From the IMG/VR virus record IMGVR_UViG_3300030085_002648, positions 1-51,929 of that record: a DNA stretch of 51,929 nucleotides. The stretch is one strand, 5' to 3'. The stretch comes from a virus. The position numbers and the translations under genes were made by a program. The notes under the pieces are model-generated. The model did not search any database. It was not told the DNA's origin and worked only from the letters and a program-made list of their open reading frames with translations. Below, piece after piece: positions 1-51,929 of this stretch; the first letter of the stretch is position 1, and every line of letters begins with the position of its first letter.

Positions 1-3000
1 GTTACTGCTGCTATTGCTGCAGGATCTACTGCTGGTCTTCCTACTGAGACTATCGGATCTGATAGAACTGGCGAAGCGAAGTGCAAGCGTGATCTTGGAC
101 TTTTTGTTGACGCCATGGCATTGGATGTTCACACTGGAGGTAACGTTTATGCTCGTAAGTTCCTCAAGCAATACTTCAACGCTGCTGGAACATCATTCAC
201 TACTAATGGTCTTGATGGTGAAATTCTTCAGTCTGTCACCGCATTTGAAAAAGTTAGAGATTTAATGAAGGAAGCAATTGTTAATCAGTTGCTTGTAAAG
301 GATCTTACAATTACCGCTGCTAATGCAAACTATTGGGGAACCGCTGTCGGAACACCAACAAACGTTACTTATGACGCAAATACAGGTATTTCTGTAATTA
401 CTATTGCTAATCACGGACTCAGCAATGGCGACGATGTTGTAATTAAATCCAACGGCATTACTATGACATGTTCAATGGATGGTAATGTTGCTGAGAAGTC
501 TTATCCAAGACTTGCTGATGGAAATCATGAGCAATCTTTGGCAGTTTCCAACGTAACTACAGATACTTTTGAGATTAACGTTGGTACATCACCAAGAGTA
601 AATCATCAGGTTTCTAGTGCAACTTATGATCCTGTTTCTGGTGATGTTACGATGGACATCGGCGCACATTCACTGCGTGCAGGGACATCAATCAAACTGA
701 GAGATGAGGCATTAACGTTTACATGTGCATATGATAATTATGCTACCGAACATTCATATCCTAAGACAACTATACTCAGTAAAACAATTGAGACCGCTGA
801 TTATAATCCATCTACAGGTGTTCTTACTGTCACGGTAGAAGATCATGGTTGGGAGAATGGTGATTTTATTAAATTTGATGATGATTCTTTGGTATTTACA
901 TGTGCTAGAGATAACAATCAAACTGAACATGCTTATCCTCGCTCCACAGATCCCGTGAGTGGTAAGTGGTTGCCCATCTTTGATGTCTACTATGACACTT
1001 TCAAAGTTAAGGTTGGAGTTTCTTCCGACACTTCGGCACATACATTTGTTCGCTCTGTTGCCGATGGTCTGAAGAAGAAAAAGGATAAAACATTTGACAC
1101 TGCCGTTCCCATTGTAACGAAGACCGCAACTACAATTACAATTAATGTTGGTAGTTCCACTGATACTTCTACACATATATTTGTATCTGCTCTCAGTGAC
1201 GCTGTAATCTCTGGTGGTGATTATTCACATACTTTTGTTAGAGCAGCGACTGATGCAATCGTAAGACCTGTTGTTAATTCTCCTGTTGCAAATAACAGCA
1301 ATGGGGCATGTGCAGATGTTCAAAGTAACATTGACAACCTTGTTAGCATTGTAACTACATATCTCAATCAGGGATCTCTAGTAACACCATTGGCACTCCC
1401 GATTGAATCTATGCGTGTTCCTTCCTTCGGAGAAGGTAAGTGTAAGCGAGATCTTGGAATTATTGTTGATGCAATTATCGCTGATATGAGATCTGGCGGT
1501 AACTCTAATATTCTTGATGCCACAGATCGTTATATTGACGGAACTGCTCTGCTTACCAATGGTATTGCAGGTGAACTTGCAGAATCTACAACAGCATTCA
1601 ATAAAGCGCGTGATATGGCAAAACTTGCCATTGCAAACCAGTTGTACAATAAAGATTTCACTATTTTACCTGATTTCCTTACAACATCAGGCACTCTTGA
1701 TTCCGCCGATGTTACTAATGCTCTTTATACAGAAGGTCAATATGAATATAATAATTCTAGCGTAACATTCTACGAAAAACCAAAAACAGGAACTACATTC
1801 TATTCAACATTTTTCAAATTTATTGATGGTGCTGATGATGCAAGATATTCCTATAAAATCAAAGATATTCTCTTTGATGGTACAACTAAAACATATGATC
1901 TTCTTAAGAAAAATGGGACAAATGTTGTAACTGAGGCAGACGAAAATCTATTGATATTTGTTGATGGTGTCATGCAAATTTATGGCGAATCTTACACAAT
2001 TAATAGATCAGTAAATCCAAATCAAATTATATTTACTGAGGCATTTGAGAGAGAAAGACATTTCTTCGGTTATACTTTTAGTAAATATAAAATTTTAAAT
2101 AACTTCTCACATCTTTTAGATGGTAGTAGAAAATCCTTTGAATTGCAGTTTGGTGATGATAATATTATTCCTCCTGATGTACATCAAATTTTAGTATTAC
2201 TTGATGGTGTTCCTCAGTCAGAAGGAGTTTCATATAATATTACTGATAACGTCCTTACTTTTAAGGAAGCACCTCAAGTAGGAAAGAATTGTCATTGTCT
2301 CTATTTCTATGGGAAGACATTTGACAAAACAATTTCTATCTGGAATGGCAATGTATTTGAGAATCTTGAATACATTGGACGTAATAGTCCAGACGGATGT
2401 CGCTATCTTAATAAGGTAGCAAATACAGGTGATATTATTCAACCAGGGGATCTTATCAAGATTGATGGTGAAACACCAAAAGAAATTATCAGAATTGATG
2501 AGAAGGCACTTGAAAATACTGACAATTTGCTTTACACCGCATTTGTATATACTGATAACGCATATATTCGTGGTAAAAATGCTGTTGCTAATGCAGTCGT
2601 AACTGGTGTAACTGTGTCTGACGGCAACACTGTTGGTATTGAAAATACTGTGGGTATTAGTGATACTATGGGTATTCCTCCAGTATTTGATTATCAAGTC
2701 ACTGGTGTTAACATTACAAACCCTGGTCTTGAGTATGATGTTGCTCCAGAAGTTCTATTTAAAGTTACCTGTGATAATCCTGGAACGGGTGCTGAAGCAT
2801 ATGCTGAAATTACTAACGGTAAAGTAACTAATGTTGTAATTACAAATCCTGGATCTGGTTATACTGCTGCCCCTGAATTGATTTTTGCTAAAAAGTATGA
2901 AATTGTTAGACCACATACACCATTGTTCTTCAAAAAAGATATTGTTGTTGACTACACTGCTGAAGGTGGTAACGCTGGTCTTGGATTCGGTGTAGTTGAT

Positions 3001-3558
3001 CAGAGTGAAGTTGAAGATCTTCGTCCTCTGGTTGTTTCGCAGATCAGTGCAGAAAGAACTACTCATGTTCAAACTCAACTTCATAATGCAGACAGAACTA
3101 ATGAACCTGGACTTGCACACAACTTGAATACATTTGATCAAATTAAGTTCCAGTTTGAACCACAAGAACTTAATGATCCTCTTGCAAATTACCTTGGAAC
3201 TGGAGTCACAATTGAGCATATGACTCGTTATGCTCCAAATATTACGATTGGAGACTTTACTACGCACGCAGGCGTTGCATACGGTTCTGCTGGTGGTGTT
3301 ATTATCAACATTCCAACAGATGCCTATGTTTCATACGGTCTCACACTCAATGGTGCTATCAATGACACAGTTACTACTGTTACAGTAACTGGTGATGTTT
3401 CCAACTTCCCACCTTCGGGATATTTAGAATTTGGTGATGAGATTATGGAATATACATCAATCTCTGGTCAAGACTTCACAGTTGTCAGAGGTTCTAAGTC
3501 TACAACAGCAACTGCACACGCAGATGGTGATTATTTAAGACTCGCTTGGCGAGGGTGA
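1..3558 (+). CDS. giant virion structural protein in gp7 position (5' partial)
   Basis: The reading frame is open from the first base, so the gene starts upstream of the window; at least 1185 residues are present. Three kinds of repeated beta-type modules are visible. A Cys/Lys/Arg-led module (KCKRDLG) occurs at 73-312 and again at 1429-1665. A module with a TFTC or MTC core followed by a YPR or YPK motif occurs three times between about 361 and 1060. A module ending in a VDGV or LDGV turn occurs twice between about 1870 and 2330. Paired GxxY/AP strands follow at 2701-2890. The C-terminus resembles other marine phage tail proteins (FGDEIMEYTSI, VVRGSKSTTA). It lies directly before gp8, where T4 has gp7, so a baseplate wedge role is likely by position. 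I see no direct sequence match to T4 gp7. Confidence 0.75.
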   Translation, partial: VTAAIAAGSTAGLPTETIGSDRTGEAKCKRDLGLFVDAMALDVHTGGNVYARKFLKQYFNAAGTSFTTNGLDGEILQSVTAFEKVRDLMKEAIVNQLLVKDLTITAANANYWGTAVGTPTNVTYDANTGISVITIANHGLSNGDDVVIKSNGITMTCSMDGNVAEKSYPRLADGNHEQSLAVSNVTTDTFEINVGTSPRVNHQVSSATYDPVSGDVTMDIGAHSLRAGTSIKLRDEALTFTCAYDNYATEHSYPKTTILSKTIETADYNPSTGVLTVTVEDHGWENGDFIKFDDDSLVFTCARDNNQTEHAYPRSTDPVSGKWLPIFDVYYDTFKVKVGVSSDTSAHTFVRSVADGLKKKKDKTFDTAVPIVTKTATTITINVGSSTDTSTHIFVSALSDAVISGGDYSHTFVRAATDAIVRPVVNSPVANNSNGACADVQSNIDNLVSIVTTYLNQGSLVTPLALPIESMRVPSFGEGKCKRDLGIIVDAIIADMRSGGNSNILDATDRYIDGTALLTNGIAGELAESTTAFNKARDMAKLAIANQLYNKDFTILPDFLTTSGTLDSADVTNALYTEGQYEYNNSSVTFYEKPKTGTTFYSTFFKFIDGADDARYSYKIKDILFDGTTKTYDLLKKNGTNVVTEADENLLIFVDGVMQIYGESYTINRSVNPNQIIFTEAFERERHFFGYTFSKYKILNNFSHLLDGSRKSFELQFGDDNIIPPDVHQILVLLDGVPQSEGVSYNITDNVLTFKEAPQVGKNCHCLYFYGKTFDKTISIWNGNVFENLEYIGRNSPDGCRYLNKVANTGDIIQPGDLIKIDGETPKEIIRIDEKALENTDNLLYTAFVYTDNAYIRGKNAVANAVVTGVTVSDGNTVGIENTVGISDTMGIPPVFDYQVTGVNITNPGLEYDVAPEVLFKVTCDNPGTGAEAYAEITNGKVTNVVITNPGSGYTAAPELIFAKKYEIVRPHTPLFFKKDIVVDYTAEGGNAGLGFGVVDQSEVEDLRPLVVSQISAERTTHVQTQLHNADRTNEPGLAHNLNTFDQIKFQFEPQELNDPLANYLGTGVTIEHMTRYAPNITIGDFTTHAGVAYGSAGGVIINIPTDAYVSYGLTLNGAINDTVTTVTVTGDVSNFPPSGYLEFGDEIMEYTSISGQDFTVVRGSKSTTATAHADGDYLRLAWRG
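73..312 (+). repeat. KCKRDLG module, copy 1 (within CDS)
   Basis: First copy of an approximately 80-residue module. It begins GEAKCKRDLG and ends NQLLVKDLTI. It aligns with the second copy at 1429-1665, sharing KCKRDLG, a GGN turn, TNG, AF.K.RD and NQL..KD.TI. Confidence 0.6.
1429..1665 (+). repeat. KCKRDLG module, copy 2 (within CDS)
   Basis: Second copy of the module at 73-312. It begins GEGKCKRDLG and ends NQLYNKDFTI. The two copies differ clearly at the amino-acid level, so the duplication is not recent. Confidence 0.6.
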
Positions 3559-3562
3559 TAAA

Positions 3563-3570
3563 TATAAATA
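3563..3570 (+). promoter_or_regulatory. T4-type late promoter motif before gp8
   Basis: A perfect TATAAATA octamer lies in the 43-base gap before gp8, with an overlapping GATAAATA at 3557-3564. In T4 this octamer is recognised by the gp55/gp33 late sigma system, so gp8 and the genes after it can start a late transcript here. Confidence 0.65.
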
Positions 3571-3601
3571 ACACAAGGAAAACCGTAAACCACTTATAGA
3601 A

Positions 3602-5173
3602 ATGCCAGCTTTAATTTCTGAACAATTTAGGATTCATAATGCTCAACAGTTTGAGGAAGCATTTTCTGAGACGGCTGCCACTAATATGTACTTCTTCATG
3701 GGTAGACCCCAAACTTGGGACACCGCTGCTGTAGCTGGCGCTCTCTCATATGTTGGTCAACCTGCAGGTAGTCAGCATAGTGGATCATATCTTGCTGCTC
3801 CAAACGAAAACAATCCTCCCACTCCAATTGATAGCTTCAACTACGAGAAGGAAATCTTTGATGACATGATTTCTCTCAAGAGAATTCAATCATCAGATGT
3901 AAGATTAGTAGTCCCCAGACACAATTGGACATCTGGAGTTACATACTCCATGTATCGTTCTAACTATAGTGCTGATTTCAAAGCAAATTCAGCAGGAGAA
4001 AATGCTCCTCACCTGTATAGCGGCAAATATTATGTTGTAAGTGATTACAAGGTTTATAAGTGTATCTACAACGGTTCTTCTCCTGCCAACCCCAACGGAA
4101 CTGCTTCTACAGTTGCACCTAGTGGAACTGGAACAACCATCTTTAGCACTGCTGATGGTTATAGATGGAAGTTCCTTTATAGCATTGGTACAGATGATGT
4201 AATCAAGTTCTTTACTACTTCTTACATTCCTGTTCCTGCTGCATGGGGTGTGGGATCTGCTGGCGATCCTACTAATGGTGTTGATGTAAAAGCAGCAGCA
4301 GTTGATGGTGCTATCGACACCGTAATTATTAATAATGGTGGTACTGGATATACTGACAATAATGTCACTGGATACACTAATGTTCCCATTCGTGGAGATT
4401 GGGCAAAAAATGGTGGAACTCAAGCACTTGCCACAGTCAAAGTTACTAGTGGTGCTGTCAGTGAGGTAACAGTCACAACTCCTGGTTCTGGATATACTTA
4501 CGGTTATATCAATGTCAATGCCACTGAAATTTCTGGTATTGGTGCTCCTGGAACCACTGCTGTTCTGGAAGTAGTCGTTCCTCCTTCAGGTGGACATGGA
4601 TATAACATCAATAAAGAACTTGGCACTAAGCGTGTCATGATTAACTCCAGAGTTCAGTATGACGAGAACCTTGAGTTCCCAGTTGACACTGATTTCAGAA
4701 GAATTGGTGTTCTTCGCGACCCAGAACAAACAGGTGGTGGACTTGCAACAGCTTCTACATATAATGCCCTTGTAGCAGTTAAATTTCCTTCAGCAACAGT
4801 TGCATCATTCAATATTGATGAAATTGTAACTCAAGCAACTACAAATGCCAAAGGCAAAGTTGTCTCATGGGATTCAAGCACCAAGATTTTGAAACTCTAT
4901 CAGAGTTCTTATGAGCACATTATTGATGGTGATACCAAAGGAGATCTTCCTGCCTTCTCGGGCGGTAATGCAATTACAGGTGCAGATTCTGGATCAGTTG
5001 AGACTCCAGAAACGACTTATAGTCTTACAACTTCTAATCTAACTTTCACTAACGGTTACGCTGATACTGAAATTAAGAAGTATACTGGTGATATCATTTA
5101 TGTTGAAAACAGAAGAACAGTTTCTCGTTCAATTGATCAGATTGAAGACGTAAAACTGGTCGTAGAATTCTGA
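3602..5173 (+). CDS. gp8: gp8 baseplate wedge subunit
   Basis: Matches T4 gp8 at several conserved points in the same order. VPRHNW (residues 104-109) corresponds to the IPRRDW element. TADGYRWKFLYSI (183-195) corresponds to the GDGYVWEYLFEI element. The last 30 residues carry GDIIYVENR followed by an IDQIEDVKLVVEF ending, like the T4 C-terminus. In T4, gp8 dimers sit in each baseplate wedge with gp7, gp10, gp6 and gp53. At 523 residues it is much longer than T4 gp8 (about 334). The surplus is mainly a central GxGY-type beta insertion (residues about 225-330) and a segment around a VVSWDSSTKILKL motif, both also found in other proteins of this window. A late promoter motif lies just upstream; no strong Shine-Dalgarno sequence is near the ATG. 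Confidence 0.88.
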   Translation: MPALISEQFRIHNAQQFEEAFSETAATNMYFFMGRPQTWDTAAVAGALSYVGQPAGSQHSGSYLAAPNENNPPTPIDSFNYEKEIFDDMISLKRIQSSDVRLVVPRHNWTSGVTYSMYRSNYSADFKANSAGENAPHLYSGKYYVVSDYKVYKCIYNGSSPANPNGTASTVAPSGTGTTIFSTADGYRWKFLYSIGTDDVIKFFTTSYIPVPAAWGVGSAGDPTNGVDVKAAAVDGAIDTVIINNGGTGYTDNNVTGYTNVPIRGDWAKNGGTQALATVKVTSGAVSEVTVTTPGSGYTYGYINVNATEISGIGAPGTTAVLEVVVPPSGGHGYNINKELGTKRVMINSRVQYDENLEFPVDTDFRRIGVLRDPEQTGGGLATASTYNALVAVKFPSATVASFNIDEIVTQATTNAKGKVVSWDSSTKILKLYQSSYEHIIDGDTKGDLPAFSGGNAITGADSGSVETPETTYSLTTSNLTFTNGYADTEIKKYTGDIIYVENRRTVSRSIDQIEDVKLVVEF

Positions 5174-5215
5174 TATATATCATATAAGATCAAAACAACA
5201 TTCTAGTCTAGTAAT

Positions 5216-8200
5216 ATGCCCCAGAGTACTAACTTAAATAAAGCTCCTTATTTTGACGATTTTGATCCCAACAGCGAATTTTACAGAGTTCTCTTCAGAC
5301 CTGGATATTCTATCCAATCTAGAGAACTCACTACGCTGCAATCAATTTTACAAAATCAAGTAGAAAGTCTTGCTAAGTCAAATTTCAAGCAAGGTTCTAT
5401 TGTAGTACCTGGGGAACTTATTGTAGACAGGCAATATAATTATGTAAAGGTCAGTTCTTTTACAAACAATTTGTTAATTACCGATTACATCGGTAAAAAG
5501 ATGACTGGCAATAGTTCTGGTATTGTCGCTACTGTTGTTAATGCTGTTGAATCGACAACAACTGATAGTGCAACGTTATTCGTCAAGTACGAAAGTTCTG
5601 GAACAACTAATACTGCATTAACTTTTTCAGAAGGAGAGACAATTACTGCTAGTTCTCCTGGATCTCCCACAGCAATTGTTGGAGTTAGTGGAAATGTGAA
5701 ACCAACTACCTCCAATGCGATGGGGTTTGGTACGGCAGTTACTGTAAACGAAGGTATATATTTTATTAATGGGTCTTTAGTTAAGACCGATTCACAGACA
5801 ATTATTCTCGAAAAATATAATAATACTCCAACTTATAAAGTTGGTTTCATTGTATCTGAACAACTGACAACTCCCGAGGAAGATCTTTCACTTCTTGATA
5901 ACGCACAGGGATATTCTAACTTCGCTGCTCCTGGAGCACATAGACTCAAGATTGGACTTACATTAGTTTCAAGGCCAATTGATGCACCTGATCAAAGAGA
6001 TTTTGTTCAGTTACTCCAAATTAGAAATGGTATTGCTACTGCAACTGTAGAAGTATCTAATACCAATGGTCTTATCGAAGATATTCTTGCAAGAAGAACA
6101 TTCGATGAGTCTGGAGATTATGTAGTCAGAGAGTTTTTACTTAGTCTTAAAGAGAGTCTCGCAAGTATTAATAATAATGGTGTGTATACTGCCAGTCAAG
6201 GAGGTTCTGCTGATAAATTCGTAGCAGTTATTGAGCCAGGCAAGGCATATGTCAAAGGATATGAAATTGAAACAACCTCAACTAGATATATTCAAATTGA
6301 TAAAGCTAGAGATACACAAACACAAGAAAATAATTCAATTAGTGCGTCAGAAGGATCTAATTATACGGTAAAGAATTTACGTTCATTCCCCGATGTTGAA
6401 AGTAGATCAGAAAATGTTACTGGTTTGGGTCTTGTTAGTACAAATGCAAATCAAGAGGTAATCTTGTATGACAGACATACAGATACTGAATTTGGTGATA
6501 CCACAAAAAATCTTAGTGCTACTCCACCAGAAACTGACAAATATTTTGTTTTCACACTTTCAAATCTCTCTTCAACTACAAACCCAGTAACTGCTGGCGG
6601 CGGCAGCACGGATTGGAGTTTATCAGGTCAAACTGGCACTGTTTTTGCTTATCACATTAACGAATCACAGGACAAAGCTGTTATGGTGTGTAAACGCACC
6701 ACTGGTAGTGGCGCATTTTTTATTGGTGGGACTATGCAGCTGGCCGGTGGATCAGTCACGGGAACTGCGATGTCGGCAGAAATAGTCACAACTCCTAAGA
6801 TTGGAATTGGTAAAACGAGATCTTTTACATATCTTAGCGGAAATTCATCAAACGGTGCATATAATAAAGATTGTTTGTTTAGACATGGTTTATTTGGTTT
6901 AGAGTATTTTGTAAGAATTAAATGTAAAGATCCAGTGAACTTCACTGAAGGTAAATTTATCACTGGACAAACTAGTGGTGCTAGAGGTATTGTAGAGGAT
7001 ATTGATACAGGGGATAAAGAATTAATTCTTTCTAGAGTTCTTGGAGAGTTTGTAGAAGGAGAAACCCTTGTATCTGAACAAGATGGTGCATCAACTCCTT
7101 TCAACTTTGTTGAAACAGAAGGAACTATTTCAGAATTTAAAATTCAAAATTTTGGATCATCATATAATACCGCTGCTGATATCACTGCCATTAATATTAA
7201 CGGCGTAAATCAACTTACTGCAATCGGCACATCAAATATTACTGTAACAAGTAACGAACTCAGAGTTATTACACTTAGCGATGAAGCGCGAGAGACAATT
7301 GGTAAATTCAATACAGCTCCTGAAATTGAAATTGTTGGAGCAGGTACTGGAGCTGTAGTTACTCCTGTAATGAACTATAAAAATATAGTAACCTATAATT
7401 CATCTTTTGTTAAAAGTTTCTATGGGACTACTACGAGTAACGCTTTTGCTGGTGACATTGCTTCAGTAGAATCATCATTTGCTATTGCAGGTGGAGCAAC
7501 TTTCAGTGCTAGTGAAGGCGATTATTTCATTACTGCAGATAACCTCGGAACGAGACCAGATCTTGATTTAGTTGATGGCGATATTATTTCTGTTATTGAT
7601 AATGGTGGACGCAATAGAAAATATATTGTCAAATTTGCGTGTATTGACGGAACTGCTACCACAGCAAGAATTTTTGTATATGGTGAAGTATTATCTACTT
7701 TCACTACCAAGAGTATTCAGAGAAAGCGTTCTAAGTTGTCTGGAGTCGCCTCTAATACACTTTTATATCCACTCCCTAATAAAAACGTTAAGACTCAAGT
7801 CTTAGACCCCAATAACACCAATATTAATTATACTGTAGCTAGAGAATTTTTAGGTAATTTTGACTCTAACTCCTTAGCGACTGTAAGTGTTGGAACTAAT
7901 GAGCAGTTCCTCGCATATTCTGCTGGTGATTATGTTATGTCTAATCCAACCAACGGAAATCTTCTTGATATTTCTGGAAAGGTTACAGTAGGTGCTAATG
8001 GTTCAAGCATCAACATTGATATGAGTAGTTTTACTGGGTTTGCAAATACACCATTTAAACTTATTGCTCCTGTAAGAAAAACTGACACTTCACCGAAAAC
8101 TAAAGTTCTCAAATCTGATGTAGAGTCAAGTATTGCAACTGGAGTTGGTGATCCCGTAATTCCTCTTGAGTATGCTGATGGTTATCAACTGAAAGCAGTT

Positions 8201-11200
8201 TATATGTCATCAACAACACAACCTGCAACTAATGCTGATGTTGAGATTACTGATAGATTTACATTTGACGGTGGTCAAAGAGATACGCATTATGATCTTG
8301 CAAGACTTATTTTAAAACCAGGCGAAATTGCACCAACAAATCAACTATTAGTTGTTTATGATTATTTTGATCATATTGGTGGTATCGGCACTGGTAATGC
8401 TGGTAGTGGTTATTTTACTGTTGACTCTTATACTGGAATTGATTATGCGGACATTCCTAATTTTGATTCCTCAGTATATGGAAAAATTTCTCTGAGAGAT
8501 GTTGTTGATTTCAGACCAAGAGTATCTGATTATACTGGTGTTAGCACAGCAACAGTTCTTCCTGGATATAGTGATGCAAAAACGATTGATGCCCTGAAAT
8601 TTAATGGAACAGGATCATCTTCTGCACCTCTACCTATTTCTGGAACCGCATTTGATTCTAGTTATGAATTCTATTTGAATAGAATTGATTCAATTTATAT
8701 TTCTAAATCTGGTAAATTTGTTGTTGCTAAGGGAACTCCTTCTCTTAATCCACAAGTTCCAGAGGAAATTTCTGATGGAATTTTATTGTATCATGTAAAT
8801 ATTCCAGCATATACTTATAAGTTATCTGATATTACTACCAAGAGTTTTGATAATCGCCGCTTTACAATGCGCGATATCGGTAAACTTGAGAAGAGAATTG
8901 AAAAACTTGAATATTATACTGTACTGAGTCTCCTTGAGCAGGATACATTCAACACCCAGGTCAGAGATGAATTTGGAAATGATAGATTCAAAAATGGTAT
9001 TCTTGTAGATAATTTTGAAGGTCATGGAGTAGGAAATAGTTCATCTATAGACTATAAGTGTTCCATTGACACACAAACTGGTGTTCTTAGACCAAGTTTT
9101 GCTTCTTCTCAAACTAAACTTGAAGAGAGTAATATCACTGATTCACAAAGAACCGCAAGTGGATATACTAAGAGTGATGATTTAATTACACTTCCATTTA
9201 CTGAGCAGAGCACTGTAGAAAATAAGTATTCAACAAAAACTATCACCCTGAATAAAGGTAAGACATCCAAGTATTCTGGGATGATGACGTTAGATCCTGA
9301 TATTGATGAATGGAAAGATACTACATCATCTCCCGAATTAATTGTTAATGAAAATTCAGTATTTGATGTTATTAAAAATGATAATAATGTTTGGGGTAGT
9401 CTTTGGAATGAATGGCAAATTTCTTGGACTGGAACTCCAACATATACACTGAATAATTCTACTAATACTACTAGTTCACAATTTGCTGGTGATCCTAATT
9501 TAGTAATTAAAGGAAAAACTAGAACCAGGAGTAGAAATGGTACACAAAACAGACTGACACCTTATGGTGCATCTTCTGCCGACAAAGGTCAAAGAGTTGT
9601 ATCTAAACCATATGTTCCTTACATTAGAACTAAACTTGTAAAATTTGTTGCAAAAGGTCTTGAACCAGATACTCAACTTTATGCTTTCTTTGATGGCATT
9701 AGTGTTTCTTCGTGGGTTAACCCAGATGATGTTACTAGTACGACCACTCCATTTACTGGAAAGGCTGGTTATGCTGAGAAAGGTTTTGGTGAAAAAATTG
9801 TTACAGATAGCAAGGGTAATATCAGTGGTTTCTTCTTGATTCCAAATGGATTTGCACCCAGAAAAGGAAGGAAGACTTTGGACCTTACCAATTCTCCCAA
9901 TTCATTCTATGATAATGCTAGTACTAAGAGATCTTTTGTTGCTGGTACTAAATCACTAAGATTAAGTTCTAGTTCTACCAACTCTAGTAATTCTGGTAAT
10001 GTAGTTACGTTTGCCGAAGCAGTATATACTGTAAGTGGTCTTCCTGATACATCTACTACATCAATTCAATCCACAAGAGTCCCCTATATCAACAGAAGAT
10101 CTACCACAAACTCTGACACAGTTCAATATGTTGGAAGTTCTTTGGTCAATGTAAATCAAACTGGTTTATTGGATCCCGTCGCACAAACCTTTAAGGTTTC
10201 TGGATTTGATGGAGGAATGTTTGCATCGAGTGTAGATCTATACTTCAAAACTAAGCAGACTCCTTCAGACACCGATACTGATAGACCAGTAACAGTTTAT
10301 TTGGTTGATACTAATGGTGGATTACCGACTAGAAATGTAGTTCCATTTAGTGAATCTACACTCGAATCTGATACTCAACTCAGAATCAAGATTAATACAA
10401 ATGTTCCAGCTGGTGAAACTATCAAAAAAGGAGAAACTATCAAAGGAACAACATCAGGAGCATCAGGAACAGTTAAAGCAGATTTGACAGTTACTGCAAC
10501 TGATACTAGGTATAATTTAATTCTTTCAAATCATAACGGAAAAGAATTTATCCCAGGAGAGGCATTTACTGTAGATAGAGCTCCTGCTATTTCTACAACA
10601 ACATTTAATATTGATGAAGATTCTGGTGTTGTTGATAGAATTAAAGTAACATCATTTGGATCTGGTTATGACAGTACCACAACATCAGTCAATGTTTTTG
10701 GCGAGAATGGCGGAACATTTGGTGAAAATGCCACTGCTACTGCCAAAATTTATAATGGAAAAATTTATGAAGTTGAACTGTCAAATAGAGGTTCAAATTA
10801 CTATACCGCTCCTAATGTCACTATCAATGGTGGTGACGGACAAGCAACGGCAACAGCATTTATCAGGATGACTAATCCTGCTGTTAGAATGGGAATTTCA
10901 ACCTCGTCTGATGGCAACACAAAGACTAGATTTAGGTTCCCATCACCAGTATACCTCCAAAATGATTTAACATATGCATTTGTAGTTACATCTTCATCAC
11001 CTGATTATGAAATTTACAGTGCTAAGATTGGAGACAAACTTACTGGAAGTTCTGTTATTGCATCTGCCCAATCTAATGTAGGGTCTTTATTCAAATCCCA
11101 AAATTCCACAGCATGGTCTGAAGATTCTGCAGAAGCAATTAAATTTAATGTAAATAGATGTTTATTTGAGACTAACTCAACTGCATCAATTGAATTTAAA

Positions 11201-12808
11201 AATGAAGACCTTGATTTTGCGGACCTTCCAGATAATCCAATCACTGTAGATAATACCGATGGTTCTTCTGCACTCTTTGGAACAAATCAAAAAGTTCTTA
11301 GAATCAATCATCCTAACCATGGGATGAAGGAAGGTGATTTTGTCATTATTAAAAATGCTTCGGGGTCTGGAGCAAATAATTCAATTTATGGAATTCCAGT
11401 TACATTAATTAATGGTTTCCACTCCGTTCAAAATGTTGGTCTTGATGATTATTGTATCATGATTGATAGTACATTATGGAATGCTGCGAATGTAAACATG
11501 ACTGGTAGTGGATCTGGTGGTGGTTCTACTGTTATCGCCACAACCAATAAGTTATATCAAATTGCAACACCACAGGTTGCAATGTTAACGTTCCCATCAT
11601 CAACAGTATCGCAAAACATTAAGACTGCATATGGTAGACCAATTGATTTCCCAGAAACACAAGATGCTAAAGAATATCAAATTTCTCCTACATTTAATGT
11701 AAGTCCAAATGATAACTACTACTTTGAAGAATCTAGAATTATTGCTTCATCTGTAAACGAAGTCTATCGCAATCAACCTTCGTTGTTGAATGGTAATAAG
11801 TCTGTTACATATACTATTTCAATGAGCACAGACCAAGATAATCTTTCTCCTGTTCTTGATGTCAATCGTTGCAACTTGATTACAGCGGCAACAAGAATGG
11901 ATAATCCAAAAGGAAATGAAAAAAGATTTGGTGCTATCTCACAAACATTAGTTCTACCAACAACTTCTGATTTTACTGTATCTACAGTTTCCCCTGATAC
12001 TGTTGAAGCTGGACAATTTACTGTAACTGGTGTATCTGGAGGATCATTTATCAACACAGTCGATAGTGCTAGTAGATTAACTCAATCTGGATCTGGTGCA
12101 TCTGCTCAAATTGTAAATGTCAATGGTGATATACTTGAATTAATTGATATCACAGGAACGTTCGTTGACGGACAAGATGTATCCCAAGGTGCTGTAAGTG
12201 CAACTTTGGCAGGCATTACAATCAAGACTGGTATTGTTATTGGATGGGATTCTGGAACTGGAAATCTTAAAGTTAAACTAATTACAGACAATCTCTTCTC
12301 TGTAAATGACAGAATTGATGATACAAATGCGGGAACTTCTCCAGTGACTGCTAGACTTATCAGTGGTGTTTCTAAGAGTAATGGATTCCTTTATGTTGAT
12401 GAGACTACATTTAATAGTTCTAGTGCTTCTAAGTATATTACAAAAGAAGTAAGTCTTGATAGTCCTGCAACATCTTTGGATTGTAAATTAACAGCTAACT
12501 TGTTTAGCAATGAAAATGTCAAGGTCTTATTCAAGATTCGTCCAGATGGAAGTTCCGATAACTTCACTGATATTGGATGGCAGTATTTTAATGGTACTGG
12601 ACTTTCTGATTTTAATTCAAGTATTACTCCAGAGCAAGGTAAATCATTATCGCCATCTGTTGAGGATATGAATTCTTATCTAGAATATGTTTACACTGCA
12701 AACAATTTGAAACCATTCTCAGCATTTGCTATCAAGATTGTGTTTACTGGAAATAATCCAGCACTTGCTCCACGAATTGAAGATCTCCGCGTAATTGCAC
12801 ACTCATGA
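5216..12808 (+). CDS. 2530-residue DUF4815-type virion structural protein
   Basis: The N-terminus (APYFDDFDPNSEFYRVLFRP, then GYSIQSRELTTLQSILQNQ) is the DUF4815-type start of large baseplate-region proteins in marine T4-like phages. Other family landmarks follow in order: a coiled-coil stretch with GKLEKRIEKLEYYTVLSLLE (about 1221-1240), an LYAFFDGI segment (about 1488), a DPVAQTFKVSGFDGG segment (about 1652), and a C-terminus ending APRIEDLRVIAHS. Two shared beta modules are present: GSGY/AP strands (about 1815-1885) and a GWDSGTGNLKV module (about 2343). It follows gp8 and overlaps the next start by ATGA. A structural role in the baseplate or proximal fibre attachment is well supported by context; whether it replaces T4 gp10 is unknown. 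Confidence 0.82.
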   Translation: MPQSTNLNKAPYFDDFDPNSEFYRVLFRPGYSIQSRELTTLQSILQNQVESLAKSNFKQGSIVVPGELIVDRQYNYVKVSSFTNNLLITDYIGKKMTGNSSGIVATVVNAVESTTTDSATLFVKYESSGTTNTALTFSEGETITASSPGSPTAIVGVSGNVKPTTSNAMGFGTAVTVNEGIYFINGSLVKTDSQTIILEKYNNTPTYKVGFIVSEQLTTPEEDLSLLDNAQGYSNFAAPGAHRLKIGLTLVSRPIDAPDQRDFVQLLQIRNGIATATVEVSNTNGLIEDILARRTFDESGDYVVREFLLSLKESLASINNNGVYTASQGGSADKFVAVIEPGKAYVKGYEIETTSTRYIQIDKARDTQTQENNSISASEGSNYTVKNLRSFPDVESRSENVTGLGLVSTNANQEVILYDRHTDTEFGDTTKNLSATPPETDKYFVFTLSNLSSTTNPVTAGGGSTDWSLSGQTGTVFAYHINESQDKAVMVCKRTTGSGAFFIGGTMQLAGGSVTGTAMSAEIVTTPKIGIGKTRSFTYLSGNSSNGAYNKDCLFRHGLFGLEYFVRIKCKDPVNFTEGKFITGQTSGARGIVEDIDTGDKELILSRVLGEFVEGETLVSEQDGASTPFNFVETEGTISEFKIQNFGSSYNTAADITAININGVNQLTAIGTSNITVTSNELRVITLSDEARETIGKFNTAPEIEIVGAGTGAVVTPVMNYKNIVTYNSSFVKSFYGTTTSNAFAGDIASVESSFAIAGGATFSASEGDYFITADNLGTRPDLDLVDGDIISVIDNGGRNRKYIVKFACIDGTATTARIFVYGEVLSTFTTKSIQRKRSKLSGVASNTLLYPLPNKNVKTQVLDPNNTNINYTVAREFLGNFDSNSLATVSVGTNEQFLAYSAGDYVMSNPTNGNLLDISGKVTVGANGSSINIDMSSFTGFANTPFKLIAPVRKTDTSPKTKVLKSDVESSIATGVGDPVIPLEYADGYQLKAVYMSSTTQPATNADVEITDRFTFDGGQRDTHYDLARLILKPGEIAPTNQLLVVYDYFDHIGGIGTGNAGSGYFTVDSYTGIDYADIPNFDSSVYGKISLRDVVDFRPRVSDYTGVSTATVLPGYSDAKTIDALKFNGTGSSSAPLPISGTAFDSSYEFYLNRIDSIYISKSGKFVVAKGTPSLNPQVPEEISDGILLYHVNIPAYTYKLSDITTKSFDNRRFTMRDIGKLEKRIEKLEYYTVLSLLEQDTFNTQVRDEFGNDRFKNGILVDNFEGHGVGNSSSIDYKCSIDTQTGVLRPSFASSQTKLEESNITDSQRTASGYTKSDDLITLPFTEQSTVENKYSTKTITLNKGKTSKYSGMMTLDPDIDEWKDTTSSPELIVNENSVFDVIKNDNNVWGSLWNEWQISWTGTPTYTLNNSTNTTSSQFAGDPNLVIKGKTRTRSRNGTQNRLTPYGASSADKGQRVVSKPYVPYIRTKLVKFVAKGLEPDTQLYAFFDGISVSSWVNPDDVTSTTTPFTGKAGYAEKGFGEKIVTDSKGNISGFFLIPNGFAPRKGRKTLDLTNSPNSFYDNASTKRSFVAGTKSLRLSSSSTNSSNSGNVVTFAEAVYTVSGLPDTSTTSIQSTRVPYINRRSTTNSDTVQYVGSSLVNVNQTGLLDPVAQTFKVSGFDGGMFASSVDLYFKTKQTPSDTDTDRPVTVYLVDTNGGLPTRNVVPFSESTLESDTQLRIKINTNVPAGETIKKGETIKGTTSGASGTVKADLTVTATDTRYNLILSNHNGKEFIPGEAFTVDRAPAISTTTFNIDEDSGVVDRIKVTSFGSGYDSTTTSVNVFGENGGTFGENATATAKIYNGKIYEVELSNRGSNYYTAPNVTINGGDGQATATAFIRMTNPAVRMGISTSSDGNTKTRFRFPSPVYLQNDLTYAFVVTSSSPDYEIYSAKIGDKLTGSSVIASAQSNVGSLFKSQNSTAWSEDSAEAIKFNVNRCLFETNSTASIEFKNEDLDFADLPDNPITVDNTDGSSALFGTNQKVLRINHPNHGMKEGDFVIIKNASGSGANNSIYGIPVTLINGFHSVQNVGLDDYCIMIDSTLWNAANVNMTGSGSGGGSTVIATTNKLYQIATPQVAMLTFPSSTVSQNIKTAYGRPIDFPETQDAKEYQISPTFNVSPNDNYYFEESRIIASSVNEVYRNQPSLLNGNKSVTYTISMSTDQDNLSPVLDVNRCNLITAATRMDNPKGNEKRFGAISQTLVLPTTSDFTVSTVSPDTVEAGQFTVTGVSGGSFINTVDSASRLTQSGSGASAQIVNVNGDILELIDITGTFVDGQDVSQGAVSATLAGITIKTGIVIGWDSGTGNLKVKLITDNLFSVNDRIDDTNAGTSPVTARLISGVSKSNGFLYVDETTFNSSSASKYITKEVSLDSPATSLDCKLTANLFSNENVKVLFKIRPDGSSDNFTDIGWQYFNGTGLSDFNSSITPEQGKSLSPSVEDMNSYLEYVYTANNLKPFSAFAIKIVFTGNNPALAPRIEDLRVIAHS

Positions 12809-13008
12809 GTAAAATAAAAGTTGAAGGTCACAGCAACCTCTATCGGGATCCTGATAGTGGTGCTGTGATTAACTCTAGTAGGGCAGACTATGAGCGTTAT
12901 ATGAAAGCGAAAGCAAATAGAGAAGGGATGGTTTCGGAGATAAATACTTTGAAGCAAGAACTTGATGAAATCAAGCAGTTATTAAAGAAACTTACCAATG
13001 GCAATTAG
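12805..13008 (+). CDS. small coiled-coil protein, baseplate region
   Basis: A 67-residue protein whose ATG overlaps the TGA of the large upstream gene (ATGA), indicating translational coupling. The N-terminal half carries a GHSNLYRDPDSGAVINSS motif. The C-terminal half (about residues 35-62) is Lys/Glu/Leu-rich with heptad-like spacing and probably forms a coiled coil. Its end overlaps the start of the following fibre-like gene by 11 bases. The tight placement between two large virion genes suggests a small linker or assembly protein of the baseplate. I do not recognise a named family. Confidence 0.75.
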   Translation: MSKIKVEGHSNLYRDPDSGAVINSSRADYERYMKAKANREGMVSEINTLKQELDEIKQLLKKLTNGN

Positions 13009-14911
13009 AGAAGTCCTTACAAGCTTTACATTTGAACAGCAGCGCCAGATGATTAACCTCATCGGCACTGATGTTGGTGATGCATCAACTTTATTGACGC
13101 CGACGAATGTACTTGTCAGTGGTATCAATGAGATCGTCAATGGTGATGTTGATTTAGTTAACCAGACCCATGGAATGGATGCTGGTTCATTAGCATCTCC
13201 AAGTTTATATTGGGATGCTGGTCAAGGTTTTTATAAGGTAGATGCAAATAAGATTGGATTGAGCACTGGTCTTGCCATTGCTGGTGATTTAGAAGTAGAC
13301 GGAGATATTACATTTAGAGCAGGTGGTGGATCAGGCGGTACTCTGACATTCGGTGATCTTAATACAGATAATATTGTTTTTAATGCAGAACTTACTTCCA
13401 GTATTGTCCCAGATAGCACTGCAAATTATAACTTAGGTTCTGCCACTAAACAGTGGAATAATCTTTGGGTTGATGGCACTGCTAGTATTGATACTCTGAC
13501 AGTTGATGAAAACTCAACATTTACGGGATATCTTCAAGTAGATTCTGGAGATGTTAGAGTTCCTAGCACTCAAACTACTGTAGATCTGTTTGATGATTAT
13601 GCCACAACTGTAGAAGCATTTGGTGCTGGTACTGCGATTCGTCTTGGCGCAACAACGGGAACTCTTACACTCAGAAATCCTACGATTGTCGGATCAGAAA
13701 CAACACAAAATCTGTTTAACACAGTAGCAACTACGGTTAATGCGTTTGGTGCTGCAACCAATATCAATATGGGTGTTGCTGGTGGAGGTGGAAATACTAA
13801 TTTCAATATTCTAAGTGATGACGTTGTTTGTTCTGGCGACCTTAATGTAAACGGTGGCGAGTTACTGTCATCATCTAATACTGTTGATGTATTCATCAAT
13901 AACACTGTTAATATTGGTAACTCAACTACATCTGGACTTACTACTATTAATAATGAATTAAGACTTAAGTTTGATCTTAGTTTTGTGAATGCGAGTGGAA
14001 ATAATGCTATCTATATTCCAGATAATGAACAAAACTCATTAAGAATTAGAGAAGGTAGCAATGACTATATGCAGTTCAGAACTGATAATGGTAATGAAAG
14101 AGTTGTTGTTTGGAAGGATCTATATGTTGTAGGTAACCTTGATGTTTCTGGAACCACAACTACCATTGATGCTACCAACTTAGTAGTAGAAGATAAGAAC
14201 ATTGAACTTGGCGCTAGTGCTGCTCCTTCTGATACCACAGCCGATGGTGGTGGAATTACATTGAAGGGAACGACAGACAAGACGATTACTTATAATAATA
14301 CTAGTGGCAACTGGGAAACTAATATTGGTCTGAAAGTTACTGGTACTCTAACAGCAACTACTGGTGGTTCATTTGATAACGAGGTTTATATCAATGGATC
14401 TGATGCATCAACACAGAGATACTTAAATTTCAATCGTCCAACCGCTGGTGAATACAGGGCAACATTGAGACGAGATGCTTGGTACTTGGGTGAAACTGTT
14501 CAGAACATTGGAGATGTCACTCCTACTGGTGCCAACATCACGTTGAAAATGAATGGTGATGCCATCTTTGCTGGCACTGTCACCGATTCAATGGGTCCAC
14601 TGAGAAGACTTGGTATTGATCCTGCTAGCACCAGTTTTACTCTCACAACTAGCTATCCAGGTCAGTTGATTAGAATGTCTGGTAGTGGACAAACAATAAC
14701 CGTTCCTCAAAATGTATTGTCAGCTGGCGACATGATTTCCATATTTAATGTCTCTAGCGGCGATATGACTGTTGCACAAGGTACGGGTGTTACTTTATAT
14801 AATGCTGCAGATGGTACAACTGGTAATAGAACATTAGCAGCAAAAGGAATATGTACAATCGTATGTACTGCGTCAAATGAGTTTGTAATTTCTGGTACTC
14901 AGTTAAGCTAA
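12998..14911 (+). CDS. tail fibre-like structural protein
   Basis: A 637-residue Gly/Ser/Thr/Asn-rich protein with a repetitive beta pattern. The N-terminal 100 residues (FTFEQQRQMINLIG, then an LVSGINEIV segment) probably attach it to the baseplate. A YNLGSATKQWNNLWVDG motif at about 144-160 is typical of phage fibre shafts. DLFDDYATTVEAFGAGT and LFNTVATTVNAFGAAT are internal repeats. A TTTIDATNLVVEDKNIELG segment at about 386-405 is another common fibre element. The C-terminal 100 residues form a compact beta segment. It is coupled to the upstream small gene. The likely role is a short or long tail fibre or neck fibre; the sequence cannot tell which. Confidence 0.72.
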   Translation: MAIREVLTSFTFEQQRQMINLIGTDVGDASTLLTPTNVLVSGINEIVNGDVDLVNQTHGMDAGSLASPSLYWDAGQGFYKVDANKIGLSTGLAIAGDLEVDGDITFRAGGGSGGTLTFGDLNTDNIVFNAELTSSIVPDSTANYNLGSATKQWNNLWVDGTASIDTLTVDENSTFTGYLQVDSGDVRVPSTQTTVDLFDDYATTVEAFGAGTAIRLGATTGTLTLRNPTIVGSETTQNLFNTVATTVNAFGAATNINMGVAGGGGNTNFNILSDDVVCSGDLNVNGGELLSSSNTVDVFINNTVNIGNSTTSGLTTINNELRLKFDLSFVNASGNNAIYIPDNEQNSLRIREGSNDYMQFRTDNGNERVVVWKDLYVVGNLDVSGTTTTIDATNLVVEDKNIELGASAAPSDTTADGGGITLKGTTDKTITYNNTSGNWETNIGLKVTGTLTATTGGSFDNEVYINGSDASTQRYLNFNRPTAGEYRATLRRDAWYLGETVQNIGDVTPTGANITLKMNGDAIFAGTVTDSMGPLRRLGIDPASTSFTLTTSYPGQLIRMSGSGQTITVPQNVLSAGDMISIFNVSSGDMTVAQGTGVTLYNAADGTTGNRTLAAKGICTIVCTASNEFVISGTQLS

Positions 14912-14925
14912 GGAGGTACTTGAAT

Positions 14926-16968
14926 ATGATGCAACAAATTTTACTTAGTTTTGGTGGATCTGCGACCACCAGTAGTAGTCTTCAGTATACTGATGACATG
15001 TTTAGCACTTTCCTTTATGATGGTCAATTTAGTAATCTAGAGGTTAATAATAACGTTGATCTTAGTAATGATGGTGGTTTAGTCTGGTTCAAAAATAGAG
15101 ATTATACACGAATTCATTCTTTATTTGACAGTGTTTTTAGTGATTCTCATACTAGATTAAAACTTCCGAATGGTGCAACGCAAGCTTTGGGTAATGATGA
15201 TGGAATTATATCTTATGATAGCGATGGTTTTACTACAGGTTTTGGAGATGGTGACATAAATCAAGGGGGTTTTGGTCAATATGTTTCTTGGTGTTTTCGT
15301 CAAGCACCAGGATTTTTTGATGCGGTTGAGTATACTGGCAACACTAGTAATTCCCAATCAGTTAACCATAATCTCGGCTGTAATGCTGGCATGGTGATCA
15401 TTACTAGAGCTGATAGCACTGGTAGTAATTTTGGAGTTTATTTTAAAGATGGTGGAAGTAGTGAAGTTGGTACTGGTTATTTAAACAATACTGATGCTTT
15501 TACTACAGGTGGTATTGCGTTTGGATCAAGTTCAAGTAGTTTTACTGTATATGACAGTAGCTTTAATTTTAATGCTAATGAAAATGGTGTTACATATAGG
15601 GCGTATGTATTTGCAGGCGGTGGTGACACTGCTTCAGAAATATATGGAGAAAATAATGACGAAAGTGTCATTAAGTGCGGCACTGTGACGACCAATGGTA
15701 GTTCCCTCGCTACAGTAACTTTAGGATGGGAACCTCAGTGGGTAATGATGAGGACAATCAGTGGAGGTGGATGGTTTATACATGATGTGATGAGAGGTGC
15801 TCCAGTTCAGGGTGATAGTCGCTGGATTTATGCTAATAGTAATGCTACTGAGAGTGCATCTAGTGTTTCTGTAAGACCAAATTCAACTGGATTTACTGCA
15901 TTCAATCATTCAACCAATCAGAATATGATCTATGTGGCAATCCGTCGTCCACATAGACCTGCCACTTCAGCAGCAGATGTATTCAAAGTTTATAAACAAT
16001 CAACTGGAACAGCTGCTGAGGGTGATGTTGACTATGGAATCACTGCAGATTTAGTATTGTTCAAGAAGTATAATAGTAACAGTAACAATAACTTACCAAT
16101 CTGGGTTGACAGGTTACGAGGAGAAGATTCTCGTTTAGATTCTACGAGCACTAGTCTACAATATTTTGATAATGGATCAGTGAACTTTGATAGGCAAGAT
16201 GGGATCACTATCAACAGTGATGCAAGTAATTTATATTCTGGTAGTTTCTCATATAGACATTATGTTTGGAAGAGAGCAGCTGGATTTTTTGACATGGTAA
16301 CATGGAGCGGTGGGGGTTCAGGAACTCAAAACGTAGCTCATAATTTACAGGTGTCCCCAGAAATGGTGATCGTGAAAATGTTTAAACATGATAATAGTAG
16401 TTATGGTGGTGACCAGTGGTATGTTTACCATAAGAATCTAGGAACTGATACTGGCGGTAGTTCTGATAATTATAATTCTGTATTGGCATTAAATACAACT
16501 GCATCACAAACTAGTTTTTCTGGTGGTGGAATTTTTGGATCAGCGCCAACAGCATCTAACCTTCCATTTGATAATCCAAGTTATGATTCTAGTGCAGTAA
16601 CTGGTGATACTGATAAAATGTGGGTCGCATATCTCTTCGCCTCGTTAGACGGAGTATCTAAGGTAGGATACTACACTGGTATGCCATCTCCCACGGCTTA
16701 TTTGGTAACTTTAGGATTTACACCAAAATTTGTAATGATCAAAGCTGCTGATAGAACTGGTGACTGGGTTGTATTTGATAGTGAGAGAGGTCTTACTGTG
16801 GGCGGAACAAGTGCTGAAGCAGTTGCTCTCAATAATACTGATAACGAAACACAGACTGGACTAACGGGTAATATTCGTGCCAGTGGCAATGGTTTTGTGG
16901 TTGTTACTAATGCAAATAGCGATATTAATGAAGACGGCAAGAAGTATATCTATTATGCTGTTGCTTGA
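14926..16968 (+). CDS. fibre-like protein with duplicated DUF7483-like domains
   Basis: The start chosen is the ATG eight bases after a perfect AAGGAGGT at 14910-14917; a TTG at 14920 extends the frame but is too close to that site. The 680-residue product has two related halves. Each has a (G/D)LVxFKxxx element, an aromatic WCFRQAPGFFDAVEYTG or VWKRAAGFFDMVTWSG segment, a VNHNLGC or VAHNLQV element before an MVI strand, and an AYVFAGG or VAYLFASL strand. The end repeats the strand pattern with FTPKFVMIKAADRTGDW. This organisation resembles DUF7483-type cyanophage fibre proteins. The TGA stop lies inside the -35 element of the next promoter. A host-binding role is inferred from position and fold. 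Confidence 0.72.
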   Translation: MMQQILLSFGGSATTSSSLQYTDDMFSTFLYDGQFSNLEVNNNVDLSNDGGLVWFKNRDYTRIHSLFDSVFSDSHTRLKLPNGATQALGNDDGIISYDSDGFTTGFGDGDINQGGFGQYVSWCFRQAPGFFDAVEYTGNTSNSQSVNHNLGCNAGMVIITRADSTGSNFGVYFKDGGSSEVGTGYLNNTDAFTTGGIAFGSSSSSFTVYDSSFNFNANENGVTYRAYVFAGGGDTASEIYGENNDESVIKCGTVTTNGSSLATVTLGWEPQWVMMRTISGGGWFIHDVMRGAPVQGDSRWIYANSNATESASSVSVRPNSTGFTAFNHSTNQNMIYVAIRRPHRPATSAADVFKVYKQSTGTAAEGDVDYGITADLVLFKKYNSNSNNNLPIWVDRLRGEDSRLDSTSTSLQYFDNGSVNFDRQDGITINSDASNLYSGSFSYRHYVWKRAAGFFDMVTWSGGGSGTQNVAHNLQVSPEMVIVKMFKHDNSSYGGDQWYVYHKNLGTDTGGSSDNYNSVLALNTTASQTSFSGGGIFGSAPTASNLPFDNPSYDSSAVTGDTDKMWVAYLFASLDGVSKVGYYTGMPSPTAYLVTLGFTPKFVMIKAADRTGDWVVFDSERGLTVGGTSAEAVALNNTDNETQTGLTGNIRASGNGFVVVTNANSDINEDGKKYIYYAVA

Positions 16969-16993
16969 CACACTAAATAAATCGTAGTATAAT
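16965..16993 (+). promoter_or_regulatory. consensus sigma-70-type promoter
   Basis: TTGACA (16965-16970) and TATAAT (16988-16993) are both perfect and are separated by 17 bases. The -35 box contains the stop codon of the upstream fibre gene. The expected start near 17000 is 15 bases before the next ATG. The spacer also holds CTAAATAA, a weak late-promoter look-alike. Confidence 0.75.
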
Positions 16994-17014
16994 TATCCTG
17001 AACTGAGGAATACC

Positions 17015-17215
17015 ATGGAACCCGCAACTCTTCGTGAGAACTTTACGACCCAATTTGAAAATGCTGTTAGTGAAATTAAAAATCTTGAAGCACAACTCCA
17101 GGCAAAGCGTGAACTTGCATTGAAACTCAAAGGTGCTCTTGAAGCAATTGATATTATGGATCCACCTCCAGCAGATGAAGAAACTGCCGAGGCAGAACCA
17201 GTAGCAGCAGAATAA
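17015..17215 (+). CDS. small acidic-tailed coiled-coil protein
   Basis: A 66-residue protein of unknown function. Residues 10-45 form a strong heptad-like helix (FENAVSEIKNLEAQLQAKRE and onward), and the last 20 residues are Pro/Glu/Ala-rich. A TGAGGAA ribosome site lies seven bases before the ATG. It is the only gene between a consensus host-type promoter (16965-16993) and a strong terminator (17221-17257), so it can be transcribed alone by host RNA polymerase before late genes are on. That isolation suggests an early or constitutive role rather than a bulk virion component, but this is inference. Confidence 0.72.
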   Translation: MEPATLRENFTTQFENAVSEIKNLEAQLQAKRELALKLKGALEAIDIMDPPPADEETAEAEPVAAE

Positions 17216-17220
17216 CTTTA

Positions 17221-17257
17221 AAGACCTTCCTTATAAATAACAAGGAAGGTCTTTTTT
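17221..17257 (+). terminator. rho-independent terminator with late promoter in its loop
   Basis: A perfect 12-base-pair stem (17221-17232 with 17242-17253), a nine-base loop and a run of T at 17252-17257. It ends the 66-residue gene. The loop is the late promoter octamer. Confidence 0.85.
17232..17239 (+). promoter_or_regulatory. late promoter motif inside terminator loop
   Basis: Perfect TATAAATA. With T4 geometry (octamer at -13 to -6) transcription would begin near 17245, inside the 3' arm of the hairpin, so the transcript lacks the 5' arm and would not be terminated there. Confidence 0.65.
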
Positions 17258-17262
17258 AGTAC

Positions 17263-17601
17263 ATGTCCGCAATTACAATTAACCTAGTGATAGAGCAGGG
17301 TACTGACTTCTCAGCGACCTTTACTATCAAGAATTCAGATGGAGCCTCGGTAAATCTTCTAGGATTTACTGCAGAAGCAAAACTGAAGACTAGTTATTAT
17401 ACCTCAAGTGCTGCAACACCGTTTACAGTTACTTTTGCTGATAGGAGTAAAGGTATTTTAAAAATTAGTTTAAGTGATACAGTCACTACTACCCTGAAAC
17501 CAAGAAGATATGTTTATGATTTGGTCTTGACTTCTGCGAGTGGAGTAAAGACTAGATTCATTGAAGGAATTGCAACGGTAACACCAGGAGTAACAGTATA
17601 G
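17263..17601 (+). CDS. small beta-type virion-associated protein
   Basis: A 112-residue protein with alternating beta strands (ITINLVIEQGTDFSATFTI near the N-terminus, VYDLVLTSASGVKTRFIEG near the C-terminus). The start, an N-terminal strand preceding an extended immunoglobulin-like sandwich, recalls the N-terminal domain of baseplate or receptor-binding-protein linkers such as BppU, but this is a fold impression only. It is the first gene after the terminator-nested late promoter. Its TAG overlaps the GTG start of the next gene by one base, so the two are probably made together. Confidence 0.72.
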   Translation: MSAITINLVIEQGTDFSATFTIKNSDGASVNLLGFTAEAKLKTSYYTSSAATPFTVTFADRSKGILKISLSDTVTTTLKPRRYVYDLVLTSASGVKTRFIEGIATVTPGVTV

Positions 17602-18305
17602 TGGCCAATTACGAAGTAAGCACTACTAACTTTGATGTTACTCAGAATGTTGCCAATGATTATAGCATTGGTCTTAATTATGAAGCTCCATCTAAAGGTG
17701 TTCAATACCAGAATTTAATTCTGGATAGTTTAACATCATTATTTGATGGCAGCAGAACAGTATTTCCACTAACAGTTAGTGGAGATGCTTATGAAGCATT
17801 GAATGATCAGCAATTGATCATCTCTATGGATAATGTTATTTTAGAACCAGGAGTTGGATATACCGTATCTGGTGACCAAATTACATTCGCAACTCCTCCT
17901 GCTAGTTCAAGTGTTCCTTTCTTTGGTGTAGCATTAGCAAATACTGCTGATTTAACTAGAACTATCAACTATGTTGTTGACAATGGTTCTAGACCAATGA
18001 CCATTGGAAACAAAGGTTATCTAACCATTGACGTGACTGGAAATATTCAGTCGTTTGTATTATTGGCAGATAACATCGGAACATTAGAACTTGATATTAG
18101 AAAATGTAATTTTGATGATTTTCCTGCTGGGACTTCAATTTGTGGTAACAGCAGACCCGAACTAAATAATGAAGTAAAAAAATCTGACATTACCTTAACT
18201 GGATGGACGAAGCAGTTAAATGCTGGTGACATCCTACAGTATGAGGTGATAAATGTTTCTACAACACTCAAAAAATTTGCTATCGCTTTGAAAGTAAATT
18301 TATAA
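17601..18305 (+). CDS. structural protein with LDGV-type beta module
   Basis: A 234-residue protein that starts at a GTG overlapping the previous TAG. An AGGAG ten bases upstream (17586-17590) supports this start. Residues about 45-95 contain SLFDGSRTVFPL and then LIISMDNVILEPGVGY. The same beta module occurs twice in the first gene of this window (LLDGSRKSFELQF, then LVLLDGVPQSEGVSY). The C-terminal half (DITLTGWTKQLNAGDILQYEV) is another beta-rich segment. Probably a small adhesin or fibre accessory protein. A late promoter octamer overlaps its stop codon. Confidence 0.75.
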   Translation: MANYEVSTTNFDVTQNVANDYSIGLNYEAPSKGVQYQNLILDSLTSLFDGSRTVFPLTVSGDAYEALNDQQLIISMDNVILEPGVGYTVSGDQITFATPPASSSVPFFGVALANTADLTRTINYVVDNGSRPMTIGNKGYLTIDVTGNIQSFVLLADNIGTLELDIRKCNFDDFPAGTSICGNSRPELNNEVKKSDITLTGWTKQLNAGDILQYEVINVSTTLKKFAIALKVNL

Positions 18306-18308
18306 ATA
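18301..18308 (+). promoter_or_regulatory. late promoter motif
   Basis: A perfect TATAAATA that includes the stop codon of the upstream gene and lies 40 bases before the next ATG. Confidence 0.65.
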
Positions 18309-18347
18309 TAAACAGATAACTCAAACGTCCTTGGAGGATCATTTTAA

Positions 18348-19520
18348 ATGGCACTTTTAGTACCAAATATTGGTGAATTGGAGTCGCTTCGCTATTTGCT
18401 GAATGCTACTCACGAAATTCCCAGAAACTTAATTCTTAAGCTTTACACATCCAACACAACACCTGCTGAAGGAGATGTTCCTTCACAGACTGCTTACTAT
18501 GAGCCTTATGCTGATGGTAACACCAATGGTTATGGTACTGCTCCTAACACTAACTATCCATATGCAGTAAATAATCGCTCTGATCAAGACTATACCAACC
18601 AGACAGGTATTCTCTTGAATGGTAACCGTTGGGCGATTTCTACTGCTGGCGATCCTATCGCTTCTGGTACTGGCACTGGTTCTTCAGGTGCATATACCAT
18701 CTCAGTTGCCAGTGTAACTGGTACAATTAGCGTAGGTAACCTCGTCTCTGGTACTGGAATCGGTGCTGGCGCTAAGGTTTCTAGAGTAGATGGTGGAACT
18801 GTCGTTCTGACCGTTGCTAACTCTGGTGCTGTTTCAGGAACAATCAACTTCACTGGTGGAGTTACAACTGCTACATATCCCGAGCAAACTTTCACATTCT
18901 CAGCTGCCGCTGGTAACATCTATGGTTACTATCTGGCAAGAGCAAACAACATGCCACTGGCAATCCATGGTGTTGAGGATGCTGCTGCCGCTGCCGCTGC
19001 TACAACTCTGAACAAGGGTGATAACACTGATCCTTGTATCGGTACTGTTGGTCAGAACTTTATCACTCTGCCTAACGTTGCATCAATCATGGATGATATC
19101 TGTGTTGGTATGACCGTTGGGGGCAACAACGCTGTTCCTGGAGGCACAACAATCATCGGTATTGATCGTCTCCTGAGAATCATTTACCTCAGTGCTGATC
19201 TGACTGATAACATTCAGGTTGCTACCGACTCTTCCATCACTCTTGACTATAGCAAAGTAAGTGCTACTGGTCATAGTCTGACTGTTGGTGATGTTATCTA
19301 CATCGCTCAAGGCACAACCTCAACCGCTGTTGCTGGTACTTATACCGTATTTGAAGTACCCGATGCAAACACGTTCCACACCGTACCTGCTCTGCAGGGA
19401 ACTGGTGACCTGACTCTCCACAGCAGCATCATGTTCGCTGAGAGATTCACAAATGGTCCATACCCAATTCAGAACAACGGTGACCAAATTAAGATCACAC
19501 TTAATGTCAGCCTCGACTGA
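18348..19520 (+). CDS. virion structural protein, 390 residues
   Basis: A strong GGAGG ribosome site lies eleven bases before the ATG. The N-terminus (LRYLLNATHEIPRNLILKLY, then TSNTTPAEGD) is a recognisable marine-phage structural protein start, followed by an AGNIYGYYLAR segment near residue 190. An insertion between about residues 105 and 165 is built of Gly/Thr/Val/Ser turns (SVTGTISVGNLVSGTGIG). A second beta segment at 230-330 contains VGQNFITLPNVASIM and VSATGHSLTVGDVIYIAQG. Its own late promoter and a downstream hairpin make it a separate unit, suggesting it is made in quantity. The exact virion position is unknown. Confidence 0.75.
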   Translation: MALLVPNIGELESLRYLLNATHEIPRNLILKLYTSNTTPAEGDVPSQTAYYEPYADGNTNGYGTAPNTNYPYAVNNRSDQDYTNQTGILLNGNRWAISTAGDPIASGTGTGSSGAYTISVASVTGTISVGNLVSGTGIGAGAKVSRVDGGTVVLTVANSGAVSGTINFTGGVTTATYPEQTFTFSAAAGNIYGYYLARANNMPLAIHGVEDAAAAAAATTLNKGDNTDPCIGTVGQNFITLPNVASIMDDICVGMTVGGNNAVPGGTTIIGIDRLLRIIYLSADLTDNIQVATDSSITLDYSKVSATGHSLTVGDVIYIAQGTTSTAVAGTYTVFEVPDANTFHTVPALQGTGDLTLHSSIMFAERFTNGPYPIQNNGDQIKITLNVSLD

Positions 19521-19556
19521 TATATAGTATACATCTTATTTGTTATGTTTCTTTGT

Positions 19557-19580
19557 GGGGGGATTTATGTCCCCCCTTTT
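19557..19580 (+). terminator. hairpin terminator
   Basis: A seven-pair GC-rich stem (GGGGGGA with TCCCCCC), a loop of TTTATG, and four T afterwards. It lies 36 bases after the stop of the 390-residue gene and 18 bases before the next ATG. The T run is short, so termination may be partial. Confidence 0.6.
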
Positions 19581-19597
19581 AATGCAACGGGAACTTA

Positions 19598-22500
19598 ATG
19601 AACAACGTCTATATTTACGATTCATCACAGATTCATGTTTATGAAACCGAGGATTTCGGTAGCATCACTGATGTTGCTGCAACCGTGGTGGATCATGGCG
19701 TTAAGATGTTTGATTACATCGTTCAGGACGGCACCCCTGGTGTTGTAAATGGTGATTTTATTGTTCCTGTAGGTCAAGATTATATTGTAAATGAAGTTAC
19801 TGGATATATTGATTATGAGGACGTTTGGATTACTGAAACACTGTATCCAGTATCAGGTAATATCAACTTTAGTGGTGGAGAAGAAAACTCTGCCACTATA
19901 GTTTTTGTAGCAACTGCAGAACCAATTATACTGCGTGAGCGTGCTATTGTTATCAGAAAACAAGCATGGATTGGTTCTGGATCTCTATTTGAGATTGGCA
20001 GTGGTCTGGAGCGCATGGTTGCTCCGTATATTGGCGGTTCTGGTACATTACCGTCTATCAAGTATGGTGGTGCTGGAAATGATAGCACCACAAGCATCTA
20101 TAATGAAGATGCAGTAATAACCTATGGCAGTGATGTAGACTATGGATCAGTCTCTACTGCCGTAGGTTCTTCTAATGAATATGGTCAAATAACAGGAATA
20201 GTTACTGGAGGAGAGACCGACAACGGAAATATCGTTGACTTCGGTGGCAGCAATCCCTTCGGACTATTCAACATCAAAGGAATTGATGTTCTAAGTAATT
20301 CTTTTAGGGCATATAGCGGTTCTGGTTCACTTAGACTTCGTGGTAGCGTTGACGAAGCTCTTGACGAACCATTTAATCAAATTTACATTGTTGGTCGTGA
20401 TGTTGCGACAGGACAATTCATCAGAAGAGATGTCATTGGATTAAGATTCCATGGCGGAAATCCAGAAGCATTTGCAAGAGTAGGATATCAAGGCAGCGGA
20501 GTGCTGTTTGGATTCAATAGTGGTGATGAAGCGAAGGTATATGATTACACTACTGAGTCTGCAGTAACTTTAGAACCAGTTGCAGATAATGGTAGTGTTA
20601 CTACATCTCATATTGATGATGAAGATTATGGTCAGGTAACAGGAATAGTTACTGGTGGTGAGCTTGATAATGGAAGTATTACAATCAAACAAACCACCAG
20701 GGCGGCAGAAGGATTCTTTAGCGTCTCTGGTATCGCTCAAAGCGTCCGCAATCGTCATCATGTTGGTTCTGGATCCATTTCCATTGCTAAACATATTGAC
20801 TCCTATGGAGAGGGTCAGAGCAGCGATATTGCATTCTTACCACATTACAGAAGTCGTGGTGGTATTACACTTGCCAACCACATTATTCCTGATGCATTCG
20901 GCAGAATATATACTGGTTCTGGATCACTCTTTGAGATCGGTCAGAAGGATGAAAGAGCAGTATTCTCATATAAAGTTGGTTCTATACCTGTTACAGTTAC
21001 AGTACCAGAAATTGTACTTGCTCCTTGGAACGGAACTTCAGCATATACTGGAAGTAACATTAGTGCTGTAGCATCTGGAAATGGATCAGGTTCAAGTGGT
21101 GGATTTAATTCCAGCACAACAACATATTGGAGATTTACTGGTCAAGGTTCAAGTAATAACGCTGGTGCTAACCCAAGAATACTTACCTTGGGTCAACTTG
21201 ACCTAACAAATTATAATCAGTTTGAATTTACTGCGATTGCTGGCACTAGCAGTAATGGTGGAGAGAACTGTGATCCCGATGAAGATCTGCAACTCTGGTA
21301 CAGCACCAATGGTGGATTCTCATATACTTATATTACTAAGTTTGATGCTGAAGATGTAAGATTCACTGGAAGCACTTTTAGTCTCGTAACAGTTGACATT
21401 CCAGAAGCAGCAAAAACTAGCAATGTAGTATTAAAATTCCAACAAGATAAACATAGTGGTTCTGCTTTTGATCAATGGGGTATTGAATATGTTAAGTTAT
21501 TAGAGAGCACTACTGTAAGTTCAGGTTCAGGTCAAGTATACGATACAATTGATTCTGTTGATCAAGGAACTGTTGATCAGTCTGCTGGAACCAACGAAGA
21601 TTATGGAACGATCACGGAACCATTCACAAATGGAATTCAGGATTATGGTCAATTAATACCAGGATTCTTTAAGTTCGGCAATATTAATATTAGTGGTAGA
21701 GCATCTATACCATTCAAAGCATCATATCATGGATCTGGTGTACTTAACCCCACTGGTGGTCGCGCAACTGTACAATTTGCAGAACCTGCAGTTCAGGTTT
21801 ATAGTTACGGTCTCATTCAAAATCAGACCAGCAAAGGAGAATTCTTCAAGATTGTTGGTGGAATGTCACCCATCATCACAGTCAAAGGCACTTATTATAC
21901 ATCTGGTACTCTGTTCAGTTCTGGTGGTGGTATTGAATCGACAGTATTTGACTATAACGATTCCTCAATCGCAACAGTTGAGACTCCAATTGATAATGGT
22001 CAGATTACTTCTTCTTCTGGTTCTATCGCAGATTATGGTCAAATTACAGAATATGGTCTTGGTGAGACTGACTTTGGTCAGGTAGGAATTTTCCAGACTA
22101 CTAAACCATTTGGTAAGTTATATGAGTTGAGTGGTGGTGACATCGCTCATTCCAATCCAGTTGCATATCTTGGTTCTACTGCAAGAATTTCAATTACTGG
22201 TGGTTACAGCAACCTCAAGTTTGTTTCGCAGGCAGGTGAGTCTACAGCACTCTTTGAGATTAGAAATGGTCTTGGTGGAGAAGGAAATACATACGCAAAT
22301 GTCAAACCATTTATTGGATCTGGATCACTCTTCCATATTGGCGATAGACTTGAAAGTAAGACATACTCTTACACTACATCATCAATTCAAGAATCTAAAC
22401 AATATGAAGATAGGGGTATTGTATCTGATCCAGCAACAGTATTTGAGGATCATGGAATTGAAGTTATTACCAATGAGTATGATCCATCACTATCTGAAGA

Positions 22501-25500
22501 TTATGGTGATGTTAGTGATATCATCGGTGATGAAAATCCATTCGGACTCTATCGCATCTACGGTGCTGCAGAAGAGCAATATTTCCCAACCTTCAATTGG
22601 AATCGCCAGAGTCCTCCAATCAGAATCTTCAACGATCAGCAAGATCCTGCAGACTTTAGATTCCGTCCACATTGGAGAACTGATACTACTACAACTAATC
22701 CTCCAAGAATCAGCAATGGTCCAGGTGGAGAATTCCACACATATGCTCAGGCAAGACCTTTCATTGGCGGTGGAAGACTCTTCGGACTTGGCGATAAGTT
22801 TGAGAGCGCGACATTTAGATACACTACTGAATCTATAGTTGTCATAGAGACTCCTGTTGATTATGGTGGATTAGATAATGCAGATCCAGTAACTCTTTCT
22901 GCCTCAGAATTAACCAACCTTCAGTATAGCACTGATGGTGATGTTGTCCTGTCTCAAAATGGAAATGGATCAGGTTCAGGCGGTGGATTTGCCATCGGAG
23001 AACATATTAGATTTGCATCAGGCAGTGGATCTAGATGGTTTAGATTTACATATGATACTGCTCTTTATAACCAGATAGAAATTACTGGGATTAAAGGTAA
23101 TGGTAGTAATGGTGGCGAAGAACCAGACTCTGGAGAAGATTTAATTTTACAATATCTTGATGGTGGTGGTAGCTGGGTTACCATAGACACTATCATTGCA
23201 GAGAATGACACAAGTTTCAATACATTAAGCACTGTTGTCATTGCAATTCCTCAGGCAGCACAAAATAACGGTCAAGCATTTAGACTTTATCAAGTAAGTG
23301 CCAGTGGATCTCCATATGATCACTATGGAATTTCATCAATTAAGTTTGCCGAAACTTCAAGTGGAGGATCGCTAACAGAAGATTATGGTCAGATTACTGA
23401 TGTACTATCTGGTGGTGAATTTGACTATGGTCAAGTTGGTATTACTCAGACCACTGAATCTGCTACTGGTCTTTATCAACTCAGTGGCAAAGGTTTCGCA
23501 CAATTCTTACGCGGTCCTTATGTTGCCAAAGATGGTATTATCAAGATCTACAAAGGCAAGAGTGCGCCAACTGACTTTAGATTCATGCCTCATTGGAGGT
23601 CACGTCCATATGAGCAAGGTAAGCTTACTGGTATTGCTGAGACTTCAAGATCTAGAGATTTCGTTGGTGCAGGCAGACTCTTTAATCTTGGTGATAAATT
23701 TGAACGTGCAACATGGAATTATAATTCTGGATCTGTTGAGGTATTTGAAACTCCAGAAAATTATGGTTCAATTACTGATTCGGCACAAAATAATCTTGAC
23801 TACGGTCAAATAGATCAACTCCAAACTGGAGGAGATATTGATAATGGTCAGGTTGGTATTACTCAGACCACATATCCACTTACTGGATTATTCAGTTTCA
23901 CTGGAGCATCTACAGATCAATTCTTCCGTGGTCCTTATGTTGCCAAGGAAGGATTTATTAGATTCTATAAAGGTCAGAGTGCAGCCACTGACTTTAGATT
24001 CATGCCTCATTGGAGAGGTGTTCCTGACGAGCAGTTTAAAGTTTCTGGTTCTGCAGAAACTCCAAGAGGAAGAGATTTTGTTGGAACTGGATCACTATTC
24101 AAGATCGGTGATAAGATTGAGAAGAAAGTTTATAATTATACAACTGAATCTATTGAGGTTGTTGAGTCTGCACAAGACTTTGGTTCAATTACCACAACTG
24201 CTGGAACTGTAGAAGATTATGGAACAGTTGGTGGAAATAGCACAGGTGATATTGATTATGGTCAGGTCAATATTACGCATACCACACAACCATTTGGTCT
24301 GTTCAGATTCAGTGGAGAAGGTGCTGAAGTTAAGTCTTCCACACCTCCCGCTGAAAGATTTGAAATTAGTATTTCTGGTTCTGCGATTGAGAGAGTTACT
24401 TCTGGTGATGATGAGAATACAATTCTCTTCAACTTTACTGGATCTCTCACAGAAAGCTTCAGTAAAGGTCTTTACAGTGGATCTGGATCACTCTTCCACA
24501 TCGGTGATAGAATTGAAAGAAGAACATATCATTATAATACATCTTCTGTTGTTGCTGGAACAACCGATGAAGATCTCGGAACCGTTGGATCCACACATTC
24601 AACAGCAGAAGATTACGGTTCGGTAACAAATGCTTATCTGCCACCAACTATTGATCACGGTGATCTAGTTATTCTTCCTGGCAAAGAGAATCCATTCGGT
24701 CTGTTCAGAATTGCTGGTGGAGACAGTGGACATAAACAAACATTTGCTGGTGATTTTGGTGGTTCACTCTTTACTGCTGGATCTTCCGCCGAAGTTGTCG
24801 GATTCAACCCACCAGAAGAAACCTTCCTCTTCGGATTCTCTGGTGCTGCAGTTGAGAAACATGTTGAAAATTATGTTGGATCTGGATTCATCAAATATCC
24901 AGAGGATACTCCTCTGGCACCAAATGCTGCCGTCAGATTCCGTCCTCACTGGAGAGGAGCACCTGATCATAGTCCTAAAATTCTGGGTACTGCAGTTTCA
25001 GCATTCAAGGGTGCTTATGTATCCAAGGGTGTCTTCTCCAGAATGTACACCCATGATAAGGGTGAAGAATGGCTCAGATATCGTCCATCACCTCGTTATG
25101 TCAACTCCATCTACGGCAAGATCGGTGGTTCTGCATTCGTCAACGGCGACGGTGGAACTCGCAAGATCAGCGTATTCGGTTACTATGGTGATGACAGAGA
25201 TCCTGGAACTTCTGGTTCACTGTTCGGAATTGGTGGTGCAGCAGAATCCAGAGGTATCACACCTCCGTTAGAAGATACAGTTATCTTCACACTGAATGGC
25301 ACCGCTGCTTCCAAGTTCAACCCACATTGGAGAGGTCGCCCAGACGGATCACCAAGATTGTCTGGTACTCCAGAACTGCAACTCTTATTCAACATCTTCA
25401 CTAATCCTGAAGGTGAGAAATTTAATGTTTATGGAGATGCAGTCCCTGTACGAACCATTAATTATGATGGTTCTGGAACACTCTTCACTGCTGGATCTTC

Positions 25501-26935
25501 CGCCGAGGTTGTTGGATTCAACCCAGATATTGAGACTAGAGCATTCAAGTTTAGTGGTGAACCCATCGTTCGTATCCGCGTTATCCTATTCGGTGGCGGA
25601 TCAATGTTCGGATTTGGCAGTGGTGCTGAATCTACAACAATTGCAGTACCAGAATCTACAGTTCTGTTCGTACCTTCTGGTGCTGCAGTACCAGTTATCA
25701 CTCTTAATTATGATGGTTCTGGAACCGAAGTTATTAGTGGTACTGCAACAGAAAAACGTACAGCATCTCATGTTGGCGATGGTTCACTCTTCGGTACTGG
25801 TGGTGCAGCAGAAGCAGTTGCAGTCAGTGAAGCAGAAAGCACAGCACTGTTTGTTCCTTCTGGTGGCGATCAGAATTCCTTCACCAGAACTAAGCAAGGA
25901 TCTGGTTCTGCAGCAATTAATGGAAATGCAGTTCCAGTTATCACTCTCAACTTTAGTGGTTCTGGATCACTCTTCTCTATCGGTGGTGCAGCAGAATCTG
26001 CAACTGTTGCTGAAGAATCTACAGGACTCTTTGAATTCAATGGTACTGCCGAACCAGTCATTAGAACTCGCGGATTTGCTGGTTCTGGTTCACTCTTCTC
26101 TATCGGTGGTGGTGAAGAAATTGCCACTGTTGCAGAAGAATCTACAGGACTCTTTACAGTTTCGGGCAAAGCACAAGCACCATTCGCCCGCACAAAGATT
26201 GGTTCTGGTACAACATTCGTCTCTGGAGATTCCAAAAACAGAGCAACCAGAATCTACGCAGGCGAAGGTCAACTTTCAACGTTCGGTGGCGGAGCAGAAG
26301 TTGTTGGATTCAATCCAGCAGAAGAAACTGTTCTTTACGAATTTGGTGGAACTGCCGAACCAGTCATCAGAACTCGCGGATTCAATGCTTCTGGATCCGC
26401 AAGTGTCAGTGGCGAAGCAGTCCCTGTCATCACTCTCAATTTCATTGGATCTGGCAATCTTACTACATTCGGTGGTGGCGCTGAATCCAGAACAATTGAT
26501 GTTGAGAACACTACTCTGTTTGAAACACGCGGTGGTGCTACAGAATCCTTCACTAAGGGCAACTATGATACTGAAGGATCAACTAAGGTTTCGGGTGAAG
26601 CAACAGATATCAAACTCACATTTGGTAACGAAGTATTTGCATATGTTAGTGCCTCTGGAAATGCAGATGAATCTAAGACTGATGATTATGTTGGTTCTGG
26701 TTCACTCTTCTCAGTCGTCAGCACAACAATTGCAAGAACAATTGATTATGACGAAACATCAGTCGGGGCACAAGGAGAGGTTGTTTCTACAAGTCTGTTT
26801 AGAATTAGTGGAGAAAACCCAGGAAGTGTTACTAGAATCACACAACCCACCACCGCAGAATTTAGAGTCGGCGGAGTCTCAGATAATAAGGTTATCCTCT
26901 TTAGCCCACCAAGAACTTACAGCACTATAATATAA
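19598..26935 (+). CDS. 2445-residue repeat-built virion protein
   Basis: A single uninterrupted frame made almost wholly of diverged repeats. From the N-terminus to about residue 1706 there are nine clear cycles and one N-terminal partial one. Each has a GSGSLFxIG turn, a YxYTTESI strand, then two or three short (D/E)YGxI/V strands, then a QTTxPxGLFxFSG segment. PHWR motifs recur between cycles. Two jelly-roll-like modules are inserted within cycles (residues about 465-640 and 1095-1255). From about 1715 to 2400 a shorter repeat takes over, with GSGSLFSIGG, AEES and LFxFxG elements. There is no signal peptide or membrane segment. An extended fibre or decorating structure at the tail is likely. 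The long Leu-rich frames overlapping it are by-products of its repeated codons. Confidence 0.8.
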   Translation: MNNVYIYDSSQIHVYETEDFGSITDVAATVVDHGVKMFDYIVQDGTPGVVNGDFIVPVGQDYIVNEVTGYIDYEDVWITETLYPVSGNINFSGGEENSATIVFVATAEPIILRERAIVIRKQAWIGSGSLFEIGSGLERMVAPYIGGSGTLPSIKYGGAGNDSTTSIYNEDAVITYGSDVDYGSVSTAVGSSNEYGQITGIVTGGETDNGNIVDFGGSNPFGLFNIKGIDVLSNSFRAYSGSGSLRLRGSVDEALDEPFNQIYIVGRDVATGQFIRRDVIGLRFHGGNPEAFARVGYQGSGVLFGFNSGDEAKVYDYTTESAVTLEPVADNGSVTTSHIDDEDYGQVTGIVTGGELDNGSITIKQTTRAAEGFFSVSGIAQSVRNRHHVGSGSISIAKHIDSYGEGQSSDIAFLPHYRSRGGITLANHIIPDAFGRIYTGSGSLFEIGQKDERAVFSYKVGSIPVTVTVPEIVLAPWNGTSAYTGSNISAVASGNGSGSSGGFNSSTTTYWRFTGQGSSNNAGANPRILTLGQLDLTNYNQFEFTAIAGTSSNGGENCDPDEDLQLWYSTNGGFSYTYITKFDAEDVRFTGSTFSLVTVDIPEAAKTSNVVLKFQQDKHSGSAFDQWGIEYVKLLESTTVSSGSGQVYDTIDSVDQGTVDQSAGTNEDYGTITEPFTNGIQDYGQLIPGFFKFGNINISGRASIPFKASYHGSGVLNPTGGRATVQFAEPAVQVYSYGLIQNQTSKGEFFKIVGGMSPIITVKGTYYTSGTLFSSGGGIESTVFDYNDSSIATVETPIDNGQITSSSGSIADYGQITEYGLGETDFGQVGIFQTTKPFGKLYELSGGDIAHSNPVAYLGSTARISITGGYSNLKFVSQAGESTALFEIRNGLGGEGNTYANVKPFIGSGSLFHIGDRLESKTYSYTTSSIQESKQYEDRGIVSDPATVFEDHGIEVITNEYDPSLSEDYGDVSDIIGDENPFGLYRIYGAAEEQYFPTFNWNRQSPPIRIFNDQQDPADFRFRPHWRTDTTTTNPPRISNGPGGEFHTYAQARPFIGGGRLFGLGDKFESATFRYTTESIVVIETPVDYGGLDNADPVTLSASELTNLQYSTDGDVVLSQNGNGSGSGGGFAIGEHIRFASGSGSRWFRFTYDTALYNQIEITGIKGNGSNGGEEPDSGEDLILQYLDGGGSWVTIDTIIAENDTSFNTLSTVVIAIPQAAQNNGQAFRLYQVSASGSPYDHYGISSIKFAETSSGGSLTEDYGQITDVLSGGEFDYGQVGITQTTESATGLYQLSGKGFAQFLRGPYVAKDGIIKIYKGKSAPTDFRFMPHWRSRPYEQGKLTGIAETSRSRDFVGAGRLFNLGDKFERATWNYNSGSVEVFETPENYGSITDSAQNNLDYGQIDQLQTGGDIDNGQVGITQTTYPLTGLFSFTGASTDQFFRGPYVAKEGFIRFYKGQSAATDFRFMPHWRGVPDEQFKVSGSAETPRGRDFVGTGSLFKIGDKIEKKVYNYTTESIEVVESAQDFGSITTTAGTVEDYGTVGGNSTGDIDYGQVNITHTTQPFGLFRFSGEGAEVKSSTPPAERFEISISGSAIERVTSGDDENTILFNFTGSLTESFSKGLYSGSGSLFHIGDRIERRTYHYNTSSVVAGTTDEDLGTVGSTHSTAEDYGSVTNAYLPPTIDHGDLVILPGKENPFGLFRIAGGDSGHKQTFAGDFGGSLFTAGSSAEVVGFNPPEETFLFGFSGAAVEKHVENYVGSGFIKYPEDTPLAPNAAVRFRPHWRGAPDHSPKILGTAVSAFKGAYVSKGVFSRMYTHDKGEEWLRYRPSPRYVNSIYGKIGGSAFVNGDGGTRKISVFGYYGDDRDPGTSGSLFGIGGAAESRGITPPLEDTVIFTLNGTAASKFNPHWRGRPDGSPRLSGTPELQLLFNIFTNPEGEKFNVYGDAVPVRTINYDGSGTLFTAGSSAEVVGFNPDIETRAFKFSGEPIVRIRVILFGGGSMFGFGSGAESTTIAVPESTVLFVPSGAAVPVITLNYDGSGTEVISGTATEKRTASHVGDGSLFGTGGAAEAVAVSEAESTALFVPSGGDQNSFTRTKQGSGSAAINGNAVPVITLNFSGSGSLFSIGGAAESATVAEESTGLFEFNGTAEPVIRTRGFAGSGSLFSIGGGEEIATVAEESTGLFTVSGKAQAPFARTKIGSGTTFVSGDSKNRATRIYAGEGQLSTFGGGAEVVGFNPAEETVLYEFGGTAEPVIRTRGFNASGSASVSGEAVPVITLNFIGSGNLTTFGGGAESRTIDVENTTLFETRGGATESFTKGNYDTEGSTKVSGEATDIKLTFGNEVFAYVSASGNADESKTDDYVGSGSLFSVVSTTIARTIDYDETSVGAQGEVVSTSLFRISGENPGSVTRITQPTTAEFRVGGVSDNKVILFSPPRTYSTII
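23385..24218 (+). repeat. two tandem copies of a 417-base unit
   Basis: Corresponding landmarks are exactly 417 bases (139 codons) apart: the GTTGGTATTACTCAGACCA block at 23435 and 23852, the GGTCCTTATGTTGCC block at 23513 and 23930, and the CTGACTTTAGATTCATG block at 23571 and 23988. This in-frame duplication is more recent than the rest of the array. Confidence 0.8.
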
Positions 26936-26942
26936 TAATTTG

Positions 26943-26950
26943 TATAAATA
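26943..26950 (+). promoter_or_regulatory. late promoter motif
   Basis: A perfect TATAAATA in the 44-base gap before the 62-residue Mtd_N-like gene. It could drive that gene and the 1870-residue protein after it. Confidence 0.65.
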
Positions 26951-26979
26951 AAAGAAGAAAATCTCCAGCTTAGATAGAA

Positions 26980-27168
26980 ATGACTACCCAAGTTCAATTC
27001 CGACGAGGAACGACTGCCCAGCATCAAACTTTCATCGGTGCTGAAGGTGAAATCACTGTTGATACTGATAAAAATACCGCTGTTGTGCATGACGGGGTGA
27101 GAGCTGGTGGACATGAACTGGCAACTCAAAGACAACTAGTTGCCCTAGCAGTGGCACTTGGTATTTGA
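26980..27168 (+). CDS. small Mtd_N-like protein
   Basis: A 62-residue protein with the pattern VQFRRGTTAQHQTF..AEGE...DTDKNTAVVHDGV. That is the signature of the N-terminal domain of major tropism determinant and many tail fibres (RRGT, AEGE, DT.., HDG). In those proteins it is a small trimeric domain anchoring a longer fibre. Here nothing follows it in the same frame, so it is a free-standing version. It lies under its own late promoter, with 36 bases to the next gene. A fibre adaptor or attachment role is inferred. Confidence 0.75.
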   Translation: MTTQVQFRRGTTAQHQTFIGAEGEITVDTDKNTAVVHDGVRAGGHELATQRQLVALAVALGI

Positions 27169-27204
27169 TTCTGTAAACCACATATAAACGTAGGAAATTA
27201 ACAA

Positions 27205-30200
27205 ATGGCAAAAAAATTAGTACATTATTACACCTTCACACCTTCAACTAATACTATTAAGGTAAAGGGTAATATCGCAAGCAAGAGATTGCTTCTAATT
27301 ACAAACGTAACTGCAAATGAGACAATTTATACGTTCTCAGACGCATTCTTAGGTCTTACATCTAGATCATATGATGCAGCTGCAGATGAGACTACATTTG
27401 TATTGACGAAGAATACAAATGCAATGTCAGAAAATGACGAGTTGCAGATTTTTTATGAGAAAGATTATATCAATATTGAGCCTTCAGAGACTTATGTTGA
27501 TGCTGTATCTAAGTTCAGAGTTTCAAACCCAGAAAACCTGATTGACACCGACTTTGAGTACGGTCCTCAGTCTTCTAAGTGGGAAACTTTACAGACTATT
27601 AATAATATTCCTTCGTTCTATGCGTCTACTGCTGATACCACAATTCCCTACATTACTAAGGTAGAATCTACCGTTGGAAGTGAAATCATTACTGTTACTA
27701 CACAGTATGACCACAACTTACAAGTTGGTGTGCCTATTACTGTAACGGGTCTTTCTTCACTCACTGCTGAAGGTGCTTATCTGATTCAGTCAGTTCCTAG
27801 CACAACTACATTTACATATAAAGCAAGATCTAATCAGACTGCTACTAATGAACTTCAAGGAACTTATACTTCCATTATTCCAGGTAAGTTTTTCCAAGGT
27901 TCACAAGTAAATCTTTCTCCAACCAGAGGAATTACTGCTGACTTTACTACAAAGGCAGTAACTGTTAAAGGTGTAACCACCCTTACTGTTACCACTACAG
28001 TTGCATCGGATGTCATCATTGGATCATCTATTAGTAATGGAACTGCCAACGCAACTATCGTCGGTACTACTGCAAATACAATTCTGATTGTTGATATTGA
28101 CAACGGAACTTTTGCAGATGCAGACACGTTAACAATTATTGGTGCTGCTGGAACATATGAGATTGCCAGCAGTGGTATTTCTAACCCACAAAACAGATAC
28201 TTTATTGGTGGACTCTTAGATCCAGGTTACGACCTTAACAGAAAGGCAGTATATATCTTTGATGTATCTGATGCTTCTAACTCAGGTCATCCATTCACAT
28301 TCTCTACAACCGCTGATGGTACTCATGGTGGTGGTTCTGAATACAGTACTTATGTGTATCGTAGTGGAACAGAAGGAACAGCAGGAGCATATGTTAGAAT
28401 TTATCTGACAAATACTGATCCAACTGGATCATCTTTATCATACTATTGTTCCAACCATGCTGGAATGGGAGGAACTTTTACTGTTGATTTCGCAACTCAA
28501 TCAAAAGTTCTTTTGACTACTGCATCAGAACATGGATTTGCTGATAATACTAATTTCTATTTTGTAAATACAGTATCACCAAAAATCCTTGATGTTGTTG
28601 ATCCAACGGCTGTTGCTCCTGATGGCAATGACTTCGTTGACACTTTACAACAAACTAGTGTCAATGTTCAAAATGACCCAACTCGAACAAATCCATATAA
28701 TTACGAGTCAACTTTCACCAAACGTTTTGACGCCAGTGACGTAAATTACGGCAGTGATATTATTACAATTAATAATCATGGGTTCCACAATCGTGCTGCC
28801 ATGCTTTATTATCCTTCTCCTGGTGATACGCCACTCGGCGGTTTGGAAAGAATGCAGGTTTACTATTGTGAGCGTATTGACAGCAATAGATTCTATTTAA
28901 ACAATTCTCAAAGATTAAACTATCGTCTTAATCTTTCCGCTGGCGGATCATTTGATTATGGTAGTCACAGTCTTGGTCTTGTCTATAACATTTATAGAGA
29001 ATATAAGTCTTATGGTGACCACTACATGTACTGGTACACATATGCTTGGAACTGGGGTGGTGATTACTCTGGTTATGATATCAGAAATATTAACAGCACT
29101 TTTGGTTTAGGTGGTCAACCATGGGATCTTACAGCCTGCTTCTCCACTAATCGTTCTGGATATGGTGGTTCACAAGAATTTTATTACAACTATGCTTGGA
29201 GATTTGCCTTCAGCACATCGTGGAGAACTTATGGTTACCACAGACAGGGACTTCCATTAGGAAATTCCCGTTGGCAGGGTACATATGACTTCATTACCGA
29301 CTATGAAAACTATGGTGTTAACGGTCAGAACAATGGTGGTTATAGTTATGGTTATACCGTAGGTGGTTATCAAGGACGCAACGCGAGATCTTATTGGACG
29401 GGAAGTTTCTATGCAACCAGCTGGAATGGAACTGGATACTTAAACGTTTATGGTACTGAATCTTACTTCTGGTATCTTCAGGGTTATTACTATAGTGATA
29501 TTAACCACTACTTCAACAGTGTTAATTCTGATGGCAATACTAACGTCTATATTGCTCTTCTGAAGAGAAATACATCTACTAATGATAGTTTCTATGCAGC
29601 AAATCACGGTTTCTCGACCAATGATAGTGCGACTCTATCAAGCACTGGTAATATTTACTACTACTATGATGTTCATGGTAATAGAACCAGTACTAGTAGT
29701 GGTACTTGGTACATTGATAGAATTGATGCCAACCGTTTCAGAATTAAATCAAGCACGGGTGCTTCTCCGCTGAGACTTGCTGGTGCAACTGGAACGCAAA
29801 CCTTTACTGCAATTCAGGTTAACCCACTTAGAAACTCCATTTATATTGCAAGCAACCAGTTCTCTAATGGAGAACTTCTCAAGTATGAAACAGAAGGAAC
29901 AGAACTTGGTGGTCTAACCAGTGGTAATTCTTATTATGTAACTGCAGTCAATGGAGATAGATTCACTCTGTCTTCTTCACAGGGTGGTTCAGCTATTACA
30001 ATTACTTCTCAGGGTTCAGGTATTCAGTCATTTGAAAATACTACTGCTGCCTTTGGTGTAGTTGATGGTTCTTATACCACAACCGAAGCGATCAGTGAGA
30101 CTGAACTTGAAGTAACGGTTCCATTCAAAGTTCCTCCTTCAACAAAGAGTTTCAATGCTGCCAATGATGTTAGTGCTAATCTCATCAACATCGACAATCA

Positions 30201-32817
30201 CTTCTTTGGAACTGGAACTAGAGTAATCTATGACGCCAAAGGCGGAACAGTGGTTAATGGTCTTACTGATGGTGCTGATTACTGGATCTCTATTGTTGAC
30301 AACAACTACTTCAAAGTTTGTGCTTCTGAATCAGATGCTCAAGCTGGTACTGGAATTGCAATTACTGCTGGTGCAGGAGTTCAGTCTTTCTATAGCAGCA
30401 ACTTGTCTGGTGAGGTCACTGGTCCTGGCACATTAACAATTACTAGTGGTTCAAGAGCTGTTGAGGGATCAACCGCTGCATTCCAGAGATTCTTTAAGAT
30501 TGGAGATAAATTAAAAGTTGTCAATCCAGGAACTCCTGGTACTATTGTTGAGAAAACAATTACTGCTATCACTGATGATGATAATCTTCTTGTAGATAGT
30601 GAATTCAATTTCACTGGTTCTAGTATTGTTTATCTGATTCCTTCCTACATCTATGTACGTCCTGATGGATTCTATCTCCACAGACCATTTGATGGTGGTA
30701 TGGAAATCGGTACTTCTAAGTCACCTAACTCTAGAATTTCTAGACAGACTCGTAAGTACTTCCGTTATCAGTCAGGTAAAGGTATCCAGACTTCATACGC
30801 AATCAACTTTATTCCTCTGATTCCAGTTCTTGACCTTCAATATGAAGCAGTAGGAACTGCTCAAACTCTTACCGCAACTGGTTCATTGGGTGATGCAGAT
30901 CTTACCGTAGCAGATACCAGTGGCATTCTTGTTAGTATGCCCGTAAGTGGTCAAGGCGTTCCAGATGGAACAAGAGTTAAGAAGATTGTTAGTGCAACGG
31001 TAGTTAAACTCGATAAACTTCTTACCAGTGCTGTTAATGATCCGATTACATTCCATCAAATTGAGAAGGGTGTTGTAAAAACATCTAAACCACATAATTT
31101 AAGTCTGGATCTTCAAGTTAAGATTGTTGACTCAGACCAAACTGAATTCAACCATACTTCATATGTCTGTGATCTTATTGATGAGTTTAACTTTAAGTAC
31201 ATCCTTGATCAGACTCCCAACAATAGTTCTTCTGGTGGATTCCCTAAAGTACAAGTTCTTTCTTGGACTGAATGTGATATTCGCGCAGGTATGTTTGATG
31301 AGCAAAATGGTTTCTTCTATGAGTTTGATGGAAACACCCTCAACTGTGTAAGAAGAAGTTCTGTTCTTCAACTTCCTGGAACAATTACTGTTACTAAAGG
31401 AAGTAACATTGTAACTGGTACTGAAACTAAGTTTACTACTGAACTTGCTCACGGTGATCATATTGTTATTCGTGGTATGTCATACAGAGTTGTTAAAGTA
31501 ACCAGTAATAGCCAGTTAACAATTCAACCTGCATATAGAGGAATTGATGCTACTAATGTCATCTGCACTAAGACAGTTGATACTCGCGTTGGTCAATCAA
31601 ATTGGAATATTGATAGAGCAGATGGTACTGGTCCATCTGGTTATAGCCTCGATATTTCCAAGATCCAGATGTGCTACATGGATTACTCCTGGTATGGTGC
31701 TGGTAAGATCCGCTTCGGATTCAAGGATCAGAACGGTCATGTCAAGTACGTCCACGAATTCAAGCACAACAACCGTTTGACCGAATCTTACTTCCGTTCA
31801 GGTAACCTGCCTGCACGTTATGAAATTGAAAATGGAGTTGCTCCAAGTTATGTTGGAACTCTGTTCCACTGGGGTACTTCAGTTATTATGGATGGTATGT
31901 ATCAGGATGACGAAGCATACTTGTTCACGGCATCAGGTAACGTTCAGAAGTATACTAATGCAACGTCCACCAGTGTTTCAACAAACAGCAACTCTTCTAT
32001 TGAAGAGCAGTATGTAAACTGGTATACTAGAAGATACTTCCTCAAGATTCCATTCTCTTCTGGCAATGCAAGTTCTCTTGCATCTAACACTGTCATTTAC
32101 AACTCATCTGTTGCTAACGGTTACTTTGAAAATGGCAGATCTATTGATCCTAAGTCAAGAATCTCTGGTAGTACCTATTTTGTTTACATCGCGTATGTAG
32201 AGGGATCTAACGATCTGTTCCCAAGAAACTATTATAGTAGAATCTACAGTCAGATCGGTAACCCTGCAGTTCCTAACTCAACTACATTCGGTTCAGGTGC
32301 TCCAGTTGGTGTTGATAACGTTATTCCTACTGACATTCCACTTATTTCAATTAGACTCGCACCATCTGTTGACTCATCAATCACGGGAGCACTTGGCGAA
32401 CGTGAGATTATCAACCGAATGCAGTTAGCTCTTGACTCCGTTGGTATTCTTACTACACACGAAACAGAGATTAGTTTGATTCTGAATGCTCAATTGGGTA
32501 CTGACGCATATCAGAACGTCCAAGAACCTTCGCTCTGTCAACTTGTAAGACACTCATCTTCTGACATTGTTGCGGGTGGATCAACTATTCTCTCATTCAG
32601 AGCATCTGGTGCTGGTAATGGTCAGACACAAGCAACTGACTATGATCTTTCAGAGATCTCTGACCTTGGCAACTCAATCTTGGGCGGTGACGGAGTATTC
32701 CCGAACGGTCCTGACATTCTGACAGTCATCGCAAATATCGTTGACTCTTCAGATGTTAGCACAAATAACCCATATTCTGTTTCTGCTAGGGTAACCTGGA
32801 AAGAATCACAAGCATAA
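27205..32817 (+). CDS. 1870-residue virion protein with cupredoxin-like and aromatic-rich segments
   Basis: A single frame with many short beta segments of the kind seen in marine phage tail proteins. Four regions stand out. Residues 350-425 carry GHPFTFS (H362) and YYCSNHAGMGG (C415, H418, M421), resembling the copper-site layout of cupredoxins. Residues about 599-772 are extremely Tyr/Trp/Gly/Asn-rich, with some 30 tyrosines. Residues about 1000-1250 contain repeated TFxAANxxxxNxIxIxxHxF-type beta modules. The C-terminal 150 residues (REIINRMQLALDSVG, SLILNAQLG, YSVSARVTWKES) form a compact conserved-looking end domain. It has a late promoter upstream. Position at the end of the fibre region suggests an adsorption or baseplate peripheral protein. 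Confidence 0.8.
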   Translation: MAKKLVHYYTFTPSTNTIKVKGNIASKRLLLITNVTANETIYTFSDAFLGLTSRSYDAAADETTFVLTKNTNAMSENDELQIFYEKDYINIEPSETYVDAVSKFRVSNPENLIDTDFEYGPQSSKWETLQTINNIPSFYASTADTTIPYITKVESTVGSEIITVTTQYDHNLQVGVPITVTGLSSLTAEGAYLIQSVPSTTTFTYKARSNQTATNELQGTYTSIIPGKFFQGSQVNLSPTRGITADFTTKAVTVKGVTTLTVTTTVASDVIIGSSISNGTANATIVGTTANTILIVDIDNGTFADADTLTIIGAAGTYEIASSGISNPQNRYFIGGLLDPGYDLNRKAVYIFDVSDASNSGHPFTFSTTADGTHGGGSEYSTYVYRSGTEGTAGAYVRIYLTNTDPTGSSLSYYCSNHAGMGGTFTVDFATQSKVLLTTASEHGFADNTNFYFVNTVSPKILDVVDPTAVAPDGNDFVDTLQQTSVNVQNDPTRTNPYNYESTFTKRFDASDVNYGSDIITINNHGFHNRAAMLYYPSPGDTPLGGLERMQVYYCERIDSNRFYLNNSQRLNYRLNLSAGGSFDYGSHSLGLVYNIYREYKSYGDHYMYWYTYAWNWGGDYSGYDIRNINSTFGLGGQPWDLTACFSTNRSGYGGSQEFYYNYAWRFAFSTSWRTYGYHRQGLPLGNSRWQGTYDFITDYENYGVNGQNNGGYSYGYTVGGYQGRNARSYWTGSFYATSWNGTGYLNVYGTESYFWYLQGYYYSDINHYFNSVNSDGNTNVYIALLKRNTSTNDSFYAANHGFSTNDSATLSSTGNIYYYYDVHGNRTSTSSGTWYIDRIDANRFRIKSSTGASPLRLAGATGTQTFTAIQVNPLRNSIYIASNQFSNGELLKYETEGTELGGLTSGNSYYVTAVNGDRFTLSSSQGGSAITITSQGSGIQSFENTTAAFGVVDGSYTTTEAISETELEVTVPFKVPPSTKSFNAANDVSANLINIDNHFFGTGTRVIYDAKGGTVVNGLTDGADYWISIVDNNYFKVCASESDAQAGTGIAITAGAGVQSFYSSNLSGEVTGPGTLTITSGSRAVEGSTAAFQRFFKIGDKLKVVNPGTPGTIVEKTITAITDDDNLLVDSEFNFTGSSIVYLIPSYIYVRPDGFYLHRPFDGGMEIGTSKSPNSRISRQTRKYFRYQSGKGIQTSYAINFIPLIPVLDLQYEAVGTAQTLTATGSLGDADLTVADTSGILVSMPVSGQGVPDGTRVKKIVSATVVKLDKLLTSAVNDPITFHQIEKGVVKTSKPHNLSLDLQVKIVDSDQTEFNHTSYVCDLIDEFNFKYILDQTPNNSSSGGFPKVQVLSWTECDIRAGMFDEQNGFFYEFDGNTLNCVRRSSVLQLPGTITVTKGSNIVTGTETKFTTELAHGDHIVIRGMSYRVVKVTSNSQLTIQPAYRGIDATNVICTKTVDTRVGQSNWNIDRADGTGPSGYSLDISKIQMCYMDYSWYGAGKIRFGFKDQNGHVKYVHEFKHNNRLTESYFRSGNLPARYEIENGVAPSYVGTLFHWGTSVIMDGMYQDDEAYLFTASGNVQKYTNATSTSVSTNSNSSIEEQYVNWYTRRYFLKIPFSSGNASSLASNTVIYNSSVANGYFENGRSIDPKSRISGSTYFVYIAYVEGSNDLFPRNYYSRIYSQIGNPAVPNSTTFGSGAPVGVDNVIPTDIPLISIRLAPSVDSSITGALGEREIINRMQLALDSVGILTTHETEISLILNAQLGTDAYQNVQEPSLCQLVRHSSSDIVAGGSTILSFRASGAGNGQTQATDYDLSEISDLGNSILGGDGVFPNGPDILTVIANIVDSSDVSTNNPYSVSARVTWKESQA

Positions 32818-32838
32818 TTTACGGAGGATTTATTACAA

Positions 32839-33135
32839 ATGTCACATTACGAAGTTACACCAGAAGCAGGTACATATACCCTCGCTGATCTCGAAACCAA
32901 ATTAAAATTAGTTAATTGGGACTGGAGTCGCGAGGAAGAAGGTACTGATGCATTTGATTCAGGGCAAGAAAAAATGAATGATGCCCTTAAAGTATATTCA
33001 TCACTTAGATTTGATGTTCTTGGTCCTGCTCCAGAACCAGGAAAAGTTGATAGAACTGCATTAGATAGAATTAATAATGTTTGGGACAAATATGCTACAT
33101 CGCAATATAAAGTTCCTAAACCTAATGATCTCTAA
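32839..33135 (+). CDS. hypothetical protein, 98 residues
   Basis: An acidic protein of unknown function. Visible features are an N-terminal LADLETKLKLVNWDWSREEE stretch and a C-terminal RTALDRINNVWDKYA helix. A GGAGG ribosome site lies eleven bases upstream of the ATG, and the gap from the preceding giant gene is only 21 bases, so it is co-transcribed with it. It is the last plus-strand gene before a bidirectional terminator. It could be a chaperone or accessory protein for the preceding gene by position; nothing in the sequence proves this. Confidence 0.7.
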   Translation: MSHYEVTPEAGTYTLADLETKLKLVNWDWSREEEGTDAFDSGQEKMNDALKVYSSLRFDVLGPAPEPGKVDRTALDRINNVWDKYATSQYKVPKPNDL

Positions 33136-33157
33136 GATCATATAATCAAACACAAAG

Positions 33158-33184
33158 AAGGGGGGTCCTAGGACCCCCCTTTTT
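33158..33184. terminator. bidirectional terminator between convergent genes
   Basis: A near-perfect palindrome with a CCTAGG centre flanked by six G and six C, followed by a T run on the plus strand (33180-33184). It lies between the 98-residue plus-strand gene and the end of the minus-strand operon, whose last stop codon is at 33186. Confidence 0.85.
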
Positions 33185-33185
33185 A

Positions 33186-33959
33186 TTATACAAGCACACC
33201 AACAATTGAATATCTTACATCAGTACTATTAACACTATCATATGTAATTGAGTGCCATCTATTGCCCCTATACATAGAGCATGAATTATATTCTCCTGGA
33301 ATATAGTGATACCTTTGATAAAAATGATCGCCAGTATAATATTTCCACTCACTCCATCCACTATTTAAATCATATTTTTCAAGACCTCGTTTATATGTTG
33401 CAAATCCTTTTTCTTTATCTCTAACTAACTCAGAAACCGAATAATATTCTTTGCCACTTGGACTCATAAATTTAAAGAAAGAAGTTCCTGAATTTGGAAC
33501 ATCAGTCAAATAGATATTTGAAGCTATAGAAAAAGGATCAACATGAGGTAAATAATTTTTATTATATGCTTTCATTCCAGGATAGCAACAATTTGTATAA
33601 TATTCAAATTTTGCATCCTCTTGCCTATATTTAAATAAATTATGATTTCTTCCTATAGTATAAAGATTTTGTCCCATTATGGGAAAGTATGTTTTATCTA
33701 TCGGTTGCTGAAACCCAGGAGCTTTACTTGATATGTGAGTATTATTATCTTGTTCAATAGAAATATTTCTATCTTCACAAGGAAATTTAGAAATAAACTC
33801 TCTAAAATCATCTGGTCTTAATAAAACATCTCTAATAGTAATATATTTTGTTCCTTCTGCTTCTCCATACTCAATATCCATTGCTGGATTAAATTCGCAT
33901 ATAGCATCTAATTGTGACGCTGTGTAACGGTGAAATACATCTAAAGAAATTTTACTCAT
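33186..33959 (-). CDS. DUF6445-like putative 2OG-Fe(II) oxygenase
   Basis: A 257-residue protein with the layout of the DUF6445 / prolyl-hydroxylase-like group. It has an N-terminal DDFREFISKFPCED segment, a KAPGFQQPI motif, then PHVDPF (H139, D141) before an SNIYLTDVPNSGTSFFKF core, GNRWHSITYD (H236), and VRYSIVGVLV (R249). H139, D141 and H236 fit an iron triad, and R249 fits the 2-oxoglutarate anchor. Such enzymes couple oxidative decarboxylation of 2-oxoglutarate to hydroxylation; the substrate is unknown. It is the third gene of a minus-strand operon, five bases after its paralogue. The operon ends at a strong terminator. Catalytic activity is inferred from motifs only. Confidence 0.68.
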   Translation of the reverse strand: MSKISLDVFHRYTASQLDAICEFNPAMDIEYGEAEGTKYITIRDVLLRPDDFREFISKFPCEDRNISIEQDNNTHISSKAPGFQQPIDKTYFPIMGQNLYTIGRNHNLFKYRQEDAKFEYYTNCCYPGMKAYNKNYLPHVDPFSIASNIYLTDVPNSGTSFFKFMSPSGKEYYSVSELVRDKEKGFATYKRGLEKYDLNSGWSEWKYYTGDHFYQRYHYIPGEYNSCSMYRGNRWHSITYDSVNSTDVRYSIVGVLV

Positions 33960-33964
33960 TATTG

Positions 33965-34780
33965 TTATTTTCCTGTATTTTTAGGTTCATTGAAGGAGAA
34001 TATTAGTTGATATGTTTCTTCATTTCCTTTATATGTTTGGTTAATCCAATTACCGCCCCGAGTAATAACTAATCTATTCTTTTTTGCAGGAATAAATCTC
34101 GTCTCATCAAAGAAACTATTTGATTCAAATGGAGTAAATTCAACCAATTCTTTAGTAATACCATTTTTGATGTTCAAGAAATCACCCATCTCTGAGAGTA
34201 ATTTCCTATCTGTTTCTAAAGTAATATCATCAAGGCAACTATATCTTTTGTTATTATAAACAAAATCATACAGACTTACACCATGTTTATTATCTTCAGT
34301 TGAATCATCAAAAAATATAGTAGCCCAATATTCACCCATTGCTGGTGATGGATTATTGGCATTCTTGTTAATAACCATATTCGGATGAAATACGGATCCA
34401 TGAGCCATTGACATTGATGTCAGTTGAGAAGCAAACATGGGATTCATTAAATTCTCATTTGCTCTTTGGGGCAAGAACTCACAATCAATTAGGAATTTAT
34501 AAATTTCAAAAATAACTTTTTCAAAAAGTAGAACGGGCAATGGTTGAGAAAAACCAGGCAATTTTGGCTGATCCCATTCTTTTGCACCAGTAGCAAATAG
34601 TTTTTGATATAGGTCTTCTCCCATATCAACAGGATACTTTAAAAATTGATTTACACTTTCATCAACATTCTCAAAAAAATTATCTACAATAATATATTCG
34701 TTAAAATCTTGAATTTCGCAGTCAGGATTAATTTTTTGAGATTGGACAAAATCAAAAACTCCAAGTTTATCAGTATACAT
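33965..34780 (-). CDS. degenerate paralogue of the DUF6445-like oxygenase
   Basis: A 271-residue protein starting at the ATG (34780-34778) that shares one base with the upstream TGA; an AAGGAG site precedes it. An in-frame TTG at 34783 is unlikely. It parallels the downstream gene: VDNFFENVDESVNQFLKYP near the start, KLPGFSQPLP against KAPGFQQPI, YWATIFFDD then GVSLYDF against NIYLTDV..GTSFFKF, and a final NRLVITRGGNW..LIFSFN. The metal site looks lost: FHPN replaces HVD, GGNWINQTY replaces RWHSITYD, and the final Arg is absent. It may be a non-catalytic partner of the downstream enzyme, or bind something else. The alignment is by eye. Confidence 0.65.
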   Translation of the reverse strand: MYTDKLGVFDFVQSQKINPDCEIQDFNEYIIVDNFFENVDESVNQFLKYPVDMGEDLYQKLFATGAKEWDQPKLPGFSQPLPVLLFEKVIFEIYKFLIDCEFLPQRANENLMNPMFASQLTSMSMAHGSVFHPNMVINKNANNPSPAMGEYWATIFFDDSTEDNKHGVSLYDFVYNNKRYSCLDDITLETDRKLLSEMGDFLNIKNGITKELVEFTPFESNSFFDETRFIPAKKNRLVITRGGNWINQTYKGNEETYQLIFSFNEPKNTGK

Positions 34781-35229
34781 CAATTGTCATCTCCTTGATT
34801 AACAACGGTATTAAATGTGTCAGATGCAGCAAGATCTTGCATTTCTTTAGACATCAGAGTAACGTTTGTCTGACTCTTATCACATTCTACCGAAACAGTA
34901 TTATCTTCTTGCCATTGCTGGATCAATGAAACATATGTTTCACAAAGAATTGGTGCTGGTTCATAGATTACTGTAATAAATTCCGATGGAAAATTAAATT
35001 CATAACGCTTTGCTAATGGTCCCCAACGTTTGAATTCTAAACTTGATTTATTTTCTGGATTCTCTACTACTTCTTCGTCCAAAGCAACTACGGTTTCATA
35101 CTTATGATCAATAATAAAAGGATTTGATACAAAGTAACCTACTGATTCATTTTTTTCTGGATCTAAAGCTTCCTTAATATCTGCAATTACTGTTTCTCCT
35201 GACCTGAGGAGACAAATTTGGATGCTCAT
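34780..35229 (-). CDS. hypothetical protein with possible Sm-like N-terminal barrel
   Basis: A 149-residue protein, first in the minus-strand operon. The N-terminal half has the strand order ICLLRSGETVIADIKEA, VGYFVSNPFII, then RYEFNFPSEFITVIYEPAP. This looks like the small beta-barrel (Sm-like) proteins common in marine phages. The C-terminal 40 residues are polar and acidic. A host-type promoter (35253-35281) lies just upstream. In other systems Sm-like proteins bind RNA, but RNA-binding residues are not identifiable here. The function is unknown; the family assignment is tentative. Confidence 0.6.
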   Translation of the reverse strand: MSIQICLLRSGETVIADIKEALDPEKNESVGYFVSNPFIIDHKYETVVALDEEVVENPENKSSLEFKRWGPLAKRYEFNFPSEFITVIYEPAPILCETYVSLIQQWQEDNTVSVECDKSQTNVTLMSKEMQDLAASDTFNTVVNQGDDN

Positions 35230-35240
35230 TTTCTGTTCAA

Positions 35241-35270
35241 TTAATAAACTACAGTTTAACTCAATATGAT
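35241..35270 (+). promoter_or_regulatory. possible divergent promoter for the plus-strand genes
   Basis: TTAATA (35241-35246), an 18-base spacer and TATGAT (35265-35270, five of six). It overlaps the minus-strand promoter, so the two would compete for polymerase. A leader of about 45 bases would precede the ATG at 35324. Confidence 0.35.
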
Positions 35271-35281
35271 AATGCTGTCAA
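35253..35281 (-). promoter_or_regulatory. sigma-70-type promoter for the minus-strand operon
   Basis: Read on the minus strand: a perfect TTGACA (35281-35276), a 17-base spacer and TAAACT (35258-35253, four of six consensus bases). The expected start is near 35246, giving a leader of about 17 bases. A second TTGACA lies at 35303-35298, and a late-type GATAAATA at 35313-35306 on the same strand could supply late expression. Confidence 0.55.
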
Positions 35282-35323
35282 CCGCATATATATTGTGTGT
35301 CAATTTATTTATCGCGCTATAAA

Positions 35324-35596
35324 ATGGAGACTATTACGGATATCCCGCTATACGATCTAATCCAAGAAATTGAAAAGAAGCATGGAACTGATATTCACAT
35401 GTGTATTGAGGCGTTCATTGACGACGACAATTTACATGATGATTTAGAATCCGAAGTTCCTGTGGATAAACTTATGTGGTGGTGTGAATTCCAAGACCAG
35501 ACAAAAGTTTTTGATAGAATTGAGTCAGTTAAACATTGGTTTTTAAATGAAGTTGTTGTTGACTCACAACAAAAACTTGTAGTAGAATCTGAATGA
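35324..35596 (+). CDS. hypothetical acidic protein
   Basis: A 90-residue protein of unknown function. The ATG at 35324 is preferred; a GTG at 35297 would add nine residues that overlap the divergent promoter region. The sequence is acidic and helix-rich, with a LYDLIQEIEKKHG segment, an IEAFIDDDNLHDDLESE segment and a KLMWWCEF aromatic patch. It is the first plus-strand gene of the accessory island, 15 bases before the PF13759-like oxygenase gene. No strong ribosome site is visible. Confidence 0.65.
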   Translation: METITDIPLYDLIQEIEKKHGTDIHMCIEAFIDDDNLHDDLESEVPVDKLMWWCEFQDQTKVFDRIESVKHWFLNEVVVDSQQKLVVESE

Positions 35597-35611
35597 AATT
35601 AAATTTATATC

Positions 35612-36202
35612 ATGACCATTCATAAAATTTTACCAAAAGTTGTATACGAAGCGAAAGATGTATGCAAGGATCTCCTTAATACATTTGAAAAAGAAATTAA
35701 AGATTTAGAAGTAAGAACCCAAACAACTGGATATTTCAGAGTAAAAACAAGTCACGAAGTAATACGAACTCTTCATAGAGTACCTCCCTTTAAAAATTTA
35801 ACTTATGAGATAAACAATCATATTGAAAAATTTTTATTGGAGTATGGTTATTCACAAAAACTAGCTGAAAATACCAATGTAGATATGATGTGGTTTAACA
35901 TTGGAACTAAAGGTAATTATCTTTTTCCGCATGTACATCCTGGTAGTTTTATTTCTGGAGTTTTTTATGTGAAGACTGTCCCAGAGAATGTCATTCATTT
36001 CTACGACCCAAATAAATCTCCATACGCTGAAGCAGTAATTACAAATGAGTATTCAAGTCCCACATTTACTTTAAAATGCGAAGAGTCTTCTTTGTATATG
36101 TTTCATAGTGATTTGCATCATGCAACTCCATACCAAGAAGAAGATGGTGAAAAAATTGTTATTTCATTCAATGCTTCTCTTCCCAATATTGACTTAAGAT
36201 AG
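35612..36202 (+). CDS. putative 2OG-Fe(II) oxygenase (PF13759-like)
   Basis: A 196-residue protein with the pattern of the 'putative 2OG-Fe(II) oxygenase' group common in cyanophages: MMWFNIGTKGNYLFPHVHPG, then SFISGVFYVK, an IHFYDP segment, SLYMFHSDLHHATPY and KIVISFNASL. H107 and H109 form the HxH variant of the metal motif, and H169 or H170 is the distal ligand. The usual Arg in the final strand appears as K181, so the 2-oxoglutarate anchor may differ. The substrate is unknown. It ends the plus-strand half of the accessory island and is followed immediately by a terminator containing a late promoter. Confidence 0.78.
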   Translation: MTIHKILPKVVYEAKDVCKDLLNTFEKEIKDLEVRTQTTGYFRVKTSHEVIRTLHRVPPFKNLTYEINNHIEKFLLEYGYSQKLAENTNVDMMWFNIGTKGNYLFPHVHPGSFISGVFYVKTVPENVIHFYDPNKSPYAEAVITNEYSSPTFTLKCEESSLYMFHSDLHHATPYQEEDGEKIVISFNASLPNIDLR

Positions 36203-36205
36203 ATT

Positions 36206-36213
36206 TATAAATA
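36206..36213 (+). promoter_or_regulatory. late promoter motif overlapping terminator
   Basis: A perfect TATAAATA whose last bases are the start of the terminator stem. With T4 spacing the start would be near 36219, at the top of the 5' arm, so the late transcript could not form the full hairpin. It drives gp13 and the genes after it. Confidence 0.65.
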
Positions 36214-36240
36214 CCTCTAGGAAACTAGGGGTATTTTTTT
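36209..36240 (+). terminator. rho-independent terminator before gp13
   Basis: A stem of about ten to twelve pairs (36209-36220 with 36225-36236, one G-T pair), a GAAA tetraloop and a seven-T run at 36234-36240. It ends transcription of the oxygenase gene. The T run stops five bases before the gp13 ATG. Confidence 0.8.
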
Positions 36241-36244
36241 ATTC

Positions 36245-37039
36245 ATGGCACGACCCTCAACACGCCAGGAGCTAATTGATTACTGCTTAAGGAAATTAGG
36301 TTTTCCCGTCCTAGAGATTAACGTAGATGATGATCAGATTGAGGATCTTGTGGATGATGCTATTCAATTCTTCCAAGAGCGTCATTTTGATGGAAGCATC
36401 AAAACATTTTTAAAACTAGAAGTTACCGAACAGATGATTACTGACGCGAAAGCGAACAGTACAATTTCTGGTACGGATTTTAAAGAGCAAAATAATTACG
36501 TTACTGTGCCTGAGCATGTTCTTGGTATAACACAAGTCTATGCTTATGACAATAGTTCATCAGCAGTATCAGGAAACATCTTCAGCATGAAATATCAGTT
36601 GTTCCTGAATGATTTCTATAACTTCGGTTCAATGGAAATCTTGAACTATTATATGGTAAAGCAATATCTTGAGACTCTTGATTTTGTTATTGGTAACTTT
36701 AAACCAGTAAGATTTAATAAAAGAGAAAATAGATTATACATTGATACTGACTGGGATAATATCACACCTGGACAGCATTTGATTCTTGACTGCTACAGGA
36801 TGATTGATCCTACCAATGCATCAGAAGTTTATAATGACAAATGGTTGAAGAGATATCTTACCGCTCTGATTAAACGTCAGTGGGGACAGAACTTGATTAA
36901 GTTTAAAAACGTAGCACTTCCTGGTGGAACAACTCTGAATGGCAGAGAGTTCTATGAGGATGCTCAACGTGAGATTCAAATGATCATGGATGACTTCAAG
37001 TTAGAATACGAGTTACCACCACTAGACATGATCGGATAA
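36245..37039 (+). CDS. gp13: gp13 neck protein
   Basis: A 264-residue protein matching cyanophage gp13: the N-terminus (RQELIDYCLRKLGFPVLEIN, then a DDQIEDLVDDAIQFFQERH helix) and a C-terminus with KRYLTALIKRQWGQNLIKF and GREFYEDAQREIQMI. gp13 binds the portal vertex with gp14 to close the filled head and form the tail-docking site. It is slightly shorter than T4 gp13 (about 309). It is the first gene of the neck and packaging run, followed one base later by gp14. The terminator T run is almost against its ATG and there is no normal ribosome site, so translation may start on a short leader. Confidence 0.9.
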   Translation: MARPSTRQELIDYCLRKLGFPVLEINVDDDQIEDLVDDAIQFFQERHFDGSIKTFLKLEVTEQMITDAKANSTISGTDFKEQNNYVTVPEHVLGITQVYAYDNSSSAVSGNIFSMKYQLFLNDFYNFGSMEILNYYMVKQYLETLDFVIGNFKPVRFNKRENRLYIDTDWDNITPGQHLILDCYRMIDPTNASEVYNDKWLKRYLTALIKRQWGQNLIKFKNVALPGGTTLNGREFYEDAQREIQMIMDDFKLEYELPPLDMIG

Positions 37040-37040
37040 G

Positions 37041-38198
37041 ATGAAGAATTTATACTTCACACAAGGAACAACAGGTGAACAAGGATTAGTCCAGGATCTT
37101 GTAGACGAACAGATCAAAATGTATGGTCTGGAGTGTTACTACATTCCTCGTCAAATCCATGAGGATAAGTTATGGAATGACATCTACTACTCACAGTTTA
37201 AGGATAGTTATCTCATTGAGATGTATCTCGAAAACTTTGAGCAGTTTGGTGGCAATGGAGACATGCTGTCTAAATTTGGTCTTCGTGTAACTGATGAGAT
37301 TCAACTCACAGTATCAAGAAGGAGATGGAAAGATTTTGTCGATGTTCAGACTAATAAAATTGTTAGTGGAAGACCCAATGATGGCGACCTCATTTGGTTC
37401 CCATTAAATGAAACTGTATTTGAGATCAAGTATGTAGAGAACCAAAAACCTTTCTATCAATTAGGAAGTCTATATACATATACCATGACATGTGAAGTCT
37501 TTGAGTATGGAGACAGTATCTTTGATACTGGTATTCCTGCTGTCGATAACACTGAAATGGAATCTGGAGTATATCCAATTATTCTTAGTGTTGGAGGATC
37601 TGGTACTTTTGTTCAAGACGAAAGGATTGACGGTACTAGGTATACAGCAACTGCAACTGGTAGTACTACTGGGACTCAAGGAGTTCTCGGTGCTATTACG
37701 ATCACAAATGCTGGTGAAAGATACACTACGCCTCCAATTTCATATTTTTATGCGCCAGACGGTCAACTGATTGGACAAGGATCTACTACTTTAGTTGATG
37801 GAAAAGTTGATAGTGTTATTCCACCATCAACTCCATACATATATGCAGATGTAACATACGATCAAATTGGTCAGGTAGATACCATTACACCATGGCCAGC
37901 AAATTATCCTATTGTTAAAATAGAAAGTTCGCCAGGAAATGTAACTGCAAAAGTTGCTGAATGGGATGAAGACACCAGAACTCTGAGTGTCGCATATGCC
38001 AACGGCACTTTTGATACTAACGAATTGATTTGTGGTTATGACTCTAATGCTAAGTGGTCAGTCGCATCTTTTGATACTCTTGATATGACAGATTCATTCT
38101 CTGAGAATAGACAACTAGAAGATGAAGCGGATGATATTCTCGACTTCACTGAAAGGAATCCGTTTGGAGAATTTGGTAATTTTACAGGTAGCTTTTAA
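37041..38198 (+). CDS. gp14: gp14 neck protein, enlarged by a beta insertion
   Basis: A 385-residue protein; T4 gp14 has about 256. The N-terminal 170 residues (DLVDEQIKMYGLECYYIPR, DEIQLTVSRRRWKDFV) and the C-terminal LEDEADDILDFTERNPFGEF match gp14 of T4-like phages. Between them, about residues 175-330 are an insertion with two modules also seen elsewhere in this window: a GAITITNAGERYTTPP strand pair and a VAEWDEDTRTLSV module. gp14 joins gp13 at the head-tail connector. The next gene starts inside its TAA (TAATG), showing translational coupling. Confidence 0.9.
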   Translation: MKNLYFTQGTTGEQGLVQDLVDEQIKMYGLECYYIPRQIHEDKLWNDIYYSQFKDSYLIEMYLENFEQFGGNGDMLSKFGLRVTDEIQLTVSRRRWKDFVDVQTNKIVSGRPNDGDLIWFPLNETVFEIKYVENQKPFYQLGSLYTYTMTCEVFEYGDSIFDTGIPAVDNTEMESGVYPIILSVGGSGTFVQDERIDGTRYTATATGSTTGTQGVLGAITITNAGERYTTPPISYFYAPDGQLIGQGSTTLVDGKVDSVIPPSTPYIYADVTYDQIGQVDTITPWPANYPIVKIESSPGNVTAKVAEWDEDTRTLSVAYANGTFDTNELICGYDSNAKWSVASFDTLDMTDSFSENRQLEDEADDILDFTERNPFGEFGNFTGSF

Positions 38199-39004
38199 TG
38201 TTAGGAAATTATTTTTATCACAAAATTATTAGAAAGACTGTTACCACATTTGGTACACTTTTTAATAACATTCAATTAAAAACTTTGGATGCTAATGGCG
38301 AGAACGTCATGGAGCAAAAAGTTCCATTGGCATATGGTCCTCTCCAGAAGTTTTTAGCGAGACTTGATGCAGCACCAAATCTTGACAAGAAGGTGACAAT
38401 TACTGTTCCTAGATTGTCATTTGAGATGACTGGCATTACATATGATTCTGGGAGAAAGGTTCCTCCTATTAATAGGAACAGAGCAGTAGGTGATGGTAAG
38501 ACTACAACAACTAATGTTCAGTATCTTCCTGTACCATATAATATTGGGTTTGAGTTAAATGTAATTGCAAAATCTCAGGATGACGCATTGCAAATTCTTG
38601 AGCAAATTCTTCCATTCTTTCAACCACAGTTTAGTATGACTGTGGACCTTATTCCTGAAATGAATGAGAAGAGAGATATTCCTATCATCTTAGAAAGTAT
38701 TGATTTTACCGATGATTATGAAGGTGACTATTCTACCAGAAGATATATCTACTATACACTAAGATTCTCAGTTAAGACTTACATGTATGGTCCTGTTGCT
38801 GCCAACGATATTATCAGAAAGTCTATTGCTACTACACTCATTGGTGATAAAAATACTAATGCTAGAGCCATGGAATACAATGTCACACCGAAGGCATTAG
38901 AAGATAAAAATAACGATGGTGTTATTAATGCTGCTGATGATGCTCTGCTACAACCAGATGATGACTTTGGATTTAATGAAGGTATAACATATCATGGACA
39001 ATAA
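38198..39004 (+). CDS. gp15: gp15 tail sheath terminator / stabiliser
   Basis: A 268-residue protein matching gp15: N-terminus MLGNYFYHKIIRKTVTTFGTLFNNI, VPLAYGPLQKFLARL, ITVPRLSFEMTGITYDSGRK and the central strand VQYLPVPYNIGFELNVIAK. gp15 forms the hexameric ring that caps the contracted or extended sheath at its head-proximal end and joins the tail to the neck. Length is close to T4 gp15 (272). It is coupled to gp14 by TAATG and overlaps gp16 by 11 bases. The final 30 residues, with an NNDGVINAADDALLQPDDD stretch resembling a calcium-binding DxDxD-type loop, are a cyanophage-specific tail. Confidence 0.92.
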   Translation: MLGNYFYHKIIRKTVTTFGTLFNNIQLKTLDANGENVMEQKVPLAYGPLQKFLARLDAAPNLDKKVTITVPRLSFEMTGITYDSGRKVPPINRNRAVGDGKTTTTNVQYLPVPYNIGFELNVIAKSQDDALQILEQILPFFQPQFSMTVDLIPEMNEKRDIPIILESIDFTDDYEGDYSTRRYIYYTLRFSVKTYMYGPVAANDIIRKSIATTLIGDKNTNARAMEYNVTPKALEDKNNDGVINAADDALLQPDDDFGFNEGITYHGQ

Positions 39005-39410
39005 ATTTCAGAAAAATATGGAGGATGTTTTTGACATCACTCCTATGGATGAGGTAGAGCAACCCAAACCTGAGAAGGTGGAAGTTGATGCTGCTGATGT
39101 GGAGACTGACTATAAGTATGCCCGTGGAGAGTTGTATGAACTCATCCAGAAGGGTCAGGTTGCCATTGAGGAACTCCTAGACGTTGCTAGGAGCAGCAAC
39201 CACCCAAGAGCGTATGAAGTCGCCTTCCAGGGCATTAAGAACGTTGCTGACATCACTGATAAGTTAGCAGACCTACAAAAGAAAATGAAAGATTTAGGTC
39301 AAGAAGAAAAGAAAGGACCATCTACCGTAAACAATACAATGTTTGTAGGATCTACTGCTGAACTTGCTAAAATGTTAAAGCAGGCAAAAAACAATCTGGA
39401 AGATAAATAA
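38994..39410 (+). CDS. gp16: gp16 small terminase subunit
   Basis: A 138-residue protein. The DYKYARGELYELIQKGQVAI helix, the SSNHPRAYEVAFQGIKNVAD helix and the C-terminal NNTMFVGSTAELAKML correspond to T4 gp16 (SPRHMEVFATL, NATVFMGSPTELMDEI). The protein forms the ring that recognises concatemeric DNA and stimulates the gp17 motor. The predicted central hairpin ends in a Lys/Glu-rich coiled stretch (LADLQKKMKDLGQEEKK). It overlaps gp15 by 11 bases. In T4, gp16 and gp17 are adjacent; here two small genes separate them. Confidence 0.9.
   Translation: MDNKFQKNMEDVFDITPMDEVEQPKPEKVEVDAADVETDYKYARGELYELIQKGQVAIEELLDVARSSNHPRAYEVAFQGIKNVADITDKLADLQKKMKDLGQEEKKGPSTVNNTMFVGSTAELAKMLKQAKNNLEDK
39402..39409 (+). 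promoter_or_regulatory. late promoter-like motif
   Basis: GATAAATA (one mismatch to TATAAATA) overlapping the stop codon of gp16, 18 bases before the next ATG. Confidence 0.45.
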
Positions 39411-39427
39411 CTAAAAAGTATAGACAA

Positions 39428-39688
39428 ATGATTATTAAACCACTTTCTTCTGCAGAAGATATTCAGGCAGCTGCATTAGCTGATGCTACTGCTTTGGCAG
39501 GAACACTTCTTTGGGTAGTAAATACAAACAACGCTGCTGCCAAAGTTACTGTTGCTAATGCTTCAGCAGTCACAGTTTACATTCCTGCTGGTGAAGGGAT
39601 GGCAATTAGAAAGGATCCAGGTGCTGTTGTAGATGCTAGTACTGCCAGTGGTTCTGTGTGGGCATCAGCAATTGCATACCAAAATTGA
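39428..39688 (+). CDS. small Ala/Val-rich hypothetical protein
   Basis: An 86-residue protein of unknown function with a beta-rich centre (TLLWVVNTNNAAAKVTVANA, then VTVYIPAGEGMAIRKDPG). The pattern of an N-terminal polar helix and a small beta sandwich is like head-decoration or tail-associated proteins of marine phages, but no family is recognised. It has its own late-type motif upstream and sits between the two terminase subunit genes. Confidence 0.68.
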   Translation: MIIKPLSSAEDIQAAALADATALAGTLLWVVNTNNAAAKVTVANASAVTVYIPAGEGMAIRKDPGAVVDASTASGSVWASAIAYQN

Positions 39689-39695
39689 ATAAATA
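39688..39695 (+). promoter_or_regulatory. late promoter-like motif
   Basis: AATAAATA (one mismatch), 25 bases before the ATG of the DUF6321-like gene and directly after the preceding stop. Confidence 0.45.
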
Positions 39696-39719
39696 AACTA
39701 GTAAACCCCCGTCGCGAGT

Positions 39720-40148
39720 ATGAAGTCATTTAAAGAATTTAGAGAGCTATCGGAAGCGAAGCGTGGACTTTATGCCAACATCCATGCCAAAAGAAAGCGT
39801 GGAGAATCCCCTGCTAAACCAGGAGATAAGGATTATCCTGCAAAGGATGCCTTTAAGAAAGCGGCGCGGACTGCTAAAGAAGAACTTGAACTTACACAAG
39901 AAGGAGCAGCCTGGACAAAAAAGTCTGGTAAGTCCGCCAGCGGCGGACTTAATGCCAAGGGAAGAAGATCTTACGAGAGAGAAAATCCTGGCAGCGACCT
40001 TAAAGCTCCAAGCAAGAAAGTTGGAAATCCCCGTCGCGCATCATTCTGCGCTAGAATGAAGGGTATGAAGAAAAAGTTAACCTCTAAGAAAACTGCTAGA
40101 GACCCTGATTCTAGAATCAATAAATCACTGAGAGCCTGGAACTGTTGA
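39720..40148 (+). CDS. basic DUF6321-like protein with capsid-targeting-like N-terminus
   Basis: A 142-residue, strongly basic protein. The GLNAKGRRSYERENPG segment, the KVGNPRRASFCARMKGMKK segment and the C-terminal RINKSLRAWNC are the DUF6321 pattern. An upstream GLYANIHAKRKRG / KPGDKDYPAKDAF segment is a second common element of such phage proteins. The first 13 residues (MKSFKEFRELSEA) resemble the capsid targeting sequence of T4 internal proteins (MKTYQEF..). They end in LSE-A, a match to the (L/I)xE-(A/G) site of the gp21 prohead protease. A role as a DNA-associated protein packaged inside the head is inferred. The gene lies directly before gp17. Confidence 0.78.
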   Translation: MKSFKEFRELSEAKRGLYANIHAKRKRGESPAKPGDKDYPAKDAFKKAARTAKEELELTQEGAAWTKKSGKSASGGLNAKGRRSYERENPGSDLKAPSKKVGNPRRASFCARMKGMKKKLTSKKTARDPDSRINKSLRAWNC

Positions 40149-40151
40149 TAA

Positions 40152-41816
40152 ATGCCTGATAAAATTTACAAAGGTTCGCCTAATCTAAAAGCGGCGAATG
40201 TGGAAATGAGTTTCACCCCTGAGCAAGTTCAGGAGTGGATTAAATGCGCTGACGATCCAGTTTACTTTACAAAAAATTATATCAAGATTGTCTCTCTGGA
40301 CGAAGGTCTTGTTCCATTTAAAATGTGGGACTTTCAAGAGGACATGATTAATAGGTTCCATGCGAACCGATTTAACATTGCTAAATTACCACGACAGACA
40401 GGTAAGTCCACTACGGTGGTATCTTACCTGTTACATTATGCTATCTTCAATGATAACGTAAACATTGGTATTCTGGCAAACAAACTTACTACGTCCAGGG
40501 AACTTCTGGGCAGGTTACAACTTGCCTATGAGAATCTTCCTAAGTGGATGCAGCAAGGTATTGTGTCATGGAATAAAGGATCTCTAGAACTGGAGAATGG
40601 TTCTAAGATCATGGCAGCATCTACCTCCAGTTCTGCTGTCCGAGGTATGTCATTCAACATCATCTTCTTGGACGAATTTGCTTTTGTCCCGACCCATATA
40701 GCGGAACAGTTTTTTAGTTCTGTATACCCCACCATTTCGTCTGGTAAGAGTACAAAAGTAATTATCATCTCCACGCCGAATGGTATGAATATGTTCTACA
40801 AACTCTGGCATGATGCTGAGAGGGGTAAGAACGAATATGTTACTACAGAAGTTCACTGGAGTCAAGTTCCAGGAAGAGACGCTAAGTGGAAAGAACAAAC
40901 TATTGCGAACACTTCACAGAGACAGTTTACACAAGAATTTGAGTGTGAGTTCCTGGGATCTGTAGATACGTTAATTGCTGCGAGTAAATTGCGTACAATG
41001 GTGTATGATGACCCTATCACTAATAACAACAAAGGTCTCGTAGTATATGAAAATCCCCAAAAAGAACATGATTATATTGTTACTGTTGACGTTGCCCGTG
41101 GTGTGGGCAGTGATTATAGTGCGTTTTTGGTTTTTGACATTACAAAGTTCCCTTACAGGCTTGTAGCACGATACAGGAACAATGAGATCAAGGCGATCAT
41201 GTTCCCTACAATTATTACTGATATTGCAAAAGGATATAATAGAGCATATGTTCTAACCGAAGTTAATGATATTGGAGATCAGGTAGCATCCATGATGCAC
41301 TTTGACCTAGAGTATGATCATATTCTTATGTGTGCCATGAGGGGGCGTGCTGGACAGATCGTCGGCACAGGATTCTCTGGAAAGAAAACACAACTGGGTG
41401 TCAAGATGTCCAAGACCGTAAAGAAGGTCGGATGTCTAAACCTAAAAACTTTTATTGAGGATGATAAACTAGTCATCCCAGACTATGAAACTATCGCAGA
41501 ACTCACGACATTCATCTCTAAACGTGATTCGTTTGAGGCAGAGGAAGGATGTCATGATGACCTTGCGATGTGTCTCGTAATCTTCTGCTGGTTGGCAGTG
41601 CAAGATTACTTTAAAGAAATGACGGATAATGATGTCCGTCAAAGAATCTACGACGAGCAGAAGAATCAAATTGAACAGGACATGGCACCATTTGGTTTCA
41701 TCTCCGATGGTCTAGAAGATCAAGAAAGTTTTGTTGATGAGTCTGGAGATCGTTGGTTCTTGGATGAATATGGCGATGTATCTTCAGAGTTCACTTACAT
41801 GGGGTCTTATCTATAA
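40152..41816 (+). CDS. gp17: gp17 large terminase subunit
   Basis: A 554-residue packaging motor. In the ATPase half, the Walker A motif is PRQTGKST (residues 80-87), Walker B and catalytic Glu are IIFLDE (170-175), and the coupling motif is ISTPNG (206-211). In the nuclease half, the acidic residues are D313 (TVDVARG), E370 (VLTEVND) and D469 or D470 (GCHDDL), consistent with the RNase H-like fold of T4 gp17 (610 residues). It docks on the gp20 portal, cuts the concatemer and pumps DNA into the prohead. It starts three bases after the DUF6321-like stop and shares one base with the next gene (TAATG). Confidence 0.95.
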   Translation: MPDKIYKGSPNLKAANVEMSFTPEQVQEWIKCADDPVYFTKNYIKIVSLDEGLVPFKMWDFQEDMINRFHANRFNIAKLPRQTGKSTTVVSYLLHYAIFNDNVNIGILANKLTTSRELLGRLQLAYENLPKWMQQGIVSWNKGSLELENGSKIMAASTSSSAVRGMSFNIIFLDEFAFVPTHIAEQFFSSVYPTISSGKSTKVIIISTPNGMNMFYKLWHDAERGKNEYVTTEVHWSQVPGRDAKWKEQTIANTSQRQFTQEFECEFLGSVDTLIAASKLRTMVYDDPITNNNKGLVVYENPQKEHDYIVTVDVARGVGSDYSAFLVFDITKFPYRLVARYRNNEIKAIMFPTIITDIAKGYNRAYVLTEVNDIGDQVASMMHFDLEYDHILMCAMRGRAGQIVGTGFSGKKTQLGVKMSKTVKKVGCLNLKTFIEDDKLVIPDYETIAELTTFISKRDSFEAEEGCHDDLAMCLVIFCWLAVQDYFKEMTDNDVRQRIYDEQKNQIEQDMAPFGFISDGLEDQESFVDESGDRWFLDEYGDVSSEFTYMGSYL

Positions 41817-42001
41817 TGTCTTCTAAAGAAGGTCACATATCTATTGAGTTAAATATAGAAGGTGTCCGTTGCATCCACAATGGTCTCAAACAAGCATGTG
41901 ACAAATGGGCAGGTGGAGATCCTCATGAGCAAGCAGATTTATTAGCGATGAGAGATAACTTCTATCGTCTCATTTTGGAACATCAAGTAAATGGATTTTG
42001 A
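41816..42001 (+). CDS. small hypothetical protein downstream of gp17
   Basis: A 61-residue protein translationally coupled to gp17 (TAATG). It contains ISIELNIEGVRCIHNGLKQA and a DLLAMRDNFYRLILEHQ helix, which look like a beta strand followed by two helices. The function is unknown. It overlaps the following small gene by 11 bases, so the three genes form one unit. Confidence 0.7.
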   Translation: MSSKEGHISIELNIEGVRCIHNGLKQACDKWAGGDPHEQADLLAMRDNFYRLILEHQVNGF

Positions 42002-42215
42002 ACAGGAATTTGAACTAGAGCATTTACTCTTTAAACAGAGACGCTGTAGATCTTGCGGTGTCGTAAAAGATTTAGTGACAGATTTTTATAGAACTAGAAA
42101 GGGTAGAGCAACACCATCAGCTTATGCATATGAGTGTAAAGAATGCACCGTAGATAGAGTTACAAAAAATAGAAAACGTAGTGACAGTCATAGTTGGTCA
42201 TATCCAGACTGGTAG
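41991..42215 (+). CDS. small zinc-ribbon-like protein
   Basis: A 74-residue protein with two CxxC pairs: CRSC (C19, C22) and CKEC (C49, C52). They are separated by a DFYRTRKGR segment and followed by a basic helix (TVDRVTKNRKR). This is the layout of small phage zinc-binding proteins related to the N-terminal zinc module of HNH endonucleases; no HNH residues follow. DNA or RNA binding is inferred. It ends the gp17 unit, 79 bases before gp18. Confidence 0.72.
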   Translation: MDFEQEFELEHLLFKQRRCRSCGVVKDLVTDFYRTRKGRATPSAYAYECKECTVDRVTKNRKRSDSHSWSYPDW

Positions 42216-42251
42216 TTCATGCAGTGTTTCCCCTCTTAAAACATAGCTTTT

Positions 42252-42259
42252 AATAAATA
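42252..42259 (+). promoter_or_regulatory. late promoter-like motif before gp18
   Basis: AATAAATA (one mismatch), 35 bases before the gp18 ATG. A small stem (CAGAA with TTCTG, 42264-42278) lies in the leader, and an AGGGG ribosome site is five bases from the ATG. Confidence 0.5.
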
Positions 42260-42294
42260 ATCACAGAACAAATTTCTGAACTTTAGGGGTAAAC

Positions 42295-44235
42295 ATGGCA
42301 ACACAAGTATCGCCAGGAATTGTTGTTCAGGAGCGCGATTTTACTAACTCACGTCTCCAGGAAACAATTACTAATATTGGTGCTATCGCAGGACCTTTCT
42401 TGAAAGGTGATGTCGGCGTAGCGGAATTAATTACAAGCGAAAAAGAATTAGTAGAAAAATTCGGAAAACCTACCGCAGATAACTACGAGTATTGGTTTAC
42501 TGCTTCTGAGTTTCTTAACTACGGCGGTAACCTCCAGGTAGCAAGAATTGCCGATTCTTCTGGATCTAATCTGACTAATGCTAACTCAGCAGGGGTTGCT
42601 ACTGTAAAAATTAACAACCGTGCAGCATATGAAGCAAACATTGAGGGCAGTGCTCAAACTTATGACTTCGTTGCAAGAACTCCAGGAACTCATGGTAACG
42701 CACTTGAGGTAGTAACTATTGACCGTGGTGCTGATCAAATCATCAGTCTTGGTGGTGCTGTAGCAGTCTCTCAAGGTGATGCTGTTACCGATGGCACTGC
42801 TACTGGAGTTGCATACGAAGACAACACTGCAGACACTACAAAGATCTCTGTTGTTCTTGATGCTGGTTCTGCTAAGTTTGCACAAAATGGAACCGTAGGC
42901 GGAGAGAATGTTGATTCAGTCACTGACTGGTATAATGAGCAGTATGCTGTTGCAGGTCAAATCAAGTGGAATGCACTTGCTCCTCGTCCTGGTACTTCAC
43001 CTTATGCTGCAGCACGCGGTGGTGCTAATGATGAAATTCACGTTGTAGTTCTTGACAAAACAGGTGGCATTACTGGAACAGCAAACTCTGTTCTAGAAAA
43101 AATGCTTTATCTCTCGAAAGCTGTTGGCGCTAAAACTACTGAAGGTGAAGCAAACCATTATAAGGATGTAATCAAGGGTCGTTCTAAGTATGTTTTCCTC
43201 GGAGCTTACGAAGACGGTACTGATGTATATTCTTACACCAACTCAGTAGCAATTACAGTTTCTGGAACTCCTGCTTCTTCATTCCATCTGTATGGTCCTC
43301 GTACATATACATTATCTGCTGGTACTGATTACGCTAACTACAACGTTGGTAACGAGACTCAAACATATCTTGATGCTTTCTCTGATACAGAGACCATCAC
43401 AATTGACTACATTCTTTGCGGTCCTTCAAATCTTGCCAAAGCAAATTCACTGATCAATCTTGCCAACCAAAGAAAGGATTGTATTGCTTTCATCTCTCCA
43501 CAGAGATCTGACGTTGTTGGAGCAAATGCTTCTACAGCATCTGACCAAGCAAAGAACGTAACTGAGTTCTTTGAAGCAATTAGCGATAGTTCTTCTTACG
43601 CTGTATTTGATAACAACTACAAGTATATCTACGACAGATTTAACGATCAATATCGTTACATCCCAACTAATGCTGACATGGCAGGTCTTTGTGTTAACAC
43701 AACTGCTGTTTCGGAAGCATGGTATTCCCCTGCTGGTTTCAACAGAGGTAACCTGAGAAATGCAATTAAGATTGCATTTAACCCAAATAAGGCACAGAGA
43801 GATGATCTCTATTCTAATCGTGTCAATCCAATCGTTTCATTCCCTGGTCAGGGCATCGTTCTGTTTGGTGACAAGACTGCTCTCCGTAGTCCTTCTGCCT
43901 TCGACAGAATCAACGTTCGTCGTCTGTTCCTCATCCTTGAGAGAACAGTCAAGAACTTCTCAAAAAATGTTCTGTTTGAATTAAATGATGATACTACTCG
44001 TTTGAATTTCTCTACGCAGGTTAACAACTACATGCGTGACATTCAGGCAAGAAGAGGCATGACTGACTTCCTCGTAGTTGCGGATACTACTAATAACACT
44101 CCAGATGTTATTGATCGTAATGAATTTGTTGCTGATATCTATATCAAACCTGCTCGCTCTATTAACTTCATCACTCTGACATTCGTTGCTACTCGCACGG
44201 GCGTCTCCTTTGAAGAAGTTATCGGCAGAGTTTGA
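42295..44235 (+). CDS. gp18: gp18 tail sheath protein
   Basis: A 646-residue contractile sheath subunit, near the T4 length (659). The N-terminus (VSPGIVVQERDFTNSRLQET, then GAIAGPFLKGD) and the C-terminal polymerisation domain (RRLFLILERTVKNFSKNVLFE, NNYMRDIQARRGM, INFITLTFVATRTGVSFEEV) are diagnostic. The middle (about residues 110-330) is the variable outer domain. Subunits stack around the gp19 tube and contract during DNA injection. It has its own late promoter-like motif and is followed 36 bases later by gp19. Confidence 0.95.
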   Translation: MATQVSPGIVVQERDFTNSRLQETITNIGAIAGPFLKGDVGVAELITSEKELVEKFGKPTADNYEYWFTASEFLNYGGNLQVARIADSSGSNLTNANSAGVATVKINNRAAYEANIEGSAQTYDFVARTPGTHGNALEVVTIDRGADQIISLGGAVAVSQGDAVTDGTATGVAYEDNTADTTKISVVLDAGSAKFAQNGTVGGENVDSVTDWYNEQYAVAGQIKWNALAPRPGTSPYAAARGGANDEIHVVVLDKTGGITGTANSVLEKMLYLSKAVGAKTTEGEANHYKDVIKGRSKYVFLGAYEDGTDVYSYTNSVAITVSGTPASSFHLYGPRTYTLSAGTDYANYNVGNETQTYLDAFSDTETITIDYILCGPSNLAKANSLINLANQRKDCIAFISPQRSDVVGANASTASDQAKNVTEFFEAISDSSSYAVFDNNYKYIYDRFNDQYRYIPTNADMAGLCVNTTAVSEAWYSPAGFNRGNLRNAIKIAFNPNKAQRDDLYSNRVNPIVSFPGQGIVLFGDKTALRSPSAFDRINVRRLFLILERTVKNFSKNVLFELNDDTTRLNFSTQVNNYMRDIQARRGMTDFLVVADTTNNTPDVIDRNEFVADIYIKPARSINFITLTFVATRTGVSFEEVIGRV

Positions 44236-44241
44236 TTAGAA

Positions 44242-44249
44242 AATAAATA
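44242..44249 (+). promoter_or_regulatory. late promoter-like motif before gp19
   Basis: AATAAATA (one mismatch), followed by an AAGGAGAT ribosome site and the gp19 ATG at 44272. Confidence 0.5.
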
Positions 44250-44271
44250 CACTTAAGGAGATAATCAAACA

Positions 44272-44868
44272 ATGGCAAACTTAACTTCATTTAAATCTAA
44301 AATTGGTTATGGTATCCGTCCTAATCTATTCATGGTCCAGGTAACAGACCTGGAAGATAACCTGGATGATAGTGCTAAGGTGAAAGGTACAGATGCTGAT
44401 TTCACATTCCTCTGTCGTTCCGCTGGTATTCCTGCCAGCACAATTGGAACGGTAGAAGTTCCTTTCAGAGGAAGAGTCATCAAACTTCCTGGTGATCGCA
44501 CTTTTGAATCCTGGACTGTCACAGTTATGGCTGATGAGAGCATGGATGTCAGAGCATACTTTGAAAAGTGGATGAATAAACTGAACAAGCATGAGAACGG
44601 TGCAGGTTATACTGATAAATTTGCCTCTACACTGAGAGTTTCTCAACTGCAGCGTGGAACCAGCACTAGTAAAGCACTGAAGGATCCACATAAAATTGTA
44701 AGATCCTATGAGTTCATTAATGCTTTCCCAACTAACATTGCTCAGATTGATTTGTCATATGACAACAACAATACTGTTGCTGAGTACACTGTTGAATTCC
44801 AGTATGACTGGTGGGAAGCTAAAAAGAAAGATGATTCTGTTGACATCGGTGCAACTGCCGCTATTTGA
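44272..44868 (+). CDS. gp19: gp19 tail tube protein
   Basis: A 198-residue protein; T4 gp19 has 163. The N-terminus (SFKSKIGYGIRPNLFMVQV), the CRSAGIPASTIGTVEVPFRG segment, the KLPGDRTFESWTVTVM strand and the C-terminal VEFQYDWWE are typical of T4-like tail tubes. Hexameric rings stack to form the DNA conduit inside the sheath. The strong AAGGAGAT ribosome site suits a highly expressed virion protein. A paralogous fold appears in the gp3-like gene at 50470. Confidence 0.93.
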   Translation: MANLTSFKSKIGYGIRPNLFMVQVTDLEDNLDDSAKVKGTDADFTFLCRSAGIPASTIGTVEVPFRGRVIKLPGDRTFESWTVTVMADESMDVRAYFEKWMNKLNKHENGAGYTDKFASTLRVSQLQRGTSTSKALKDPHKIVRSYEFINAFPTNIAQIDLSYDNNNTVAEYTVEFQYDWWEAKKKDDSVDIGATAAI

Positions 44869-44873
44869 TTCTG

Positions 44874-44881
44874 AATAAATA
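44874..44881 (+). promoter_or_regulatory. late promoter-like motif before gp20
   Basis: AATAAATA (one mismatch), 30 bases before the gp20 ATG. A small hairpin (AACTAC with GTAGTT, 44881-44899) follows without a T run, so it is not a terminator. Confidence 0.45.
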
Positions 44882-44910
44882 ACTACAGTAAACGTAGTTA
44901 ACCTTATACA

Positions 44911-46545
44911 ATGGCGGAGTTATTTGGGTTTTCCCTTGATAAAGGAAACCAAAAGAAAAAGAAGCAGCAGGGGTTAATCTCCCCTGTTGCTCCTAATAAT
45001 GACGACGGGACCGTAACAATCTCCGCTGGAGGTTATTACGGTCAATATGTTGATATGGAGGGTGTCTCCAGAAATGAGTTTGAGCAGATCCGAAAGTATC
45101 GCGAAGTCTCATTACACCCTGAAGTTGACTCCGCAATTGATGAAGTAGTCAACGAAGCAATCGTTGCAGATGGTGATGATTCACCTGTAGAAATTGAACT
45201 CTCTAATCTTGAGCAGAGCGAGTCAATCAAGAAGAGAATCAGAGAAGAATTTAACGAGATCAAACGCTTACTGCAGTTTGATAAAAAGTGCTATCATATT
45301 TTCAGACGTTGGTATATTGATGGAAGACTATATTATCATAAGGTAATTGATGTAGCAAAACCCACTGAGGGTATTCAAGAACTCCGTTATATTGATCCAC
45401 TGAAGATCAAGAAAATGCGTGAGGTTAAGAAGAAACCTGCGCCAGGTGGTGGAGATAAAGCAAAAGTTTTAAACTACGGTGATGTAAACGAATACTATCT
45501 CTACAATCCTAAAGGAGTATTCAATCATAAAGCAGCGGTCAGTCTTGCAGGGAACGATCAACTCGGTGTGAAAATTGCACCCGACGCAATCACGTTCTGC
45601 ACGTCAGGACTGATGGATATGAATCAAAATCTGCCATTGTCATATCTGCATAAGTCACTGAAGGCAGTTAACCAACTGAGAATGATTGAAGATTCTCTGG
45701 TTATCTATAGAATGTCCCGCGCACCTGAGCGTCGTATTTTCTACATTGACGTTGGCAATCTTCCAAAGGTCAAAGCAGAACAATATCTGCGTGAGGTCAT
45801 GTCTCGCTATAGAAATAAACTGGTATATGATGCCAGCACTGGTGAGATTCGTGACGACAAAAAGTTCATGAGTATGCTGGAAGATTTCTGGTTACCTCGC
45901 CGCGAAGGTGGTAGAGGCACAGAGATCACCACACTTCCTGGTGCTCAGAATCTTGGAGAACTGAAGGACGTTGAATACTTCCTAAAGAAACTCTACAAAT
46001 CGTTAAACCTCCCACCATCTCGCGTGGGCGAGGAAAAGGGATTTAGTCTTGGGCGCTCTAATGAGATCCTGCGTGATGAACTCAAGTTTATCAAGTTCGT
46101 CGGCAGACTCCGCAAACAATTCTCACATCTCTTCAATGATATGTTGAAGACTCAGTTAATCCTCAAAGGTGTTATCACTGTGGATGACTGGGAAATGATG
46201 GAGCAGCATATTCAATATGACTATCTGTTTGATAACCATTTCACTGAACTCAAGGAGATTGAGATGATCGGTGAGAGATTAAACCTCGTAGAAAGAATGC
46301 AACCTTTCATGGGTGTTTACTACTCCAATGATCACATCAAGCGTCAGATCCTGCAACAAAAAGAATCCGAGATTGAAGAGATCCGCATTCAAATTGAGAA
46401 GGAGAAGAAGTCTGGTGAACTCATGGATACTCCAGTCATGCCAGTGGAAGATCCCAATGCTCCAGTTCCACCAGCAGGTGGTCCAGTTGATACATCAACG
46501 AAACCTCCTATGAAAGCGCAGACTTCTAAAGAACTTGAAAACTAA
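44911..46545 (+). CDS. gp20: gp20 portal vertex protein
   Basis: A 544-residue protein, close to T4 gp20 (524). Family landmarks are YREVSLHPEVDSAIDEVVNE, RRWYIDGRLYYHKVID, ELRYIDPLKIKKMREV, the long stem region IYRMSRAPERRIFYIDVGNL and FWLPRREGGRGTEITTLPG. The last 60 residues are a Pro/Glu-rich tail. The dodecamer starts prohead assembly, docks gp17 during packaging and binds gp13/gp14 afterwards. It has no obvious Shine-Dalgarno site. It is followed by gp67 after 26 bases. Confidence 0.95.
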   Translation: MAELFGFSLDKGNQKKKKQQGLISPVAPNNDDGTVTISAGGYYGQYVDMEGVSRNEFEQIRKYREVSLHPEVDSAIDEVVNEAIVADGDDSPVEIELSNLEQSESIKKRIREEFNEIKRLLQFDKKCYHIFRRWYIDGRLYYHKVIDVAKPTEGIQELRYIDPLKIKKMREVKKKPAPGGGDKAKVLNYGDVNEYYLYNPKGVFNHKAAVSLAGNDQLGVKIAPDAITFCTSGLMDMNQNLPLSYLHKSLKAVNQLRMIEDSLVIYRMSRAPERRIFYIDVGNLPKVKAEQYLREVMSRYRNKLVYDASTGEIRDDKKFMSMLEDFWLPRREGGRGTEITTLPGAQNLGELKDVEYFLKKLYKSLNLPPSRVGEEKGFSLGRSNEILRDELKFIKFVGRLRKQFSHLFNDMLKTQLILKGVITVDDWEMMEQHIQYDYLFDNHFTELKEIEMIGERLNLVERMQPFMGVYYSNDHIKRQILQQKESEIEEIRIQIEKEKKSGELMDTPVMPVEDPNAPVPPAGGPVDTSTKPPMKAQTSKELEN

Positions 46546-46571
46546 ATAATATTATAAATTAATTTACAATT

Positions 46572-46841
46572 ATGACTGTTACTAAAGAATTGATTGACAA
46601 AATTGTTAACGGAGAGAACTCTGTTGCATCTGATGAGGTGATTGATCTTCTGTATGCGAAAGCATCTGAAGCATTAGATTCTTATAAGAAAGAATATGCT
46701 GGTCAACTCATGAATCCAACCGAAGGAGAACCTGAGGTTGGTGAGGGAGATCCCAACATTGATGCTCCGCAACCAGAAGGATCCGCAGAACAGGAGATTG
46801 AAGAACCCACCACCGAACCCGAACCCGAAGAAGAACAATGA
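46572..46841 (+). CDS. gp67: gp67-like prohead core protein
   Basis: An 89-residue protein in the gp67 position (between gp20 and gp21). It has a short helical N-terminal part (LIDKIVNGENSVASDEVIDL) and a Pro/Glu-rich acidic tail, like the acidic tail of T4 gp67 (80 residues). gp67 is a scaffolding-core component needed for correct head shape and is degraded by gp21. The stop overlaps the gp21 start (ATGA). The assignment rests on position, size and composition, since direct similarity to T4 gp67 is weak. Confidence 0.75.
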   Translation: MTVTKELIDKIVNGENSVASDEVIDLLYAKASEALDSYKKEYAGQLMNPTEGEPEVGEGDPNIDAPQPEGSAEQEIEEPTTEPEPEEEQ

Positions 46842-47482
46842 AACTTATCGTAGAGCACATTGAAGATATTGAACTTCTCACTGAAGAGAAGGATGGAAAA
46901 GAGTATACATATATTCAGGGAGTATTTTTACAGGGCGATATCAAAAATCGCAATGGAAGAGTATATCCGATGCCTGTTCTTCAGCGCGAAGTAACTAACT
47001 ACAACGAAAATTTCGTTCAAAAGTCCCGTGCTCTAGGTGAACTCGGTCATCCTGATGGTCCTACCATCAACCTTGATCGTGTTTCACATAAGATTGTAGA
47101 ACTTTATCAAGATGGTTCTAACTATGTTGGTAAGGCAAAACTTCTTGAAACCCCTATGGGTCAAATTGCAAAGAACCTTCTCCGTGAAGGTGTGCAACTT
47201 GGAGTTTCTTCTAGAGGTGTAGGTAGTCTTGAGTCTAAGGGTGGTTCAAATTATGTCCGCGATGACTTTATGCTCACAACTGCTGCTGATATTGTTGCTG
47301 ATCCTTCTGCCCCTGATGCATTCGTCAACGGAATCATGGAAGGAAAAGAATGGGTCTGGAACAACGGAGCATTTAAAGAAGCAGAACTCCAGCAAGTAAA
47401 AGAAGATTTAGAGAGAGTATCACGCGGAGCACTTGAGGGTAAAATCCTTGAGAGCTTTGAGAAACTGCTCTCTAACTTATAA
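46838..47482 (+). CDS. gp21: gp21 prohead core protease
   Basis: A 214-residue serine protease matching T4 gp21 (212). GVFLQGDIKNRNGRVYP is the family N-terminal motif. GELGHPDG supplies the catalytic His (H71). GVSSRGVGS supplies the catalytic Ser (S124 or S125). Asp in TTAADIVADPSAPDA is the probable third residue (D151 or D155). It cleaves core proteins and gp23 after (L/I)xE before packaging. The start overlaps the end of gp67 by ATGA, so the two are translated together. Confidence 0.94.
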   Translation: MKLIVEHIEDIELLTEEKDGKEYTYIQGVFLQGDIKNRNGRVYPMPVLQREVTNYNENFVQKSRALGELGHPDGPTINLDRVSHKIVELYQDGSNYVGKAKLLETPMGQIAKNLLREGVQLGVSSRGVGSLESKGGSNYVRDDFMLTTAADIVADPSAPDAFVNGIMEGKEWVWNNGAFKEAELQQVKEDLERVSRGALEGKILESFEKLLSNL

Positions 47483-47486
47483 TTTT

Positions 47487-47494
47487 AATAAATA
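47487..47494 (+). promoter_or_regulatory. late promoter-like motif before gp22
   Basis: AATAAATA (one mismatch), just after the gp21 stop and 39 bases before the gp22 ATG. Confidence 0.5.
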
Positions 47495-47533
47495 AGTAAT
47501 AGAAAAACTAAGGTCCTTTAGGGGTTATTTTAA

Positions 47534-48619
47534 ATGGCTAATTCGTTAAACGAGAAATTTGAAGATTTCGTATCAGAGAACGTTGATGCGGAAACTGTTA
47601 CAGAAATGAAAAATGCTGTAAACGCTGGTGCTGCACCAGCTGAGGGATCACACCTTCCTGCTGCTCAAGGTGCTGATGTTGCTGTTGCCAATGTTGAACC
47701 AATGGCTGCAGGATCATCCGCTGAGTACTCAGGTAAGTTTGAGAACTCTGGTGCTAAGGCTGCTGCTCCAGTTAAAAAGTCTAAGACTGCAGTTAACTCG
47801 GGCGAAGGCAAGCAAGATCCTATGCCTAAATTAGAAGGCGGTAAGGATATGGCTGGCAAGAAGGTCAGTCGTGGTGGCGGGGACGCAATGCCTAAACTGG
47901 CTAAGGAAGAGATTGATGTTACTGATGACATCAATGCACTCGTCAATGGCGAGGATCTTTCTGAAGAATTCAAAGAAAAAGCAACAACAATTTTCAGCGC
48001 CGCTGTTTCTTCTAAGATTGATGAAGAAACCAAGCGTCTGGAAGAAAGCTATGCTGCTCAGTTGAATGAGCAAATTGACGTGATCAAGGAGGAAATGTCA
48101 TCTAAGGTTGACTCCTTCTTGAACTATATTGTAGAACAATGGATTAGTGATAACAAGCTCGCAATCAACGAAGGTATTCGCACCGAGATTGCTGAGTCCT
48201 TTATGTCTGCTCTTAAGGGAGTGTTCACCGAACACTACATGGATATTCCAGAAGAGAAGTACGATATGGTTGAGGGGATGAGCGAAAAGTTAGATGAAAT
48301 GGAGACAAAACTCAACGAACAAATTGACAAAAATGTTGAATTAAATTCTGCTCTGGGAGAATTCGTCAAAGAATCTATCGTTGCCGAAGTATCTCAGGGT
48401 CTCGCTGATACTCAGAAAGAAAAACTTTCCTCCCTTGCTGAGGGTGTAGAGTTTACTTCCGAAGAGTCATTCAAAGAGAAGATTGAAACCATTAAGGAAA
48501 ACTATTTCCCTAAGACTTCAATCAATGAGAGCGTAGAAGAATCTGAGCCTGTTGCCGAGAAGGTAATCCCTGCTGGCATGGAGCAATATGTTTCCGCAAT
48601 CTCACGCTACAATAAGTGA
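47534..48619 (+). CDS. gp22: gp22 prohead scaffold protein
   Basis: A 361-residue scaffold. The N-terminal third is Ala/Gly/Pro-rich and probably disordered. Residues about 140-330 are a long series of Glu/Lys-rich helices (FKEKATTIFSAAVSSKIDEE, LNEQIDVIKEEMSSKVDSFL), typical of gp22. LAE-G and INE-G sequences are candidate gp21 cleavage sites, consistent with its degradation during maturation. T4 gp22 has 269 residues; the extra length is mostly the N-terminal low-complexity part. It lies between gp21 and gp23, as in T4. Confidence 0.9.
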   Translation: MANSLNEKFEDFVSENVDAETVTEMKNAVNAGAAPAEGSHLPAAQGADVAVANVEPMAAGSSAEYSGKFENSGAKAAAPVKKSKTAVNSGEGKQDPMPKLEGGKDMAGKKVSRGGGDAMPKLAKEEIDVTDDINALVNGEDLSEEFKEKATTIFSAAVSSKIDEETKRLEESYAAQLNEQIDVIKEEMSSKVDSFLNYIVEQWISDNKLAINEGIRTEIAESFMSALKGVFTEHYMDIPEEKYDMVEGMSEKLDEMETKLNEQIDKNVELNSALGEFVKESIVAEVSQGLADTQKEKLSSLAEGVEFTSEESFKEKIETIKENYFPKTSINESVEESEPVAEKVIPAGMEQYVSAISRYNK

Positions 48620-48626
48620 TCTAAAT

Positions 48627-48634
48627 TATAAATA
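48627..48634 (+). promoter_or_regulatory. late promoter motif before gp23
   Basis: Perfect TATAAATA, 42 bases before the ATG of the major capsid gene, consistent with the strongest late unit. A CAAGGAGA ribosome site follows. Confidence 0.7.
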
Positions 48635-48676
48635 AGTTATAGTTCACAAACATTAAATTTTTCCAAGGAGAACCAA

Positions 48677-50029
48677 ATGTTCAATACCGAACAACTCCAG
48701 GAGAAGTGGGCACCTGTTCTGTCTCACGGCGATCTCCCCGAGATCAAAGATAGTTACAAGAAGGCTGTCACCACTCAACTTCTGGAAAACCAAGAGAAAT
48801 TCCTCCGCGAGGAGAGAATGCTGACCGAAGCGCCTACTAACGCTGGTCCTATCAATACACCTACCACAGGTAGTGGAAACGTAGCAGGTTTTGACCCCGT
48901 ACTGATCTCACTGATCCGTCGCTCAATGCCTAACCTGATCGCCTATGACATCTGCGGCGTTCAACCAATGAACGGTCCTACTGGACTGATCTTCGCAATG
49001 CGCTCCCGCGTTGAGTCCCAGACTGGCGACGAGACCTTCTACAACGAAGTCAACTCTGCTTTCTCTGGTACTGCTTACGACAGTGGCAACTCTGCTGGTG
49101 GTACTGCTCCTACTGGATCCAACCCTGCCGTCCTCAACGACAGCGGCACCTATGGATCTGCTGGCGGCATGGATACATCCACCGCTGAAGCTCTGGGTGA
49201 AGCCGCTGCTAGCGTATTCCCAGAAATGGCATTCAGCATCGAAAAGATTGCTGTCACCGCTAAGAGCCGTGCTCTGAAAGCTGAGTACAGCATTGAACTC
49301 GCACAAGACCTGAAGGCAATTCATGGTCTGGATGCTGAAACTGAACTCGCCAACATCCTCTCTGCTGAGATCCTCACCGAAATCAACAGAGAAGTCGTTC
49401 GTACCGTATTCCGCTCCGCTAAGCCTGGTGCTCAGCAGAACGTTGCTACTCAAGGTACGTTTGACATGGACGTTGATTCCAACGGACGTTGGAGCGTTGA
49501 GAAGTTCAAGGGTCTCCTCTTCCAGATTGAGCGTGAAATGAACGCCATCGCAAAAGAGACTCGTAGAGGGAAGGGCAACATGCTCGTCTGCTCTTCAGAC
49601 GTTGCTTCTGCCCTGTCAATGGCTGGCGTCCTTGACTACAACCCTGCTCTTAACACAGGTCTGAACGTTGATGACACTGGTAGCACCTTCGTTGGTACGC
49701 TGAACGGTCGCATCCGCGTTTACATTGATCCTTATTCGGCACTGCCTTCTGAGGGTAACAACGCTGCTCAGTTCTTCATCGCTGGTTATAAGGGTACTTC
49801 CCCTTATGATGCTGGTCTGTTCTATTGCCCATATGTACCTCTGCAGATGGTACGCGCAATCGGACCTGACACCTTCCAGCCCAAGATCGGATTTAAGACC
49901 CGCTACGGCATGGTTCTTAATCCATTCGCTAAGGGTGCTACTGCTCTTACCAACTCCGATCCTACCAATGCTGGTAACGTCAACACCAACGTCTACTACA
50001 GACGTGTCCGTGTTACCAACCTTATGTGA
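48677..50029 (+). CDS. gp23: gp23 major capsid protein
   Basis: A 450-residue HK97-fold capsid precursor. Diagnostic gp23 segments are FDPVLISLIRRSMPNLIAYD, ICGVQPMNGPTGLIFAMRSR, FSIEKIAVTAKSRALKAEYS, DLKAIHGLDAETELANILS and the C-terminal QPKIGFKTRYGMVLNPFAKG. The N-terminal 51 residues are a helical scaffold-binding piece ending in LTE-A, a match to the gp21 cleavage site (after E51). It is GC-richer than its neighbours, with codons typical of a very highly expressed gene. It is followed by a strong terminator. T4 gp23 is longer (521). Confidence 0.97.
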   Translation: MFNTEQLQEKWAPVLSHGDLPEIKDSYKKAVTTQLLENQEKFLREERMLTEAPTNAGPINTPTTGSGNVAGFDPVLISLIRRSMPNLIAYDICGVQPMNGPTGLIFAMRSRVESQTGDETFYNEVNSAFSGTAYDSGNSAGGTAPTGSNPAVLNDSGTYGSAGGMDTSTAEALGEAAASVFPEMAFSIEKIAVTAKSRALKAEYSIELAQDLKAIHGLDAETELANILSAEILTEINREVVRTVFRSAKPGAQQNVATQGTFDMDVDSNGRWSVEKFKGLLFQIEREMNAIAKETRRGKGNMLVCSSDVASALSMAGVLDYNPALNTGLNVDDTGSTFVGTLNGRIRVYIDPYSALPSEGNNAAQFFIAGYKGTSPYDAGLFYCPYVPLQMVRAIGPDTFQPKIGFKTRYGMVLNPFAKGATALTNSDPTNAGNVNTNVYYRRVRVTNLM

Positions 50030-50051
50030 TCCACGTCACACAGGACCTCAC

Positions 50052-50079
50052 AGACCTCCCTCACGGGGGGTCTTTTTTT
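50052..50079 (+). terminator. terminator after gp23
   Basis: A nine-pair stem (50052-50060 with 50065-50073, one T-G pair), a TCAC loop and a seven-base T run. It lies 22 bases after the capsid stop codon. Confidence 0.85.
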
Positions 50080-50182
50080 ATGTACAATTTTTTACTTACA
50101 TTGAGTTTAGTAAAAAAGCAATAAATGTATATTACGATACACAAAGTTGACTAGATAGTATAGAGTTATGCGAGGTGAAGAA

Positions 50183-50269
50183 ATGAACCCATGCCCTCCT
50201 AGTACATCATGTAGCAAGAATTGTATGGAGGTGACCAAATGCACAATCTATTATCACGCGCTCAATTAG
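50183..50269 (+). CDS. possible Cys-rich micropeptide
   Basis: A 28-residue reading frame starting at the ATG five bases after an AGGTG ribosome-like site; an ATG at 50168 would add five residues. It reads MNPCPPSTSCSKNCMEVTKC followed by eight more residues, with four cysteines in 17 residues. It overlaps the start of the next small gene by 31 bases in another frame. It lies between the gp23 terminator and the next terminator. Expression is not proven: it is too short for composition to decide. Confidence 0.35.
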   Translation: MNPCPPSTSCSKNCMEVTKCTIYYHALN

Positions 50270-50412
50270 ATGAGTGGCGACATTTTGAAGACACAGTTGA
50301 TGATTTAGAGATAGAAAATCAGAAATTAAATGATTACTACGAATGTCTAATTGAGTGTGATTCCCTGGACCAGAACCAATGTAAACGCATATGCCGAAGA
50401 ATTCTAATGTAG
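50239..50412 (+). CDS. small Cys-containing hypothetical protein
   Basis: A 57-residue protein. The ATG has a strong GGAGGTGA site eight bases upstream, so it is preferred to an in-frame TTG at 50221. The N-terminal part is a likely coiled coil (LDEWRHFEDTVDDLEIENQK) and the C-terminal half has four cysteines (YYECLIECDSLDQNQCKRIC). The function is unknown. It is enclosed by terminators on both sides (50052-50079 and 50419-50441), so it is not simply part of the capsid or gp3 transcripts. Confidence 0.65.
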   Translation: MHNLLSRAQLDEWRHFEDTVDDLEIENQKLNDYYECLIECDSLDQNQCKRICRRILM

Positions 50413-50418
50413 CTACAT

Positions 50419-50441
50419 GACCCCGAAAGGGGTCTTTTTTT
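50419..50441 (+). terminator. terminator after the small Cys-containing gene
   Basis: A perfect six-pair stem (GACCCC with GGGGTC), a GAAA tetraloop and a seven-T run. TCTAAATA at 50443-50450, directly after it, may be a weak late promoter for gp3. Confidence 0.85.
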
Positions 50442-50469
50442 ATCTAAATATCTAAAAAGTATTATAACA

Positions 50470-50985
50470 ATGACCCAGGCAAATTGGTTAGAAAATAAGA
50501 TTGATAATCTTAACTACCTGGCACCACAAGGTTTTAAATTATCAATTGAAAAATTTCCTAAGGTAGCATATCTTTGTCAATCAGCAAACATTCCTGGTGT
50601 AAGAATTCCTGACATCAGTGTTGCTACTCCTTTTAGAGATATTCCTATTGCTGGAACTGAGACAGAATACGAAGATCTTACCGTAAGATTTTTGATTGAT
50701 GAGAACATGGAAAACTATGTCTCAATTCATAAATGGATTGTGAAGACTGGTCTTGCAGAAAGATATGACACTGACAAAGATCCTGAAGAGGGATGGGTTT
50801 CATTAGAAATTTTAAACAGTAACTTTAATTCTAATATTCAGATTGAGTTTGAAAATGCATGGCCTACTGCATTAACACCAGTAGCATTTGATGCTACTGA
50901 AACGGGAGTTCAATACCTCACCGCAACTGCCACCTTTAAATACAGCATATATAGAATTAAGTATAATGGAGAAGTGATTAGTTAA
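50470..50985 (+). CDS. gp3: gp3-like tail completion and sheath stabiliser protein
   Basis: A 171-residue protein, close to T4 gp3 (176), in the position that T4-like cyanophages give gp3 (between gp23 and uvsY). FKLSIEKFPKVAYLCQSANI, PGVRIPDISVATPFRDIPIAG and the C-terminal TATATFKYSIYRIKY show a tail-tube-like fold. gp3 ends the tail tube at the head-proximal side. The next gene, uvsY, begins at its last base (TAATG). The assignment relies on order, size and fold; sequence similarity to T4 gp3 is low. Confidence 0.75.
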   Translation: MTQANWLENKIDNLNYLAPQGFKLSIEKFPKVAYLCQSANIPGVRIPDISVATPFRDIPIAGTETEYEDLTVRFLIDENMENYVSIHKWIVKTGLAERYDTDKDPEEGWVSLEILNSNFNSNIQIEFENAWPTALTPVAFDATETGVQYLTATATFKYSIYRIKYNGEVIS

Positions 50986-51413
50986 TGACATTTGAAGAGA
51001 TTCAGGCGATGTGGGAACAGGACTCAAAGATTGATCCTGTTGAACTTGATACCGCTGCACTTAGCATTCCCACACTACATTCAAAATATTTAAAAATCTT
51101 TTCCGACTACAAATTTAAAAAGAAACTAGCAGTACTAGATCTTAAACAACTTAACAGACGCAAGTTTGAATACTATGCGGGACGAGGATCCGTAGAAGAT
51201 TATAAAGAAGAACCTTTTGATCTCAAGGTTCTTAAATCAGATCTGCCAATGTATATTGAGTCTGACTCTCAGGTCAAAGAACTGCAGATGAAGATTGATA
51301 TGTATGACATCATCATTGAATACCTGGAAAGTGTAATCAGGATGATCAACAATCGCTCATACCAGATCAAGAATGCGATTGAATGGAAATCATTTATTGA
51401 AGGAATTAAGTAA
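50985..51413 (+). CDS. uvsY: UvsY recombination mediator
   Basis: A 142-residue protein matching T4 UvsY (137): FEEIQAMWEQDSKIDPVELD at the N-terminus, the KFEYYAGRGSVEDYKEEPFD segment (T4 LDYYSGRGDGDEF) and a C-terminal helix with INNRSYQIKNAIEWKSFIEG. UvsY loads the UvsX recombinase onto gp32-covered single-stranded DNA in recombination-dependent replication. It is coupled to the gene before it (TAATG) and to uvsW after it (TAATG). Confidence 0.9.
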   Translation: MTFEEIQAMWEQDSKIDPVELDTAALSIPTLHSKYLKIFSDYKFKKKLAVLDLKQLNRRKFEYYAGRGSVEDYKEEPFDLKVLKSDLPMYIESDSQVKELQMKIDMYDIIIEYLESVIRMINNRSYQIKNAIEWKSFIEGIK

Positions 51414-51929
51414 TGTCAGACATTATCATTAGAAAGAAGAACGAAGTATACCTGCTAATTGATTGCGAACCACATATTAAATATGAACTCTCCGAGTATT
51501 TCACCTTTGAAGTACCCGATGCAAAGTTCATGCCACAATACAAGAAGAAGTATTGGGACGGTAAAATCAGATTGTTCTCCCCTGCTAATGGTGAACTGTA
51601 TATCGGTCTGCTGCACTATCTGATTGAGTGGGCAGAGGAACGAGACTATACTTATTCTTATGAGGAGAATGAGTTCTATGGTAAGGTTGTGGAAAAAGAT
51701 CCTTACATTTTGCCAGCGACTGTAAAAGAATATCTGGACTACCTTACTGAGGGTAGTCAAATTAAACCTAGAGACTATCAATACAACGCAGTATATAAAG
51801 CACTGAAGAACTACAGAAAGATTATCTTGTCACCTACAGGGTCTGGCAAATCTTTCATGATCTATTCTCTGGTCAGATACTTTACTGCTGCACAACTTAA
51901 AACACTGATCATTGTTCCTAGTATTTCAC
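51413..51929 (+). CDS. uvsW: UvsW helicase (3' partial)
   Basis: The frame starts at the ATG inside the uvsY stop (TAATG) and runs open to the window end, 172 residues. The N-terminal domain (YFTFEVPDAKFMPQYKKKYW, WDGKIRLFSP) matches T4 UvsW (FFSFEADGYRFNP..WDGRIRLL). PRDYQYNAVYKAL is the Q-motif region, SPTGSGKSF (residues 140-148) is Walker A, and TLIIVPS is motif Ia. UvsW is a superfamily 2 helicase that unwinds R-loops and branched DNA, and in T4 it switches off origin-dependent replication. The remainder lies beyond the window. Confidence 0.93.
   Translation, partial: MSDIIIRKKNEVYLLIDCEPHIKYELSEYFTFEVPDAKFMPQYKKKYWDGKIRLFSPANGELYIGLLHYLIEWAEERDYTYSYEENEFYGKVVEKDPYILPATVKEYLDYLTEGSQIKPRDYQYNAVYKALKNYRKIILSPTGSGKSFMIYSLVRYFTAAQLKTLIIVPSIS

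Follow-up and report, generated by a model that had tools for sequence, protein, structure and literature searches.

The gene at positions 39720-40148 of the window, which is the entire 51.9-kb virus record, likely encodes the precursor of a T4-type internal-head cargo protein that would be directed to the core of the prohead and processed there by the prohead protease gp21, probably into two basic peptides. On the best-supported reading, the new elements are the assignment of the DUF6321 family and a modular, protease-separated design, which is shared with protease-less phages in the form of separate genes. This would give a concrete, testable first role to an abundant uncharacterised family, extend the T4 head-targeting code to ocean cyanophages and offer a possible account of how enzymes such as cytidylyltransferase enter cyanophage virions. 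This analysis established the signal and its conservation, the boundaries of the modules and the link to gp21; the virion detection of related DUF6321 proteins is taken from published mass spectrometry (MS).

The gene and its N-terminal signal

The features considered here are as follows.

39720..40148, plus strand: precursor gene (phrog_11180), DUF6321 protein of 142 aa (translation, profile match)
39720..39755, plus strand: capsid-targeting-like propeptide MKSFKEFRELSE, residues 1-12, predicted gp21 cut after E12 (conserved positions 4, 7, 10 and 12; T4 rule, PMC9026906)
39756..39902, plus strand: GLYANIH module and linker, residues 13-61, a separate gene in T7-like phages (module comparison)
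39894..39905, plus strand: inner joint TQE-G, residues 59-62 (P4 = Leu58), candidate site of a second gp21 cut with a non-strict motif (LEE-A in relatives; joint enrichment)
39903..40145, plus strand: DUF6321 module, residues 62-142, predicted helical domain (profile, model)
39689..39695, plus strand: ATAAATA, T4-type late-promoter motif, placed 31 bases before the 39720 start (placement)
46838..47482, plus strand: gp21 prohead protease, presumed cutter (PF03420, E 1.7e-33)
47534..48619, plus strand: gp22 scaffold/core protein, presumed docking partner (PF25623, phrog_237)
48677..50029, plus strand: major capsid protein gp23, which has a gp21-type site of its own, MLTE-A, after residue 51 (profile, motif scan)

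The window contains a T4-like head and tail cluster in which gp16, gp17, gp20, gp21, gp22 and gp23 are identified by profile search, both PF03420 and PF25623 thus being present in the same phage. The earlier note had placed the gene next to the terminase genes, which holds for gp17 (PF03237, from 40152), starting three bases beyond the stop, but not strictly for gp16 (PF11053, 38994-39410), which is separated from it by one small ORF (39428-39688; 86 aa, phrog_10026). In relatives, small uncharacterised proteins whose genes lie in this interval or close to gp21 (S-SZBM1_195 and S-SCSM1 ORF38/39) are MS-detected virion proteins. ATAAATA is the T4-type late motif. Of the 14 times that it occurs on the plus strand of the window, 13 precede a gene start by 15-60 bases, the genes including gp13, gp18, gp19, gp20, gp22 and gp23; its bare count in the window shows no excess over chance, and the placement alone is non-random. 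The run of plus-strand late genes is broken immediately ahead of gp13 by three minus-strand ORFs (33186-33959, 33965-34783 and 34780-35229).

The product begins MKSFKEFRELSEAKRG, and its reading frame, its first 13 residues and its basic charge are as first described (39 K+R and 16 D+E, net +23, pI 10.38, as computed from the translation). DUF6321 (PF19846) is matched at residues 70-140 (E 5e-23) with a score of 82 bits, above the curated cut-off of 28.5, and constitutes only the C-terminal part of the protein, residues 13-54 forming a second, separate module. A search of 50,697 phage records gave more than 500 with a match to the protein or its DUF6321 part.

The T4 signal reads MKTYQEFIAE-A. 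In T4, residues 4 and 7 chiefly govern targeting and residues 8 and 10 processing, gp21 cleaves after L/I-x-E, and propeptide lengths range from 10 to 19 residues (PMC9026906). F4, F7, L10 and E12 of the present protein occupy the key T4 roles with two residues extra. The predicted cut follows residue 12 and not residue 10 as in the T4 internal proteins; an identical length was not treated as defining, because T4 propeptides themselves span that range. As revealed by a pattern scan, MKSFKEFRELSE followed by A is the sole capsid-targeting-sequence (CTS)-like start in the six frames of the window, and LSE-A after residue 12 is the sole [LIVM]xE[AG] in the protein, in agreement with the proposed gp21 site. 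Comparison of 16 distinct N-termini, a check suggested in the earlier note, shows F or Y at position 4, F, L or I at position 7, L at position 10 and E at position 12 in all 16, with position 11 variable; the expected alanine at position 13 (P1') is found in only nine, the other seven carrying E, S or K.

In the whole genome of S-SCSM1 (228 kb), the CTS-start pattern retrieves two starts, that of the NMNAT (MKSFLQFLKEA) and that of a small ORF immediately after the DUF6321 gene, the products of the NMNAT and DUF6321 genes both being detected in virions. A contig in a Nonlabens assembly encodes a minimal CTS plus DUF6321 protein of 89 aa (MKNFAQYIEE-DWQKKSGKN...) upstream of a T4-like gp17. T4-exact spacing is restricted to this relative and the cytidylyltransferase.

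Modules, joints and the prohead protease

Module 1 comprises residues 13-54 (AKRGLYANIHAKRKRG...RTAK) and module 2 the DUF6321 residues 62-142. In the T7-like marine phages S-SBP1 (gp28, gp27), P-SCSP1d (15, 14) and Jormungand (gp20, gp21), the same two modules are adjacent separate genes beside capsid/scaffold genes, which, unlike the fused gene, have no propeptide and reside in genomes with no gp21. The podovirus module-1 protein starts MAK(x)GLYANIH and stops soon after TAK, which agrees with both ends of module 1; its start resembles the AKRGLYANIH predicted from the LSE-A cut, with the caveat that MAK is a common start. All 73 ORFs of the podovirus-like set that were examined have DUF6321 on its own, and 37 of them have a separate GLY gene at most 1.5 kb away, mostly at about 200 bases. 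Stand-alone forms from other assemblies begin MAKTPAWTRK..., near the predicted GAAWTKK end. An E preceding AAWT was rejected as an intrinsic property of the DUF6321 module, since members that stand alone begin MAKTPAW.. or MAKK.. and have no E there.

The form of the gene follows the protease: gp21 (PF03420) is encoded by all 11 T4-like cyanophages whose DUF6321 gene is fused or mosaic, vs none of the 8 records in which it is free-standing, four of those being recorded as complete genomes. Both gp21 and free-standing DUF6321 forms also occur in bacterial assemblies, where the admixture of phage contigs makes them difficult to interpret.

The DUF6321 module alone is predicted to be a compact helical domain (pLDDT 88.8) and carries an invariant SFCAR..G patch. 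The whole-protein model is poor (pLDDT 63), and the low confidence of the inter-module residues 42-61, the least certain part, is consistent with what a flexible linker would give. The module model has no match in a fold search of the PDB and retrieves essentially its own family from BFVD; a PDB sequence search with the protein gives no relative, and a literature search found no paper naming DUF6321. Two BFVD entries from uncultured phages (A0A6J5R4H4 and A0A6J5N5R9) present a DUF6321-like fold in an AAA-domain protein (E 2.2e-4) and, weakly, in a ferritin/DPS-domain protein (E 0.47).

At the inner joint, LEE-A is found in the relatives L005, L006, L009 and L013, while the present protein has LTQE-G instead of a strict LxE-A/G; with Thr at P3, a second cut is therefore less certain here. 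In 47 non-redundant proteins, 67 of 91 [LIVM]xE[AG] sites lie within the 9 residues before one of seven modules (6.9 expected, this joint zone making up 7.6% of residues), as do 33 of 40 [LI]xE[AG] sites (3.0 expected), the associated P values being optimistic because related sequences are not independent. Composition-preserving shuffling of the linkers gives far fewer sites than observed for five modules: DUF6321 (18/29 vs 2.2 shuffled), VRIPAKTG (7/8 vs 0.4), GLY (4/5 vs 0.1), DACY (5/12 vs 0.5) and CWKGY (5/23 vs 0.5). The remaining two of the seven, RDWF and YCxLC, are not significantly enriched by the same procedure. S-CREM2 gp160 (L351:38343-39236), an MS-detected protein (PMC10665884), has LSE-A, LEE-K and ISE-G before its three modules, one each. 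Its N-terminal stretch matches a PHROG annotated as major head protein.

DUF6321 proteins and targeting signals in cyanophage virions

Two DUF6321 proteins are known from virions, both encoded between terS and terL. S-SCSM1 ORF29 (517 aa, DUF6321 at 445-515) is an annotated virion protein of a phage whose virion proteins were determined by MS (PMC9602691), and S-CREM2 gp137 (490 aa, DUF6321 at 415-488) was detected in virions with 4 unique peptides (PMC10665884). Both are long mosaics without the short-form CTS and therefore support the family, not the form encoded at 39720-40148; CsCl-purified virions may also carry contaminants, according to the authors of the MS studies (PMC10665884, PMC9602691). 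Syn9 gp114 carries DUF6321 yet lacks a structural label in its record. S-SZBM1_190, MS-detected and from the same interval, was rejected as a DUF6321 protein, since no DUF6321 was found on checking. Most DUF6321 proteins of T4-like cyanophages are long mosaics lacking the N-terminal CTS, and the CTS was accordingly rejected as an inherent part of the family.

A T4-spaced signal, MKxFxxFLxEA, is present on the cytidylyltransferase of S-SM1, Syn9, S-SM2, S-SCSM1, S-P4, MA01 and S-CREM2. This enzyme has been detected in the virions of S-SM1, as T4-GC190 (PMC3037559), S-SCSM1, as cytidylyltransferase/NMNAT (PMC9602691), and S-CREM2 (PMC10665884), the identity of the S-SM1 T4-GC190 gene as cytidylyltransferase being established by a gene check. 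The T4-spaced signal being borne by a virion-detected protein, the code of T4 seems to operate in cyanophages. A cytidylyltransferase is also MS-detected in S-SZBM1 (PMC9146016).

Further CTS-like starts between the terminase genes are those of S-SZBM1_191 and _192, S-SCSM1 ORF30 and S-CREM2 gp136 (MS-detected), with loci at L350:2312-3126 (minus strand), L097:44215-44535 and L351:17302-18015. The interval between the terminase genes looks like a cargo locus.

The core idea of the earlier note, packaging of a DUF6321 protein through a T4-type signal processed by gp21, is supported by the N-termini, the MS of relatives and the distribution of gp21. It has to be amended in two respects: long mosaics without a CTS prevail among the DUF6321 proteins of T4-like cyanophages, and the present protein is a two-module precursor.

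Proposed processing, rival explanations and relation to known systems

We infer docking, both cuts, a place inside the head and any post-injection role along the following lines. The precursor would be expressed late, and residues 1-12, by analogy with T4, would dock the chain on the gp22 prohead core. Cleavage by gp21 after LSE12, which is considered probable, would free a chain beginning AKRGLYANIH, and it is somewhat more likely than not that gp21 also cuts the linker near E61-G62, to give two products, one of roughly 5.5 kDa and the other, with the DUF6321 module, of roughly 8.9 kDa. These basic peptides would stay with the packaged DNA, and the protein is very likely a virion component. 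Entry of the peptides into the host along with the genome is possible, its chances being about even.

One rival explanation is a variant of this scheme and not exclusive of it: gp21 would use the N-terminal site alone, the E-rich joints would be flexible linkers or recombination points, and one 130-residue chain would be kept in the head. This is possible, though it is given well under an even chance; the linkers are indeed rich in E and L, the second joint of the present protein lacks the strict motif and two of the seven module types show no significant enrichment, but the linker shuffles for the other five argue against it. It is unlikely that the protein is instead a prohead-core component like T4 gp67/gp68, which would be targeted, cut by gp21 and act in head assembly, most fragments then leaving the head. 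The targeting and cutting logic would be identical, and the modules do lie beside scaffold/capsid genes in T7-like phages; however, mature virions yield large DUF6321 mosaics, the free-standing forms of protease-less phages are strongly basic, which fits DNA binding over a removable core, and the content differs greatly among close phages.

A DNA-binding packaging accessory or late regulator acting in the cell, whose resemblance to a CTS is fortuitous, is very improbable. The position between the terminase genes and the very basic composition would suit it, as would the presence of DUF6321 on contigs from bacterial and archaeal assemblies, even if many such contigs could be phage. Family members are, however, detected in virions, F/Y4, L10 and E12 are invariant while position 11 is free, and the window has a single such start, together with the association with gp21.

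The proposed internal-head cargo precursor resembles T4 IPI, IPII, IPIII and Alt in having a short propeptide with aromatic or hydrophobic residues at positions 4 and 7 followed by LxE-A, and a mature part that is small and basic; the phage likewise encodes gp21, and the promoter is of the late type. It differs from the T4 internal proteins in a propeptide two residues longer and a sequence-unrelated mature part of two modules. The cyanophage cytidylyltransferase/NMNAT (T4-GC190), which is virion-detected in T4-like cyanophages, bears an N-terminal signal of the same kind (e.g. MKKFSAFLNEA), but is an enzyme with exact T4 spacing and an unrelated body. In the giant phages phiKZ and SPN3US, which have processed inner-body/ejection proteins, a gp21 homologue cleaves many head proteins behind a Glu residue, some of them at multiple sites (PMC9026906); their motif is S/A-x-E and their propeptides are long.

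It is an evenly balanced proposition that marine T4-like phages possess a modular cargo system, in which the precursors would be mosaics carrying a gp21 site ahead of every module (DUF6321, GLYANIH, DACYHKVK, CWKGY, VRIPAKTG and others) and would be cut into several peptides in the prohead, the modules occurring as separate head genes in protease-less phages. If gp21 does release the modules, the precursors packaged by marine phages would be multi-peptide ones, and virion MS data already in existence could show what reaches Prochlorococcus and Synechococcus. The mosaics of the T4-GC119 type (S-SM2_109, S-SCSM1 ORF29 and S-CREM2 gp137, two of the three being virion-detected) share with the present protein the C-terminal DUF6321 module and the terminase-gene interval, and have gp21-type sites at their joints; unlike it, they are hundreds of residues long, have other modules replacing GLYANIH and, among those examined, no short N-terminal CTS. 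S-SM2_109 (L082:31802-33928) also contains a DUF192 domain (PF02643, aa 339-441).
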